Below, one piece after another: positions 1-64,000 of a stretch of DNA of 64,000 bases. Made by a program: the position numbers and the translations under genes. This DNA comes from Devosia nanyangense (lineage in GTDB: Bacteria; Pseudomonadota; Alphaproteobacteria; Rhizobiales; Devosiaceae), in the NCBI GenBank assembly GCA_016213505.1, contig JACRAF010000004.1:1-64000 (forward strand), in the 5' to 3' direction. Under the pieces are notes generated by a model, which saw only the letters and a program-made list of their open reading frames with translations, was not told the DNA's origin and made no database searches. Positions within the stretch are counted from its first letter, which is position 1. Each line of letters begins with the position of its first letter.

Positions 1-2432
<2,432 letters not shown>

Positions 2433-2445
<13 letters not shown>

Positions 2446-3011
2446 AGCTTCTGCTCCCAGACGCGGATGCGGACCACGTCCCCTGCCCGCACCTCGCCCT
2501 CCCGCTCGACCCAGCCGACGAGGCCACGCTTGTGCCTGGCCGCCTGGACGAAGCCGAGTTCGAGATCGGGACGGCCGGGCACGTGCTCCGCGATGGAGCG
2601 GCCCGAGTGCCGGCACGGCCCGTTGTCGCCATCTATGCGGATGGCGGCGCCGCTCGGGAACATCAGGATCGAGCGCGGCGGCAACAGGCTGAGCTGCGGG
2701 ATGCCGGTGAGCAGCAGGTTGCCGCCGATCCACTCGGGCTCGAGCACAGGAATGGCGAGCGTCGTCGCGACCTCGGCCAGCTCCTCGGCCGAGAGGATCG
2801 ACAGCTGCCGCTCGTTGCGCATCGGCGTGCCGCGCGGATACCAGGGCTCGCGGGCGCCGCTCTGCCGGTAAAGGCCCGAGTGCACATCGCCCGGAATGCC
2901 CGCATAAGTGAGGCTCAGAACCTCGACCGGCGTCGTCACGAACGTATCGGGCGCGCGATAGACGCCGCGCACCACCCCTTCGATCATGTGCGCCGGCAGG
3001 ATTTCGGCCAT
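2433..3011 (-). CDS. MOSC domain-containing protein
   Basis: 192-residue protein of the MOSC (molybdenum cofactor sulfurase C-terminal) superfamily, YiiM-like. The conserved cysteine is in NGPCRHSG, and the region IPGDVHSGLYR near residue 40 fits the family. MOSC proteins are predicted to carry sulfur for metal-sulfur cluster or cofactor chemistry; some reduce N-hydroxylated compounds with the molybdenum cofactor. The ATG shares one base with the stop codon of the upstream permease gene (TAATG), implying translational coupling. The 3' end overlaps oxyR convergently. The exact substrate cannot be read from the sequence. Confidence 0.85.
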
Positions 3012-3934
3012 TACCCCATCGCCTTGCCGCGCCGGTAGTAGGAATCGGCGCTGTAGACGACCAGCGAAACCCAGATCAGCCCGAAGCTCAAGAGCCGCAG
3101 TGCATTGAGCGGTTCACTGAAGAAGAACACGGCGAGCAGGAACTGGATGCTCGGGCCGAGATATTGCAGCATGCCGATGGTGGTGAGCCTGAGCCGCTGC
3201 ACGGCGAAGGCAAACAGCAGCAGCGGCACCGCCGTCGCCGGGCCGGTGAGGACCAGCAGCGACATCGTATAGGGATCGCCGTGGAGGCCGATGCCGCCAT
3301 CGCGGACGAAAGTGTAGATCAAATACCCCACCGCCAGCGGCACCAGCAGCAGGGTCTCGACGAAGAGCCCGCTGGCCGAGCCGACCTTCGCCGTCTTGCG
3401 GAAAAAGCCGTAGAACCCGAACGACACCGCCAGGCTCAGCGCGATGAAGGGAACGCGGCCGATGCCGATCCACTGGATGGCGATGGCGACGACGGCCACC
3501 GCGATGGCGACCACCTGCCAGCGGCTTTGCCGCTCGCCCAGAAACACCATGCCGATGGCGACATTGACCAGCGGATTGATGAAATAGCCGAAACTGCCTT
3601 CCAGCACCTGCCCGGTTTCCACCGCCCACACATAGATGAGCCAGTTGACGGCGAGCAGCACCGACGAGATCAGCATGCTCCTGAGCGTCCGCCGGTCCTT
3701 GAGGGCTGCGGCGACCTCGGGCAGTCGCCGCCCGATCACCAGGATCGCGCCGACGAAGAACAGCGACCAGATGGTGCGGTTGGCGACCACCGTCACCGAG
3801 CCCGCGGCCTGGAGGAAATGGAAGAGGAGAGGCAGGAAGCCCCACAGCAGATAGGCGCCCAGCCCCGCGCCGAACCCGGCCCGGGCGCGGCGATCGGCGG
3901 CATTTACTGGGATTGCGGATTGAGCGACGGTCAA
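3011..3934 (-). CDS. rarD: EamA-family permease, RarD type
   Basis: 307-residue integral membrane protein with about ten hydrophobic segments in two EamA repeats, typical of drug/metabolite transporters. RarD-like signatures include the first helix GAYLLWGFLPLLFH, NWLIYVWAV, and EGSFGYFINPLVNV around residues 115-130. RarD was named for chloramphenicol sensitivity in Pseudomonas, but the transported substrate is generally unknown. It is the first gene of a two-gene unit with the MOSC protein, the two overlapping by one base. Confidence 0.88.
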   Translation of the reverse strand: MTVAQSAIPVNAADRRARAGFGAGLGAYLLWGFLPLLFHFLQAAGSVTVVANRTIWSLFFVGAILVIGRRLPEVAAALKDRRTLRSMLISSVLLAVNWLIYVWAVETGQVLEGSFGYFINPLVNVAIGMVFLGERQSRWQVVAIAVAVVAIAIQWIGIGRVPFIALSLAVSFGFYGFFRKTAKVGSASGLFVETLLLVPLAVGYLIYTFVRDGGIGLHGDPYTMSLLVLTGPATAVPLLLFAFAVQRLRLTTIGMLQYLGPSIQFLLAVFFFSEPLNALRLLSFGLIWVSLVVYSADSYYRRGKAMG

Positions 3935-4096
3935 GTGTCAGCGCCGGAAGAGGCGCCCCCAAAGCCCGGTGTCTAGCAACCGGACCCGGGGGCTGCCAAT
4001 CACAGTTTGTGATCGGCGCGGGCCTATTCGGTGATAGGACCAACCAATCGCACCGGCCGCGCGTTGACGCGGTTGAGTGAACCGAGGAGCCGAGCA

Positions 4097-4549
4097 ATGA
4101 AGCCCATCATCACCTGGATCGTGATTGCCGACGGAGACACCGCCAAGGTGTTCGCGAACGACGGGCCCGGCAAGGGCATGAAGCCGGTCGAGGGTCTCGC
4201 CTTCGAGCAGGCCCACCTCAGGGCCGGCGACATCATGGCCGACAAGCAGGGCCGCAGTTTCAGCTCCTTCGGTCCTGGATCGCGCAGCGCGATCGACTAC
4301 AAGATCGGTCCAGTCGAGGTCCGCGAGCGGCGCTTCGTCGAACATCTGGCCGACGTGCTCAACGAACGGCTCACGGCCGGGGCCTTCCATCGGCTCATCA
4401 TCGCCGCCGCGCCGTCGGCCCTCGGCGACATCCGGCCCGCCCTCTCCGATGCGGTCAAGCAGACGATCCTCGCCGAACTTCCCAAGGATCTGGTCAAGAC
4501 CCCCAGCGCCAGGCTGGCCGAGCATTTCGACGGATTGCTGGCGCTGTGA
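4097..4549 (+). CDS. Host attachment family protein
   Basis: 150-residue soluble protein resembling the Host_attach family, named after an Agrobacterium protein needed for attachment to plant cells. It begins KPIITWIVIADGDTAKVF, has the conserved core DKQGRSFSSFGPGSRSA, and ends with the alternating helix/strand pattern FHRLIIAAAPSALGDIRP and LPKDLVKTP. The same fold occurs in eRF1/baeRF-like proteins, so a ribosome-associated role is an alternative to adhesion. I chose the ATG at 4097 over an upstream in-frame start (4031) because it has GAGG a few bases upstream and matches the usual family start. Confidence 0.8.
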   Translation: MKPIITWIVIADGDTAKVFANDGPGKGMKPVEGLAFEQAHLRAGDIMADKQGRSFSSFGPGSRSAIDYKIGPVEVRERRFVEHLADVLNERLTAGAFHRLIIAAAPSALGDIRPALSDAVKQTILAELPKDLVKTPSARLAEHFDGLLAL

Positions 4550-4555
4550 CGCGGG

Positions 4556-5137
4556 CTACTTCGTGAACGTGACGGAAGCCAGGATCGGCGCGGCGAGCTC
4601 ATCGCGCCGCGCCACCTTCTCCGTAAAGCTCAGGAAGAACAGCTGGACGCTGCCGAACCCCTCGGCGGAATAATAGTAGTCGACGAACTGCGACGTCTCG
4701 GTTGCCATTTCGAGGACCTGCCAGGTGCGGCCGCCCAGCGTCACCTCGCGCTCGGCGACGACGTGGATCGGCTCCTTGTTGGTGCCGTACTGCTCGGCGC
4801 CCTTGAGGATGAAGGCGCGGAACTCCGGCAGGGAAACCGCCTGCGCGAAGCCGATGGTATCGAAGTAGATCTTCTCCCGGCCGTTGCCGTAGCTCTGCTT
4901 GCTCGGCTGCCCCGGCATGAACCAGGACCAGACGCCCGGATCGACGCAGACCGAGAGCGCCACCGTCTTGACCGTCGGCAGCCCTTCGGGATGACAGCGG
5001 TCGGACGGACGGAACAGCATCGGCCCCAGCGGCATCAGCCAGGGCGCGACAGCGATGGCGAACACAACGACGCCAAGCACGATCCACGCCGTCCGGTAGC
5101 GCGACCGCGGGACGGTGGACGGCCTGTTCAGCGCCAT
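4556..5137 (-). CDS. Membrane-anchored hypothetical protein, paralogue of the next gene
   Basis: 193 residues with a positively charged N-terminus (PRSRYRTAW) and one transmembrane segment (about residues 17-37), leaving a soluble domain probably in the periplasm. Two cysteines (RCHPEG, SVCVDPG) could pair. The C-terminal half aligns by eye with the neighbouring protein at 5234-5839: TWQVLEM/TWNSMHY, FVDYYYSAEGFGS/FINYFYSEPALGS, and a final SVTFTK/TVTIAD. I do not recognise the family and no function can be assigned. Confidence 0.75.
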   Translation of the reverse strand: MALNRPSTVPRSRYRTAWIVLGVVVFAIAVAPWLMPLGPMLFRPSDRCHPEGLPTVKTVALSVCVDPGVWSWFMPGQPSKQSYGNGREKIYFDTIGFAQAVSLPEFRAFILKGAEQYGTNKEPIHVVAEREVTLGGRTWQVLEMATETSQFVDYYYSAEGFGSVQLFFLSFTEKVARRDELAAPILASVTFTK

Positions 5138-5233
5138 GAAGCCTCCCCTGGTCGCCGGCGCGCCTGCGCCCGGAACGACGATCTACAACACCATTCCCGA
5201 AGGAGGCGCCTCCTCCGGGCGCCCGGATGTTCC

Positions 5234-5839
5234 CTAGTCCGCGATCGTCACCGTCGACATGACCTTTTCGGCAAGCGCCTTGGCGCTCTCGGTCATGGCC
5301 GGCAGCGACCAGAACACGAACTGCGTCGAGCCCAGCGCCGGCTCGGAATAGAAGTAGTTGATGAACTCGAGCTCGTTGCCCTGCACGGTCACCTTGTAGT
5401 GCATGCTGTTCCAGGTCTTGCCGTTGATCGTCTGCTCGCCCTCCTCGAAGGGCGTGACCGAACCGGCGGCGAAGCCGCTCTGCTGAGTGGCGTACTGGAT
5501 GATGGCGTCGTGATAGGCGTCGATCGGCGCGTAGGCGGTCTCGGTGATGTAGGCGAAGCCGACATTGCCGTCCTTGGAGAAATACACGAACTCCTGATCG
5601 CCGCTGCCCTGCCCGGCGTTCCAATCGTCCAGATCGATACAGGCCGCGATCTTGATCTTGGTGCTCGCGACCGGGGTCGCCGTGCCGCAGTCGAGGGCCG
5701 ATGTCTCGGCATAGGCCCAGGTGTTGTCGTCGCTGAGCACGACGATCCTGCCGTTGAAATCGACCCGCCCCAGTTCCGCCGCCGCGGCCGGCAAAGCGAA
5801 GAACGCCAGCGCCGCGCCGAACAGTAGTGCTTTGAACAT
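5234..5839 (-). CDS. Exported hypothetical protein, paralogue of the downstream gene
   Basis: 201 residues with a clear signal peptide (FKALLFGAALAFFALPAAAA, probable cleavage after residue 20). The mature part is soluble, with a Cys pair (LDCGTAT and AACIDLDD) and several aromatic segments, suggesting a compact beta-rich periplasmic domain. The start at 5839 fits the signal peptide; longer in-frame extensions run into the hydrolase gene and are shadows. It aligns along much of its length with the 193-residue membrane-anchored neighbour, so the pair looks like a tandem duplication in which one copy kept a signal peptide and the other an uncleaved anchor. Confidence 0.8.
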   Translation of the reverse strand: MFKALLFGAALAFFALPAAAAELGRVDFNGRIVVLSDDNTWAYAETSALDCGTATPVASTKIKIAACIDLDDWNAGQGSGDQEFVYFSKDGNVGFAYITETAYAPIDAYHDAIIQYATQQSGFAAGSVTPFEEGEQTINGKTWNSMHYKVTVQGNELEFINYFYSEPALGSTQFVFWSLPAMTESAKALAEKVMSTVTIAD

Positions 5840-5910
5840 TCCCGTCCCCCGTTGATGCAGTTTCGGGCCAACCATGCCCGGAGCGGCGGCGGAGCGCAAT
5901 CGGGGGGCGC

Positions 5911-6747
5911 CTACGCTTCCTCGGCAGCACCAGCGCCGGAGAGCGCTTCGAGGAATTCGAGCAGCAGCGGATTGAACAGGTCCGGACGCTCGAGGCTGGG
6001 CAGGTGCGCGGTGCCCTCGATCACCACCGCGAAGGCCTCGGGCAGGTCCTCCGAGAGCGCTTCGTGGCGCTCGACGATATCGGGGAAATCGAGATCGCCG
6101 ACCACCAGCAGCACCGGCGCGGCAATCGCCGGCAGCGCATCGCCGGCCGGGTCGCGCGGCTCTTCCTGCGTCAGCCTGGGATGGTTGAGCGCGACCTCGT
6201 TCATGGCGAAGAACAGCTCGCGCGCCTCGCCCCGGACCCGGCCGCTCGCCTCCAGTGGCCCATCGAGCCAGAGATGCGCCTCGATCTTGTTGACCAAGTC
6301 GAGATTGCCGCGTTCGAACGCGTAGGTCAGCGCGTCGAGGATCGTGGCGATCTCCTCGGGCTGCTCGGCTTGCTCCGCGCCGGTCACCGCCGTGCCGACC
6401 AGCACCAGCCCGATGGTGCGGCCGGGGTTCTCGATGGCGAAATCGATGGCGAGCCCGCCGCCCATCGAACATCCGACCAGCACCGCGGCATGGATGTCGA
6501 GCTGGTCGAGCACGGCCTCGAGATCGACCAGATGGCTGAACGGCTCGTCCGGCGTTTCCGTCTCGCCATAGCCGCGCCGGTCGTAGGAGACGACATGATA
6601 GCCGGCGGCCGCCACCTCTTCCATCTGCGCCGCCCACATCCGGCGGTCGGCGACGCCGGCATGAAGAAAGACCACGGGAATGCCGAAGCCATCCGCCTCA
6701 CCGCGGAGCGTCGCGCCATCGAAGCGGATTTCGAACGGGGTGGGCAT
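5911..6747 (-). CDS. Alpha/beta hydrolase
   Basis: 278-residue alpha/beta-hydrolase-fold enzyme. The oxyanion-hole region is VVFLHAGVADRRMW (about 25-38). The nucleophile elbow is GCSMGG with Ser near residue 94. An acid lies in VVGDLDFPDI, and the catalytic His is in GTAHLPSLERPD. The layout matches 3-oxoadipate enol-lactonase/peroxidase-like hydrolases, but the substrate cannot be inferred. The gene is monocistronic or weakly linked to the downstream exported protein. Confidence 0.88.
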   Translation of the reverse strand: MPTPFEIRFDGATLRGEADGFGIPVVFLHAGVADRRMWAAQMEEVAAAGYHVVSYDRRGYGETETPDEPFSHLVDLEAVLDQLDIHAAVLVGCSMGGGLAIDFAIENPGRTIGLVLVGTAVTGAEQAEQPEEIATILDALTYAFERGNLDLVNKIEAHLWLDGPLEASGRVRGEARELFFAMNEVALNHPRLTQEEPRDPAGDALPAIAAPVLLVVGDLDFPDIVERHEALSEDLPEAFAVVIEGTAHLPSLERPDLFNPLLLEFLEALSGAGAAEEA

Positions 6748-7031
6748 GGGAAACTCTCACAGGGCGCTAGAGAGGCGGCAATAGCAGTACCCACCGACCG
6801 AAGCCAGCCGGACCCCTCATCACGGCCGATTGTCGAACACTCCCAGTGTTATCCCATATCGACAGGCTGACCCCACAAGTATCTCTACCGCAGAATGGAG
6901 AAAAGACCGACGCAGTCCTCTGTCGACAGCTTGTTGAGATTCGACAAGACTCCAGCCTCTAAAATAGAAATAGAGTTGCTGCCTAACTGCACGAGGCAGA
7001 GTATGAGCTCTTTCATGGGGAGGGATTTGAA

Positions 7032-7676
7032 ATGGCCAAGACAACAGACGGATCCAGTGAAGGCGGAGGGAAGGAAGCTGGCGCCCTGGCGGAGTTTCTT
7101 GCCGCCGTGACCGAATTCGTCGCGAATTCGTCGGCAATGGCGGCAAAGGCTGTCGGCGACGTGGACACGTCCGACATCATTTCTGCCAACTCCGACATCC
7201 TGAGTGGGCATATGAAGAGCTTTTCAGAACACATCATGGCCCAATACAGCTCGCTCAGCGACGGTCAGAAAGCTGAAGTGAACAATGCCGTGATCGTCAT
7301 GGGCGGCACACGGTCCGCTCAAATCGGAACAGATCTGGCCACCAAGAAATTCAGCTTGGCCAAAAGCTGGAAAAACCTGCTGAAATGGCTTTCGCAACAC
7401 CTCGTTGAACTCAAGAAGGTAATCGAAGCGATCGTCACGTTCATTTTTGACTTGCTCGGGAAGGAAGTGCCCAAATGGATCCATGACTTGGTGCTGCTGA
7501 TCGACGAGATCTACAACTTCATCATGAGCCTTGTTGGCGGGGAGAAGGGCGAAAACCAAGCTCGGCTCGCCGACGAGTTATCCGCCGCAGAGGTCAACTA
7601 TTGGAACGAAAAGGCGGCCGTCGCGAGATTTGTTAATGCCAGTCGGCAAGACAAACACTCCCGCTCCGAGGAGTAG
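7032..7676 (+). CDS. Hypothetical protein with amphipathic/hydrophobic helices, atypical composition
   Basis: 214 residues, family not recognised. Codon and base composition are visibly less GC-rich than in the flanking genes, and the 280 bp upstream are also AT-richer, which suggests horizontal acquisition. The N-terminal half is Ala/Ser-rich and helical. The central part (about 115-175) contains hydrophobic stretches, IEAIVTFIFDLLG and VLLIDEIYNFIMSLVGG, separated by a Lys/Trp-containing segment, and the C-terminus is charged. There is no signal peptide. The start is supported by GGGGAGGGATTTGAA upstream of ATG. The helices could associate with membranes, but no function is claimed. Confidence 0.65.
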   Translation: MAKTTDGSSEGGGKEAGALAEFLAAVTEFVANSSAMAAKAVGDVDTSDIISANSDILSGHMKSFSEHIMAQYSSLSDGQKAEVNNAVIVMGGTRSAQIGTDLATKKFSLAKSWKNLLKWLSQHLVELKKVIEAIVTFIFDLLGKEVPKWIHDLVLLIDEIYNFIMSLVGGEKGENQARLADELSAAEVNYWNEKAAVARFVNASRQDKHSRSEE

Positions 7677-7819
7677 CGGTCTGACCTCCACGACGCAGCG
7701 TGACAGAGCTGGGGCGATCACATCGCTCCCGGCTTGAACGCGACCGCGTCACGTTTGGATCGGTGGCGTCCACGCCGCCCGAGTGGCAATCTCCCGCTCC
7801 GTCACCGGGGAGAATCGCC

Positions 7820-8386
7820 ATGTTCGTTCTGATCGCGGGGCTCGTGTTGTTCTTCGGCCCGCATGCCGTCCGCATGCTGGCGCCGAATTTTCGCGAGGCG
7901 CAGGTCGCCGCCAATGAGGGCCGCTGGAAGGGCCTCTATTCGCTGATCTCGCTGGTCGGCTTCGGGCTGCTCGTCTGGGGCTACATCCTCTACCGGCCGG
8001 GTGCGCCGCAGCTCTACGCGCCGCCCGGTTGGGCCCACGGCGTCACCTTCGTCCTGGTCTGGCTCGGGCTGATCTCGCTGCCCGCCGCTTACCAGCCGGC
8101 CGGCCGCATCAAGGCGACCCTCCAGCACCCGTTTCTGGTCGGCGTGATCCTCTGGTCGCTCGGGCATCTCATCAGCAATGGCGACGCGGCGGGCGTCCTC
8201 GTCTTCGGGGCGTTCCTCGTCTACTCGGTTCGGAACCTCATCGCCCAGCTGCGCCGCGAGCAGCCCAAGCCCGCGTTCGCGGGCTACCGCGGCGACATCG
8301 TTTCGATCGCCGCCGGGACGGTGCTTTACGCCGCCCTCCTGTTCTGGCTGCATGGCTGGCTGTTCGGTGTGAACCCGCTGGCCTGA
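7820..8386 (+). CDS. NnrU family protein
   Basis: 188-residue integral membrane protein with five to six hydrophobic segments, matching NnrU, first described beside nitrite and nitric oxide reductase genes of Rhodobacter and related to the isoprenoid-modifying NnrU/MAPEG-like membrane enzymes. Typical features are GLVLFFGPHAVRM at the N-terminus, RWKGLYSLISLVGF, and HPFLVGVILWSLGHL near residue 113. I took the ATG at 7820 because it starts directly at the first membrane helix; a longer in-frame start at 7700 would add a polar extension. No denitrification genes are nearby in the window, so its role here is open. Confidence 0.85.
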   Translation: MFVLIAGLVLFFGPHAVRMLAPNFREAQVAANEGRWKGLYSLISLVGFGLLVWGYILYRPGAPQLYAPPGWAHGVTFVLVWLGLISLPAAYQPAGRIKATLQHPFLVGVILWSLGHLISNGDAAGVLVFGAFLVYSVRNLIAQLRREQPKPAFAGYRGDIVSIAAGTVLYAALLFWLHGWLFGVNPLA

Positions 8387-8468
8387 GCAGTTCACCCCGC
8401 GCCGTTCCCATACCGAAGCTGAGCGGCGCGTTCAGCCAGTGTTCACCCGACGCCCACTAGACGCCCGC

Positions 8469-8498
8469 CCCGAAATCAACCCCTCAGCGAGTTTCGGG
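8469..8498. repeat. Inverted repeat just upstream of the FAD oxidase start
   Basis: CCCGAAA at 8469-8475 and TTTCGGG at 8492-8498 can form a 7-bp stem with a 16-nt loop ending one base before the ATG at 8500. It could mask the weak ribosome binding site in the mRNA or be an operator; neither is shown. Confidence 0.35.
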
Positions 8499-8499
8499 A

Positions 8500-9885
8500 A
8501 TGGACAAGCGTTTTCCAATTGAAGATCAGATCGAGATGCTGGGCGCCGCGCTCAAGGGCCGCGTGGTGACGCCCGCCGACGCCGACTACGAGACCTATCG
8601 GCTCGTCGCCAATGGCCGCTTCCACCACCACCCGGCGGCGGTGATCCGCGTCGCCAGCGCCACCGATGTCGCGGCGGTTCTCAACTTCGCACAGGCGACC
8701 GATCTGCCCATCGCCGTGCGCAGCGGCGGCCACTCGGTCGTCGGGCACTCCGGCAACAATGGCGGCCTCGTCATCGACCTGCGCGATCTGAACCGGATCG
8801 ACATCGACGCCGGGGCGCGCACCGCGTGGGTGGGCACCGGCCTCACCGCCGGCCAGATCACCCTCGCCGTCGAGCAGCATGGGCTCATCATCGGCTTTGG
8901 CGACGCCCCGACGGTCGGCGTCGGCGGCCTGACCCTGGGCGGCGGCATCGGCTACCTGATCCGCAAGCATGGCCTCACCATCGACTCGCTGCTCGCCGCC
9001 GAAGTGGTGACCGCCGCGGGCGAGATCGTCGTCGCCGACGAGACCAGCCATCCCGACCTGTTCTGGGCCCTGCGCGGTGGCGGCGGCAATTTCGGCGTGG
9101 TGACGCGGCTCAAATTCCGCCTTCATCCGCTGCCGGAATTCACCGGCGGCCCGCTGGTCCTGCCGGCAACGCCGGAAGTGCTGGCCGGCTTCGTCGCGGC
9201 GGCCGAGGCCGCGCCCGACGAGCTCTCGAGCATCGTCATGATCATGCCGGCGCCGCCGCTGCCGTTCCTGCCGCCGGAGGTGCACGGCAAGCTGGTGATC
9301 ATCGGCGCCATGGCCTATGCCGGCGCGCCGGACGCCGCCACGGCCGCGCTGGCGCCGTTCCGCGCGCTCACCACGCCGATCGCCGACCTCGTCGGCCCGG
9401 CGCCCTATTCGAGCCTCTACCAGTTGGCGCCGCCGGAAGACGAGTGTCCCGCCGTCACCATCCGCAGCCGCTTCATCGACCGCATGGGCATCGCGGAGGC
9501 GACGACCATGCTCGCCGCCCTCGAGCGCTGCGATGCGCCGATGAAGCTCGGCCAGGTCCGCGTGCTTGGCGGCGCCGCGGCGCGCGTACCGGCCGAGGCG
9601 ACCGCCTTCGCGCATCGCAAGAGCCGCATCCTCGTCGCCTATCTCGCCATGTATGACGACGTGGCCGACGCCGTCGGCGCCTATGACCTCTGGGCGACCG
9701 AGGCGATGGCCGAACTCCGGCAGGACGATGCCGGCGCCTACGTCAACTTCCTCGGCGACGAGGGCACGGGCGGCCTCAATGCCGCCTACCCCGCCGCGAC
9801 CTGGGAGCGGCTGCGCAAGGTCAAGCGGCACTACGACCCCGAGAACCTGTTCCGCTCGAACCAGAACGTGCCGCCGGCGGTGTGA
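8500..9885 (+). CDS. FAD-binding oxidoreductase, berberine-bridge (BBE-like) type
   Basis: 461-residue flavoprotein oxidase of the FAD_binding_4/PCMH plus BBE family. The FAD-binding segment has PIAVRSGGHSVVGHS (about 74-88) with the His that carries 8-alpha-histidyl-FAD, then GVGGLTLGGGIG and LRGGGGNFGVVT. The position of the second (6-S-cysteinyl) linkage in bicovalent members is occupied by GFGDAPTVG with no Cys, so the FAD is probably mono-covalent. The C-terminal BBE motif YDPENLFRSNQNVPP is intact. These enzymes oxidise sugars or secondary metabolites with oxygen; the substrate is unknown. It is convergent with the LLM oxidoreductase. Confidence 0.9.
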   Translation: MDKRFPIEDQIEMLGAALKGRVVTPADADYETYRLVANGRFHHHPAAVIRVASATDVAAVLNFAQATDLPIAVRSGGHSVVGHSGNNGGLVIDLRDLNRIDIDAGARTAWVGTGLTAGQITLAVEQHGLIIGFGDAPTVGVGGLTLGGGIGYLIRKHGLTIDSLLAAEVVTAAGEIVVADETSHPDLFWALRGGGGNFGVVTRLKFRLHPLPEFTGGPLVLPATPEVLAGFVAAAEAAPDELSSIVMIMPAPPLPFLPPEVHGKLVIIGAMAYAGAPDAATAALAPFRALTTPIADLVGPAPYSSLYQLAPPEDECPAVTIRSRFIDRMGIAEATTMLAALERCDAPMKLGQVRVLGGAAARVPAEATAFAHRKSRILVAYLAMYDDVADAVGAYDLWATEAMAELRQDDAGAYVNFLGDEGTGGLNAAYPAATWERLRKVKRHYDPENLFRSNQNVPPAV

Positions 9886-9922
9886 GGCAAGCGGCGGGCG
9901 GCTGCGGCTGCCCGCCCTGCCC

Positions 9923-10942
9923 TCAGCGCCAACCCAGCGCCGGGGCGATTTGGGTCAGGATGGCCTCGATGACGTGGGCGTTGTAATCGACGCCGAGCTG
10001 GTTGGGGACGGTCAAGAGCAGCGTATCGGCTTCGGCGATGCCTTCGTCGCCGCGGAGCTGCTCGATCAGCCGCTCGGGCACGTCGGCATAGGAGCGGCCG
10101 AAGGCGGCGCGCTTGGTCGGCTCGATGTAGCCGAAATGATCCTCGCTGGTGTCGCGGCCGAAATAGGCGCGGTCGAGATCGTTGACCAGCGGGAAGATCG
10201 AGCGGCTCACCGAGACGCGCGGCGTGCGGGTGTGGCCGGCCTCCGCCCATGCCGCCCTGAAGGCGCGGATCTGCTCGGCCTGCTGCACGTGAAAGGGTTT
10301 TCCGGTCTCGTCGAAGACCAGGGTGGAGCTTTGCAGGTTCATGCCCATCTTGCCTGTCCATTGCGCCGTCGGCGTGCTCGCGGCGCCCCACCAGATGCGC
10401 TCGCGAAGACCCTCCGAATGCGGCTCGAGGCGCAAGAGGCCCGGCGGGTTGGGGAACATCGGCCGCGGATTGGGCCGGGCAAAGCCCACCCCGCGCAGCA
10501 GGTCGAGAAAGACCTCGGCATGACCCCGCGCCATATCGGCATCGGTCTGTCCCTCGGCCGGCACGTGGCCGAAGTGGCGAAACCCATCGATCACCTGCTC
10601 GGGCGAACCGCGCGAAATCCCCAGCTGCAGCCGCCCGCCGGCGATGAGATCGGCGGCGCCGGCGTCCTCGGCCATGTAGAACGGGTTCTCGTAGCGCATG
10701 TCGATCACCGCCGTGCCGATCTCGATGCGGCTGGTCCTGGCGCCGATGGCCGAGAGCAGCGGAAACGGCGAGCCCAGCTGGCGGGCGAAATGATGGACGC
10801 GGAAATACGCCCCATCGGCCCCAAGCTCCTCGGCAGCGACCGCCAGATCGATCGACTGGAGGAGCGCGTCGGAGGCGGAGCGGGTCCCGGAATTGGGCGA
10901 GGGGTTCCAGTGGCCGAAGGAGAGGAAACCGATGGATTTCAT
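9923..10942 (-). CDS. LLM class flavin-dependent oxidoreductase
   Basis: 339-residue luciferase-like monooxygenase family protein with the family's TIM barrel. It starts KSIGFLSFGHWNPSP, followed by AEELGADGAYFRVHHFA (about 37-53) and the phosphate-binding part LGISRGSPEQVIDGFRHFG (about 106-124). The WWGAASTPTAQWTGKMGMN segment fits the alkanal monooxygenase-like subfamily. It probably uses FMN or F420 with an unidentified small substrate. The ATG at 10942 fits the conserved N-terminus; the longer frame to 11023 adds a basic tail without family support. Confidence 0.87.
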   Translation of the reverse strand: MKSIGFLSFGHWNPSPNSGTRSASDALLQSIDLAVAAEELGADGAYFRVHHFARQLGSPFPLLSAIGARTSRIEIGTAVIDMRYENPFYMAEDAGAADLIAGGRLQLGISRGSPEQVIDGFRHFGHVPAEGQTDADMARGHAEVFLDLLRGVGFARPNPRPMFPNPPGLLRLEPHSEGLRERIWWGAASTPTAQWTGKMGMNLQSSTLVFDETGKPFHVQQAEQIRAFRAAWAEAGHTRTPRVSVSRSIFPLVNDLDRAYFGRDTSEDHFGYIEPTKRAAFGRSYADVPERLIEQLRGDEGIAEADTLLLTVPNQLGVDYNAHVIEAILTQIAPALGWR

Positions 10943-11049
10943 GAGTGTGGGCTCGATGGTGGGGACGCGGCGCGTTCTGGCGCAGCGGTGGTTGTGCGTC
11001 AATTGTGGGCAGAAACGCGACAAGGCGCCGATCTGACCGTGGGCTTCGA

Positions 11050-11916
11050 TTAGGCTCTTCTAGCCAACTTTCTGGCGGCGATAGACGGCGAGTCTGGCCG
11101 AACAGCGATATTGATGTGCCGGAACGTGACTCCGTTCACGAGTGTGTCGTTCGGGGGAACGATTTGCTTCTCCGTCACGACAACGAGATAGCGGTGACTC
11201 GCAAGCTCAACGCCTGCCAATACCCCGCTGGAATACAGTGACGCCTGGTGCTTGGCCTCGGCGTATGCTGCCTCTGGATCAACCGGAGCGCGCTTCCATT
11301 CAGTTAGCACCATGGCGAGGGCAACTGGAACCCCGGCCGTTTGGACCGGCTCCTGATAGACCAAGTCCGTCTTCCCTCCGCTCGCGTCGACTTTGAACGC
11401 CCATATGCCGTGCCAGAGCATGTGGACGCCGCCAAGCCTCTCGCAATGGGTCTCATGATCGTCGAAAGCGGCCTGCCATTTCGCGCGGTAGTCTTCATCG
11501 GCCACTATCTGCCGTTGAAGATGCATGAACGCGAGTTCAGACGCGGATCTGATGCCCTCCGATGGGTTATCCAGGCAATACGTCAGCTCGGACTCCAGAG
11601 CGATAACCTTCACCAAAATGGTGCGGACCAAGAGCGCGTCACCAACCTGGTTGTTCTGAATCTGGTGGCCGCCGTCCGACATGAACCTGTCGATTGCCGC
11701 ATGTGCCTCTGCAGGCAATAGGCCGGCGAAATCGTGTATCAGTCGCGAGATGTCTTGAAGGACACCTTCGCACTGTTTTTGAAGTGCCTTGTCGGCGCCA
11801 TAGGGCGAACCCGAATGCGACGACAGAAAGCTAGCATGCACCGACGCAGCCTTCTCCAGGCCGCGTATCCTAGCCGCAATCCGCCGCCAAGCGGCGAGGT
11901 ATGTTAGCGCACTCAT
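11050..11916 (-). CDS. Predicted PD-(D/E)XK nuclease-fold protein
   Basis: 288 residues, not a family I recognise by name. The N-terminal half (1-160) is mostly helical. The C-terminal half carries GGKTDLVYQE (D184 in a GxxD arrangement), MVLTEWKR (E206-x-K208) and HQASLYSSG (Q224-xxx-Y228), in the order and spacing of the RecB/Cas4-like PD-(D/E)XK core GxxD...ExK...QxxxY. Fold and nuclease activity are inferred from these motifs alone. Composition is less GC-rich than the neighbours. It lies about 1.7 kb from a restriction-modification cassette, so a defence role is plausible. Confidence 0.7.
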   Translation of the reverse strand: MSALTYLAAWRRIAARIRGLEKAASVHASFLSSHSGSPYGADKALQKQCEGVLQDISRLIHDFAGLLPAEAHAAIDRFMSDGGHQIQNNQVGDALLVRTILVKVIALESELTYCLDNPSEGIRSASELAFMHLQRQIVADEDYRAKWQAAFDDHETHCERLGGVHMLWHGIWAFKVDASGGKTDLVYQEPVQTAGVPVALAMVLTEWKRAPVDPEAAYAEAKHQASLYSSGVLAGVELASHRYLVVVTEKQIVPPNDTLVNGVTFRHINIAVRPDSPSIAARKLARRA

Positions 11917-11976
11917 TTTGCGAACAACTCACCGAAATGGTTCACCGCGTCCAGCGCGACCTCGGCGTCTTTCCCG

Positions 11977-12561
11977 TCAAGCTATCGGTATCACAATTCG
12001 GCGCACCACCCATTTGTTCTTCCCGATCATCCGCTCCCGCTCGAACCCCGCCGCCTCGAACATCGCCAGGGTCCCCGCATGGAGGAATGTCGGCGAGACC
12101 ATCGTCCCCGAAGTGTTTTCGGGATAGGCCTCGACCACGCCTCCCCCGAGCAGCGCGATCTGTTCCAGCGCGCCCTTGAGCGCCGTGGCGGCGACGCCTT
12201 GTTTGCGGTGGTGGCGGTCGACGAAAAAGCAGGTGATGCGCCAGGGGGGCGGGGCGGCGGTCTGGCCTTCTTCATAGGCCTTGCGGTTCTTGATGCGCGG
12301 CAGCTCGTCGGGCGAGCCGAACTGGCACCACCCGACACACGCCTCGCCGTCATAGACCAGCGCGGCGTGGGCGCGGCCTTCGCGGACCCGCGTTTCCTTC
12401 GCCGCGCGGCGCGCCGCATAGCTCAACGTACCCGGCTTGCCCTCGGCGTGAAAGCTGAGGCACCAGCAGCCGCCGAAGACGCCATTGTGGGCCTCGACCA
12501 GGGTGTCGAAGGCGGGCCATGTGGCGTCGCTCAGAGGCTTGATCGTGAACCCGGCCGCCAT
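11977..12561 (-). CDS. GNAT family N-acetyltransferase
   Basis: 194-residue acetyltransferase-like protein. The acetyl-CoA binding region is seen in ITCFFVDRHHRKQGVAATAL (about 108-127), with R/QxxGxA in the usual position, preceded by VGWCQFGSPDELPR. A late segment, TLAMFEAAGFERER, matches the GNAT C-terminal strand-helix. A Cys-rich stretch GGCWCLSFH near residue 31 is typical of a subgroup of uncharacterised GNATs. It follows the DUF5655 gene with only a few bases between, probably as one transcript. Confidence 0.85.
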   Translation of the reverse strand: MAAGFTIKPLSDATWPAFDTLVEAHNGVFGGCWCLSFHAEGKPGTLSYAARRAAKETRVREGRAHAALVYDGEACVGWCQFGSPDELPRIKNRKAYEEGQTAAPPPWRITCFFVDRHHRKQGVAATALKGALEQIALLGGGVVEAYPENTSGTMVSPTFLHAGTLAMFEAAGFERERMIGKNKWVVRRIVIPIA

Positions 12562-12564
12562 CGG

Positions 12565-12939
12565 CTACTCCGCTGCGTCCCACGCCGATTTCAGCCACCG
12601 CGTGACCTCGGCGTCAGCATCGGCGGGGGCGTTCAGTTCCAGATGGTGGGTGAAGCGGCCGGGGGCGGGCTCGACGATCTCTGTCCAGCGCGGCGAAGGA
12701 TCGCGGTGGCGGAGGAAGACGCTCAGCACCAGCGGGGCGGCCGGCCGGCGGAGCTGCATCTCAGGCACCCACACGGCGGCGAAAGGATGCGCGCGGGAAA
12801 AGCCGATCTGCGATTTCTGCACCTTGACGGTGACCCCCTCGAGCGCAGCGACGGCGCGCGCGATGGCTGGGTAGATCTTCCGCGCGTCGGGATAGGGCGC
12901 GAGGAACGCATCGGCGGTCGTCTCGCGGCGGCGCTTCAT
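12565..12939 (-). CDS. DUF5655 domain-containing protein
   Basis: 124-residue protein of the small DUF5655 group often found beside transport or acetyltransferase genes. Conserved features are VTVKVQKSQIGFSRAHPFAA in the middle and RFTHHLELNAPADAD towards the end. No catalytic motif is obvious; the family is uncharacterised. The next gene (GNAT) begins three bases after its stop codon. Confidence 0.75.
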   Translation of the reverse strand: MKRRRETTADAFLAPYPDARKIYPAIARAVAALEGVTVKVQKSQIGFSRAHPFAAVWVPEMQLRRPAAPLVLSVFLRHRDPSPRWTEIVEPAPGRFTHHLELNAPADADAEVTRWLKSAWDAAE

Positions 12940-13139
12940 CGCGGTTTGAAGCCGATGGTCTTCATGGGCAGGCTCGGAGCAACTGAGGAGCGCGAGGTTA
13001 TGACAAACCCGCAGGTACGGCTACACCGGCTTCGGCGGACGAGTATTTCTTCAACGGGTTGTCGAATTCCGGGCCGGCCGTTCGTCCATACTGTGAAGGA
13101 AGGGCAACCGGCCCCCGCGAAGCCGCTAGAGGAGACGTC

Positions 13140-13478
13140 ATGACGCAGTATCTGGTCGCGATCCACCACCCCGACGATTACGACGCGTCCGCCGAGGGCG
13201 AGGCGATGCAGCGCGACATCCGTGCGCTCAACGTCGAGATGAAAGCCGCTGGCGTCAGAGTTTTTGTGGGCGGCCTCGCGCCGGCGAAGAGCGCGGTGTC
13301 GGTGCGGGTGAAGCCCGACGGCGAGGTGCTCGTCACCGACGGGCCGTACATGGAGACCAAGGAGCACATCGGCGGCTTCTGGGTGCTGGAAGCCGCGAGC
13401 CTCGAGGAGGCACTGGCCTGGGGCCGCAAGGCCGCCATCGCCTGCCGGGCGCCTGTCGAAGTGCGGGCGTTCAACTGA
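13140..13478 (+). CDS. YCII-related (YciI) domain protein
   Basis: 112-residue dimeric ferredoxin-like protein of the YCII superfamily. It starts TQYLVAIHHPDDYD and has the conserved segment VTDGPYMETKEHIGGFWVLE around residues 62-81, typical of the group that accompanies ECF sigma factors (PhnB/DGPF type). No sigma factor gene is adjacent here. The start ATG at 13140 is preceded by AGAGGAGACGTC. Enzymatic activity is unproven. Confidence 0.87.
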   Translation: MTQYLVAIHHPDDYDASAEGEAMQRDIRALNVEMKAAGVRVFVGGLAPAKSAVSVRVKPDGEVLVTDGPYMETKEHIGGFWVLEAASLEEALAWGRKAAIACRAPVEVRAFN

Positions 13479-13611
13479 CGCCGAGACTTAGAACAGGCCG
13501 ACAGGTGCGGTGCCGAAGGTGCGACTGGTCGGCGCGGGGAACTTCGGGGGAAAGCCTCGTGGCAGCCAAGACTCACACCCAAGACTCTGCTAGGCAAAGA
13601 TTAACCCGCTT

Positions 13612-13626
13612 GTTCTAGTTTTGTTC
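13612..13626 (+). promoter_or_regulatory. LexA (SOS) box upstream of the R-M cassette
   Basis: GTTCTAGTTTTGTTC is a perfect GTTC-N7-GTTC, the LexA operator of alphaproteobacteria, with the usual T-rich spacer. It ends 33 bp before the GTG start of the methyltransferase, where a promoter would lie. LexA repression of the restriction-modification genes is inferred from the motif and position; binding was not tested. Confidence 0.7.
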
Positions 13627-13659
13627 TTGCGCTACGTTCGGTGGTGCGGAGGTCCCAAA

Positions 13660-14295
13660 GTGAACCTGCACATCAGCAACACCATACTCGACCTTGCGGG
13701 AAAGACCCGCGGCGAGAAGTACCGCACCCTGCTCGCGGATCCGCCCTGGCGGTTCATCAACCGCACCGGCAAGGTGGCGCCGGAGCATCGGCGCTTGACG
13801 CGCTACGACACGCTCTCAACGGACGAGATTTGTCAGTTGCCGGTGTCTGAAATGGCCGAAAAGACGGCCCATCTCTACCTCTGGGTACCGAACGCCCTTC
13901 TGCCCGAGGGCCTCAAGGTCATGGAGGCATGGGGCTTCCAGTATAAGTCCAACATCGTCTGGCACAAGGTGCGTAAGGACGGCGGATCGGATGGCCGTGG
14001 AGTGGGATTCTACTTCCGCAACGTGACCGAGCTTTTGCTCTTCGGCGTGCGGGGCAAGAACGCTCGTACCGAAGCGCCCGGCCGCAGTCAGGTCAACTAC
14101 ATGTCCTCGCGCAAGCGCGAGCATTCGCGCAAGCCCGACGAGCAATACGAGCTGATCGAGAGCTGCTCCCAAGGGCCATATCTCGAGATGTTCGCCCGCG
14201 GCACTCGTCCCGGCTGGACCTATTGGGGAAACCAGGCCGACGAGAGCTACAAGCCGACTTGGGAGACGTACGCTTACAACTCGGCGGCCGAATGA
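13660..14295 (+). CDS. MT-A70 family DNA adenine methyltransferase
   Basis: 211-residue N6-adenine methyltransferase of the MT-A70 class. The catalytic DPPW lies at residues 27-30, followed by AHLYLWVPNALLPEGL and WGFQYKSNIVWHK (about residues 91-103), and the C-terminal SAM-pocket part LIESCSQGPYLEMFARGTRPGW. The GTG at 13660 is chosen because GGAGG sits seven bases upstream; a TTG further upstream (13621) would lie on the LexA box and has no such site. The stop overlaps the ATG of the endonuclease gene (ATGA), so the two are translationally coupled and the enzyme probably protects the host recognition site. Confidence 0.92.
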   Translation: MNLHISNTILDLAGKTRGEKYRTLLADPPWRFINRTGKVAPEHRRLTRYDTLSTDEICQLPVSEMAEKTAHLYLWVPNALLPEGLKVMEAWGFQYKSNIVWHKVRKDGGSDGRGVGFYFRNVTELLLFGVRGKNARTEAPGRSQVNYMSSRKREHSRKPDEQYELIESCSQGPYLEMFARGTRPGWTYWGNQADESYKPTWETYAYNSAAE

Positions 14296-14903
14296 GCGGA
14301 CTGCCGAAGATCGATCTGATTCCCGGCTGGGACTGTTACGACTGGCGCAACGCGCGGACGATCTTGGAGCACGGGCACCCGAGCGAGTGGGGCGACATCG
14401 TCGATGTGCTGACCGCCGCGCGGTTGCCGCATTCGGAATTGGCAGCCAAGGGCAAGAACAAGACGGAGACGGCTGCGGCCATCGATTCCAAGTTCTACGA
14501 GCGCGGCTGGGTCGAAAAACAGTTTGAGACAAAGATCGTCGTGGATGAGGTCGAGAGTGCGAGCCCGACACACAAAGTCGACTGCTTTAAGGGGAAGATC
14601 GCCCTGGAGGTCGAGTGGAACAACAAAGATCCATTTTTCGACCGTGACCTAAACAATTTCCGGCTGCTGTACGATCTGCGTGTCGCAGATGTCGGCGTCG
14701 TGGTCACGCGCTCGACGGCCTTACAACATTGGCTGAATCAGAACTACGATATGTTCGCCAAGGCTCACGGCACGTTTGGTGCGTCGACGACACACTTCGA
14801 CAAGCTTGAACCACGCATCCTCGGCGGCGGGGCCGGTGGATGTCCAGTACTCGTGTTTGCTATGACCCCGGCCATATATGTGGATGATCGCGCGAAGTCT
14901 TGA
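14292..14903 (+). CDS. BglII/BstYI-like type II restriction endonuclease
   Basis: 203-residue protein resembling the BglII family. The predicted metal-binding site is D97 (HKVDCFKG), E106 and E108 (IALEVEWNNKD); the spacing D-x8-E-x-E matches BglII D84, E93 and Q95, with Glu replacing Gln. The following FFDRDLNNFRLLYDL and VGVVVTR segments are also typical. It overlaps the methyltransferase by four bases, an arrangement that couples their dosage. The target is probably a GATC-centred site, by family analogy only. Composition is less GC-rich than the chromosome around it. Confidence 0.85.
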   Translation: MSGLPKIDLIPGWDCYDWRNARTILEHGHPSEWGDIVDVLTAARLPHSELAAKGKNKTETAAAIDSKFYERGWVEKQFETKIVVDEVESASPTHKVDCFKGKIALEVEWNNKDPFFDRDLNNFRLLYDLRVADVGVVVTRSTALQHWLNQNYDMFAKAHGTFGASTTHFDKLEPRILGGGAGGCPVLVFAMTPAIYVDDRAKS

Positions 14904-14910
14904 AAATGCA

Positions 14911-14931
14911 GGCGGCGCAGAGTGCGCCGCC
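14911..14931. terminator. Bidirectional terminator between REase and AIPR genes
   Basis: GGCGGCGCA-GAG-TGCGCCGCC forms a perfect 9-bp stem with a 3-nt loop between two convergent stop codons. On the minus strand it is followed by TGCATTTTC, a short interrupted U tract; on the plus strand the tail is weak. Confidence 0.6.
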
Positions 14932-14939
14932 CACTTGCC

Positions 14940-16130
14940 TTAGGCCTGTTTGAGTACCGACGCGATCGTGTCGGTGTAGATGCCAAGGGCGTCATACGCT
15001 GACTCGCTGCGGCCCATGAGGGCAACCTCACGATGGATCGAATCTGAGCGGAACTGCTGGACTGCGAACCGAATGAGCTCGTCCTCTTTGAAGTGCGACT
15101 TGGGAACTTCCAATGCCCATTTGCCGTCCCTTTGGGCTACGAAGGCACTGAGCGCCGAGATGATCGGGAAGAGCAAACCCGGCGCTACCCACACAACCTT
15201 GCCCGTGAGCCGATCCCTCCGAACCGGACGACCTCCGTGCGGTTTGTCGCTACTCTTTCCGTATTCATGAAGCCTGTGGCCGTTCCAGGCATCATGGCTT
15301 TCCCAGCGGCGGTACTCCCTAACGGCCACTGGCGCCATGGCGACGGTGAAATCGTAAAGCTTCCTGGCTTCGGGATCCTTGTCCTTGGCGCTTGCCCAGC
15401 TGGCGAAGTCAGCCAAGCATTTCCCGCCCTGCTTATAGGGAAGGTTTCGCGCACCGTTTGCCAGGGTCTCAGGCATGAGCAGTCGGGCCATCTGCAGCAC
15501 GGATTGCGTGTTGAGAACATTCGGACCGACCGCATCTGTCTCATTCATCTGGATGGTCTCGCCCGGGAGACCCCGTTCAATTGAGGCCTTCAGTTCGGTC
15601 AAGTACCCCCTGGCGCCCGCCTGCGAAACGCTCTTCACTGCAGTTGCAGTGTTCCGCGCAATCGCAATTTCCACGATCTGGTCGTGCAACGGCTCCATGA
15701 CGATTTCGGCACGAACCATGAAATCCGCCGCCTCGCCGCCATCACTTTCGAAATAGCGCTTCAACTCACCCTGGGTTTGGGCGCCGTTGATGATGCTTGC
15801 ATTGACGAGCCGTGCAACTTTCTTGGTGTCATCAACCTCGCAATCGGTGCAAGTAATCGTGACACCCGAGTTCCGATTGATGAAGCGATCCGGCAACTCG
15901 CGGATGGTGTTCTCAATCTGGCGATGCACAGGATTGCGCTTCGCTGGCGAATGTTCGGCAATATAGGTACGCAGGTTGTCTTGGGTACTGATGCCGATGA
16001 CATCGCGCGCGTTGATGTTGGCAAACCACGTCTGGACGCCGTTCGCCTTTTCATCGGGCGACGTCAGGTTGCGGATAACGCTGTAAGGGAGTTCGAGGGT
16101 GCCCAAATCGGCACCATGGCTCGTGGCCAT
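14940..16130 (-). CDS. AIPR family (abortive infection/phage resistance) protein
   Basis: 396-residue protein with the core of the AIPR family: FINRNSGVTITCTD (about 83-96), VNASIINGAQTQGEL (109-123) and EIAIARNTATAVKS (154-167). AIPR was defined by lactococcal abortive-infection proteins; its biochemical activity is not well established. It lies tail-to-tail with the restriction-modification genes across a shared terminator, so the three genes form a compact defence cassette. AAAGGA lies shortly upstream of the ATG. Its promoter should be within the 109 bp before ettA ends; no LexA-type box was seen there. Confidence 0.85.
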   Translation of the reverse strand: MATSHGADLGTLELPYSVIRNLTSPDEKANGVQTWFANINARDVIGISTQDNLRTYIAEHSPAKRNPVHRQIENTIRELPDRFINRNSGVTITCTDCEVDDTKKVARLVNASIINGAQTQGELKRYFESDGGEAADFMVRAEIVMEPLHDQIVEIAIARNTATAVKSVSQAGARGYLTELKASIERGLPGETIQMNETDAVGPNVLNTQSVLQMARLLMPETLANGARNLPYKQGGKCLADFASWASAKDKDPEARKLYDFTVAMAPVAVREYRRWESHDAWNGHRLHEYGKSSDKPHGGRPVRRDRLTGKVVWVAPGLLFPIISALSAFVAQRDGKWALEVPKSHFKEDELIRFAVQQFRSDSIHREVALMGRSESAYDALGIYTDTIASVLKQA

Positions 16131-16239
16131 AGTTCATTCCTTTCGACTTTCGCTCTGCGGATCCCTTCGGTGCACGGCTGCGCACGAAGCTCACAGGAGC
16201 ACGGCCGATATGGACTACCCGATCCTCGGCGTCAAGCCA

Positions 16240-17895
<1,656 letters not shown>

Positions 17896-18064
17896 GAGGC
17901 GAAATCCTGCCGCTGCTGATGATTTGGCGCCGTATGTAGGGGAAGCGCGTCGGCCGGGCAACAGCGCTGCGTAAAGCCGCGCCGTAGGGCTAGCCAAGCC
18001 GATGCATTATCGTTAATACGTGACCAGGGAGCGTGGGATCGACTGCGCCGTTCGGGAGAGCCCA

Positions 18065-18970
18065 ATGCCGTCATCGTCGCCGTTCACCCGCAAGGGCCGC
18101 GCCCTGCTGCCCGGCCAGCACTCGGAACTCACGCTGATCGATGCCGACGGCTCCGGGCGGCAGGTGATCCTGACGGCCGACGAGATCATCGAGGCGCCCA
18201 ACTGGACGCCGGATGGCACGGCGCTGATCTTCAACGCCGGCGGCGAAATCTGGCGGATCGGCATCGACGGCACGAGGCTGACGCGGATCGAGACCGGCAT
18301 GATCCGCGATCTCAACAACGATCACGTGCTCTCCCCCGATGGCCAGACGATCTATCTCAGCAACCAGAAAGACGGGGCGCTCTACGCCGTCGGCATCGAC
18401 GGCGGCGAGCCGCGGCTGGTGTCGAACGCGCATATAACGCCGTTCCACTACTACCTCCACGGCGTCTCCCCCGACGGCACGACGCTGAGCTATGTGGCGG
18501 TCGAGGGCCCGGCCGGCGCCAAGCGGATCAACATCTTCACCATCCCCGCCGCCGGCGGGCCGGACACACGGCTCACCGATGCGAGCTATCCCAACGACGG
18601 ACCGGAATATTCGCCGGACGGCCAGTGGCTCTACTTCAACGCCGAGCGGGCCGCCAAGGTAGCGGGCCACGCCCAGTGCTTCCGGATGAAGCCGGACGGC
18701 GCCGGCATCGAGCAGCTGACCTTCGACGAGCGCGTCAACTGGTTCCCGCACCCGTCGCCGGACGGCCAGTCGGTGGTCTATATCAGCTTCCCGCCCGGCA
18801 CCCTCGGCCACCCGCCCGACAAGGACGTGATCCTCCGCTTCATGCGGCCCGACGGCTCCGGGCAGCGCGACATCGTCAGCCTGTTCGGCGGCCAGGGAAC
18901 CATCAACGTCAACAGCTGGGCGCCGGATAGCCGACGGTTCGCTTATGTGGCGTATCCGGTAGCGAGGTAG
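18065..18970 (+). CDS. TolB-like beta-propeller protein
   Basis: 301-residue protein made of WD40-like PD40/TolB repeats. Blades are marked by APNWTPDGTALIFN, HVLSPDGQTIYLS, HGVSPDGTTLSYV, PEYSPDGQWLYFN, HPSPDGQSVVYI and SWAPDSRRFAYV. No signal peptide is visible, unlike periplasmic TolB, so it is probably cytoplasmic or uses another route. There is no tol-pal context. I placed the start at the ATG at 18065 since earlier in-frame codons add a basic stretch outside the propeller. Confidence 0.83.
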   Translation: MPSSSPFTRKGRALLPGQHSELTLIDADGSGRQVILTADEIIEAPNWTPDGTALIFNAGGEIWRIGIDGTRLTRIETGMIRDLNNDHVLSPDGQTIYLSNQKDGALYAVGIDGGEPRLVSNAHITPFHYYLHGVSPDGTTLSYVAVEGPAGAKRINIFTIPAAGGPDTRLTDASYPNDGPEYSPDGQWLYFNAERAAKVAGHAQCFRMKPDGAGIEQLTFDERVNWFPHPSPDGQSVVYISFPPGTLGHPPDKDVILRFMRPDGSGQRDIVSLFGGQGTINVNSWAPDSRRFAYVAYPVAR

Positions 18971-19009
18971 AGCGCCGATCTAGGCAGCCGATGGCCCTGA
19001 CCCGGCTTG

Positions 19010-20068
19010 TCAGCACGCCGGGCGCTGCACCACCACGCCGACCCAACCCTGCCCGTCATACTCCTGATAGCCATGCGTCTTGGCGAAAGCGACGAGCGCG
19101 CCGCTGCGGTCGACATAGCTGCCGCGCTGCTGTCCGCGATCTTCGAGCCCGAACACGCTGAACAGCGACGACGGTTCGGTCGAAGCGATGATCCGGCGCT
19201 TGCCGTCGAGCAGCATGATGTCGGTGCGCGCCTTCTCGCCGGGCGCCAGCGCGATCTCGTCGGCGACGATCGACGCGCCCTGCAGCTCCCAGTCGAAGTA
19301 GACGCCCAGCGCCCCGACGGTACGGCCATGCGTGGCCCCGCCCGAGCGGACGGCGGTGCCGTAGATCAGCACCTGCCGGTCCTCCTGCGAGCGGCTGCGC
19401 CGGACCTCGTCGGCGACATAGTCGTCGCCCGAGCGGGTTGCAATGGCATTCTGGAACCACACGGCGGTGAAGTAGTCGATGGTCCTGACCTTGGGCCGGT
19501 AATTGGCGTTGGCAGTGGTCAGTGCCTTGCCGCGCGCATCGACGAGCACGAGATCGGAGTAGACCGAGTAGTAGCGATGGATGAGCCCGAGCCGCTCGGT
19601 GGCCAACGCGATGTTGGCGGAATTCGGGTCCTCGAGTGCCCGCCACAGCGACGCGTCGGTCGCCCACCAGCGCACATCCGCGGTGCGCTCGTAGAGATTG
19701 CGCACGATCAGCTGGACCAGCGACTCCGCCAGATCGATCAGCCGCGCGCCTTCGAGCGTGCCGACCAGGGCGTGGCTGGTGCCGATACGATGCTCGACCC
19801 TGGTCTGGAACGTCTCGGCGGTCTGCGCCGCCTGCTCGGCGAGGCGCTGCACCTCGTGGGCGACGACCGCGAAACTTCGTCCGGCATCGCCCGCCCGCGC
19901 CGCTTCGATCACCGCGTTGAGGGCCAGCAGCTTGGTCTGGATCACCACCTGGCGGTTGGCGGCCCCGAAGTGCTGCAGGTCGTCGTTGATCTGTTCGATG
20001 ACTTCGCGCACCCCTTCGGGCGCAGGCGAGTCCACGGGCGACGTGACGTTCACCGGTTCCATCCGCAT
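19010..20068 (-). CDS. Soluble chemoreceptor-like protein: MCP tip followed by Cache domain
   Basis: 352 residues. The N-terminal about 90 residues hold the highly conserved receptor tip ([20 protein letters not shown] and [14 protein letters not shown]), the part that contacts CheW and CheA. The remaining about 250 residues resemble a Cache sensor ([42 protein letters not shown]). There is no transmembrane segment and no HAMP domain, and the order is reversed relative to standard receptors, where the sensor is N-terminal. The signalling hairpin is very short. It may be a cytoplasmic receptor or a regulator outside chemotaxis; no che genes are in the window. Confidence 0.8.
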
Positions 20069-20174
20069 TTCGACATTCCCGCGACGGAGCTTGCCGCAGT
20101 TCGCTGAACTGCCTAGCCCCTAAATCGCGCGGCAGGGCTGAGTTGCGCCGCGCGCATGTCGGGTTGACGAATGG

Positions 20175-20864
20175 TTAAGCGCCCGCGACTTCGTCGAGCA
20201 GCCACTGGCCGATCGGCCAGGTGTTGGCGAAGTGAGCGAGGCAGAGGTCGGCGAAGCCGGGCTTGGCCGCAGCCTTGATCGGCAGCGTCGCGCTCGCATA
20301 GAGCCCCTCGTAGAGCAGGTACTCGGCGCGATCCGCATCGGTCTCGAAGCCGCGCGGCAAGAGCTTGCGCGACTTGCCGCCGATCTCGTAGTCGCCCTTC
20401 GCCCGGACCGAAGCGATGGCGGCGAGCAGCGCTTTGCCGGAGCGCGGATGCACGATCGATTGGCGGAACGCCTCGAGCTGTTCCTTCTCGAACCCGTGCA
20501 TGCCGGTACCGAGATAAACCTCCTTGGCCGTGAGCCGGAACCAGAAGCCGGGGCAAGCCCAGCCTTTGCGCTCGCCGTGCCAGAACCACAGATCGAGATG
20601 ATCCTTGTAGGGCCGCTTGTCCTTGGAAAAGCGGATATCGCGATTGATCCGGCTCATCGAGCCGTTGACCTTGGGCTCGAACTGCACGGCCGGCGAAATG
20701 GCCCTGAGCTTTGGGCCGATGGCCTCGACGAAGGCGCGCGCCGGCGCCACATAGCCGGCCTCGTAGACGTCGCGGTGCGCCTCGAACCATGGCTTCTCGT
20801 TGTGCGCGGCGATACCCTCGAGAAAGGCCAAGGTCTCCTTTGGGAAGCCGGTGAACCCGGCCAT
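20175..20864 (-). CDS. DUF2461 domain-containing protein
   Basis: 229-residue protein of the DUF2461 family (conserved hypothetical TIGR02453 type). Characteristic elements are AHNEKPWFEAHRDVYE near residue 19, MSRINRDIRFSKDKRPYKDH (about 69-88) and YLGTGMHGFEKEQLEAFR. Function is unknown. Its ATG at 20864 overlaps the stop of brnA (ATGA), so it is probably translated from the toxin-antitoxin mRNA, a linkage I would not expect from function. Confidence 0.85.
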   Translation of the reverse strand: MAGFTGFPKETLAFLEGIAAHNEKPWFEAHRDVYEAGYVAPARAFVEAIGPKLRAISPAVQFEPKVNGSMSRINRDIRFSKDKRPYKDHLDLWFWHGERKGWACPGFWFRLTAKEVYLGTGMHGFEKEQLEAFRQSIVHPRSGKALLAAIASVRAKGDYEIGGKSRKLLPRGFETDADRAEYLLYEGLYASATLPIKAAAKPGFADLCLAHFANTWPIGQWLLDEVAGA

Positions 20865-21160
20865 CACGAGGCCTTCTTCTTGCGCGCAGCAGTTGCGCTC
20901 GCGGCCTTCACGTGCCTCGACAGCACGGCGTTGATGCGCGTCTGCCACCCCTCCCCACCCGCCTTGAAATGCGCCACGATCTCCGGATCGAGCCGGAGGT
21001 TGATCGGGGTTTTGGTGACGGCGGCTTTGGGGCGGCCGGGAAGCGGCGGCAAGCCGCGCTCGAGCAGTATCTCGTTGAGCGTGCGAGCACGCTTGAGCAT
21101 CTCCTTGGTCAGCTCCGGGGTATCCTCGTCCGGGACACCATAGATGCGCTTACTCGCCAT
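20864..21160 (-). CDS. brnA: BrnA antitoxin
   Basis: 98-residue antitoxin of the type II BrnT/BrnA system. The ribbon-helix-helix DNA-binding part is near the C-terminus: KTPINLRLDPEIVAHFKAGGEGWQ and RINAVLSRHV, after which a basic tail (ARKKKAS) follows. It would bind and neutralise BrnT and repress the operon. It overlaps the end of brnT by 11 bp and the start of the DUF2461 gene by 3 bases. The ATG at 21160 is the first that gives a normal-length antitoxin. Confidence 0.9.
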   Translation of the reverse strand: MASKRIYGVPDEDTPELTKEMLKRARTLNEILLERGLPPLPGRPKAAVTKTPINLRLDPEIVAHFKAGGEGWQTRINAVLSRHVKAASATAARKKKAS

Positions 21161-21416
21161 AGATTCTGTTCTCCTTCCGCCCAAACGGACGCACGCTGAT
21201 GATCCGGTAGGTGCCGGTTCGCAGAGTGAACGCGACAACGTAGCGCTGCCCACTCGTCGATCGCGCGTAGGCAATGTACCGCGCCTCGCCATAGTCGAAA
21301 CGAACGTCATCAAAGATCGGGCACACGTCCCAATCCAGACCTAAAACCACCTCGAACCCCACGCCATGCTTGGCGAGGTTGCGTTCGGCCTTTTCCGGAT
21401 CCCATTCGAAGTCCAT
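21150..21416 (-). CDS. brnT: BrnT family toxin
   Basis: 88-residue ribonuclease toxin of the BrnT/RelE-like fold. It starts DFEWDPEKAERNLAKHGVGF, the hallmark of the family, and continues with RYIAYARSTSGQRYVVAFTL and RIISVRPFGRKE, containing the Arg and His/Lys residues expected for RNA cleavage. Toxin precedes antitoxin, as usual for brnTA. The ATG at 21416 is the conserved start. It is inserted between the oxidoreductase gene and DUF2461 gene on the same strand, with its own AT-rich promoter region. Confidence 0.9.
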   Translation of the reverse strand: MDFEWDPEKAERNLAKHGVGFEVVLGLDWDVCPIFDDVRFDYGEARYIAYARSTSGQRYVVAFTLRTGTYRIISVRPFGRKENRIYGE

Positions 21417-21432
21417 GCCGGCTCCGAGTATC

Positions 21433-21477
21433 TGTAGATACAATAAGTCGCTACGTCAACATTTTTGTAGATACAAT
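21433..21477. promoter_or_regulatory. Tandem operator-like boxes upstream of brnT
   Basis: TGTAGATACAAT occurs at 21433-21444 and again at 21466-21477, 33 bp apart (about three helical turns). Each contains TGTA-N2-TACA, an inverted repeat, and the region is strikingly AT-rich compared with its surroundings. Position directly upstream of the brnT start fits a ribbon-helix-helix BrnA operator; binding is inferred. Confidence 0.6.
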
Positions 21478-21479
21478 TA

Positions 21480-23657
21480 TTACGCCTCGATCCACACCGG
21501 CACGGATTTGAACGCCGGGGTCTTGCTGCGCGGATCGACGGCGGTGCCGCACAGCACATTGGCCTCGGGGAAATAGGCGAGCGCCGAACCGCGCGGCAGG
21601 TCGAACGCGACGGCGACCGCGTTCATGCGGCCCCGGTCGGAGGCAAGCGCGATGCGTTGCCCCTCGCCCACGCCGAACGCCGCCATGTCGTCGCGATTGA
21701 GGAACACCGCATCGCGCGGGGCGCGGTTGCGGTAGGTGTCGTGCTCTTCGTAGATGATGGTGTTGAACTGGCCCTCCGAGCGCACCGTCGCGAGCATCAG
21801 TTGTTGACGATCGACCGCCGGCAGCGGCGTCACCGCAAAGTGCGCGCGGCCATCGGCAGTGCCGAACTTCGGCGCATGCATCACGCGGTTGGCGATGTGA
21901 AACTCCTTCTTCGCCACATCGATGTCGGCGAGCTGCTCCATGCCGGGCACAATGACGGCGATCGCCTGGCGCAGCTCGCGGTGGTCCTTGAATTTTGCGA
22001 AGGGGATCGGCGAGCCCGGCATCAGGCGCTGCGCCAGGTCGCTGAGGATCACCGTCTCCGGCCGCACATTGTCGAGCCGCTCGATACCGCCGTCCGAGAG
22101 GCGCACGAAGTTGAACATCGATTCCTGCGTCGTCGGCGACCACTCCTCGTCGCGCGCGGTGACCGGCAGGATCAGCGACTCCCCCTCCCCGAGCCCATGC
22201 ATGTGGCCGCGGTTGAGGGTCGTGGTGAGAAACAGCTTGAAGCCGATGGCGCCCATGGCGCGGGTGGCGAACTCGGTGTCCGGCGTCGCGCCCCAGAGAT
22301 TGCCGCCCATGATCACGGCCGCGTCGATCTCGCCGCGCGCAGCGGCCTGGAGCCCGGCCATGGTGTCGAAGCCCTTGTCGCGCGGCAGGGTGACGCCGAA
22401 GGCCTTCTCCATCGCGGCGAACACCTGTTCGGAGACGACCGGCTTGACCCCGATGGTGCCGATGCCCTGGACGTTCGAGTGACCCCGCAGCGGCAACAGC
22501 CCGGCGTATGGCCGTCCGATCATGCCGCGCAGCAGTGCGAGGTTGGCGATCGCCTCGACATTTGCGACGCCGTGCAGGTGATGCGTCATCCCCATGCCCC
22601 AGGCAAAAACGACGTTCTTGCGGCGCGAATAGGTTGTCGCGACGCGGACGATATCGACATTGGCGATGCCGCAGGCGGAAACGATCTCGTCCCAGGACAA
22701 GCCATCGAGGTCGGCAGCGTAGGCCTCGAACCCGTCGGCGTGGGCGGCGAGGAATCCGCGGTCCTCGGCCCCGAGCTCGAGCACGGCCTTGGCGAGCCCC
22801 TTGAACAGCGCGATGTCCGAGCCAATGCGCGGCTGCAGCCAGTCAGAGGCGATCTCGTCGCCGCCCTTCAGCATCGAGGACGGACTCTTGGGCACCGCGA
22901 ACTTCACCAGCCCCGGTTCCTTCGAAGGATTGATGACGATCACGTCGCCGCCATGGTCGCGGCAATGCTTCAGCATGTGGATGAAGCGCGGGTGGTTGGA
23001 GGACGGATTGGCGCCGATGACGAAGATCAGGTCGGCGCCGGTGAGGTCGTTGAGTTCGACCGTCGAGGTGCCCTTGCCGATGGTGGTCGCCAGCCCCTCG
23101 CTGGTCGCCTGGTGGCAGTAGTAGGAGCAGTTGCTGACGTTGTTGGTGCCCCAGGCGCGCGCCAGCAGTTGGAACACGAAGCCGGCCTCGTTCGACGAAC
23201 GGCCGGACGAATAAAAGAACGTCCTGTTCGGCTCCAGCGGCCTCAGCCGTTCCGCCGCATGGTCCAGCGCCCAGTCCCAGCTCACCGGCCGGTAGTGCGT
23301 GCCGCCCGCGGCGCGCAACAGTGGTGTGTTGAGCCGGCCGAGACGTTCCATCTCGCGCCCCGAGAGCCGGGACAGCTCGGCGATCGGGTGGTCGAACACC
23401 TCGTGGCCGATGCCCGGCTGGATATCGGTCGATTGCGCCTGGACGCTCTTGTTGCAGACCGAGGGGAACTCGCCGAACTCGTTGGTCATGCCGCCGAGCT
23501 GACCGCCCATGCCGTAGGCGCAGGCCTTGCAGGTATTCTTCGCCGTCAGCGCCTTGGCCGATTTGCCGACGCCCATGCGCAGGATCGTGTCCGCTGCATA
23601 GATGAGCTTCTTGGCCCCGCCGCCGACTATGCGCGGCCTCTGGTCGTCGATCGTCAT
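21480..23657 (-). CDS. FdhF/YdeP family molybdopterin oxidoreductase
   Basis: 725-residue bis-MGD type oxidoreductase related to YdeP and formate dehydrogenase alpha subunits. Visible features: TCKACAYGMGGQLGG near residue 42, SSGRSSNEAGFVFQLLARAWG and CSYYCHQATSEGL (cofactor-binding region), IFVIGANPSSNHPRF, FAWGMGMTHHLHG, RGHSNVQGIG and the C-terminal VFLNRDDMAAFGV domain. Only two Cys sit at the N-terminal position where formate dehydrogenases carry a four-Cys [4Fe-4S] motif, as in YdeP proteins. Substrate unknown; YdeP is linked to acid resistance in E. coli. No fdhD or electron-transfer subunit is adjacent. Confidence 0.9.
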   Translation of the reverse strand: MTIDDQRPRIVGGGAKKLIYAADTILRMGVGKSAKALTAKNTCKACAYGMGGQLGGMTNEFGEFPSVCNKSVQAQSTDIQPGIGHEVFDHPIAELSRLSGREMERLGRLNTPLLRAAGGTHYRPVSWDWALDHAAERLRPLEPNRTFFYSSGRSSNEAGFVFQLLARAWGTNNVSNCSYYCHQATSEGLATTIGKGTSTVELNDLTGADLIFVIGANPSSNHPRFIHMLKHCRDHGGDVIVINPSKEPGLVKFAVPKSPSSMLKGGDEIASDWLQPRIGSDIALFKGLAKAVLELGAEDRGFLAAHADGFEAYAADLDGLSWDEIVSACGIANVDIVRVATTYSRRKNVVFAWGMGMTHHLHGVANVEAIANLALLRGMIGRPYAGLLPLRGHSNVQGIGTIGVKPVVSEQVFAAMEKAFGVTLPRDKGFDTMAGLQAAARGEIDAAVIMGGNLWGATPDTEFATRAMGAIGFKLFLTTTLNRGHMHGLGEGESLILPVTARDEEWSPTTQESMFNFVRLSDGGIERLDNVRPETVILSDLAQRLMPGSPIPFAKFKDHRELRQAIAVIVPGMEQLADIDVAKKEFHIANRVMHAPKFGTADGRAHFAVTPLPAVDRQQLMLATVRSEGQFNTIIYEEHDTYRNRAPRDAVFLNRDDMAAFGVGEGQRIALASDRGRMNAVAVAFDLPRGSALAYFPEANVLCGTAVDPRSKTPAFKSVPVWIEA

Positions 23658-23709
23658 GTGGCTCCTCCGCCGGACGACCTTAACGCCCGTCCCGCCAAGC
23701 GCAAGAAAA

Positions 23710-23738
23710 GAGGCACGGACCGGGGGGATCCGCGCCTC
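23710..23738 (-). terminator. Rho-independent terminator after the Gly-rich exported protein gene
   Basis: On the minus strand GAGGCGCGGA pairs with TCCGTGCCTC (one wobble) around a 9-nt loop, followed by TTTTCTTGC. It lies 40 bp downstream of the stop codon at 23779. Confidence 0.7.
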
Positions 23739-23778
23739 TCGTTTCGTCTACGTGAGGAGGAAACAGGGCGGGGCGGCC

Positions 23779-24657
23779 CTAGATCACGTAGACGATAAGC
23801 GTTGCCCCGCTCTTGTCGACGGCGATCACGTCGCCGGCACTGTGGCCCTGCTGGCGGAGGCCGGCTCTGAGCATTGCGTTGCCGGCAAGATAGTCCTGCA
23901 GCCGGCCGATATTGGCATCGGCCGCGAGTGTGGCTTCCAGTCGGCTCCGCACCGACCTGCAGAGCCCGACTTCGACGACCTTGAGGCTGCGGACCTGGGC
24001 CCAGCTCGACATCGCCGCAGCCGTATAGGCATGGCGGTTGACCAGCTTGGCGATCTGCTCGGCATTGGGCGTGAAGCAGGCGTCCACCGGGCCGAGCGAG
24101 GCGACCTGAATTCCGCCATTGCCGCTACTACTGCCACTTCCGCCATTGTTGCCGGAATCGCCGAAGGCGTCGGTGCCGGTAATCGTACCGCCGCCACCGG
24201 AGGGATCGCCGAACAGGTCGAGGATGATGCTTCCGCCGGCGTCGCCGCCGAGGATGTCGAGGCCCGCAACATCGCCGCTTCCGAGAGTTACCTTGGCGTC
24301 GTCGCCCGTGCCGAACAAATCGAGCAGGATGTCGGCGTCGGCGCCACTGGTCCCGCCGAGATTGACGTTGACGGTGGTGGGATCGTTACTGCCGCCGAAC
24401 AGGCCCAGGCCGCCCCCCAGGCTCGCGTTGACGGTGGTCGTCGTGCCGCCGCCCAGCCCGGTGTCGAGGATGCCGCCCGTCTCGAGCAAATCGCCGGCGT
24501 CGATCGTGACCGTCGCGTCATTGTCGGTGTTGCCGCCGAGACCCAGCAGACCGCCGTCGCCGGAACCGCCCAGATTGAGCGTAAGTGCGCCAGCGGGGGC
24601 CGTTGCGAGAATGATTGCAAGAAGCGCCGCCGTCGAAAGTCTGAAATTGCCTTTCAC
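23779..24657 (-). CDS. Exported glycine-rich protein with shared C-terminal module
   Basis: 292 residues starting at GTG 24657, chosen because AAGGAGAGG lies four bases upstream. The signal peptide ends about APAGA. Residues about 25-185 are a Gly/Asp/Thr-rich low-complexity region with repeated valine/leucine-aspartate strands (DATVTIDAGDLL, TTTTVNASLGGG, DDAKVTLGSGDVAG), resembling a beta-solenoid adhesin. The C-terminal about 90 residues form a separate domain with DVIAVDKSGATLIVYVI, which aligns with the ends of the proteins at 24917-25459 and 41527-41934. Function unknown; a surface or matrix role is a guess. Confidence 0.8.
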   Translation of the reverse strand: MKGNFRLSTAALLAIILATAPAGALTLNLGGSGDGGLLGLGGNTDNDATVTIDAGDLLETGGILDTGLGGGTTTTVNASLGGGLGLFGGSNDPTTVNVNLGGTSGADADILLDLFGTGDDAKVTLGSGDVAGLDILGGDAGGSIILDLFGDPSGGGGTITGTDAFGDSGNNGGSGSSSGNGGIQVASLGPVDACFTPNAEQIAKLVNRHAYTAAAMSSWAQVRSLKVVEVGLCRSVRSRLEATLAADANIGRLQDYLAGNAMLRAGLRQQGHSAGDVIAVDKSGATLIVYVI

Positions 24658-24866
24658 TTTACCTCTCCTTGAATAGGGGCCGCCCCGACGCCCAACGAGT
24701 CCTTGCGCCACGAGCGACATTTCGCAGCAATGGGGCGGGGCAAAATTGGTTTCGCCGGACGGGGCGAGGTGGTTGCGGCCAGGTGAAGGAGAACGATGCA
24801 AGTGAAGCAAATGCGGCCGGCCGCCCGCAGCGCCGGGCCCCGTGGACGGATGCCCGACAAAGGAAA

Positions 24867-24888
24867 GCGCGGGACCGAAGTCCCGCGC
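24867..24888 (-). terminator. Rho-independent terminator with TTCG loop
   Basis: On the minus strand GCGCGGGAC-TTCG-GTCCCGCGC is a perfect 9-bp stem with a UUCG tetraloop, followed by TTTCCTTTG. It lies 28 bp after the stop of the exported protein gene at 24917 and separates it from the next gene downstream, so the two are transcribed separately. Confidence 0.85.
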
Positions 24889-24916
24889 CCCCTTCGGGTT
24901 CGCCTGCGAGGGAGCG

Positions 24917-25459
24917 TCAGCCCTCGTAAACGTCCACCGAACCGTCGGCTCCGACGTCGATCGCGATGACCGAGTCGGCGCCGATGTGGTTGGCAGCGAG
25001 CCAGGCCTTGAGGCTGGCGTTCGCGTCGATCGCCGCACTCAAGTCCAGGTGCTCGCTCCAATTGGCCTTGACGGCCGCATCGATCTTGGACTGTGCGTCG
25101 AGATCGAAGAGGTCGTCGGTGTTGATGACGGAGGTCGCCGAAGCATTGCTCCAGACCGACAAGCTGTTGCTGCCGTAATCGGCGCTGGCGATCAGCTGCA
25201 GCAGCGCGTCGAGATCGAGGTTCAGCCCATCGCCGGAGAGGTCGGCGCCGACCGATCCGGCGACCGCGCCGCTTGCACTGGTGCCGCCTCCGCCCACCCC
25301 GACGCTCGCGCCGAGGCCAGCGTTTGCGCTCGCGTCCCCGCCGTCGCTCGAGGCGCCGACGCCGGCGCCGAGCCCGGCATTGAGACCGAACGCCGTGACC
25401 GGCGTCACCGCCATCGCGGCCACCAGCACGGCAATGGAAATCGCAGCTGTCGCTTTCAT
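24917..25459 (-). CDS. Exported Gly/Ala-rich protein with shared C-terminal module
   Basis: 180 residues. Signal peptide KATAAISIAVLVAAMAVTPVTA, then a Gly/Ala/Ser-rich stretch (about 25-75: GLGAGVGASSDGGDASANAG), then a conserved C-terminal region: SADYGSNSLSVWSNAS, AAIDANASLKAWLAANHI and SVIAIDVGADGSVDVYEG. The last 35 residues match the protein at 41527-41934 closely and the downstream gene more distantly. GGAGAAGAAAG lies just upstream of the ATG. Not a family I can name; a secreted, cell-surface or biofilm-related role is speculative. Confidence 0.82.
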   Translation of the reverse strand: MKATAAISIAVLVAAMAVTPVTAFGLNAGLGAGVGASSDGGDASANAGLGASVGVGGGGTSASGAVAGSVGADLSGDGLNLDLDALLQLIASADYGSNSLSVWSNASATSVINTDDLFDLDAQSKIDAAVKANWSEHLDLSAAIDANASLKAWLAANHIGADSVIAIDVGADGSVDVYEG

Positions 25460-25582
25460 CTTTCTTCTCCGTCTTTGGATTGCTGTCGACGCTCTCTGAC
25501 TGGAACGCTTGGCGTTCGGTGGTTAACGGGAGGGGCCGGGAAAGGTTGCGCGCCGCTGCACGCCGGAACGGGCAGCAAAAAA

Positions 25583-25605
25583 CCCCGCGCCCAGAGGGCA
25601 CGGGG
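25583..25605 (-). terminator. Orphan terminator on the minus strand
   Basis: On the minus strand CCCCGTGCCC-TCT-GGGCGCGGGG (one G-U pair) is followed by TTTTTTGCTG, a textbook intrinsic terminator. No minus-strand protein gene lies upstream of it: the next gene that way is urtA on the plus strand. It may end a small RNA transcribed from within 25606-25900 on the minus strand. Confidence 0.65.
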
Positions 25606-25881
25606 CCGAGGCGTCGGTGCAAACAACCTCTGCCGGAAGCGGACTTCCGGTGAGCCGAATGCTAGCGTATCCGGGGCTTCCGGTCATGCCGGAAGACGCG
25701 CCGCGGCATGCCTAGATAGGCGGCACCCTGCCCTCATGCCTATTTGTTAAGCAGCGGTTAACTGCCCTGCATACAGAACCGGCAGCGCTCTTCCCCCTCT
25801 GCTTCGTGCGCCGCCGCCACCGCGCCGGTGGTCTAGACAATATCCGTTACATCTCAGGCGCTTAAGCAAAGTGGTCTGCCG

Positions 25882-25898
25882 CTGGCACAGGCTTTGCA
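25882..25898 (+). promoter_or_regulatory. Sigma-54-like promoter of urtA
   Basis: CTGGCACAGGCTTTGCA matches the -24/-12 consensus YTGGCACGNNNNTTGCW at all fixed positions but one, with GG and GC ten bases apart. The predicted transcription start is near 25909, about 31 nt before the TTG start of urtA. RpoN control fits nitrogen-regulated urea uptake. No clear NtrC enhancer was found by eye. Confidence 0.65.
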
Positions 25899-25917
25899 CC
25901 TCCCGTCACGGTGCAAA
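25893..25917. promoter_or_regulatory. Hyphenated palindrome over the -12 element
   Basis: TTTGCACC and GGTGCAAA are 8-bp inverted repeats separated by 9 bp, overlapping the -12 box and the predicted transcription start. The half-sites resemble NtrC half-sites (TGCACC/GGTGCA) but the usual spacer is about 5 bp, so the binding protein is uncertain. Confidence 0.45.
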
Positions 25918-25939
25918 CAACCATCTGTCGGAGGCTAAT

Positions 25940-27235
25940 TTGACAAGACTACCCCGCATCGCGGCCGGACTCGCGCTTGGCGCCGCCATGACGATGGGCG
26001 CATTCGCGCCCGTCTTTGCTCAAGACACCATCAAGGTCGGCGTCCTCCACTCACTGTCGGGAACGATGGCGATCTCGGAGACGACCCTCAAGGACACCAT
26101 GCTGTTCCTCATCGCGGAGCAGAACAAGAAGGGCGGTCTCCTCGGCAAGCAACTCGAGCCCGTCGTCGTCGATCCGGCGTCCGACTGGCCGCTGTTCGCC
26201 GAAAAGGCCCGCGAGCTGATCGCCGTCGACAAGGTTGCCGCCGTGTTCGGCTGCTGGACCTCGTCGTCGCGCAAATCCGTGCTCCCGGTGTTCAAGGAGC
26301 TCAACTCCATCCTCTTCTACCCCGTGCAGTACGAGGGCGAAGAGTCCGAAAAGAACGTGATCTACACCGGCGCCGCGCCGAACCAGCAGGCGATCCCGGC
26401 CGTCGACTATTTGATGAGCGAGGAAGGCGGCGCCGTGAAGCGCTGGGTCCTCGAAGCGACCGACTATGTCTACCCGCGCACCACCAACAAGATCCTCGAG
26501 CAGTACCTCAAGGACAAGGGCGTGCCGCCCGAAGACATCAAAATCAACTACACCCCGTTCGGCTTCTCCGACTGGCAGACCGAAGTCGCCGCGATCAAGG
26601 AATTCGGCTCCGCCGGCAAGAAGACCGGCGTGGTCTCGACCATCAACGGCGACGCCAACGTGCCGTTCTACAAGGAGCTCGCCAACCAGGGCATCAAGGC
26701 CGAGGACATCCCGGTCGTCGCCTTCTCGGTGGGTGAAGAAGAGCTCGCCGGCATGGATACCACCAACCTCGTCGGCCACCTCGCCGCCTGGAACTACTTC
26801 CAGTCCGTCGATACGCCCGAAAACACCGCGTTCATCGACAGCTGGCATGGGTTCATTGCCAACGACAAACGCACCACGAACGACCCGATGGAAGCGGCCT
26901 ATCTCGGCTTCAATCTCTGGGTCGCCGCGGTCGAAAAGGCCGGCACCACCGATACCGACGCCGTGCTCAAGGCGATCGTCGGTCTGTCGTATCCGAACCT
27001 CACCGGCGGCACCGCGACGGTCCTGCCCAACCACCACCTGACCAAGCCCGTGCTGATCGGCGAAGTGCAGGCCGACGGCCAGTTCGACATCGTCAGCCAG
27101 ACCGAGCCGGTCCCGGGCGATGCCTGGTCGGACGTGCTGCCCGAAGACAAGGGCATCGAGGCCGACTGGACCGATCCGCTGACCGGCTGCGGCCACCTCG
27201 ACACCGCCACCAAGACCTGCGGCGCGGCGCCCTGA
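25940..27235 (+). CDS. urtA: Urea ABC transporter substrate-binding protein UrtA
   Basis: 431-residue periplasmic binding protein for urea, family type I (Leu/Ile/Val-like). The start is TTG at 25940, with GGAGG five bases upstream; this gives a clean signal peptide TRLPRIAAGLALGAAMTMGA ending FAPVFA before QDTIKVGVLHSLSGTMA. Urea-type signatures are FGCWTSSSRKSVLPVFKE, LFYPVQYEGEESE and NGDANVPFYKELANQGI. It is the first gene of urtABCDE-ureD... and sits behind a sigma-54-like promoter. It binds urea in the periplasm and passes it to UrtBC. Confidence 0.96.
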   Translation: MTRLPRIAAGLALGAAMTMGAFAPVFAQDTIKVGVLHSLSGTMAISETTLKDTMLFLIAEQNKKGGLLGKQLEPVVVDPASDWPLFAEKARELIAVDKVAAVFGCWTSSSRKSVLPVFKELNSILFYPVQYEGEESEKNVIYTGAAPNQQAIPAVDYLMSEEGGAVKRWVLEATDYVYPRTTNKILEQYLKDKGVPPEDIKINYTPFGFSDWQTEVAAIKEFGSAGKKTGVVSTINGDANVPFYKELANQGIKAEDIPVVAFSVGEEELAGMDTTNLVGHLAAWNYFQSVDTPENTAFIDSWHGFIANDKRTTNDPMEAAYLGFNLWVAAVEKAGTTDTDAVLKAIVGLSYPNLTGGTATVLPNHHLTKPVLIGEVQADGQFDIVSQTEPVPGDAWSDVLPEDKGIEADWTDPLTGCGHLDTATKTCGAAP

Positions 27236-27298
27236 CCTGACATGACTGCAGCGAGGGCGGACAATCCGCCCTCGCCACCTCTTCCCAGAGCGAGCACG

Positions 27299-28918
27299 AT
27301 GGCCATCCGCCTCCTCAGACTGATCGCTTTCCTGATCGCTGCCCTCGCCTTCGCCGTGCCGCACGCGGCGGCCCAGACGCCGGACATTCCCGCCCTCGTC
27401 GATGCCCTCGGCCAGGGCAGTTTCCCCGAGCGCGAAGCCGCGATCAACGCCTTGGTCGCGACCGGCGACGAGCGCGTGCCGCCGATCCTGCAGGCCCTCG
27501 CGGACGGCAACCTCTACCTCCGCAAATCCGACGCCAAGGTGGTTCTCGCGGCCAAGGCCGGGAGCGGTTTTGCGCTGACGAACCCGCTCGACGGCGCCGA
27601 CCTCGGTCCGGCCGCCAAGGCCGAAATCGACAAGATCAAGGTCAATAACGGGCTGCGCGGAAAAATCCGTACCGCCATCGGGCAGATGACGCTGCTCAGT
27701 CCCGACCGAACCACGCGGCTCTCGGCCGCCCAGACGATCCTCAAGAACGCCGATCCGGCGATGCGCGACCTGCTCGACAAGGCGCTCGCCGCCGAAACCG
27801 ATCCCCAGATCAAGAGCGTGATGGAGCTCGCGCGCGCCGTCATCGTGCTCAAGACCGACACCACCATCGAGGACAAGCGCGCCGCCATCACCACCATCAT
27901 CTCGCATGGCGACCGCGACGCGCAGACGGTGCTCAGCAGCGCGCTCGCCGACGCACCCGACGAGCTGAAGCCGCTGATCGCCGACGGGCTCGCGACCATT
28001 GCGCGCAACCTGCAACTCTGGGACATTGCGCAGAACCTCGTCTATGGCACCTCGCTCGCCTCGGTGCTGCTGCTCGCCGCCATCGGCCTCGCCATCACCT
28101 TCGGAGTGATGGGCGTCATCAACATGGCGCATGGCGAGATGGTGATGCTGGGCGCCTACGTCACATTCGTCGTCCAGAACCTCATCGCCACCTACGCGCC
28201 GGGCCTTGCCGAATACGCCATGGCGATCTCGATCCCGTCCGCCTTCCTGTTTACCGCGCTGGTCGGCGTCGGCATCGAGCGCGGCGTCATCCGCTGGCTC
28301 TACGGCCGGCCGCTCGAGACGCTGCTCGCCACCTGGGGCATCTCGCTCATCCTGCAGCAGGCGGTACGCAGCATCTTCGGCGCCAACAACCGCCTCGTCG
28401 CGCCGCCGAGCTGGATGACCGGCGCCTTCGAGCTGGGCGGTCTCACCATCACCTGGAACCGGCTGTGGATCGTGGTCTTCGCCATCATCGTCTTCGCCGC
28501 CCTGCAACTGGTGCTCAACCGCACGCCGCTGGGCCTCCAGATGCGGGCCGTTACCCAGAACCGCCGCATGGCGTCGGCGATGGGGATCAGAACGCCGTTC
28601 GTCGACGCCATGACCTTCGGCCTCGGTTCCGGGGTCGCCGGACTGGCGGGCGTCGCGCTCAGCCAGATCGACAACGTCTCGCCCAATCTCGGCCAGGGCT
28701 ACATCATCGACAGCTTCATGGTCGTTGTCTTCGGCGGCGTCGGCAATCTGTGGGGCACGCTGATCGGCGCGGTGAGCCTGGGCATGGCCAACAAGTTCCT
28801 CGAACCCTATGCCGGCGCCGTGCTCGCCAAGATCATCATCCTGGTGCTGATCATCCTCTTCATCCAGCGGCGCCCGCGCGGCCTGTTCGCGCTCAAGGGC
28901 CGGGCGGTCGAGCAGTGA
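27299..28918 (+). CDS. urtB: Urea ABC transporter permease UrtB
   Basis: 539-residue permease. A signal-like N-terminus (RLIAFLIAALAFAVPHAAA) is followed by a long helical extracytoplasmic domain (about 30-235) that is normal for UrtB, then a LivH-type membrane domain with about eight helices (ITFGVMGVINMAHGEMVMLG, GVGIERGVIRWLYGRPLETL, TWGISLILQQAVRSIFGANN). The EAA-like coupling loop is near NRRMASAMGIRT. I took ATG 27299, the one that begins the hydrophobic segment. Confidence 0.95.
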   Translation: MAIRLLRLIAFLIAALAFAVPHAAAQTPDIPALVDALGQGSFPEREAAINALVATGDERVPPILQALADGNLYLRKSDAKVVLAAKAGSGFALTNPLDGADLGPAAKAEIDKIKVNNGLRGKIRTAIGQMTLLSPDRTTRLSAAQTILKNADPAMRDLLDKALAAETDPQIKSVMELARAVIVLKTDTTIEDKRAAITTIISHGDRDAQTVLSSALADAPDELKPLIADGLATIARNLQLWDIAQNLVYGTSLASVLLLAAIGLAITFGVMGVINMAHGEMVMLGAYVTFVVQNLIATYAPGLAEYAMAISIPSAFLFTALVGVGIERGVIRWLYGRPLETLLATWGISLILQQAVRSIFGANNRLVAPPSWMTGAFELGGLTITWNRLWIVVFAIIVFAALQLVLNRTPLGLQMRAVTQNRRMASAMGIRTPFVDAMTFGLGSGVAGLAGVALSQIDNVSPNLGQGYIIDSFMVVVFGGVGNLWGTLIGAVSLGMANKFLEPYAGAVLAKIIILVLIILFIQRRPRGLFALKGRAVEQ

Positions 28919-28941
28919 GAGAGCTGGTGCAAGTGACTTCC

Positions 28942-29056
28942 CCCTCATCCGCCCTTCGGGCACCTTCTCCCACAAGGGGAGAAGGTACACCCCACAGTCA
29001 TCGCGGTTCCATCGCCTTCTCCCTTGATGGGAGAAGGTGGCGAAGCCGGATGAGGG
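28942..29056. repeat. Rhizobial-type palindromic intergenic repeat between urtB and urtC
   Basis: A 115-bp element bounded by CCCTCATCCG and its inverted copy CGGATGAGGG, with internal hairpins ACCTTCTCCC/GGGAGAAGGT. The layout is like RIME-type mosaic elements of Rhizobiales. Inside an operon it could form RNA stem-loops that stabilise or attenuate the transcript. Confidence 0.75.
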
Positions 29057-29081
29057 TGAGGCCGCTCGCAGGGGAGCAGCG

Positions 29082-30263
29082 ATGATCACCCAGCTCGTCC
29101 TCCGCGCCCTCGACCGGCGCGCCGTCTGGGTGGTCTCGGCGCTGCTGCTGGTGGCGCTGGCCATTCCGTTCGCCAATCTGGTGCTGCCCGAGGGCCATCC
29201 GCTGCACCTGCCCAACTACGCCGTGCCGCTGTTCGGCAAGTACCTCACCTACGCCATGCTGGCGCTGGCGCTCGACCTGGTATGGGGCTATTGCGGCATT
29301 CTCTCGCTCGGCCACGCCGCCTTCTTCGCGCTCGGCGGCTACGCCATGGGCATGTACCTGATGCGCCAGATCGGCGCCCGCGGCGTCTACGCCAACCCGG
29401 TCCTGCCCGACTTCATGGTCTTCCTCAACTACAAGGAACTGCCGTGGTTCTGGAACGGCTTCGACCAGTTCTGGTTCGCGGCGCTGATGATCGTGCTGGT
29501 CCCCGCCGCCCTCGCCTTCGTCTTCGGCTTCCTTGCCTTTCGCAGCCGCGTCACCGGTGTCTACCTTTCGATCATCACCCAGGCGATGACCTACGCCTTG
29601 CTGCTGGCGTTCTTCCGCAACGATCTCGGCTTCGGCGGCAATAACGGCCTTACCGATTTCAAGGACATCCTCGGCTTCAACGTGCAGGCGACGACGACGC
29701 GCGCGGCCCTGTTCGCGGCCTCCGCCATCGCGCTCGCCTTCGCGGTGCTGGTGTGCACGGCGATCGTCAATTCGAAACTCGGCAAGGTGATGATCGCCAT
29801 CCGCGACGCCGAGAGCCGGACGCGCTTCCTCGGCTACCGCGTCGACAACATCAAGCTCTTCGCCTTCGTGGTGTCGGCGGTGATCGCGGGCATTGCCGGG
29901 GCGCTCTACGTGCCGCAGGTCGGCATCATCAATCCCGGCGAGTTCGACCCGGGCAACTCGATCGAGGTGGTGATCTGGACCGCCGTGGGCGGCCGCGGCA
30001 CCATCATCGGCCCGATCATCGGCGGCCTCCTCGTCAACGCCGGCAAGTCGGTCTTCACCGGCCTCTGGCCTGACTACTGGCTCTACGCGCTGGGCGGCCT
30101 GTTCGTCTTCGTCACGCTGTTCATGCCCAAGGGCATCGTGGGCAGCCTCCGGAGCCTGTTCTCCCGGCGGAAACCCCCGCGCCAGGACAATTCCGAGCCA
30201 CTCGAAACCGGCGCCAAGGATATCCCCATCATCGCCGAACCCCAGCCGGGAGCCGCGGAGTAA
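29082..30263 (+). CDS. urtC: Urea ABC transporter permease UrtC
   Basis: 393-residue LivM-type permease with about ten hydrophobic segments. Typical motifs: LDLVWGYCGILSLGHAAFFA, FRSRVTGVYLSIITQAMTYA, NNGLTDFKDILGF and the coupling region AIRDAESRTRFLGY near residue 250. The start at 29082 has GGGGAGCAGCG before it and lies just after the palindromic repeat; longer in-frame readings run into that repeat. The stop is five bases from the urtD start. Confidence 0.95.
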   Translation: MITQLVLRALDRRAVWVVSALLLVALAIPFANLVLPEGHPLHLPNYAVPLFGKYLTYAMLALALDLVWGYCGILSLGHAAFFALGGYAMGMYLMRQIGARGVYANPVLPDFMVFLNYKELPWFWNGFDQFWFAALMIVLVPAALAFVFGFLAFRSRVTGVYLSIITQAMTYALLLAFFRNDLGFGGNNGLTDFKDILGFNVQATTTRAALFAASAIALAFAVLVCTAIVNSKLGKVMIAIRDAESRTRFLGYRVDNIKLFAFVVSAVIAGIAGALYVPQVGIINPGEFDPGNSIEVVIWTAVGGRGTIIGPIIGGLLVNAGKSVFTGLWPDYWLYALGGLFVFVTLFMPKGIVGSLRSLFSRRKPPRQDNSEPLETGAKDIPIIAEPQPGAAE

Positions 30264-30267
30264 GCCG

Positions 30268-31026
<759 letters not shown>

Positions 31027-31050
31027 GGATGGGAAACGCCGCGGTGACGA

Positions 31051-31235
31051 CAGTCGGCACTCCACCTCCCCCCTTGCGGGGGAGGAAGCGAGATAGGACT
31101 TGGCTATGGCCAAGTCCGTCATCGAGCCGGAGGGGGGATGCAGTCGGCATTGAGCGTACCTCGCCCCCCTCCCCAGCTTCGCTACGGACCTTCGGTCCGA
31201 GCTGCGCTACCCTCCCCGCAGCGGGGGAGGGTGAA
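31051..31235. repeat. Composite palindromic repeats between urtD and urtE
   Basis: Two adjacent hairpin clusters fill the 217-bp gap: CCTCCCCC/GGGGGAGG with GGACTTGG-CTATGG-CCAAGTCC inside (about 31064-31135), and CCTCCCC/GGGGAGG with CGGACC-TTC-GGTCCG inside (about 31160-31232). A direct repeat CAGTCGGCA marks 31051-31059 and 31141-31149. These look like dispersed intergenic palindromes, inserted within the operon. Confidence 0.65.
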
Positions 31236-31243
31236 GGAAGATC

Positions 31244-31945
31244 ATGACCTCCCTCACCATCCGCTCGATCGATCTCCATTACGGCGCGGCGCAGGCGCTC
31301 TACGGCGTCAGCATCGAGGCGAAGCCCGGCAAGATCACCGCGGTGCTCGGCCGCAACGGCGTCGGCAAGAGCTCGACGCTGCGCGCCGTCACCGGCATCA
31401 ACACCACCTCCTCGGGCGAAATCGTCTTCGACAACGAGGTGCTGAAGAAAGCTCCGCCCTATAAGCGCGCGCGCATGGGCATCGGCTACGTGCCGCAGGG
31501 GCGCGAGATCTTCCCGCTGCTGACGGTGAAGGAGAATCTCGAGACCGGCTATGCCGGCCTCAAAGGCGGCGACAAATCCATCCCGGACTACGTCTTTGTG
31601 CTCTTCCCCGTGCTGAAGTCCATGCTGGGCCGGCGCGGCGGTGACCTCTCGGGTGGCCAGCAGCAGCAGCTCGCAATCGGGCGTGCGCTGGTCACCCGAC
31701 CCAAGGTCCTCGTGCTCGACGAGCCGACCGAAGGCATTCAGCCTTCGATCATCAAGGATATCGGCCGGGCGCTGCAGTTCCTGCGCAACGAGAAGGGCAT
31801 GACGATCCTCCTCGTCGAGCAGTATCTGGACTTCTGCCGCGAAATCGCCGACGACATCTACATCATGGATCGCGGTGAGATCATGCATGCCGGCCCGGCC
31901 AGCGACCTCGACCTGCCCGAGGTGCGGCGGCACCTGATGGTGTGA
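31244..31945 (+). CDS. urtE: Urea ABC transporter ATP-binding protein UrtE
   Basis: 233-residue LivF-type ATPase. Walker A GRNGVGKSS (about 36-44), GYVPQGREIFPLLTVKENL, signature LSGGQQQQLAIGRAL, Walker B KVLVLDEPTEGIQPS, H-loop LLVEQYLDF. The TEGIQPSII segment is characteristic of UrtE. The stop overlaps the GTG start of ureD (GTGA), tying transport to urease synthesis at translation. Confidence 0.96.
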   Translation: MTSLTIRSIDLHYGAAQALYGVSIEAKPGKITAVLGRNGVGKSSTLRAVTGINTTSSGEIVFDNEVLKKAPPYKRARMGIGYVPQGREIFPLLTVKENLETGYAGLKGGDKSIPDYVFVLFPVLKSMLGRRGGDLSGGQQQQLAIGRALVTRPKVLVLDEPTEGIQPSIIKDIGRALQFLRNEKGMTILLVEQYLDFCREIADDIYIMDRGEIMHAGPASDLDLPEVRRHLMV

Positions 31946-32763
31946 CTGTGGCGGCCCTCGCTGTTGCCGCCTCCCCCAGGATGCAGCGCGCCCGCGGCGA
32001 AGGCCGCGTCGTTGCAACACTTCGAGACTGCCAGACCGAGATCGCGGAGCTCTATCAGGAGGGCTGCGCAAAGATCCGGCTGCCGCATACGCACGACGCC
32101 TCGCTGCAGGCGGTGCTGATGAACACCGCCGGAGGGCTGACCGGCGGCGACCACATAAGCTGGTCGGTGGAGGCGAAGGCGGGTGCGCGGCTCGTGCTGA
32201 CGACACCTGCCTGCGAGCGCGTCTATCGCTCGCTCGGCAGCGACGCTGTGGTCGAGAACCGGCTCGTCGCCGGAGCGGGCGCGCACGTCGACTGGCTGCC
32301 GCAGGAAACGATCCTGTTCGAGGGCGGCAGGCTCGACCGCCGCCTCGATGTCGAGCTCGCCGACGGCGCCACCCTCACCGCCGTCGAAGCCGTGCTGCTC
32401 GGCCGCGAGGCGATGGGCGAGGCCGCCCGCAATGCCCATCTCCGCGACAATTGGCGCATCCGCCGCAACGGGCGCTTGATCCACGCCGAAGCCACTGTGC
32501 TCAGCGCCGATCCGGCGGAGCGCGACGGGCTGTCGCTGCTCAACGGCGCCCTCGCTTTCGCCACCGTCCTGCACATCGCGCCCGATGCTGAGCGGCGGCT
32601 CGACGCGGTGCGCGCCCTGCTGCCCGAGATCGGCGGCGCCAGCCTCATTGGCGAGCGGCTGACGGTGCGGCTCCTGGCCGAAAACGGCCTCGCCTTGCGC
32701 CGGGCGCTTTCACCCATTATCGCTCTGCTGTCGGGCAACGTCCCGCGGCTGTGGACCCTCTAG
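31942..32763 (+). CDS. ureD: Urease accessory protein UreD
   Basis: 273-residue urease chaperone that binds apo-urease and recruits UreF and UreG. Conserved elements: MNTAGGLTGGDHISW (about 53-67), TTPACERVYRS, LPQETILFEGGRLDRRLDVE, VLLGREAMGE and the NWRIRRNGRLIHAE region. The GTG start at 31942 overlaps the urtE stop. It has the usual place at the head of the urease genes and precedes ureA by 9 bp. Confidence 0.95.
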   Translation: MTVAALAVAASPRMQRARGEGRVVATLRDCQTEIAELYQEGCAKIRLPHTHDASLQAVLMNTAGGLTGGDHISWSVEAKAGARLVLTTPACERVYRSLGSDAVVENRLVAGAGAHVDWLPQETILFEGGRLDRRLDVELADGATLTAVEAVLLGREAMGEAARNAHLRDNWRIRRNGRLIHAEATVLSADPAERDGLSLLNGALAFATVLHIAPDAERRLDAVRALLPEIGGASLIGERLTVRLLAENGLALRRALSPIIALLSGNVPRLWTL

Positions 32764-32772
32764 GACGCCTCG

Positions 32773-33075
32773 ATGAACCTCACCCCCCGCGAAAAGGACA
32801 AGCTGCTGATCTCGATGGCCGCCATCGTGGCGCGCAAGCGCCTCGAGCGCGGGGTCAAGCTCAACCATCCCGAGGCGATCGCGCTGATCACCGATTTCGT
32901 CGTCGAGGGCGCCCGCGACGGCCGCTCCGTCGCCGACCTGATGGAAGCCGGCGCCCACGTCGTCACCCGCCAGCAGGTGATGGAGGGGATCGCCGAAATG
33001 ATCCCCGACGTCCAGGTCGAAGCCACCTTCCCCGATGGCACGAAACTCGTGACCGTCCATCATCCGATCCGGTGA
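32773..33075 (+). CDS. ureA: Urease subunit gamma
   Basis: 100-residue small structural subunit with the family start [16 protein letters not shown] and the segments [20 protein letters not shown] and [20 protein letters not shown] ending in TVHHPIR. It assembles with UreB and UreC into the nickel urease. ATG at 32773 is the standard start. Confidence 0.97.
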
Positions 33076-33079
33076 AGCC

Positions 33080-33340
33080 ATGCTCGAACTCAGACCCAAC
33101 TGCGAATGCTGCAACAAGGACCTGCCGCCGGGCGCGAAGGATGCAATGATCTGTACCTACGAGTGCACCTTCTGCGCCGAGTGCGCCGACACCAAACTCC
33201 ACGGTATCTGCCCCAATTGCGGCGGCAACCTCGCGGCGCGGCCGATCCGGCCGGCTGACAAGCTCCTCAAGAACCCGGCCTCGACTGTCCGCGTCTTCAA
33301 GCCCGAAGGCTGCGCCACCGCTCCCCTGAGGGCAGCATGA
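33080..33340 (+). CDS. DUF1272 domain-containing protein
   Basis: 86-residue small protein with the DUF1272 core: [28 protein letters not shown] and [17 protein letters not shown]. The four CxxC-like pairs suggest a zinc ribbon. Function unknown. It lies between ureA and ureB, starting 4 bp after ureA and overlapping the ureB start by 4 bp (ATGA), so it is translated as part of the urease operon. This placement is unusual for a gene of no known urease role. Confidence 0.88.
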
Positions 33341-33642
33341 TCCCCGGCGAAATCATCACCAAACGCGGCGACATCGAGCTCAACGCCGGTGCGGTGCAGA
33401 TCACGCTCGAAGTCGCCAACACCGGCGACCGGCCGATCCAGGTCGGCTCGCACTATCATTTCTACGAGACCAACAACGGCCTCGCCTTCGACCGCGAGAA
33501 GGCCCGCGGTATGCGGCTCGATATCGCCGCCGGCACCGCCGTGCGCTTCGAACCGGGGCAGGCCCGCGAGGTCAAGCTGGTGCCGCTCTCGGGCGCGCGC
33601 ACCGTCTACGGCTTCCAGCAGAAGATCATGGGAAAGCTCTGA
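33337..33642 (+). CDS. ureB: Urease subunit beta
   Basis: 101-residue subunit: [17 protein letters not shown] at the N-terminus, [20 protein letters not shown] (about 29-48), [21 protein letters not shown] and [12 protein letters not shown] at the end. It is the separate beta subunit found in bacterial three-chain ureases. Its ATG overlaps the DUF1272 stop. Confidence 0.97.
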
Positions 33643-33644
33643 AT

Positions 33645-34055
33645 ATGCTCGAACGCGATGCGATCTTCCGCGAGCGCCTGGTCGCCTTGATGACCGCCAT
33701 CAAGGGCAAGGAGGGAAACGCCCCCAAGCTGCGGCGGCTGGTTGGCGCCTACGCCACGAAGATGGCGAAGGAGGCCGGCGCGCGCGACTGGGCCGATCTC
33801 AAGCAGCGGGCGGACGCGCCCACCTATGATTCCGCGCTGAAGATGTTCCAGACACAGAGCCAGGCCGCAAGCAAGGCGGGCGACACCGACGCCGTGCGCG
33901 CGTTGGAGGTGCTGGCGATCTCGCTGGTCGCGCGGCACCAGTACCAGGAAGACCTTGCGCCGGGCGTCGCCATGCTCGACGACTACATCGCCAAGTGCGG
34001 AGCGGTCGCCCGGCGCTCGGGCATGCAGTTCCTCGCCAAGCCAGCCCCCCGATAG
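33645..34055 (+). CDS. Hypothetical 136-aa protein encoded between ureB and ureC
   Basis: 136 residues, predicted mostly helical and hydrophilic ([57 protein letters not shown]), with one Cys (IAKCGAV). No signal peptide or membrane segment, and no family I recognise. It begins two bases after the ureB stop and ends 11 bp before ureC, so it is co-translated with the structural subunits. It could be an accessory or a neutral passenger; nothing in the sequence decides. Confidence 0.8.
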
Positions 34056-34066
34056 GAGGCATCAGC

Positions 34067-35776
<1,710 letters not shown>

Positions 35777-35780
35777 GGCG

Positions 35781-36236
35781 CTACCCGGCCAGTTCGTCGC
35801 TCTCCTTGCGCCCTGCCTCGATCAGCCGCTCGAGGAAATCGGTGATAACCGCAAGCTGTTCAGGCGAATAGCTGGCCGCGATCCGGTCGATGGCGCCGTT
35901 CATGCCGGCATAGTGCCCCATCATCTCGCGCGCCCGCGCCGGCACCGCGCGGATCGTTACTGCGCGGCGATCTCCGGGCTCGCGCTCGCGCACAATCCAT
36001 CCATCGGCCTCCAGCCGATCGAGCACTCCGGTCATTGTCGCGGGGTGGAGCTGCATCAGCCTGGCCAGCGCGCTCGGCGTGAGTGGCCCCTTGCGTCCAA
36101 TGAGATCGAGGCACGCGAGATCGCCGTCCCTCAACTGCGTACGCATGCCGATCCGATGACCGAGCTGCGATAGCTGCGCGCCGAGCTCGCGCACCTGCAG
36201 CCGCACGGTTGCGACATTTGTTGATCTTGTTTTCAT
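35781..36236 (-). CDS. MarR family transcriptional regulator
   Basis: 151-residue winged helix-turn-helix repressor. The DNA-binding domain spans about residues 32-95: QLRDGDLACLDLIGRKGPL, ALARLMQLHPATMTGVLDRL and the wing GWIVREREPGDRRAV. The start at 36236 is chosen because the codon lies on a palindrome and the longer frame (to 36464) reads back through the divergent gene. It is opposite in direction to the urease genes and divergent from an NAD-binding protein gene, which is the likely regulated partner. Confidence 0.9.
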   Translation of the reverse strand: MKTRSTNVATVRLQVRELGAQLSQLGHRIGMRTQLRDGDLACLDLIGRKGPLTPSALARLMQLHPATMTGVLDRLEADGWIVREREPGDRRAVTIRAVPARAREMMGHYAGMNGAIDRIAASYSPEQLAVITDFLERLIEAGRKESDELAG

Positions 36237-36260
36237 ATGATATGAGTTCCATATGATATG
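36234..36260. promoter_or_regulatory. Tandem CATATGATATG operator in the MarR divergent promoter
   Basis: CATATGATATG occurs at 36234-36244 (over the regulator start codon) and 36250-36260. Each copy is CATAT-N-ATATG, an inverted repeat. Two sites with centres 16 bp apart in the 67-bp divergent intergenic region suggest autorepression and control of the neighbour. Confidence 0.65.
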
Positions 36261-36303
36261 CCGATGAGTGATTTCTATCACGGTTCGGAGGCGAAAGCAG
36301 AAA

Positions 36304-36942
36304 ATGAAGATCTCGGTATTCGGAGCAAGTGGCGGCGTGGGTCGCCGGGTGGTGGAGCAATTGCTGGCTGCCGGCCACGAGGTCACGGCCGTCGTGCGCG
36401 ATCCGGGCCGGATGACCTCCGCAGGATCGAAACTGCGGATCATCGCGATCCCGGATCTGGGCAATCAGCAGGCCATCATCGCGGCCGTGCAAGGCCAGGA
36501 CGCAGTCGTCTCGGGCATCGGTCCGCGCTCGACGAGGGACGGCCCGGTGGCATCGACCGCGACCGCGTCGATCCTCGGCGCCATGAGAGCGGCTGGCGTT
36601 CGCCGGTTGGTGACGGTGAGCGCGGCACCGGTGGGCGATATGCCTGCGGATGAGGGACTGTTCGCGCGGCTGATCCTCTATCCGCTTGCGAGAACCCTGC
36701 TTAGGCGCGTCTTCGAAGACCTGGGAAAGATGGAAACGGACATGTGGCGAAGCGGCCTCGACTGCACCGCCGTGCGGCCGCCACGTCTGACCGATGGCCC
36801 GCTGACCGGACGCTACCGCCGGCGCGTCGGCGGCTCGGTGCCGCGAGGCACCGTCATTTCCCGGGCCGACACGGCGCACGCCATGGTCGCCGCTCTTAGC
36901 GACCCGGCGACCATCGGCCAACCAGTCGGCGTCGCAAACTGA
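36304..36942 (+). CDS. NAD(P)-binding, SDR-like epimerase-type protein
   Basis: 212-residue Rossmann-fold protein of the NmrA/NAD(P)H-binding group. The nucleotide-binding loop FGASGGVGRRVVEQLL is at about 6-21, followed by VVRDPGRM and VQGQDAVVSGIGP, and VRRLVTVSAAPVGDM holds the substrate-side strand. It lacks the YxxxK dyad of classical SDR enzymes. Divergent from a MarR regulator with operator-like sites, so probably induced by a small molecule. The substrate is unknown. Confidence 0.85.
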   Translation: MKISVFGASGGVGRRVVEQLLAAGHEVTAVVRDPGRMTSAGSKLRIIAIPDLGNQQAIIAAVQGQDAVVSGIGPRSTRDGPVASTATASILGAMRAAGVRRLVTVSAAPVGDMPADEGLFARLILYPLARTLLRRVFEDLGKMETDMWRSGLDCTAVRPPRLTDGPLTGRYRRRVGGSVPRGTVISRADTAHAMVAALSDPATIGQPVGVAN

Positions 36943-37024
36943 GTTCCGCCGCGCTCAATGACCTGGATCAAAGACACGCCCCGCCGCAGGCGCCATTGCA
37001 CCTCCAAAGCAAACGGAGTTCGCC

Positions 37025-37780
37025 ATGCGCCTCAAGGACAAAGTCGCCGTCGTCACCGGAGCGGGCTCGGGCATGGGCCTCGCCATCGCGAAACTGTTCG
37101 TCGCCGAGGGCGCCAAAGTCGTCGCGGCGGATTGGCACGCGGACGCCATCGCCGCTGCCGTCAAGGAGATCGGCGGCTCGATCGTCGGCATGACCGCCAA
37201 CGTCGCCGAGGAAGCTCAGTGCGTGGCCATGGTGGACCGCGCGGTGTCCGAATTCGGCCGCATCGACATCCTCGTCAACAATGCCGGGGTGATGGACCTC
37301 TTCCAGTCGGTCGCCGACGTGTCCAACGACACCTGGCGGCGCTGTATGTCGGTCAACGTCGACGGGCCGATGTTCGCCATGCGCCGTGCCGTGCCGTTGA
37401 TGCTCGCCCAGGGCAGCGGCGCCATCGTCAACATCGCCTCGGTCGCCGGCGTCGGCGGCGGCGCGGCGGGTGCGGCCTACACCGCCTCCAAGCATGCCGT
37501 GGTCGGGCTCACCAAGAGCACCGCCTTCCAGTATGCCAAGATGGGTCTGCGCTGTAACGCGATCATCGCGGGCGGCGTCAACACCAACATCATGCAGAGC
37601 ATCGACCCCAGCCGGCTCGACCAAGCCGCTCTCGGGCGGATCGGCACCTTCCACGCAGTCAATCCCGGCATGCTCGACCCCATCGACATCGCCAACGCCA
37701 CGCTGTTCCTGGTTTCGCCCGAGGCGCGCTTCATCAACGGCATCGCCATGCCGGTCGACATGGGCTGGCTCGCCGCCTAG
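37025..37780 (+). CDS. SDR family oxidoreductase
   Basis: 251-residue classical short-chain dehydrogenase/reductase. TGAGSGMG (about 11-18) binds the coenzyme, VNNAG (about 85-89) stabilises the core, and the catalytic Ser (NIASVAGV) and YTASK (Tyr and Lys) are in place. The coenzyme loop D36-W (VVAADW) favours NAD(H). It lies in the block of non-urease genes between ureC and ureE, with CGGAG upstream of the start. Confidence 0.93.
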   Translation: MRLKDKVAVVTGAGSGMGLAIAKLFVAEGAKVVAADWHADAIAAAVKEIGGSIVGMTANVAEEAQCVAMVDRAVSEFGRIDILVNNAGVMDLFQSVADVSNDTWRRCMSVNVDGPMFAMRRAVPLMLAQGSGAIVNIASVAGVGGGAAGAAYTASKHAVVGLTKSTAFQYAKMGLRCNAIIAGGVNTNIMQSIDPSRLDQAALGRIGTFHAVNPGMLDPIDIANATLFLVSPEARFINGIAMPVDMGWLAA

Positions 37781-37869
37781 CGACCCGCCGCCGGGCAGGC
37801 TCGACGGAAACGGATGACTTTGCGGGCGGACGCGCTATCCTGCGAACCTCGGTTCGCAGGACAGCTCAC

Positions 37870-38241
37870 ATGCCCCTCAGACTCACCGCCCTCGCCGCCG
37901 TTCTCGCCGCCCTCGCCGCGCCCGCACTCGCCGGCGCCTCGGTGACCATCGGCCTCAGCGTCACCGGCGACATGGAGCGCAAGGCCGTGACCTACGCCTG
38001 CGAGGGCCACGACCCGCTCATTGTCGAATACCTCAACGCCGCGCCGAACTTCCTCGCCCTTCTACCGGTCGGCGACCAGACGCTGATCTTCGTCAACGTC
38101 ATCTCCGCCTCCGGCGCGAAATATGAGTCTGGCTCCTATGTCTGGTGGACCAAGGGCGCCGACGCGACCCTTCACGACGTCACCGAGGGGCTCGACGCCG
38201 CGCCGGTCCTCACCTGCTCCGAGCAAGTCGATACGCCGTGA
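37870..38241 (+). CDS. MliC-like C-type lysozyme inhibitor domain protein
   Basis: 123 residues with signal peptide (LTALAAVLAALAAPALAGA). The mature part resembles the MliC/PliC fold: VTYACEGHDPLIVEYLN, then SGAKYESGSYVWWTKGADAT. The two Cys (ACEG and LTCSEQ) probably pair. It has no lipobox Cys directly after the signal, so it would be periplasmic rather than lipidated. Inhibition of host lysozyme is inferred from the family. Its stop overlaps the GTG of the next gene. Confidence 0.75.
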   Translation: MPLRLTALAAVLAALAAPALAGASVTIGLSVTGDMERKAVTYACEGHDPLIVEYLNAAPNFLALLPVGDQTLIFVNVISASGAKYESGSYVWWTKGADATLHDVTEGLDAAPVLTCSEQVDTP

Positions 38242-38828
38242 GCGGAGCTGCCGGCGCGGCCGAACTGTTCCCGCATATCCGCATCGTCATGGGGATGGTG
38301 GTCGGCCTCGGCATCACCCGGCTGCTGACCGGCGTCGCGGGTCTCATCCAGCATCCGAAGCGGGCCAGGGTCTCGGCCATCCACCTGCTCTGGGCGCTGT
38401 CGATGCTAGTGGCGATGGTGCTGTTCTGGTGGTGGGAATTCGCGCTCTACGAGATCAGCGACTGGTCGTTCGGCATCTTCGCCTTCCTGATCGTCTATGC
38501 CATCTCGCTCTATGTGATGGCGGCGCTCCTGTTTCCCGACGATGTCGACGACTACGACGGCTATGAGGACTTCTTCCTCAAGCGCCGGCACTGGTTCTTC
38601 GCGGTGTTCGGCGCGACCTTCCTGCTCGATGTCGTCGATACGCTGATCAAGGGCGAGCCCTATTTCGACACCCTCGGCGTCGGCTATCTCATCCAGGTGC
38701 CGATCGGCCTGATCCTCGCCGGCATCGCCATCTGGACGGCCGACCGGCGTTATCATCTGGCACTCGTCATCGGTCAGCTCCTCTATCAGGCCTGGTGGGT
38801 CAGCATCCTCTTTTACACGCACACCTGA
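38238..38828 (+). CDS. Integral membrane hypothetical protein
   Basis: 196 residues starting at GTG 38238, which overlaps the upstream stop codon (GTGA). Five or so hydrophobic segments, for example IRIVMGMVVGLGITRLLTGV, LLWALSMLVAMVLFWWWEFA, FGIFAFLIVYAISLYVMAAL and LIQVPIGLILAGIAIW, with an acidic loop (DDVDDYDGYEDF) between. No recognised family. Translational coupling to the MliC-like gene is likely. Confidence 0.75.
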   Translation: MSGAAGAAELFPHIRIVMGMVVGLGITRLLTGVAGLIQHPKRARVSAIHLLWALSMLVAMVLFWWWEFALYEISDWSFGIFAFLIVYAISLYVMAALLFPDDVDDYDGYEDFFLKRRHWFFAVFGATFLLDVVDTLIKGEPYFDTLGVGYLIQVPIGLILAGIAIWTADRRYHLALVIGQLLYQAWWVSILFYTHT

Positions 38829-38845
38829 GCCGCTAAGGTCCCGCC

Positions 38846-39289
38846 ATGCTGCGCGCCACCACTCCCCTCCCGGCCAATCACGGCAAAGGCAAGCCCTTCG
38901 ACCGGCTGACGCTGACGCACGATCAGCGGCGCATCCGTCGCAAGGTGCTGACCCTGCCTAAGGGCGAGGAAGTGATGGTCGATTTCCCCGACGCGGTGAC
39001 GCTCGAGCATTTCGGCGGATTGCTGCTGGAGGATGGCCGCATCGTCGAGATCGTCGCGGCGCCCGAGCCGCTGTTCGAGGTCACCGGCCGCGGCGGCGAG
39101 CACCTGAGCCAGCTCGCCTGGCACATCGGCAACCGACACATGTCGGCGCAGATCGAAAAGAAACGCATCCTGGTGCCGCGCGACCACGTGGCAAAAACCA
39201 TGCTCACCGGCCTCGGCGCCGAGGTGCGCGAGGTGGTCGAGACCTTCTCGCCCGAGCGCGGCGCCTATCACGATCACGCGGCGCATTGA
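38846..39289 (+). CDS. ureE: Urease accessory protein UreE
   Basis: 147-residue nickel metallochaperone. The N-terminal domain includes FDRLTLTHDQRRIRRKVLTL; the C-terminal domain has AWHIGNRHMSAQIE with conserved His and ends with a short His-containing tail YHDHAAH that should bind Ni. It overlaps ureF by one base. It follows 3 kb of non-urease genes after ureC. Confidence 0.95.
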   Translation: MLRATTPLPANHGKGKPFDRLTLTHDQRRIRRKVLTLPKGEEVMVDFPDAVTLEHFGGLLLEDGRIVEIVAAPEPLFEVTGRGGEHLSQLAWHIGNRHMSAQIEKKRILVPRDHVAKTMLTGLGAEVREVVETFSPERGAYHDHAAH

Positions 39290-39945
39290 TGACCGAGACC
39301 GCGGCCCTGCAGAAGCTGCTGACCTGGCTGTCGCCGGCGTTTCCGGTTGGCGCCTTTGCCTGGTCGCAGGGGCTGGAAACAGCGATCGCCGACGGACGGG
39401 TGAAGGTCGCAGCCGACCTGAGGGACTGGATCGGCGGCTCGCTCGCGCATGGCGGCCTCAGGACCGACGCGATCATTCTGGCGCACGCACATCGCGGCGC
39501 CAACGACTCCGCCCAATTGCAGGACCTCGCGGACCTCGCCTTCGCCCTCACCGCTGCCGCCGAGCGCCACATGGAGACGGCGCTCACCGGCGAGGCCTTC
39601 GCCATCGCGGCCCGCGCCTGGCCGTCGGACGTGTTTGCGCGGCTGCCGCAGCCCTGCCCCTACCCGGTCGCGGTCGGCGCCGTCGCCGCCGCCCACGGCA
39701 TCGGCCTCCATGACACTGTGCTAGGTTATGTCACGGCGGCCGTGCATGGCCAGGTCTCGGTCGCGGTGCGGCTCGTGCCGCTCGGGCAGACGGCGGGGCT
39801 CCAGGTGATGGCCGGGCTCGAACCCGCCATCGCGGGGCTGGCCGCGGCGACGGCGAGCCTCGACGCCATCGGCGGCATTGCGTATGCCGCCGACATCGCG
39901 CAGATGCGCCACGAAACCATTGGAACGCGAGTCTTCCGCTCATGA
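39289..39945 (+). CDS. ureF: Urease accessory protein UreF
   Basis: 218-residue helical protein that links UreD-urease to Ure[21 protein letters not shown] (about 15-34) is the signature, followed by [12 protein letters not shown] and [18 protein letters not shown] 39289 overlaps the ureE stop. The stop overlaps the ATG of the next small gene. Confidence 0.95.
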
Positions 39946-40369
39946 ACATGCTCGCCGGCGCGCTGACCTTCGTACCGCTTCTCACCATCGCCTTCGCGCA
40001 CTTTGTCTGGGCCCTGGGCAGCACCTGGCCGATCCGCAACGAGCAGCTGCTGGTGCAGACCGTGTTCGGCGCGCCAGGCGCGACGAAAATGCCCAACCGG
40101 CTGCTGACCTTCGTGATCGCCGTGCTGCTGCTGGCCGCCGGCATCATCGCGCTGTCGCTCGCCGACCACACCAGCGGCGGCATCGGCCTGACTGTCGTCG
40201 GCGCAGTGCTGGCCCTGGTCTTTCTCGGCCGCGGAGTCCTGGGGTACACTGCGCAATGGCGCGCCCGCTTTCCGGTCGAGCCGTTCGCCACGCTCGACCG
40301 CAGGAACTACTCGCCGCTGTCCCTGTGGATCGGCGTAGGGTTCCTCATCCTCGTCGTCATGAGGCTCTC

Positions 40370-40373
<4 letters not shown>
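39942..40373 (+). CDS. DUF3995 domain-containing membrane protein
   Basis: 143 residues with four hydrophobic segments ([70 protein letters not shown]). The first segment carries the DUF3995 signature [11 protein letters not shown]. Function is unknown. Its ATG and stop overlap the neighbouring ureF and ureG by four bases each, so it is an integral part of the ureFG message. Nickel or urea-related function is conceivable but untested. Confidence 0.8.
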
Positions 40374-41002
<629 letters not shown>

Positions 41003-41021
41003 GGACGTCCCCTACTTCCGG

Positions 41022-41471
41022 ATGCGGCGCGACCTCGGCGCGCCGATCATGCCGGCGCCGCTGCCGCCGGGCGTGGTCCTGGTTCCGTTCGATGAACGCA
41101 TCGCTCCCGCCTGCCGAGAGCTGATGAACCGGGTCTATGCCGAAGGCTTCGGCGACGCCGTCCCCTTCGAAACGTGGTGGCCGAGGCTCGTAGCCGACCC
41201 CGACTTCGATCCGGCGCTCTGCTACGTCGCCGCGAATGGCGCCGCTGTCGTCGGCTACTGTCAGACCTGGATCGAACCCTTCATCAAGGACCTCGTCGTC
41301 GATCGCGCATTCCGCCGGTCTGGCCTTGGTGCTGCGCTGATGATCCAAGCCCTCACGACCTATGCGGCCCGCAACGAATCCTTCGTCGACCTCAAGACCG
41401 ACGTCGACAATCTCGTCGCCCAGTCGCTCTACCGGCGGCTCGGCTTCGTTGTCGTCGAACGCGTCGGATGA
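41022..41471 (+). CDS. GNAT family N-acetyltransferase
   Basis: 149-residue acetyltransferase with the acetyl-CoA binding motif VVDRAFRRSGLGAALMIQAL at about 86-105 and the late strand LYRRLGFVVVERV. The start is uncertain: ATG 41022 lies 19 bp after the ureG stop; 41049 is a second ATG in frame. Substrate unknown. It is the last gene in the urease direction before a terminator-like hairpin. Confidence 0.82.
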   Translation: MRRDLGAPIMPAPLPPGVVLVPFDERIAPACRELMNRVYAEGFGDAVPFETWWPRLVADPDFDPALCYVAANGAAVVGYCQTWIEPFIKDLVVDRAFRRSGLGAALMIQALTTYAARNESFVDLKTDVDNLVAQSLYRRLGFVVVERVG

Positions 41472-41476
41472 CGAAA

Positions 41477-41500
41477 CGCCGGGCGGTTGCCCGCCCGGCG
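41477..41500 (-). terminator. Terminator hairpin between GNAT and exported protein genes
   Basis: CGCCGGGCGG and CCGCCCGGCG form a perfect 10-bp stem with a 4-nt loop. On the minus strand TTTCGTC follows, so it ends the transcript of the gene at 41527; the plus-strand side is GC-rich and has no T tract. Confidence 0.7.
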
Positions 41501-41526
41501 CTCGGAGCATCGTCGGGTCGGATGCG

Positions 41527-41934
41527 TCAGTAGAGGAACACGTCGACCTTGTGTCCGGTGTCGGTGATCGCGATCACCCGCGACACGTCGAGCTTGTTCT
41601 TGGAGAACCACGCCTTCAGCATCGCATCGGCGTCGATCGCGGCGCGGAACTTGACGAGATCGGCCGACATCCTGGTGTCGGCCTCGCCGACCAGCTTGAG
41701 ATCGGCAGGGGTGTAGAGCGTCTTGGTGTCGAAGACGTTGACGCTCGCGGCGCCCTCGAGCAGCTTCAGATCGGCCTTGCTCCATTTGCCGATGACGGCG
41801 TCGAGAGAGGTCACGGGAACGATGTCGGCGCTGGTGCCCATCACCACCGTCGCGGTATCGACCGCGGCGAGGACGGGAACGGCAGACATGGCCGCGATCA
41901 GCACGGCCGCCGACACTTTCAGCATCGGGTTCAT
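41527..41934 (-). CDS. Small exported protein with shared C-terminal module
   Basis: 135 residues. Signal peptide KVSAAVLIAAMSAVPVLAA; mature region begins VDTATVVMGTSAD. The C-terminal 39 residues (AAIDADAMLKAWFSKNKLD, VIAITDTGHKVDVFLY) match the ends of the proteins at 24917-25459 and 23779-24657. A middle portion, LDAVIGKWSKADLKLLEG, also lines up weakly. GGAG lies about six bases before ATG 41934. Function unknown. Confidence 0.82.
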   Translation of the reverse strand: MNPMLKVSAAVLIAAMSAVPVLAAVDTATVVMGTSADIVPVTSLDAVIGKWSKADLKLLEGAASVNVFDTKTLYTPADLKLVGEADTRMSADLVKFRAAIDADAMLKAWFSKNKLDVSRVIAITDTGHKVDVFLY

Positions 41935-42065
41935 TTGAGTCTCCATAGATCGGAATTCGGCCCCGGTTATCCAGCGGCCATCGACGCGGCATCGCGCCGA
42001 CGGGCGGGATGTCGCTCCCGCTTCGCGGCGCAATTTCGCTCCGCTCGGGGTCTCATTTCGACAGG

Positions 42066-42086
42066 ATGACGCCGCAATTGCGTCAT
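42066..42086. promoter_or_regulatory. ATGACGC/GCGTCAT palindrome upstream of the small exported protein
   Basis: ATGACGC (42066-42072) and GCGTCAT (42080-42086) are perfect 7-bp inverted repeats with a 7-bp spacer; a further ATGACG is at 42104-42109. It lies about 130 bp before the start of the minus-strand gene at 41934. Probably an operator; the binding factor is not known. Confidence 0.4.
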
Positions 42087-42170
42087 TTTGAACCGGTCGA
42101 AAAATGACGTTCTTGTCACCTGCGCGTAACGATTTGGCCATGTGCAACGACCGCCTCGCGGCACCCGGCG

Positions 42171-44378
42171 CTACACCGATTTGGGCGGCGGCACTTCGAG
42201 CGGTGGCGCCGGCGGCACCTCGACCGGGACCGGCGCGGGTGGCGTTTCCGCGGGCGGCACTTCGACAGGCGCCGGCGGCTCCTGCTCCGGCGGCCCAGAC
42301 GGCGGCACGCCCACGGGCTCCTGCTCCGGCGATGGCGACGGGACGGGCGGAAGGTCCGGCGGATCGTCCGAGACCTGCGCCCGGATCAGCGCCACCACCG
42401 AACGCGGCGGCAGGAAGATCGTGCTGCCGGTGAACGGCGCCGGAGTCTTGTCGTCGGACAGCAGGCCAACGACCCACTCGCCCGGAGGCAATATGGCCAG
42501 CACCGCCTCGGCATGCCGGTTGAACCACACCAGCACTTCGTCGTCCGTGGTCGTGAGGTGCATGCCGAGCACCGACTGGCCGGCATGGCTCCAGTCGGCG
42601 CCTTTCATCTCGTGCCCCGCCTGATGCCACCAGACCACGTCGCGCAGACCGTGCCGTTGCTGCCCGCTGAGGAAATGGTCGCGGGTCAGCGCCGGGTGCG
42701 CCTTGCGGAAGGCATGGATCGCGGCGACGTAGTCGACCAGCGCGCCGTCGGCGTTCTCCCAGTCGACCCAGGTGATCTCATTGTCCTGCGCATAGGCGTT
42801 GTTGTTGCCCTGCTGCGTCCGGCCCATCTCGTCGCCTTGCTGAAGCAGCGGCAGACCGCGCGACACGAACAGGGTGGCGAGCAGGGCGCGAACGTCGCGG
42901 CGACGGGCGGCGCTTATCGCCGGATCGTCGGTCGGCCCCTCGGCGCCGCAGTTCCACGACGAATTGTTGTTGTTGCCATCGCGGTTGCCTTCGCCGTTCG
43001 CTTCGTTGTGCTTGTGGCTGTAGGACACGAGATCGGCAAGCGTGAAGCCGTCATGCACGGCGAGGAAGTTGACCCCGGCGCTCGGCTTGCGGCCGGCGAA
43101 ATTGTAAATTTCGGCGGAGCCCGCGACCTTACCCGCCAGCGCCCCGACATGGCGCGGCTCGCCGCGCCAGAAATCGCGGATTTCGTCGCGATAGGTATCG
43201 TTCCACTCGCGGAATTCCTTGCCGAACCTGCCCACGCCGTAGCCGCCCGGGCCGGGGTCCCATGGCTCAGCCACGAGGATGCTCTTGCTCAGCAGCGGAT
43301 CGGCTTTGATCATCTGCAGCATCCTGGCATCGGGGTTGAATCCCGGCTCGCGCCCGAGCACGGTCGCCAGATCGAAGCGGAAGCCGGAGACACCCGTTTC
43401 CTCAACCCAGAAACGCAGGCTTTCGATGACCAGGCGCTGCGTCGCCGGGTGGTCGCAGCGCAGCGTGTTTCCGGTGCCCGAATCGTTGACCAGGTGCTGC
43501 TTGCCGTCGACCTCGACGTGACGGTAATAGGCTCGCGCATCGAGCCCCTTGAGGCTCAGCACTGGACCCAGCGCGTCGCCCTCGCCGGTGTGGTTGTAAA
43601 CAACATCGAGGATGATTGAAATGCCGTTCCGGCGGTAGAGGTCGGTGAGGCCGCGCAGTTCCTGCGGGCCGCGCGGAGCCAGTCGCGGGTCGATGGCGAA
43701 ATAGCTGACCGGGTTGTAGCCCCAGGCATTGGTCAGGCCCAGCGCCGGCAGATGCCCATCGTCGATGAAGGCGGCAATCGGCATCAACTCAACGCAGTCG
43801 ACGCCGAGAAACTTGAGATGGTCGATGACGCGGCGCGTCGACAACCCCGCGATGGTGCCGCGCAGCGGTCCCTGCACGGACGGGTGGCGCGTGGTGAAGC
43901 CGCGCACGTTGAGCTCGTACATCAGGCTCGGCGGCTTGCGGCGCGGCGCCGCCGGCCGGTTGAGGTTGGGGCTGCCGACCACTGCCTTGGGCACCAGCGG
44001 CGCCGTGTCCTCGCCATCGGCGCGCGGCAGGCGCAGCCGCGGCGAGCGGACGAACACCCGGTCGAGCCGGCGCGCATAGGGATCGACCAGCAGCTTGTTC
44101 GGATCGAAATAGAGACCTTGCTCGGGATCGTAGGGGCCATCGGCGCGCAATCCGTATTTGGCGCCCGGCCCGAGCCCCGCGATCAGGCCGTGATGGATAT
44201 TGTCGTCGTGCCCATCGAGCTCGACCCGGGTGATCTCGTGGTCGGCCTCGTCGTAGACCGAGACGTAGAGAGCCGATGCAGTCTCCGAATAGACGGCAAA
44301 GTTGATGCCCTCGGCCGTGACCGTGGCGCCGAGCTTTTCGGCGCTGCCGCTATGCGGAACGAGTTGCGGTTTCACCAC
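42171..44378 (-). CDS. glgX: Glycogen debranching enzyme GlgX with proline-rich C-terminal tail
   Basis: About 735 residues if started at GTG 44378. Residues 15-100 are an isoamylase-type CBM48 (AEGINFAVYSETASALYVSV). The GH13 core has DVVYNHTGEG, nucleophile Asp in GFRFDLATVLGR, acid Glu in ILVAEPWDPG and Asp in FLAVHDGFTLADL. It debranches phosphorylase-limited glycogen. An upstream start (44516 or 44504) would overlap pgm by more than 110 bp and read S/P/T-rich out-of-frame sequence, so I prefer the GTG 10 nt after the pgm stop. The last about 70 residues are a Pro/Glu/Val-rich tail, absent from typical GlgX. Confidence 0.9.
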   Translation of the reverse strand: MVKPQLVPHSGSAEKLGATVTAEGINFAVYSETASALYVSVYDEADHEITRVELDGHDDNIHHGLIAGLGPGAKYGLRADGPYDPEQGLYFDPNKLLVDPYARRLDRVFVRSPRLRLPRADGEDTAPLVPKAVVGSPNLNRPAAPRRKPPSLMYELNVRGFTTRHPSVQGPLRGTIAGLSTRRVIDHLKFLGVDCVELMPIAAFIDDGHLPALGLTNAWGYNPVSYFAIDPRLAPRGPQELRGLTDLYRRNGISIILDVVYNHTGEGDALGPVLSLKGLDARAYYRHVEVDGKQHLVNDSGTGNTLRCDHPATQRLVIESLRFWVEETGVSGFRFDLATVLGREPGFNPDARMLQMIKADPLLSKSILVAEPWDPGPGGYGVGRFGKEFREWNDTYRDEIRDFWRGEPRHVGALAGKVAGSAEIYNFAGRKPSAGVNFLAVHDGFTLADLVSYSHKHNEANGEGNRDGNNNNSSWNCGAEGPTDDPAISAARRRDVRALLATLFVSRGLPLLQQGDEMGRTQQGNNNAYAQDNEITWVDWENADGALVDYVAAIHAFRKAHPALTRDHFLSGQQRHGLRDVVWWHQAGHEMKGADWSHAGQSVLGMHLTTTDDEVLVWFNRHAEAVLAILPPGEWVVGLLSDDKTPAPFTGSTIFLPPRSVVALIRAQVSDDPPDLPPVPSPSPEQEPVGVPPSGPPEQEPPAPVEVPPAETPPAPVPVEVPPAPPLEVPPPKSV

Positions 44379-44388
44379 GCCGAAAAAC

Positions 44389-47460
<3,072 letters not shown>

Positions 47461-47464
<4 letters not shown>

Positions 47465-48732
47465 CGGCTGGCCTGGTACTTGTCGAGCATGGGTTGGGTG
47501 ATCAGCGTCACCCCCTCATCGGTGCGCCGGAACCAGCGCTTGTCGAACTCCGGATCCTCGCCGACGACCAGCCCCTCCGGGATGTTGACGCCGCGATCGA
47601 GCACGACCTTCCTCAGCCGCGCCCCCCGCCCAATGGTGCAATAGGGCAGCACCACCGCCTCGTGCAGCTCCGAATAGGAGTGGACGCGCGACCCCGTCGA
47701 CAGCAGCGTCTTGATCAGCGAGCCGCCCGAAATGATGCAGTCGCCCGAGACCAGCGAGTTCACCGCCGAGCCGCGCCGGCCCTCGAAATCGTGCACGAAC
47801 TTGGCCGGCGGCGTGATCTCGGCAAACGTCCAGATCGGCCAGTCGCGATCATAGAGATCGAGCTGGGGGGCCACGTCGCAGAGATCGATATTGGCCTTCC
47901 AGTAGGCATCGATCGTGCCGACGTCGCGCCAGTAGGCGACCTCCTCGTTGGCCGAGCGGACGCAGGAGCGCGGGAACCGGTGCGCCCAGGCCGAGCCGTT
48001 CTTGACGATGTAGGGGATGATGTCCTTGCCGAAATCGCGCTGCGAGCCTTCCGTCGCCGCGTCGCGCCGCAATTGCTCCATCAGGAAGCGCGTCTCGAAC
48101 ACATAGATGCCCATCGAGGCGAGCGCGTAATCCGGATTGTCGGGGATGCCGGGCGGATCCTTCGGCTTCTCGACGAAATCGACGACGCGGTCGCGCCCAT
48201 CGACATGCATCACGCCGAAGCCGGTCGCCTCCATGCGCGGCACTTCGAGGCAACCGATGGTGACATCGGCGCCGGTGTCGACGTGCTGGCGAAGCATGAT
48301 CTCGTAGTCCATCTTGTAGATGTGGTCGCCGGCGAGCAGCACGATGTAACGCGGGCCATAATCCTCGATGATGTCCATGTTCTGGTACACCGCGTCGGCC
48401 GTGCCCTCGTACCACTGCGTCTCGGAAACGCGCTGGCTCGCCGGCAACACGTCGAAGCTCTCGTTTCGCTCGGTCCTGAGGAAGTTCCAGCCGCGCTGCA
48501 GGTGCCGGATCAGGCTGTGCGCCTGGTATTGCGTGGCCACTGAGATGCGGCGGATGCCGGAGTTCAGTGCGTTCGACAGCGCGAAGTCGATGATGCGGGA
48601 TTTGCCGCCGAAATACACGGCCGGCTTGGCGCGACGATCGGTAAGATCGTAAAGCCGCGTGCCGCGCCCCCCCGCCAGCACGTAAGCCATCGCCTCGCGA
48701 GCCAGCGGCGACGGTGTCCGGTAGTCTGCCAT
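47461..48732 (-). CDS. glgC: Glucose-1-phosphate adenylyltransferase
   Basis: 423-residue ADP-glucose pyrophosphorylase, the committed step of glycogen synthesis. Nucleotide-binding [20 protein letters not shown] (about 16-35), [11 protein letters not shown] (catalytic Asp), FVEKPKDPP and the C-terminal left-handed helix part [17 protein letters not shown] are present. The arginine/lysine-rich N-terminus fits allosteric control, probably fructose-6-phosphate/pyruvate type in this lineage. Stop overlaps glgA by 4 bases. Confidence 0.97.
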
Positions 48733-48753
48733 ATCTGCCTCCTCACGCCCGGC

Positions 48754-50943
48754 TCAGTCCGGGTCGTATTTCAAGATCAACGTCGCCAGCGGCGGCAGAT
48801 AGAGATCTGCGTAGGCTGGGTGTCCGGGTCCCTCGTTCTTGTGCGCCACCACCTTGCCCTGATTGCCGGTGTTGGACCCCGCGTACCAGGCGGCGTCGGT
48901 GTTGATGCGCTCGCTCCATTGCCCCTCCCTGGGCATTGGAACACGATAGTTGTCGCGCGGCACCGGCGTCATGTTGGCAACGACGACGATCGGGTTGGCC
49001 CCGTTCGACCGCCGCACCCACGCGAACACCGAGTTGGCGTGGTCGTTGCCGATCAGCCACTCGAACCCCTCCGGTTCGTTGTCGCGGCCGTGCAGCGCCG
49101 CCAGCTCGCGATAGGCGCCGTTGAGGTCGACGATCAGCCGCCGCACGCCCTCGTGCATGCCGGCATCGAGCAGCCACCAATCGAGCCCCTTGGCCTCGCT
49201 CCACTCCTCGCGCTGCGCGAACTCCTGGCCCATGAACAACAGCTTCTTGCCTGGCCACGCCCACATGAAGGCATAGTAGGCGCGCAGTGCCGCGAACTGC
49301 TGCCAGTCGTCGCCGCCCATCTTGGAGATCAGCGAGCCCTTGCCGTGCACCACCTCGTCGTGGCTGAGCGGCAACACGAAGTTCTCGGTGAACGCATAGA
49401 GCGCCGCGAACGTCATGTCGTTGTGATGGTAGCGCCGGTGAATGGGGTTGCGCGCCATGTAGCGCAACGTGTCGTTCATGAACCCCATGTTCCACTTGAA
49501 GCCGAAACCCAGCCCGCCCGCGTAGGCGGGGGCCGAAACCCCGCTCCAGGCCGTCGACTCCTCGGCGATCATCAAGGCACCCGGATGCAGGCGATAGACC
49601 TCGGCATTGACGCGCTGCAGGAACGCCACCGCCTCGAGGTTGTGGTTGCCGCCGAACTGGTTCGGCACCCACTGGCCGGGCTGCCGCGAATAATCGAGAT
49701 AGAGCATCGAGGCCACCGCGTCGACGCGCAGACCGTCGACGTGGAACTCCTCGAACCAATAGAGCGCGTTGTTGGTAAGGAAGGCGGAAACCTCCTTGCG
49801 CCCGAAATTGAATATCGCCGTGTTCCAGTCGGGGTGGTAGCCCTGCCGCGGATCGGCATGCTCGTAGAGCGCCGTTCCATCGAAACGGGCGAGCCCGTGC
49901 TCGTCGGTCGGAAAATGCGCCGGCACCCAGTCGAGGATGATGCCGATACCGGCCTTGTGCGCCACATCGATGAAGCGCTTGAAGCCGGCCGGATCGCCGA
50001 ACCGTGCCGTCGGCGAATAGAGCCCGGTCGGCTGGTAGCCCCAGCTCGGATCGAACGGATGCTCGGAGATCGGCAGCAGCTCGATATGGGTGAACCCCAT
50101 GTCCTTGACATAGGGAATGAGCTGCTCGGCGAACTGGTCGTAGCTCATGAAGCTGCCGTCGGCGCGCTTTCGCCAGGAGCCCAGATGGACCTCGTAGATC
50201 GAGATCGGCGTCCGCCGCCAGTCCTTCTTGCCGCGCGCCTCGAGATATTTCGCGTCGGTCCAGTCGAACCGCGCCAGATCGGCGACGACCGAGGCCGTCT
50301 TCGGCCTCAGTTCCGATTGCCGCGCGAACGGATCGGCCTTCAGCGGCAGCAGTTTGCCGTCCTGCCCGACGATCTCGTATTTGTAGATCGTCCCCGGCCC
50401 GACAACCGGGATGAACACCTCCCAGATACCGGTCTCGAAGCGATTGCGCATCGGGTGGGCGCGGCCGTCCCAGTCGTTGAACGGCCCCACCACCGAGACC
50501 CGCCGCGCGTTCGGCGCCCAGACGGCAAAGTGCACGCCCGCCACGCCTTCGAACTCGATCGCGTGGGCGCCCAGCTTGTCGAACAGCCGAAGGTGCGTCC
50601 CCTCGTTGATGTAGTAGTCGTCCATCGGTCCGAGCACCGGGCCGAAACTGTAGGGATCATAGACATCCCATTCGCCGCCGGCGTTCCTGGCGCGGTAGCG
50701 GATCGGCTGGCGCTGGTCGATCGCGACCTTGCCCTCGAAGAAGCCCTCGGCGTGCCGCTGGATCAGATCGCCGAGCGGGCGGCCATCGCGCGTGAAGGCC
50801 GCGACGTTGTCGGCGTGCGGGATGAAGGCGCGGACGACCCAAATATCGTCGGGCTGCTGCAGGCCGAGCACGGCAAAGGGGTCGGCGTGCTGCCCCTTGA
50901 CGATCGCCTCCACTTCCTGCGGATCAGCCTGCCAGTTCTCCAC
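48754..50943 (-). CDS. glgB: 1,4-alpha-glucan branching enzyme
   Basis: 729-residue GH13 branching enzyme with an N-terminal CBM48 pair (VHFAVWAPNARRVSVVG) and the catalytic (beta/alpha)8 barrel. DWVPAHFPTDEHGL (about 330), nucleophile Asp in GLRVDAVASMLYLDYSR, acid Glu in MIAEESTAWSGV and LPLSHDEVVHGKGSL complete the active site. It creates alpha-1,6 branches in glycogen. Only 12 bp separate it from glgP, so it is cotranscribed. Confidence 0.97.
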   Translation of the reverse strand: MENWQADPQEVEAIVKGQHADPFAVLGLQQPDDIWVVRAFIPHADNVAAFTRDGRPLGDLIQRHAEGFFEGKVAIDQRQPIRYRARNAGGEWDVYDPYSFGPVLGPMDDYYINEGTHLRLFDKLGAHAIEFEGVAGVHFAVWAPNARRVSVVGPFNDWDGRAHPMRNRFETGIWEVFIPVVGPGTIYKYEIVGQDGKLLPLKADPFARQSELRPKTASVVADLARFDWTDAKYLEARGKKDWRRTPISIYEVHLGSWRKRADGSFMSYDQFAEQLIPYVKDMGFTHIELLPISEHPFDPSWGYQPTGLYSPTARFGDPAGFKRFIDVAHKAGIGIILDWVPAHFPTDEHGLARFDGTALYEHADPRQGYHPDWNTAIFNFGRKEVSAFLTNNALYWFEEFHVDGLRVDAVASMLYLDYSRQPGQWVPNQFGGNHNLEAVAFLQRVNAEVYRLHPGALMIAEESTAWSGVSAPAYAGGLGFGFKWNMGFMNDTLRYMARNPIHRRYHHNDMTFAALYAFTENFVLPLSHDEVVHGKGSLISKMGGDDWQQFAALRAYYAFMWAWPGKKLLFMGQEFAQREEWSEAKGLDWWLLDAGMHEGVRRLIVDLNGAYRELAALHGRDNEPEGFEWLIGNDHANSVFAWVRRSNGANPIVVVANMTPVPRDNYRVPMPREGQWSERINTDAAWYAGSNTGNQGKVVAHKNEGPGHPAYADLYLPPLATLILKYDPD

Positions 50944-50955
50944 CCGGTGTGCCCC

Positions 50956-53433
50956 TTACGCTTTACTGACCGGGACGTCCCAGATGTCCTCGGCGTATTG
51001 CCGAATGGTCCGGTCCGACGAGAACCAACTCATGTGAGCGGTGTTCCGGATCGCCATGGAATACCATTTGCGGCTGTTCTGCCAGAGCCCGTCGACCTGT
51101 CGCTGAGCAGCCGAATAGCCGTCGAAATCCCGCGCCACCATGAACCAGTCGTGATCGTAGAGCCCGCCGATCAGGTCACGGTAGCGGTTGGGATCGTCGG
51201 GCGAGAAGACGCCCGACGAGATCATCTCGAGCGCCTCGCGGAGCGCCGGCGAGCTGTCGATGGCGCTGCGCGGCACCTCGGTGCGGCTGCGCTTCTGCGC
51301 CACCTCATCGGCCGTCAGCCCGAAGATCACCATGTTCTCCTTGCCCACCGCGTCGAGCATTTCGATATTGGCGCCATCGAGCGTCCCGATGGTGACGGCG
51401 CCGTTGATGGCGAACTTCATGTTTCCGGTGCCCGAGGCTTCAAGTCCTGCCGTCGAGATTTGTTCCGACAGGTCCGCTGCCGGAATGATGATCTCGGCGA
51501 GGCTGACATTGTAGTTGGGCAGGAACACCACCTTGAGCAGCTCGCGCACCGAGGGATCGCTGTTGATCACCTTGGCGACGTCGTTGATGAGCTTGATGAT
51601 GAGTTTCGCATTCCAGTAGCTGGGTGCCGCCTTGCCGGCGAACACCTTGACCCGCGGCACCCAGTTCTTCTCCGGATGCGACCGGATCGAGGAATACTGC
51701 GCCACCGCCTCGATGACGTTGAGCAGCTGGCGCTTGTATTCGTGGATGCGCTTGACGTGCACGTCGAACAGCGCGTCGGGCGAAACCACGACCCCCAGCC
51801 GATCCTTGATGATCTCGGTCAGGTGCACCTTGTTGGCGCGCTTGACCGCGGCGAACTGCTCCTGGAACAGCGGATCGTCGGCGTGCTTGTCGAGCCCGAC
51901 GATGAGATCGAGATTATCCTGGAATTCCGGCCCGATGCGGTCGGAGACGAGCCTGGTCAGTCCCGGATTGCACTCGAGCAGCCAGCGCCGTGGCGTGACG
52001 CCATTGGTCTTGTTGTTGATCCGGTCGGGGTAGAGCTTGTTGAGGTCGGAGAACACGGTCTTCTTCATCAGCTCGGTGTGCAGCGCTGAAACGCCGTTCA
52101 CCGAGTGCGAGCCGACGAACGCCAATTGCCCCATGCGCACCCGGCGCGTGCCGCCCTCGTCGATCAGCGATACGTTGGCGACCTGCTGATCGGTATAGCC
52201 GGCGCGGGTCCGCGCTTCGGTCAGCACCTCGGCATTGATGGCGTAGATGATCTGCATCTGCCGCGGCAGCAGCCGTTCGAACAGCGACACCGGCCAGGTC
52301 TCGAGCGCTTCGGGAAGCAGCGTGTGGTTGGTGTAGCCGAACACGCCCCGGACCAGCGGCCAGGCGTGCGTCCACTTCATGCCGTGGACATCGATCAGGA
52401 TGCGCATCAGCTCGGCGATCGAGATCGCCGGATGCGTGTCGTTGAGCTGGATCGCGACCTTGTCGGGCAACGAGCCCAGATCGCCATATTGCTGCATGTG
52501 GCGGCGGACGATGTCCTGGAGCGATGCCGAAGAGAAGAAGAACTCCTGCCTGAGCCGCAATTCCTGCCCGGCCGGGGTTGAATCGGCGGGATAAAGAACC
52601 CGCGTAATCGCTTCCGCGCGCGAGCCTTCTTCGAGCGCCCCGATGTGGTCGCCGGAGTTGAACTTGTCGAGGAAGATCGGATCGACCGGCTGCGCGCTCC
52701 ACAGCCTCAGCGTATTGACCCGCGCCCCGCGCCAGCCGGCGATCGGTGTATCGAACGCCACGGCGAGGAAATGTTCGGCCGGCCGCCATTCGAGCCGGGT
52801 CGAGCCGTCCGGCTCCTGCACCGGCACGACCTGCCCTCCGAAGCCGATCTCGTAAGTCGATTCCCGCCGCTCGAATTCCCATGGGTTGCCGTGCACCAGC
52901 CAGTCCTCGGGCAGCTCGACCTGCCAGCCCTCGCTCATTTCCTGGCGGAACATGCCGTTGGCGTAGCGGATGCCGTAGCCATAGGCCGGGATCTTCAGCG
53001 TCGACATCGAATCCATGAAGCACGCCGCGAGCCGGCCGAGGCCGCCATTGCCCAGCGCCGCGTCGGGTTCGAGGTTGATCAGATCGCCGAGGTCGACATT
53101 GAAATTCTTCAGCGCCGCCCGCACCGGCTCCATGATGCCGATATTGCTCATCGCGTCCCGCATCAGCCGGCCAATGAGGAATTCGAGGCTGAGGTAGTAG
53201 ACGCGCTTGCCCGAGTTTCGCCAGGTCTCCCGGCTGGATTCGAACCATTGGTCGATGATGCGGTCGCGGACCGCCAGGATGGTCGCCTTCAGCCAGTCAT
53301 GCGGACGCGCGACAATCGGGTCTTTCCCGACGGAATACGTAAGTTTTTCAAGGATTTCGGCCTGAAGCCTCTCAACCGACCGAGCCCGTGGCTCCGGCTT
53401 GGGGGCGTCCAATACGATAGGCTTTTGCGGCAT
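50956..53433 (-). CDS. glgP: Glycogen phosphorylase
   Basis: 825-residue GT35 phosphorylase that releases glucose-1-phosphate from glycogen. PLP-binding Lys in EASGTGNMKFAINGA with VTIGTLDGANIEM, and LEPDAALGNGGLGRLAACF (about 122-140) are present, along with NDTHPAISIAELMR and KTNGVTPRRWL. The operon promoter should lie in the 124 bp upstream. It begins the glg operon on the minus strand. Confidence 0.97.
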   Translation of the reverse strand: MPQKPIVLDAPKPEPRARSVERLQAEILEKLTYSVGKDPIVARPHDWLKATILAVRDRIIDQWFESSRETWRNSGKRVYYLSLEFLIGRLMRDAMSNIGIMEPVRAALKNFNVDLGDLINLEPDAALGNGGLGRLAACFMDSMSTLKIPAYGYGIRYANGMFRQEMSEGWQVELPEDWLVHGNPWEFERRESTYEIGFGGQVVPVQEPDGSTRLEWRPAEHFLAVAFDTPIAGWRGARVNTLRLWSAQPVDPIFLDKFNSGDHIGALEEGSRAEAITRVLYPADSTPAGQELRLRQEFFFSSASLQDIVRRHMQQYGDLGSLPDKVAIQLNDTHPAISIAELMRILIDVHGMKWTHAWPLVRGVFGYTNHTLLPEALETWPVSLFERLLPRQMQIIYAINAEVLTEARTRAGYTDQQVANVSLIDEGGTRRVRMGQLAFVGSHSVNGVSALHTELMKKTVFSDLNKLYPDRINNKTNGVTPRRWLLECNPGLTRLVSDRIGPEFQDNLDLIVGLDKHADDPLFQEQFAAVKRANKVHLTEIIKDRLGVVVSPDALFDVHVKRIHEYKRQLLNVIEAVAQYSSIRSHPEKNWVPRVKVFAGKAAPSYWNAKLIIKLINDVAKVINSDPSVRELLKVVFLPNYNVSLAEIIIPAADLSEQISTAGLEASGTGNMKFAINGAVTIGTLDGANIEMLDAVGKENMVIFGLTADEVAQKRSRTEVPRSAIDSSPALREALEMISSGVFSPDDPNRYRDLIGGLYDHDWFMVARDFDGYSAAQRQVDGLWQNSRKWYSMAIRNTAHMSWFSSDRTIRQYAEDIWDVPVSKA

Positions 53434-53557
53434 GGCGCAATCCGATCAGCATGACGATGTATTCCCCTCTAGAACCATGACCATTGCATCAATTTTGGTC
53501 AGTTGGAAGGGCGGCGGGCCGTTCTTTGCCGCGGCCGTCCAAAGCGCCCCGAGGCGG

Positions 53558-55399
53558 TCAGCGCGCGGGCTGCTCGTCATCGAGCAGCACCGGCTCGGAC
53601 GGGCCGCTGACGGCGCCGCTTTCGCGCGCCTGTTCCTCGGCGTTGGAGAGCAGCAGGTCGCGGCCCGCCTGCAGCCCGCCGGTGATCTGCGCCGCGAAGC
53701 GCTGCGCGTCGCGCTGCCGCACAGCGGCGATCAGATCGGCGATCTCCTCTTCGTCGGAGCCGAGCGCGCGCAGCGTTTCGCCGCTCAGCGTCAGCGCCGA
53801 TTCGAACATCTCGCGGATCTGGTAGTCGACGCCGGCCTTGACCAGCGCGATGGCGTGGCCGCGATCGAAGGCCCGGGCCATTACCTTGATCAACGGATAC
53901 TCGGCGCGGATCACCTCGGCGATCTTGACCGCCTCGTCCTTCTTGTCGATGGCAATGACGACCACGTCGGCCTTGTCGATCCCCGCGGCGCGCAGGATGT
54001 CGAGCCGTGTGCCGTCGCCGTAATAGACCTTGAAGCCGAACTGCCCGGCGACACGGATCATGTCGGTGTCGGTGTCGATGGTCGAGATCTTGTGTCCCTT
54101 GGCGAGCAGCGCCTGGGTGGCGATCTGCCCGAAGCGGCCGAAGCCGATGATGAGCACGTCGGCGCTCAGGCCGTCCGGCGTCTCGACGCCGTCCATCGAT
54201 TGGCCCGGCGCCGGCAGCAGGCGAAGCGCCAGGATAGTCAGCGGCGTGAGCACCATCGAGATGATCACGGTCGCCGAAAAGATCGCCTGCTGGTCCGCAG
54301 TGAACAGCCCGGCGGCGGCGGCGGTCGTGAAGAGGACGAAGGCGAACTCGCCGCCCTGCGCCATCAGCAACGAGCGCTCCAGCGCCTCGGCGAAGCTGGA
54401 CTTCAGGAGGCGCGCGAGGACGAAGATCGCCCCGCCCTTGACCAGCATGTAGGCCACAACGCTGAGCCCGATGATCTCCCACTTTTCGGCCACGACGTTG
54501 ATGTCGAGCGACATGCCGACCGCAAGGAAGAACAGGCCCAGCAGGATGCCGCGGAACGGCTCGATATCGGCCTCGAGCTGGTGCCGGAACGTCGAGGTCG
54601 AGAGCAGCACGCCGGCGAGAAAGGCTCCCATCGCCATCGAGAGCCCGCCGAACTGGAACAGCAGCGCCGCGCCGAGGACGACGAGCAGCGCCGCGGCGGT
54701 CATCACCTCCCGCGCCCGCGCATTGGCGAGGATGCGAAACAGCGGATTGAGCACCCAGCGGCCGATGAGATTGAGCGCCGCGACGCAGCCGATGGCGACG
54801 AGGATGCTGAGCCAGACCGGGGTCGCCGCGGCGGCGTCCGCCATCGACGGCGACAGCAGCGCAATGACCGCGAGCAGCGGCACGATGGCGAGGTCCTCGA
54901 GCAGGAGGATCGAGACGATCTTCTGGCCGGCAGGCGTCGCCAGTTCGCCGCGCTCGGTGAGCATCTGCATGACGATGGCCGTCGAGGTGAGGACGAACCC
55001 CATGCCGGCGACGAACGCCACCACGGGCGTGAAACCGAGCAGAATGCCGGCGCCGGTCAGCAGCGCCCCGCACAGGGCCACCTGCAGCGCGCCGACGCCA
55101 AAAATCTGCTTGCGGAGGCTCCACAGCCGGGTCGGCTCCATTTCGAGACCGACGATGAACAGGAACAGCACGACGCCCAGTTCCGACACGTGCAGGATCG
55201 CTTCCGGGTCGGCGATCAGCCTCAGGCCGAAGGGCCCGATGGCGAGTCCGGCGGCGAGATAGCCAAGCACCGAGCCGAGCCCGGCCCGCTTGAAGATCGG
55301 CACCGCGATGACGCCGGCCGCCAGCAGCGCCACCACCTGCAGCAGGTCGATGCCGGATGCCGCCGCATCAGTTGCCTGAGTGATCGCCTCGCCCGCCAT
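53558..55399 (-). CDS. CPA2 family potassium/proton antiporter, KefB/C type
   Basis: 613 residues. An N-terminal membrane domain of about 12 helices (LLQVVALLAAGVIAVPIFKR, GFVLTSTAIVMQMLTERGEL, LLLEDLAIVPLLAVIALL) is followed by an RCK/TrkA-N domain (VLIIGFGRFGQIATQALLAKG, DTDTDMIRVAGQFGFKVYYG, GDGTRLDILRAAGIDKADVV), as in KefB/KefC. It would exchange potassium for protons, gated by ligands. No ancillary KefF/G gene is adjacent, so glutathione gating is uncertain. The C-terminal tail is acidic. Confidence 0.92.
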   Translation of the reverse strand: MAGEAITQATDAAASGIDLLQVVALLAAGVIAVPIFKRAGLGSVLGYLAAGLAIGPFGLRLIADPEAILHVSELGVVLFLFIVGLEMEPTRLWSLRKQIFGVGALQVALCGALLTGAGILLGFTPVVAFVAGMGFVLTSTAIVMQMLTERGELATPAGQKIVSILLLEDLAIVPLLAVIALLSPSMADAAAATPVWLSILVAIGCVAALNLIGRWVLNPLFRILANARAREVMTAAALLVVLGAALLFQFGGLSMAMGAFLAGVLLSTSTFRHQLEADIEPFRGILLGLFFLAVGMSLDINVVAEKWEIIGLSVVAYMLVKGGAIFVLARLLKSSFAEALERSLLMAQGGEFAFVLFTTAAAAGLFTADQQAIFSATVIISMVLTPLTILALRLLPAPGQSMDGVETPDGLSADVLIIGFGRFGQIATQALLAKGHKISTIDTDTDMIRVAGQFGFKVYYGDGTRLDILRAAGIDKADVVVIAIDKKDEAVKIAEVIRAEYPLIKVMARAFDRGHAIALVKAGVDYQIREMFESALTLSGETLRALGSDEEEIADLIAAVRQRDAQRFAAQITGGLQAGRDLLLSNAEEQARESGAVSGPSEPVLLDDEQPAR

Positions 55400-55450
55400 G
55401 CCCGTCCCTTTGGCCTGAAGCGCTAGACATGCGGCGCAGCAATTGGAACG

Positions 55451-56686
55451 TCAAGGCGAGGCGGCGGGGGCAGGTTTGCGCGGCGCGGGCTTCGGCTTGA
55501 CCTCGGCCGCGGCGGGCGCCGGGGTCGGTAGCTCGATCGCTTTGGCGTCGAGCTTGTGGAGCACCTTGGCCGGCAGGGCCGCGCGCGTTGGAACGATGTG
55601 GGTGACCACCGAGTGGAGAACCAGCAGCGACGGCACCGCGACCAGCCCGCCCACCGGTCCCCAGGCCCAGAGCCAGAAGGTGAGCGACAGGAAGATCAGA
55701 AACGGGTTGATGGTCATGGTGCGCCCGAGCAGGTTCGGCGTCACCACCTGGCTCTCGAGGAAGCTCAGCCCCCAGTAGCCGGCCGTCGGCAACAGCGCCG
55801 AGGCGAGGCCGTCGCGCGTTCCGAGCGCGATCAGGAAGGTCAGCACCAGCATTGTCGCCTGGCCGATGAACGGGATGTAGTTGAGGACGAAGGCCAGCGC
55901 CCCGAACAACAGGGGCGACGGCATGCCGACGGCCCACATGACCAGCGCCACCAGCGAGCCCAGTACGAGATTGACCAGCGTGATCGTCAGCAGGTAGCGC
56001 GACACCCTCAGCTCGACGTCGCGGAAGACGTGCGCGGTCCGCCACCGCATCTTCCGGCTGAAGCACAGCGAGAGGACGCCGATGCGGATCGCATGGCGGG
56101 CAGCGAGGAAGAAATACAGGCCGCCGAAAAACACCACGATCTGGGCCAGCGCACCCGGCGCGAGGAAGGCGATGTCGGTGATCGGCCCGCCACCGGCGAC
56201 CGTCACCGTCAGCGCCGTGCCGTCGCCGAAGATCGACTGCATCTGGGTCTGCACCGCGCCGATGGAGTCGATGAGGCTCTTCCAGTTGGCAACTTCCGCC
56301 TGGAGCCTCTCCCAGATCGCCGGCGCGCGCGCGGCCAGTGCCGAGACCGGCACGGCGAACGCGAACGCTGCGACCGCGATGACGGCGACCAGCACCACAA
56401 CCACGGCCGCGGCCGAGAGGGCCGGCCGGACGCCCCGGTGCTCCATCAGATCGGCGATCGGCCCGCACATCAGCCCGATGATGACGGCCAGCAGGATCGG
56501 CGCGAGGATGAACTGCGCCGACTGCACGATGAGCAGCGCCGCAGCGCAACCGATGAAAATGAGGCTCAACTGCGAGGCGCTGCCCAGAATGTGCTCGAAC
56601 CGCGTATTGGCCAGCTCCCTTTCGAGACGGGCCGAGCGGCGAAGTGGATAGGTTCTGCGCAAGATGGAAACCCTCTGACGCTGCAA
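55451..56686 (-). CDS. AI-2E family transporter (TqsA/PerM-like)
   Basis: 411-residue membrane protein with about eight helices (LSLIFIGCAAALLIVQSAQF, FILAPILLAVIIGLMCGPIA, VVVVLVAVIAVAAFAFAVPV) and the family motif FVLNYIPFIGQ (about 275-285), plus LGRTMTINPFLIFLSLTFWL. The C-terminal 40 residues are Pro/Ala/Lys-rich (TPAPAAAEVKPKPAPRKPAP), an unusual tail. AI-2 export was suggested for TqsA, but the true substrate is not known; sodium/proton antiport is another proposal. Confidence 0.88.
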   Translation of the reverse strand: MQRQRVSILRRTYPLRRSARLERELANTRFEHILGSASQLSLIFIGCAAALLIVQSAQFILAPILLAVIIGLMCGPIADLMEHRGVRPALSAAAVVVVLVAVIAVAAFAFAVPVSALAARAPAIWERLQAEVANWKSLIDSIGAVQTQMQSIFGDGTALTVTVAGGGPITDIAFLAPGALAQIVVFFGGLYFFLAARHAIRIGVLSLCFSRKMRWRTAHVFRDVELRVSRYLLTITLVNLVLGSLVALVMWAVGMPSPLLFGALAFVLNYIPFIGQATMLVLTFLIALGTRDGLASALLPTAGYWGLSFLESQVVTPNLLGRTMTINPFLIFLSLTFWLWAWGPVGGLVAVPSLLVLHSVVTHIVPTRAALPAKVLHKLDAKAIELPTPAPAAAEVKPKPAPRKPAPAASP

Positions 56687-56783
56687 CGCCCGCTGGCGAT
56701 CGGCGTTCCCTCCGCCGATCGACGGGGTCGTAGCGCCAGACTATGCTGCCGGAATCATTAATTGAAGCATCGAGGCTACCCCT

Positions 56784-57725
56784 GTGCGCCGCAAGATCAT
56801 TATCGACACCGACCCGGGCCAGGACGACGCCGTGGCCATCCTTCTGGCGCTCGGATCGCCGGCCGAAATCGAAGTTCTGGGCATCGTTGCGGTGGCTGGC
56901 AATGTCGGGCTCAAGCAGAACGCCAGGAACGCCCTGAAAGTCGTCGAACTCTCCGGGCGGACCGAGACGCCGGTCTATGCCGGCTGCGAGCGCCCGATGC
57001 GGCGCGTCCTGGTCACCGCCGAATATGTGCATGGCAAAACCGGCCTCGACGGCCCGGATCTGCCCGAGCCCCAGATCAAGCTCCGGGACCAGCACGGCGT
57101 CGATTTCATCATCGAGACGCTGCGGCGTGAGCCGACGGGGACGGTAACGCTGTGCGCCCTTGGACCCCTCACCAATCTGGGCATGGCCTTCGTCAAGGCC
57201 CCCGACATCATGCCGCGGGTGCAGGAGATCATCCTCATGGGCGGCGGCCTGTTCGAGGGCGGCAACACCACGCCGGCCGCCGAGTTCAACATCTATGTCG
57301 ATCCCGAGGCGGCCGACGTCGTGTTCCACAGCGGCATTCCGATCACCATGGTGCCGCTCGACGTCACCCACTTCATGCTCTCGACCAAGGCACGGGTCGA
57401 GCGCTTCCGCGGGCTCGGCAACCGGACCGGCGTTGCCACCGCCGAAATGCTCGAGTTCTTCGAGCGCTTCGACGAGCAGAAATATGGCTGGGAGGGCGGC
57501 CCGCTGCACGACCCCTGCGTCATCGCCTACCTCTTGAAACCGGAGCTGTTCAAGGGCAAGCACGTCAACGTCGCCATCGAAACGCAGAGCGAGCTGACGC
57601 GCGGCATGACGGTGGTCGACTACTGGGGCGTCACCGGCCGGGCCAAGAACGCCACTTACCTGCGCTCCGGCGATGCCGACGGCTTCTACGAACTGCTGTT
57701 CGAGCGGCTCAAGACCCTAGCCTGA
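56784..57725 (+). CDS. Nucleoside hydrolase (inosine/uridine-preferring)
   Basis: 313-residue enzyme that cleaves the N-glycosidic bond of ribonucleosides for salvage. The calcium-binding N-terminal motif IIIDTDPGQDDAVAILLAL (Asp cluster) and LCALGPLTNLGMA, MGGGLFEGGNTTPAAEFNIY, and HDPCVIAYLL (last Asp) complete the site. Start is GTG 56784 with GAGG upstream. Convergent with the sulfotransferase gene, overlapping by 9 bp. Confidence 0.93.
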   Translation: MRRKIIIDTDPGQDDAVAILLALGSPAEIEVLGIVAVAGNVGLKQNARNALKVVELSGRTETPVYAGCERPMRRVLVTAEYVHGKTGLDGPDLPEPQIKLRDQHGVDFIIETLRREPTGTVTLCALGPLTNLGMAFVKAPDIMPRVQEIILMGGGLFEGGNTTPAAEFNIYVDPEAADVVFHSGIPITMVPLDVTHFMLSTKARVERFRGLGNRTGVATAEMLEFFERFDEQKYGWEGGPLHDPCVIAYLLKPELFKGKHVNVAIETQSELTRGMTVVDYWGVTGRAKNATYLRSGDADGFYELLFERLKTLA

Positions 57726-59117
57726 GATGGCGTCGACTTCGCGGTCGATCCAGGCGAACCCGCCCATCGCCTCGATCATCGGGCCGAGCCAGGGCTCGTA
57801 GCGCGTCCAGCGGCCCACCGAACTGCGATAGATCGGCTGGCGCACCTGCCATTGGCTTGCGGTGAACACGCTGCGCTGCGTGCGCTGCGGCTCGAGACAG
57901 TCCGGGGTCCACTCCAGCCCGGCGAAATCGAGGATGCGCCGAGACTGCGCCTCCGGGTCGGTCACCAGCTTTTCGTAGCTGACATCGAGGACTGGCAGGT
58001 CGAGCGCCTGCCTCCAGATCACCATGCTGTCGGCGATCTGGCGCGTGCGCGCGCCGATCCAGTCGAGGCGGTTCGAATGACCCTGCCCGACCGTAAAGCG
58101 CTGGAAGAAGTTGGACACGCCGGTGTCGAGCGGGTGCCGGCGGACGTGAATGACTCGCGCTCGGGGAAACAGCCGCGCCACCAGCCCAAGCCGCACCGCG
58201 TTCTCGGGCAGCTTGTCGGTGGCGATCTTGAACGGTCCGCTCGACCGGCCCACGGCCTGCTTCATCAGCATCTCGGCCTGCGCCGCGAGCCAGTCCCGGG
58301 AGAGGCCAAGCGCGACCTCGTGCCGGCTCCTGCCCTGTGCGGCGGGTCCGAGCCGGGCATGGGCGGCGCGCTCGAGATCAAGCATCTGGCCCATTTCGCC
58401 CTGGGCGAGAACATCGGGATGGCGCGAGAGAATGGACTCGACCAGCGTCGTCCCCGACCGATTCATGCCCACGATGAACAGCGGCGCCGTGCTCGGGTGG
58501 CCGCTGTTGCGGGCCGAGCGGAAGGCGTCGACACGCGCCAGCTCGCCGAGCGCGGCCAGCGCCGCCGTTTCACCGGCGAGATCGAACGGGCGCTGCCCCA
58601 GTTCATTCGCCTCGAGCGCGTAGCGCATCGCCCGGGGCGCATCACCCAGATCGTCGAACACCTTGGCGAGACCGAAATCGAGGAACTCTCGACGTTCGGC
58701 GTCGAGAGCGGCATCGCCGTGCAAAGCGACCATGGCGCGCACGCCGTCGGTCTCCTCCCGGAACTTCGCATTCTGCGTCAGCCCGTAGAACGCCAACGTG
58801 TCGTCGGGCTTGATTCGCAGCGCCTCGTCGAATTGCTGGGCCGCTTCCGTCACGTCGCCGCGCGACGCGAGCACCGTCGCCAAATTGTGCCGGATCGACG
58901 CCACATCGGGGGCCAGCGCAACGGCCCGTCGCATTTCCGCGAGGGACTGCTCGATGTCGCCCCCGGCCTTCCAGATCGCCATGGCATGGCAGGCGAGCGC
59001 AGAAACGTTGCCCGGGAACCGCTTCAGGATGGATTCGGCCTGCCGCGCGGCCTGCACGAAGCGCTGCTGGCCCAGCAGAGTCCACGCAATATCCAGCTCA
59101 TTCAACGCTATGGTCAT
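57717..59117 (-). CDS. Tetratricopeptide repeat-sulfotransferase protein
   Basis: 466 residues. The N-terminal third holds TPR helices (ELDIAWTLLGQQRFVQAARQ, EMRRAVALAPDVASIRHNLA, QQFDEALRIKPDDTLAFYGL). From about residue 210 a Sulfotransfer_3 domain follows: PLFIVGMNRSGTTLVESILS carries the 5'-PAPS-binding P-loop, and DTGVSNFFQRF and VIHVRRHPLD form the 3'-phosphate loop. Sulfation of a glycan or peptide is the likely reaction; the acceptor is unknown. Confidence 0.9.
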   Translation of the reverse strand: MTIALNELDIAWTLLGQQRFVQAARQAESILKRFPGNVSALACHAMAIWKAGGDIEQSLAEMRRAVALAPDVASIRHNLATVLASRGDVTEAAQQFDEALRIKPDDTLAFYGLTQNAKFREETDGVRAMVALHGDAALDAERREFLDFGLAKVFDDLGDAPRAMRYALEANELGQRPFDLAGETAALAALGELARVDAFRSARNSGHPSTAPLFIVGMNRSGTTLVESILSRHPDVLAQGEMGQMLDLERAAHARLGPAAQGRSRHEVALGLSRDWLAAQAEMLMKQAVGRSSGPFKIATDKLPENAVRLGLVARLFPRARVIHVRRHPLDTGVSNFFQRFTVGQGHSNRLDWIGARTRQIADSMVIWRQALDLPVLDVSYEKLVTDPEAQSRRILDFAGLEWTPDCLEPQRTQRSVFTASQWQVRQPIYRSSVGRWTRYEPWLGPMIEAMGGFAWIDREVDAISG

Positions 59118-59324
59118 GACACGCCTGTAAGCGTGCGACCCAGCCCCTCAACCGGTCCGCAACATATCCAAAAGAAAACGCCAGATATCATCACCGCGGC
59201 GAGGTGTCGGCAACTAACGGTTTCGTTAGCATGCGACGCACGTCCGCGTTTTTCTCGTTTCCGGGGTCAGTTGAGCCGGACAGCGGGCTCGCATAGTGTC
59301 CGCCCACCCAATCCGGAGCGTCCG

Positions 59325-59894
59325 ATGCGCCTGAGCGCCACCTGCCTGTCACTGTTCATGCTGACTTTTCCCGCGGCAGCGGCCGAAACCATCGCCGACC
59401 AGGCGCAGCACGCCTACGACGTTTTTGCCGGCGGGTTGTCGCAGCAGGCCTTCCTGTCGGCCGAACTCGGACAGACTGCGTTCAGGAACGTCGCGGGCAA
59501 CTGGGTGCGGCTGAACGGTCCCGACAGCAAGACCGGCACCGAGACCTACGGCGCCGATACCGAAAAACAATGCAAGACGCCGGCGACGCTGACCCTGGCC
59601 TCGCCGACGCCGATGTCGCTGACGCTGACGACCAACCTCAAGGGCACCAATTTCACCCAGAGCTACGAGCTGATCGCCGGATCGACGTTCGGCGAGCACA
59701 CCGATCCGCTCTCCTACTTTGCCGCCGTCGGCCTCGGGCCGGACAAGGTCGGCGACAGCTTCGACCAGCAACGTGCACTTCTGCTGAGCGTCGCCAACGG
59801 CCTCGTCCAGATCTACCGGCCGTCCGACGACATCCTGGTGCTGACCCGCGACCGCGGCTATCCGATCGTGCTCGCGCGCTGCCCGGCGAAGTGA
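59325..59894 (+). CDS. Exported hypothetical protein
   Basis: 189 residues with a signal peptide (LSATCLSLFMLTFPAAAA). The mature part has two Cys (EKQCKTP and LARCPAK, near the end) that could bond, and otherwise no recognised motif. The start at 59325 fits the signal. It ends 7 bp before the LysE-type gene; cotranscription likely. Function unknown. Confidence 0.78.
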   Translation: MRLSATCLSLFMLTFPAAAAETIADQAQHAYDVFAGGLSQQAFLSAELGQTAFRNVAGNWVRLNGPDSKTGTETYGADTEKQCKTPATLTLASPTPMSLTLTTNLKGTNFTQSYELIAGSTFGEHTDPLSYFAAVGLGPDKVGDSFDQQRALLLSVANGLVQIYRPSDDILVLTRDRGYPIVLARCPAK

Positions 59895-59901
59895 GACCGC
59901 G

Positions 59902-60519
59902 ATGGACCTGCTCACGCTTCTGGCTTTCACTATCGCTTACGTTGTCGCCGTGCTCGTTCCCGGCCCGGGGGTCGCTGCCATCGTCTCGCGAGCGCTCGGC
60001 GGCGGCTTTCTGAGCGCCGTGCCGATGATCGTCGGCATTCTGGTCGGCGACCTGATCTACCTCGTTTTCGCGCTGTTCGGCCTGGCTGCCATAGCCACCT
60101 ATTTCGGCGCCGTGTTCGTCATCGTCCGCTGGGCCGGCGCCCTCTACCTGCTTTACATCGCCTGGAAGTTCTGGACCGCCAAACCCGGCGCCGAACAGCT
60201 CGGGCCAAGGACAAAGGAGCATTGGAGCCGCACCTTCTTTGCCGGCTTCGCGCTGACCATGGGCAACCCCAAGACCATCGTCTTCTATCTGGCGCTGCTG
60301 CCCACCGTGGTGCCACTCGACAAGCCGATCAGCGCGCTCGGCTTCACCGAGCTCACCGCGATCGTCGTGGTCGTGCTGCTCGCCATCGGCTGCGGCTATG
60401 CGGCACTGGCCGCCTGGGCCCGCGAGTTCTTCACCAGCCCAAGGGCGATCCGCCGCCTCAACCGCATTGCAGGCGTCATCATGGCCAGTGCCGCGGCGTT
60501 CGTGGTGGCGCGGGGCTAG
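59902..60519 (+). CDS. LysE family translocator
   Basis: 205-residue exporter with six hydrophobic segments. VLVPGPGVAAIVSRALGGG (about 18-36) and FFAGFALTMGNPKTIVFYLA (about 112-131) are the LysE/RhtB signatures. It likely exports an amino acid or derivative. Its stop overlaps that of the convergent phosphomannomutase gene by four bases. Confidence 0.92.
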   Translation: MDLLTLLAFTIAYVVAVLVPGPGVAAIVSRALGGGFLSAVPMIVGILVGDLIYLVFALFGLAAIATYFGAVFVIVRWAGALYLLYIAWKFWTAKPGAEQLGPRTKEHWSRTFFAGFALTMGNPKTIVFYLALLPTVVPLDKPISALGFTELTAIVVVVLLAIGCGYAALAAWAREFFTSPRAIRRLNRIAGVIMASAAAFVVARG

Positions 60520-61901
60520 CCGACCACCGCTTTGGCCGCCCTGAGACCCCAGGCGAGCAATTCGTCGGCCCGCCCTGCCGTCGCCGCTTCCGTGTAGCAG
60601 CGCAGTTCCGGCGCGTTGCCGGACGGGCGATAGTGCACGACGTCGCCGGAGCTGAGCTCGAAACGCATCCCGTCGATGGTCGAGATCGCCTCGATCCGGC
60701 CCTGCGGGGCGAAAAAGCCGGCGGCGTCCGCGCGCAGCCGATCGAGCAGGGCGGCGCTCCGCTCGGCCGCCACGTGCTCCAGCCGATCGCTGCGGGCGAA
60801 CCGCGGCGGCAGCGTCGCGGCGAGCTGCGACAGCGTCTGCCCTGCGGCTCGCGCCGCACCGAGCACGGCGAGGATCGGCAGAAGCGCATCGCGCGTCGGC
60901 AATGCCGCCAGCGCTGCTCCATTGACCACCACATTGCTCCCCAGCAACACCCCGCCATTCGCCTCGAAGCCGACGACCAGGCCCGGCGCCGTTTCCATCG
61001 CGTCGATCACATAGGGCGACCCGACTTTGGTGCGCAGCACCTGCCGGAAATAGCCCGTAGCTTCGATCGTCGAATTGGAGGTGACCGGTGTCACCACCGC
61101 GTCCGCCTTGAGGAACGTCGCGGTGAAGATGCCGAGCACGTCGCCGCGCAGCACCGCGCCCGTCTCATCGGCCACCAGCGGCCGGTCGGCATCGCCGTCG
61201 GTCGAGACCAGCGCATCGAGACCGTGCGAACTGACCCAGCCGGCGATCTCGGTCGCCACATCCTCGCTGACCGCTTCCGTGTCGACCGCGACGAAATGTT
61301 CCGAGCGTCCGAGCGGGATGACGTCGGCATCATAGCGGCCGAGAACCTCGACCAGCAGGTCGCGCGCCACCGATGAATGCTGCCAGACGCCGATCCTGAG
61401 GCCGGCCAGCGTACCGGCCGGGAGCATCGCGGCATAGCGCGCGGCGTAGCGGCGCAGTGCCTCGGGCTCGGCGACGGCAGCCCCCGTCCCTTCCGGCGCC
61501 GGCGGCCCGAGCGCGGCCAGAATGCCGGCCTCGTCCGCCTTGTCGATCTCGCCATCGGCCCGGTAGAACTTCAATCCATTGCGGTCGGCCGGGATGTGAC
61601 TGCCGGTGACCATAATCGCCGGGCGTCTTCGCCGCATCGCTTCGAGCGCCAGCGCCGGGGTCGGCAGCTCGCCGCAATCGAAGACCGCGACGCCGAGCCC
61701 GGCAAGTGCCGACGCGACCGACGTGCTGATCGCAGAACTGCTGTCGCGCAGGTCACGCCCGATCAGCACCTGCGGCACCGTGTCGCCACCCGAGCGGAGA
61801 TGGCGGACGAACGCCGCCGCATAGCGCCGGCATTCCGTCCCGGCGAGGTCGGTGGCGAGGCCGCGCAGGCCGCTGGTACCGAATTTGAGGCTGTTGCTCA
61901 T
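60516..61901 (-). CDS. Phosphomannomutase/phosphoglucomutase family enzyme
   Basis: 461-residue alpha-D-phosphohexomutase. Phosphoserine loop [16 protein letters not shown] (about 143-158) and metal-binding DGDADRPL (about 265) are visible, with the sugar-binding [11 protein letters not shown] and phosphate-binding [12 protein letters not shown] near the C-terminus. The SHIP sequence replaces the usual SHNP. I chose ATG 61901 ([13 protein letters not shown]) because earlier frames run into the divergent glycosylase gene. Probably mannose- or glucosamine-phosphate mutase activity; specificity is open. Confidence 0.9.
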
Positions 61902-61977
61902 GGCCGCTTGTGCCATGCCGCTGCTCGCCCGATCAACCGGCTTGCCCGGACGACCCGGGGTTGCCACATTCCACCGC

Positions 61978-62532
61978 ATGTCCCTGTTCGCTTTCTTCGA
62001 CCGCGACGCCGCAATCGTCGCCCCGGAGTTACTCGGCGCGAAATTGCTGGTGGCCGGCGCCGGCGGCCTCATCGTCGAAACCGAGGCCTACCACCCCGAC
62101 GACCCCGCCTCGCACTCCTTCCGCGGTCCGACGCCCCGCAACGGCGCCATGTTCGCCGGGCCTGGCCGCGTCTATGTCTATCGCTCCTACGGCATCCACT
62201 GGTGCCTCAATTTCGTCTGCCGCAACGCCAGCGCCGTGCTGATCCGGGCGCTCGAGCCGACCGACGGGATCGACCAGATGCGCGTCCGGCGCGGTATCGA
62301 GGACCCGCGAGGGCTCTGTTCCGGCCCGGGAAAGCTCTGCGCCGCCCTCGCCGTTACCGCCGAGCTCGACGGCCGCATGCTCGATGCCCAGCCGTTCCGG
62401 CTGGTTCTCGCCCCGGCACCGGCGTCCGTCGCCATCGGCAAGCGCATCGGTCTCACCAAGGCCGCCGATACCCCGTGGCGCTTCGGTGTCGCCGGCTCGC
62501 GCTATCTCAGCAAACCGTTCCCCAGGGCGTGA
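61978..62532 (+). CDS. DNA-3-methyladenine glycosylase (AAG/MPG family)
   Basis: 184-residue base-excision repair enzyme that removes alkylated purines. [33 protein letters not shown] (catalytic Glu in ETEAY), [19 protein letters not shown] (intercalating Tyr) and GPGKLCAAL are conserved. Start ATG 61978 gives a compact family-sized enzyme; the earlier frame overlaps the divergent gene. No SOS box was seen close to it. Confidence 0.92.
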
Positions 62533-62600
62533 CGGAAAGGACTTGCGACCGCAGGCGGCTTGGTTATGGTCGCGCCGGTCAGCAATGAAAGGACGCCGCC

Positions 62601-62897
62601 GTGCAGGTCGATCAGCTTGTCGCCGAACTTCTCGCCCGTGGCGACATGAACGACGACACCACGCTCGAGCTCAACCGCATCCTCGCCGACTGGCGGGCGG
62701 GCAAGCTCGACCCCGACGACGACGTTTACCTCAGGGCGCTGCATGCGCGCCTCGAGAACCTGACGGTCGAGCCGGAGGAACCCCCGCTTGCCGCTCCGCC
62801 GCGGCTCGACGGCCTGTCGATCGACGAGTGGCGCGACCGCGCCCTCAAGGCCGAGGCCCAGCTGGCCCAGCTCGAGGACGCCGCCCGCAACGGCTGA
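62601..62897 (+). CDS. Small hypothetical acidic protein
   Basis: 98 residues starting at GTG 62601, preceded by AAAGGACGCCGCC. Acidic and helical: MNDDTTLELNRILADWRAGK, then a proline-rich stretch (VEPEEPPLAAPPRLDG), then WRDRALKAEAQLAQLEDA, which could form a coiled coil. No recognised family. Moderate confidence that it is coding because its codon use follows the local pattern and it ends just before a tRNA. Confidence 0.6.
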   Translation: MQVDQLVAELLARGDMNDDTTLELNRILADWRAGKLDPDDDVYLRALHARLENLTVEPEEPPLAAPPRLDGLSIDEWRDRALKAEAQLAQLEDAARNG

Positions 62898-62935
62898 CCG
62901 TTTGACGACGCGCCTCCGCCTGCTATGAGGCAGCG

Positions 62936-63011
62936 GGGCCCGTAGCTCAATGGTTAGAGCCGACCGCTCATAACGGTCTGGTTGCTGGTTCGAGTCCAGC
63001 CGGGCCCACCA
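62936..63011 (+). tRNA. tRNA-Ile2 (anticodon CAU, lysidine type)
   Basis: A 76-nt cloverleaf: acceptor GGGCCCG/CGGGCCC, D arm GCTC...GAGC, anticodon stem GACCG/CGGTC with loop CTCATAA (CAT at 62969-62971), T arm GCTGG-TTCGAGT-CCAGC, and encoded CCA. The body closely resembles the minor isoleucine tRNA of other bacteria (E. coli ileX), in which C34 becomes lysidine; elongator Met is less likely. Confidence 0.88.
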
Positions 63012-63144
63012 ACAATCCAGGTCACAGCAGTCTGACGCAGCCGTGCTGAAGCCGATTGCGACGCTCGACCCAAGGACTTTCGCCGTCCCGCCGTCTCATG
63101 GGCATTCAGATCAGGGGGAACGCCCCCGCCACGGAGCCCAGCAC

Positions 63145-63492
63145 ATGACCACCCCAACCTTCAAACTCGCCACTGTCCTGATGATCGGCGCGGCGCTCGC
63201 TGCGACGCCGGCGCTCGCCGCGGCCTTCACCGCCGGCAATCACGGCCCAGCCGAACTGCCGGTCAACCGCGACGCGCCGTTCACCCTCCCCGGCGCCGTG
63301 ACCCCGATGCCGACCCCGAAGGTGGACGTCGCCTCGATCAGCCGCGGCCTCTTCGACCAGGACCCGGCGGCCGCGCTTGCGAGCCTCGGCACCGTGACCC
63401 TCAGCCGCGACGGCAGCATCGCCGAGACCGAAGCCTCCGACGCCCTGCGTGGCGTGTTCGAAACCGAGATGCAGGGTCACAAGGTCGACTGA
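63145..63492 (+). CDS. Small exported hypothetical protein
   Basis: 115 residues. Signal peptide KLATVLMIGAALAATPALAA is clear. The mature part is acidic with a proline-rich stretch (LPGAVTPMPTPKVDVA) and a terminal region, DQDPAAALASLGTVTLSRDG, and EASDALRGVFETEMQG. Not recognised. Start ATG 63145 puts the signal at the N-terminus; longer frame extends into the tRNA side without support. Confidence 0.72.
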   Translation: MTTPTFKLATVLMIGAALAATPALAAAFTAGNHGPAELPVNRDAPFTLPGAVTPMPTPKVDVASISRGLFDQDPAAALASLGTVTLSRDGSIAETEASDALRGVFETEMQGHKVD

Positions 63493-63517
63493 TCCCACAG
63501 CCTGCCGTCACACGAAA

Positions 63518-63542
63518 GGCCGCCCGGACAAGCCGGGCGGCC
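63518..63542. terminator. Bidirectional terminator before the sugar-binding protein gene
   Basis: GGCCGCCCGG and CCGGGCGGCC form a perfect 10-bp stem with loop ACAAG. On the minus strand it is followed by TTTCGTG, ending the gene at 63562; the plus side has TCATTGCTT after it, which may end the small exported protein transcript. Confidence 0.75.
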
Positions 63543-63561
63543 TCATTGCTTAGTTCAGCGA

Positions 63562-64000
63562 TCAGAACGGCGTGTTCGGATAGTCGAACTGCGCCGCGTT
63601 GTCCTTGGTGATCAGCGTCGAGTTGATGATGAACCGGCCGTCGACCTGGGCGTTGGCGGCGAAATGCAGCGCGGTCAGGTCGATCGCGGTCGCCACCATG
63701 TTCGGGTTGTACGACACATCGACCGGCACCTGCGTGCTGCCCGCCGCGACCATCTTGATGATCTGGTTCATGCCGGCGCCGCCGACCGCCCACATCTCGT
63801 TCTCGCGGCCCGCTTCCTTGAGGGCCTTGAGCACGCCGACCAGGATGTCGTCGTCCTGGCACCACACCGCGTCGATCTTGGGGTACTTGGTCAGGAAGTC
63901 CTGCATCACCTTGTAGCCGTCGTCGCGGTTCCAGTTGGCGAACTGGTTGTCGAGCACCTTGATGTTGGTGCCCTCGATGCCGGCCATGAAGGCATCGAAG
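63562..64000 (-). CDS. Sugar ABC transporter substrate-binding protein (partial, 5' end beyond window)
   Basis: The C-terminal 145 or so residues of a type I periplasmic binding protein of the ribose/rhizose type. Seen are NIKVLDNQFANWNRDDGYK, IDAVWCQDDDILVGVLKAL and the hinge/strand VPVDVSYNPNMVATAID, ending NAAQFDYPNTPF. The coding frame stays open to the right edge. Probably the binding component for a monosaccharide or polyol importer whose permease genes lie outside the window. Confidence 0.88.
   Translation of the reverse strand, partial: FDAFMAGIEGTNIKVLDNQFANWNRDDGYKVMQDFLTKYPKIDAVWCQDDDILVGVLKALKEAGRENEMWAVGGAGMNQIIKMVAAGSTQVPVDVSYNPNMVATAIDLTALHFAANAQVDGRFIINSTLITKDNAAQFDYPNTPF

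Follow-up and report, generated by a model that had tools for sequence, protein, structure and literature searches.

The DNA analysed here is a stretch of 64,000 nucleotides from Devosia nanyangense (the window). At positions 13612-13626 of its + strand lies the 15-mer GTTCTAGTTTTGTTC, a predicted LexA operator of the form GTTCN7GTTC according to its sequence, its fit to a matrix derived from lexA promoters and its conservation across loci. It is followed by a putative ribosome binding site read from the sequence (GGAGGT, 13648-13653, +) and, 33 nt downstream of the box, by the GTG start codon (13660) of a 211-aa DNA methyltransferase of the MT-A70 family (M, 13660-14295, +; PF05063, E 6e-29), which carries a DPPW motif. 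The stop codon of M and the ATG (14292) of the next gene overlap as ATGA (14292-14295). This second gene codes for a 203-aa BglII/BstYI-type restriction endonuclease (R, 14292-14903, +), assigned by a PF09195 match (E 1.9e-39) and a structure model, and it is probably co-transcribed with M, as judged from the gene overlap. The initial annotation had described an exact GTTC-N7-GTTC ahead of a GTG-started MT-A70 gene whose stop overlaps a BglII-like endonuclease gene, and both the sequence and the Pfam matches agree with that description.

The ADPPW motif of M (residues 26-30) is invariant in 27 aligned rows, the window's own included, and the closest named M, among the best 80 of at least 588 loci, comes from a Devosia MAG (84% identity). 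Two GACTC sequences, which are GANTC sites of the CcrM type, are found 42 and 29 nt before the box (13570-13574 and 13583-13587, unstranded). Type II restriction-modification (R-M) systems are usually controlled by a C protein or by self-repression by M. The YCII gene and M are separated by 180 nt, a gap that contains no ORF of its own of 60 aa or more, and hence no small HTH gene as expected for C-protein control. On the other side, an AIPR-domain gene (PF10592; 14940-16130, -) with a PADLOC match to AbiU (E 1.6e-10) converges on R; among the 122 M loci compared below, it is present in the window only (E 1e-8).

The structure model of R (pLDDT 88.6, pTM 0.87) was used in a fold search, in which the BstYI structures 2p0j, 1vrr and 1sdo were the sole matches below E 0.001 (TM 0.61, 15-16% identity). 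BglII was not among the best 50 of the 163 matches of this search, and sequence searches of the PDB with R returned nothing useful. Residues D85, D97, E106 and E108 are invariant in alignments of 8 and of 12 rows, which exclude L165 and L144 (in-frame stop), with no one-to-one mapping on BstYI. Hexamers were counted in 147,720 bases of the same genome (the window and L031-L050): AGATCT occurs 16 times against 44.2 expected, GGATCC 17 times against 32.7, AGATCC 23 against 37.9 and GGATCT 19 against 38.1, several other palindromes being equally low. Together, the four RGATCY hexamers are mildly depleted (75 against ~153 expected), which would weakly fit the specificity of R. Homologues of R with ~52% identity were also found in Mesorhizobium phage Lo5R7ANS and in the Nitratiruptor phages NrS-2 and NrS-3.

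Comparison of the box with chance expectation and with lexA promoters

GTTCN7GTTC occurs twice in the window, against 1.59 +/- 1.29 expected from shuffled sequences, and the motif alone was therefore rejected as evidence. The genome as a whole (G000, 4.19 Mb) has 111 matches, compared to 38 for the reversed pattern, so that most single matches mean little. A matrix for the scoring of boxes was built solely from the lexA-promoter boxes of the family; two boxes were present in all of the 30 lexA loci examined, out of 56 genomes with a lexA match. With this lexA-only matrix, the window box ranks 6th-7th, tied with an identical copy, among 100 of the genome's 111 boxes, and ranked near it are a lexA box, the box of a Y-family polymerase gene (Pfam) and that of a gene read as uvrA. 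The same type of box is found in this genome at lexA (two boxes), at the Y-family polymerase gene and at genes named by reading as imuA-like, dnaE2-like, uvrA-like and comM-like. The box of the gene read as imuA comes 12th and that of the gene read as comM 24th, the box of the dnaE2-like gene lies outside the first 25, and recA has, as read from the sequence, only a box with one mismatch. A genome scan for the box and its comparison with SOS genes had been proposed in the initial annotation, and the high rank of the window box together with the boxes at lexA and the imuA-like gene speaks in favour of its reading.

The other window match, at 8430-8444, precedes by 55 nt an ORF read as FAD-dependent oxidase-like and is probably due to chance (score 14.5, 20th of 100). 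The second copy of the identical 15-mer (L031:2752-2766; G000:C47:91751-91765) is located ahead of a 118-aa gene that has no Pfam match and may be a new SOS gene.

What raises the window box above chance is its fit to the lexA matrix, together with its conservation before homologous M genes and the enrichment of the 7-nt spacer only, both described in the next section.

Conservation of the box upstream of M genes

Of 397 genomes of the order, the genome under study included, 30 have an M homologue and 20 a BglII-type R. In ten relatives of the order, as in the window, the box is located 26-37 nt before the M start. For a broader comparison, 122 distinct M loci were assembled from the window, 80 named genome contig loci (the best 80 of at least 588 confirmed) and the loci found by searches of the order and the class, 5 duplicates being dropped; a further 80 M copies from viral contigs (IMG/VR) were kept outside this set. 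In 45 of the 122 loci, the 250 nt that precede the first gene of the M unit contain the exact box. Only the 7-nt spacer is enriched, spacers of 2-6 and 8-13 nt occurring in 0-5 of the 122 loci, and upstream of the M unit the pattern CTTGN7CTTG was found in 1/122 loci and inverted half-sites in 0/122. In the flanks of the same loci, 14 of 2224 windows of 265 nt contain the exact box (0.63%), compared to 37% of the M units; the outcome that the initial annotation had named as a refutation, a box equally frequent at random positions, was thus not seen in these flanks.

By taxon, the labels of L135-L214 having been assigned by hand, the exact box is present in 27/54 Hyphomicrobiales loci, 6/10 Rhodobacterales, 3/8 Rhodospirillales/Azospirillales, 2/5 Caulobacterales and kin, 1/13 Sphingomonadales, 2/4 alphaproteobacterial MAGs and 3/15 class members without a name, as well as in 1/9 non-alphaproteobacterial loci and 0/4 unidentified MAGs. 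LexA control of M would thus not be universal, since 65 of the 109 alphaproteobacterial loci are without an exact box. A box with one mismatch was found at the 7-nt spacer in 24 of these 65 loci, against 5-10 at other spacers. Among the viral-contig copies, only 6 of 80 carry the exact box in the 400 nt ahead of M. The gammaproteobacterial LexA motif is CTGTN8ACAG; it was absent upstream of M from the 17 loci searched for it (9 non-alphaproteobacterial, 4 from unidentified MAGs and 4 from alphaproteobacterial MAGs), and the looser CTGN10CAG appeared there once, in L180. As the comparison between loci shows, the 15-mer is a predicted LexA operator that is conserved as a promoter element attached to M.

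Gene arrangement and position of the box

R genes were detected by tblastn with the window R (E 1e-4) and their starts were estimated from the alignment. A BglII-type R was detected in 92 of the 122 loci; the box is present in 9 of the other 30, a class that may include distant R genes. In convergent M/R pairs, the exact box lies upstream of M in 22 of 49 and upstream of R in none of the 49, two of which are shortened on the R side. When one mismatch was allowed, 40 alphaproteobacterial convergent loci gave 27 boxes on the M side, with 3-9 for the wrong spacers, and 3 on the R side, which is the background level (2-8 for the wrong spacers). The box in all likelihood follows M, and its conserved target would be the modification gene.

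For pairs on the same strand, a box ahead of the first gene was found in 8 of 23 M>R> pairs, the kind to which the window belongs, and in 5 of 19 R>M> pairs (5 of the 18 alphaproteobacterial ones). Since the box precedes the first gene in these pairs, both M and R are probably under its control. In L174 and L310, two R>M> loci entered in these counts as boxless, an exact box separates R from M and lies directly ahead of the latter, 72-81 nt from the M match. An association between arrangement and box on the tree was also considered and was abandoned, as it would be based on only 5 starred pairs, too few of them independent.

The initial annotation had proposed that release by DNA damage could raise restriction or alter the balance between methylation and cleavage. 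Of these two effects, the first would be possible only where R shares the transcript of M, as the ATGA overlap suggests for the window; across the relatives, the target kept is M, and the R side of convergent pairs is devoid of exact boxes. The second is the better of the two, with a shift that would be towards methylation, given the difference between the M and R sides.

A recurrent chromosomal site beside an ettA-like gene

In seventeen Hyphomicrobiales loci, M is followed at a distance of 1.25-4.3 kb by an ABC-F gene that was read as ettA (16240-17997, -, in the window), and the box is present in 17/17. The ettA-like genes of the other loci are 74-86% identical to that of the window. The promoters of this site were aligned on their exact boxes, which makes the GTTC halves necessarily identical, and their pairwise identity is 25-30%, and 35-41% directly beside the box, values that are lowered by the ungapped alignment; the last four spacer positions reach 81%. 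Because the box is kept in all 17 loci amid diverged promoters, its retention looks like selection and not like recent copying.

M and the box are constant at this site whereas the partner varies, being a short R in tandem or a long R in convergent orientation. In L135 (4137-5623), R is replaced by a 363-aa protein without a Pfam match and a PIN-domain gene (Pfam), in L139 (4043-5594) by a similar pair whose PIN-like gene was identified by reading (363-380 aa for these proteins), and in L118 the partner is a DndB-domain protein. This is a possible exchange site for defence genes. The boxed M of L173, a locus from a Brevundimonas MAG, faces a convergent gene (L173:4116-6473) whose product combines DndB and Card1-like endonuclease domains. 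The link between box and M recurs outside the ettA-like site, as 27 of the 92 alphaproteobacterial loci not seen there have an exact box, and these belong to several orders, Rhodobacterales and Caulobacterales among them.

Other methyltransferases and control genes

C5 methyltransferases were chosen as a negative control and had to be dropped as such, as 6 of the best 30 C5 loci fetched from the order have an exact box upstream (other spacers, 0-2 of 30); they became part of the finding instead. The boxed loci are L317, L320, L324, L326, L331 and L337, the last one without the T-rich half. L320 is accompanied by Vsr, L324 by HNH, L331 by HNH and Vsr, and L326 by a NaeI-type endonuclease together with another gene, read as Vsr. 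No exact box was found in the order upstream of 30 type I hsdM genes (wrong spacers, 0-6), nor upstream of 30 ribosomal rpsB genes (wrong spacers, 0-2). The genome under study, which is 91.75% complete, gave no PF02384 match for an hsdM-type gene. Boxes at C5 and MT-A70 methyltransferases and not at hsdM would fit a need that only type II systems have, because type I systems have a proteolytic alleviation that is independent of LexA cleavage.

Promoter elements and GANTC sites

A near-consensus -35 element, close to TTGACA, occurs 16 nt before the box in 7 of the 29 promoters with a close box, which would place the -10 element inside the box; the window promoter is without this TTGACA. A fixed -10 element relative to the TTGTTC at the box was weak as a candidate, and the -35 element at -16 is better, yet not general. 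GANTC is present 20-40 nt before the box, mostly at 28-31 nt, in 16 of these 29 promoters, against 3.1% of flanking windows. All 16 belong to Hyphomicrobiales (16/21 of the promoters of this order), and most of them share the ettA-like site. The GANTC sites may tie M to the CcrM/GcrA cell-cycle control. In GcrA promoters, GANTC has another position than here, where it lies upstream of the -35 element.

Proposed regulation and alternative explanations

From the sequence comparisons, it is highly probable that the operon of the window is under LexA/SOS control. We infer that LexA binds the box and keeps M, and in the window probably also R through the overlap, at a basal level in the undamaged cell; upon DNA breaks or gaps, RecA would be activated, LexA would be cleaved and M would rise. 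Repair synthesis, replication stress or self-cutting would create unmodified sites and thus breaks, leading to SOS, which would lift methylation ahead of the destruction of the chromosome by R and in this way supply the antidote. The breaks made by R would themselves switch on M, a feedback that would restore protection. Such a loop from R-made breaks to M is supported by two observations, as given in the available parts of the reports: knocking down a Mycobacterium smegmatis type II methylase yields a transcript profile that overlaps the SOS regulon, with a lethality that silencing of R relieves (PMC7647400), and R-M activity out of balance triggers the SOS response (PMC3874152). The best explanation as a whole is a LexA operator on M through which SOS would raise modification, as a transcriptional form of restriction alleviation, and we hold it to be likely, with some reserve. 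Because the conserved target is M, antidote supply is the most likely purpose, and we hold this protective role of M induction only a shade less firmly.

Instead, SOS could serve as a trigger of defence, with damage from phage attack or prophage induction derepressing the whole R-M system for more restriction. The co-directional R and M of the window and of other tandem loci, with a box before the first gene of both M>R> and R>M> pairs, are in line with this idea, which we nevertheless regard as unlikely, since R genes with a promoter of their own have no exact box and one-mismatch boxes at background level only, and since box and M stay at the ettA-like site while their partner gene changes. 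Programmed suicide, by which SOS would raise R and make heavily damaged cells digest their own genome, could likewise draw on the overlap and probable co-transcription of R with M in the window; M lies ahead of R, however, and would be co-induced, and the convergent loci have no R-side boxes, making this explanation very improbable.

According to another view, M itself would be the SOS effector, in an epigenetic or repair-related role, and the endonuclease would be incidental. The boxed loci without a detected BglII-type R suggest that M may act in its own right, as do the unmatched protein and PIN-domain gene in place of R in L135 and the similar pair read in L139. Against this, three quarters of the loci (92/122) have a BglII-type R, the lack of an R may be due to contig ends or to divergence, and boxed C5 operons with NaeI-type or HNH genes point to R-M as the common factor; this role is rather improbable. 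A chance match, or the site of another regulator, would be compatible with the near-expected number of motifs in the window, but is scarcely credible in view of the spacer-specific enrichment, the retention in 17/17 loci with diverged flanks and the fit to lexA promoters.

In a wider reading, LexA would be a control protein for type II R-M systems of Alphaproteobacteria in general, where damage or self-restriction would lead through SOS to the antidote, in a negative feedback adopted by the unrelated MT-A70 and C5 methyltransferases and combined in Hyphomicrobiales with a GANTC element (CcrM-type, cell-cycle). We put this extension forward tentatively.

Comparison with known systems

It has long been asked how the hosts of type II R-M systems survive the exposure of unmodified sites by damage and repair, and the well-described answer (ClpXP) concerns type I systems. 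A LexA operator retained with M in several alphaproteobacterial orders would be a concrete and testable answer. If true, the modification genes of R-M systems join the SOS regulon, and DNA-damaging conditions alter methylation as well as restriction barriers, which in turn would affect phage infection and gene transfer. Among the matches listed in a search of open-licence PMC articles, a collection outside which most subscription journals lie, none dealt by its title or the start of its abstract with a type II methyltransferase or R-M system under LexA control.

The system resembles type I restriction alleviation in that the host would be protected when damage and repair make unmodified sites. 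In E. coli EcoKI, however, alleviation is proteolytic, through ClpXP, and does not need LexA cleavage, according to the part of PMC11109961 available, whereas here it would act through the predicted transcription of M; hsdM genes are without boxes. With BglII/BstYI type II R-M systems, it shares the Pfam BglII domain, the BstYI fold and an adjacent methyltransferase, and it differs by the predicted LexA control and by an M of the MT-A70 type. With the alphaproteobacterial LexA regulon, it shares the operator sequence GTTCN7GTTC and the promoter position, both common to lexA of the same family; the available sections of PMC6473078 and PMC12907096 name no type II R-M methyltransferase among the targets. 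The nearest prior case to a LexA-controlled M, as far as the accessible text of PMC12907096 describes it, is ScmA/VsrA of Caulobacter, in which loss of a methyltransferase also triggers SOS and vsrA has an internal GTTCN7GTTC. ScmA is a solitary C5 methyltransferase, and the box is inside the gene of the Vsr-like nuclease and not ahead of the methyltransferase, unlike the predicted operator before M in the window.
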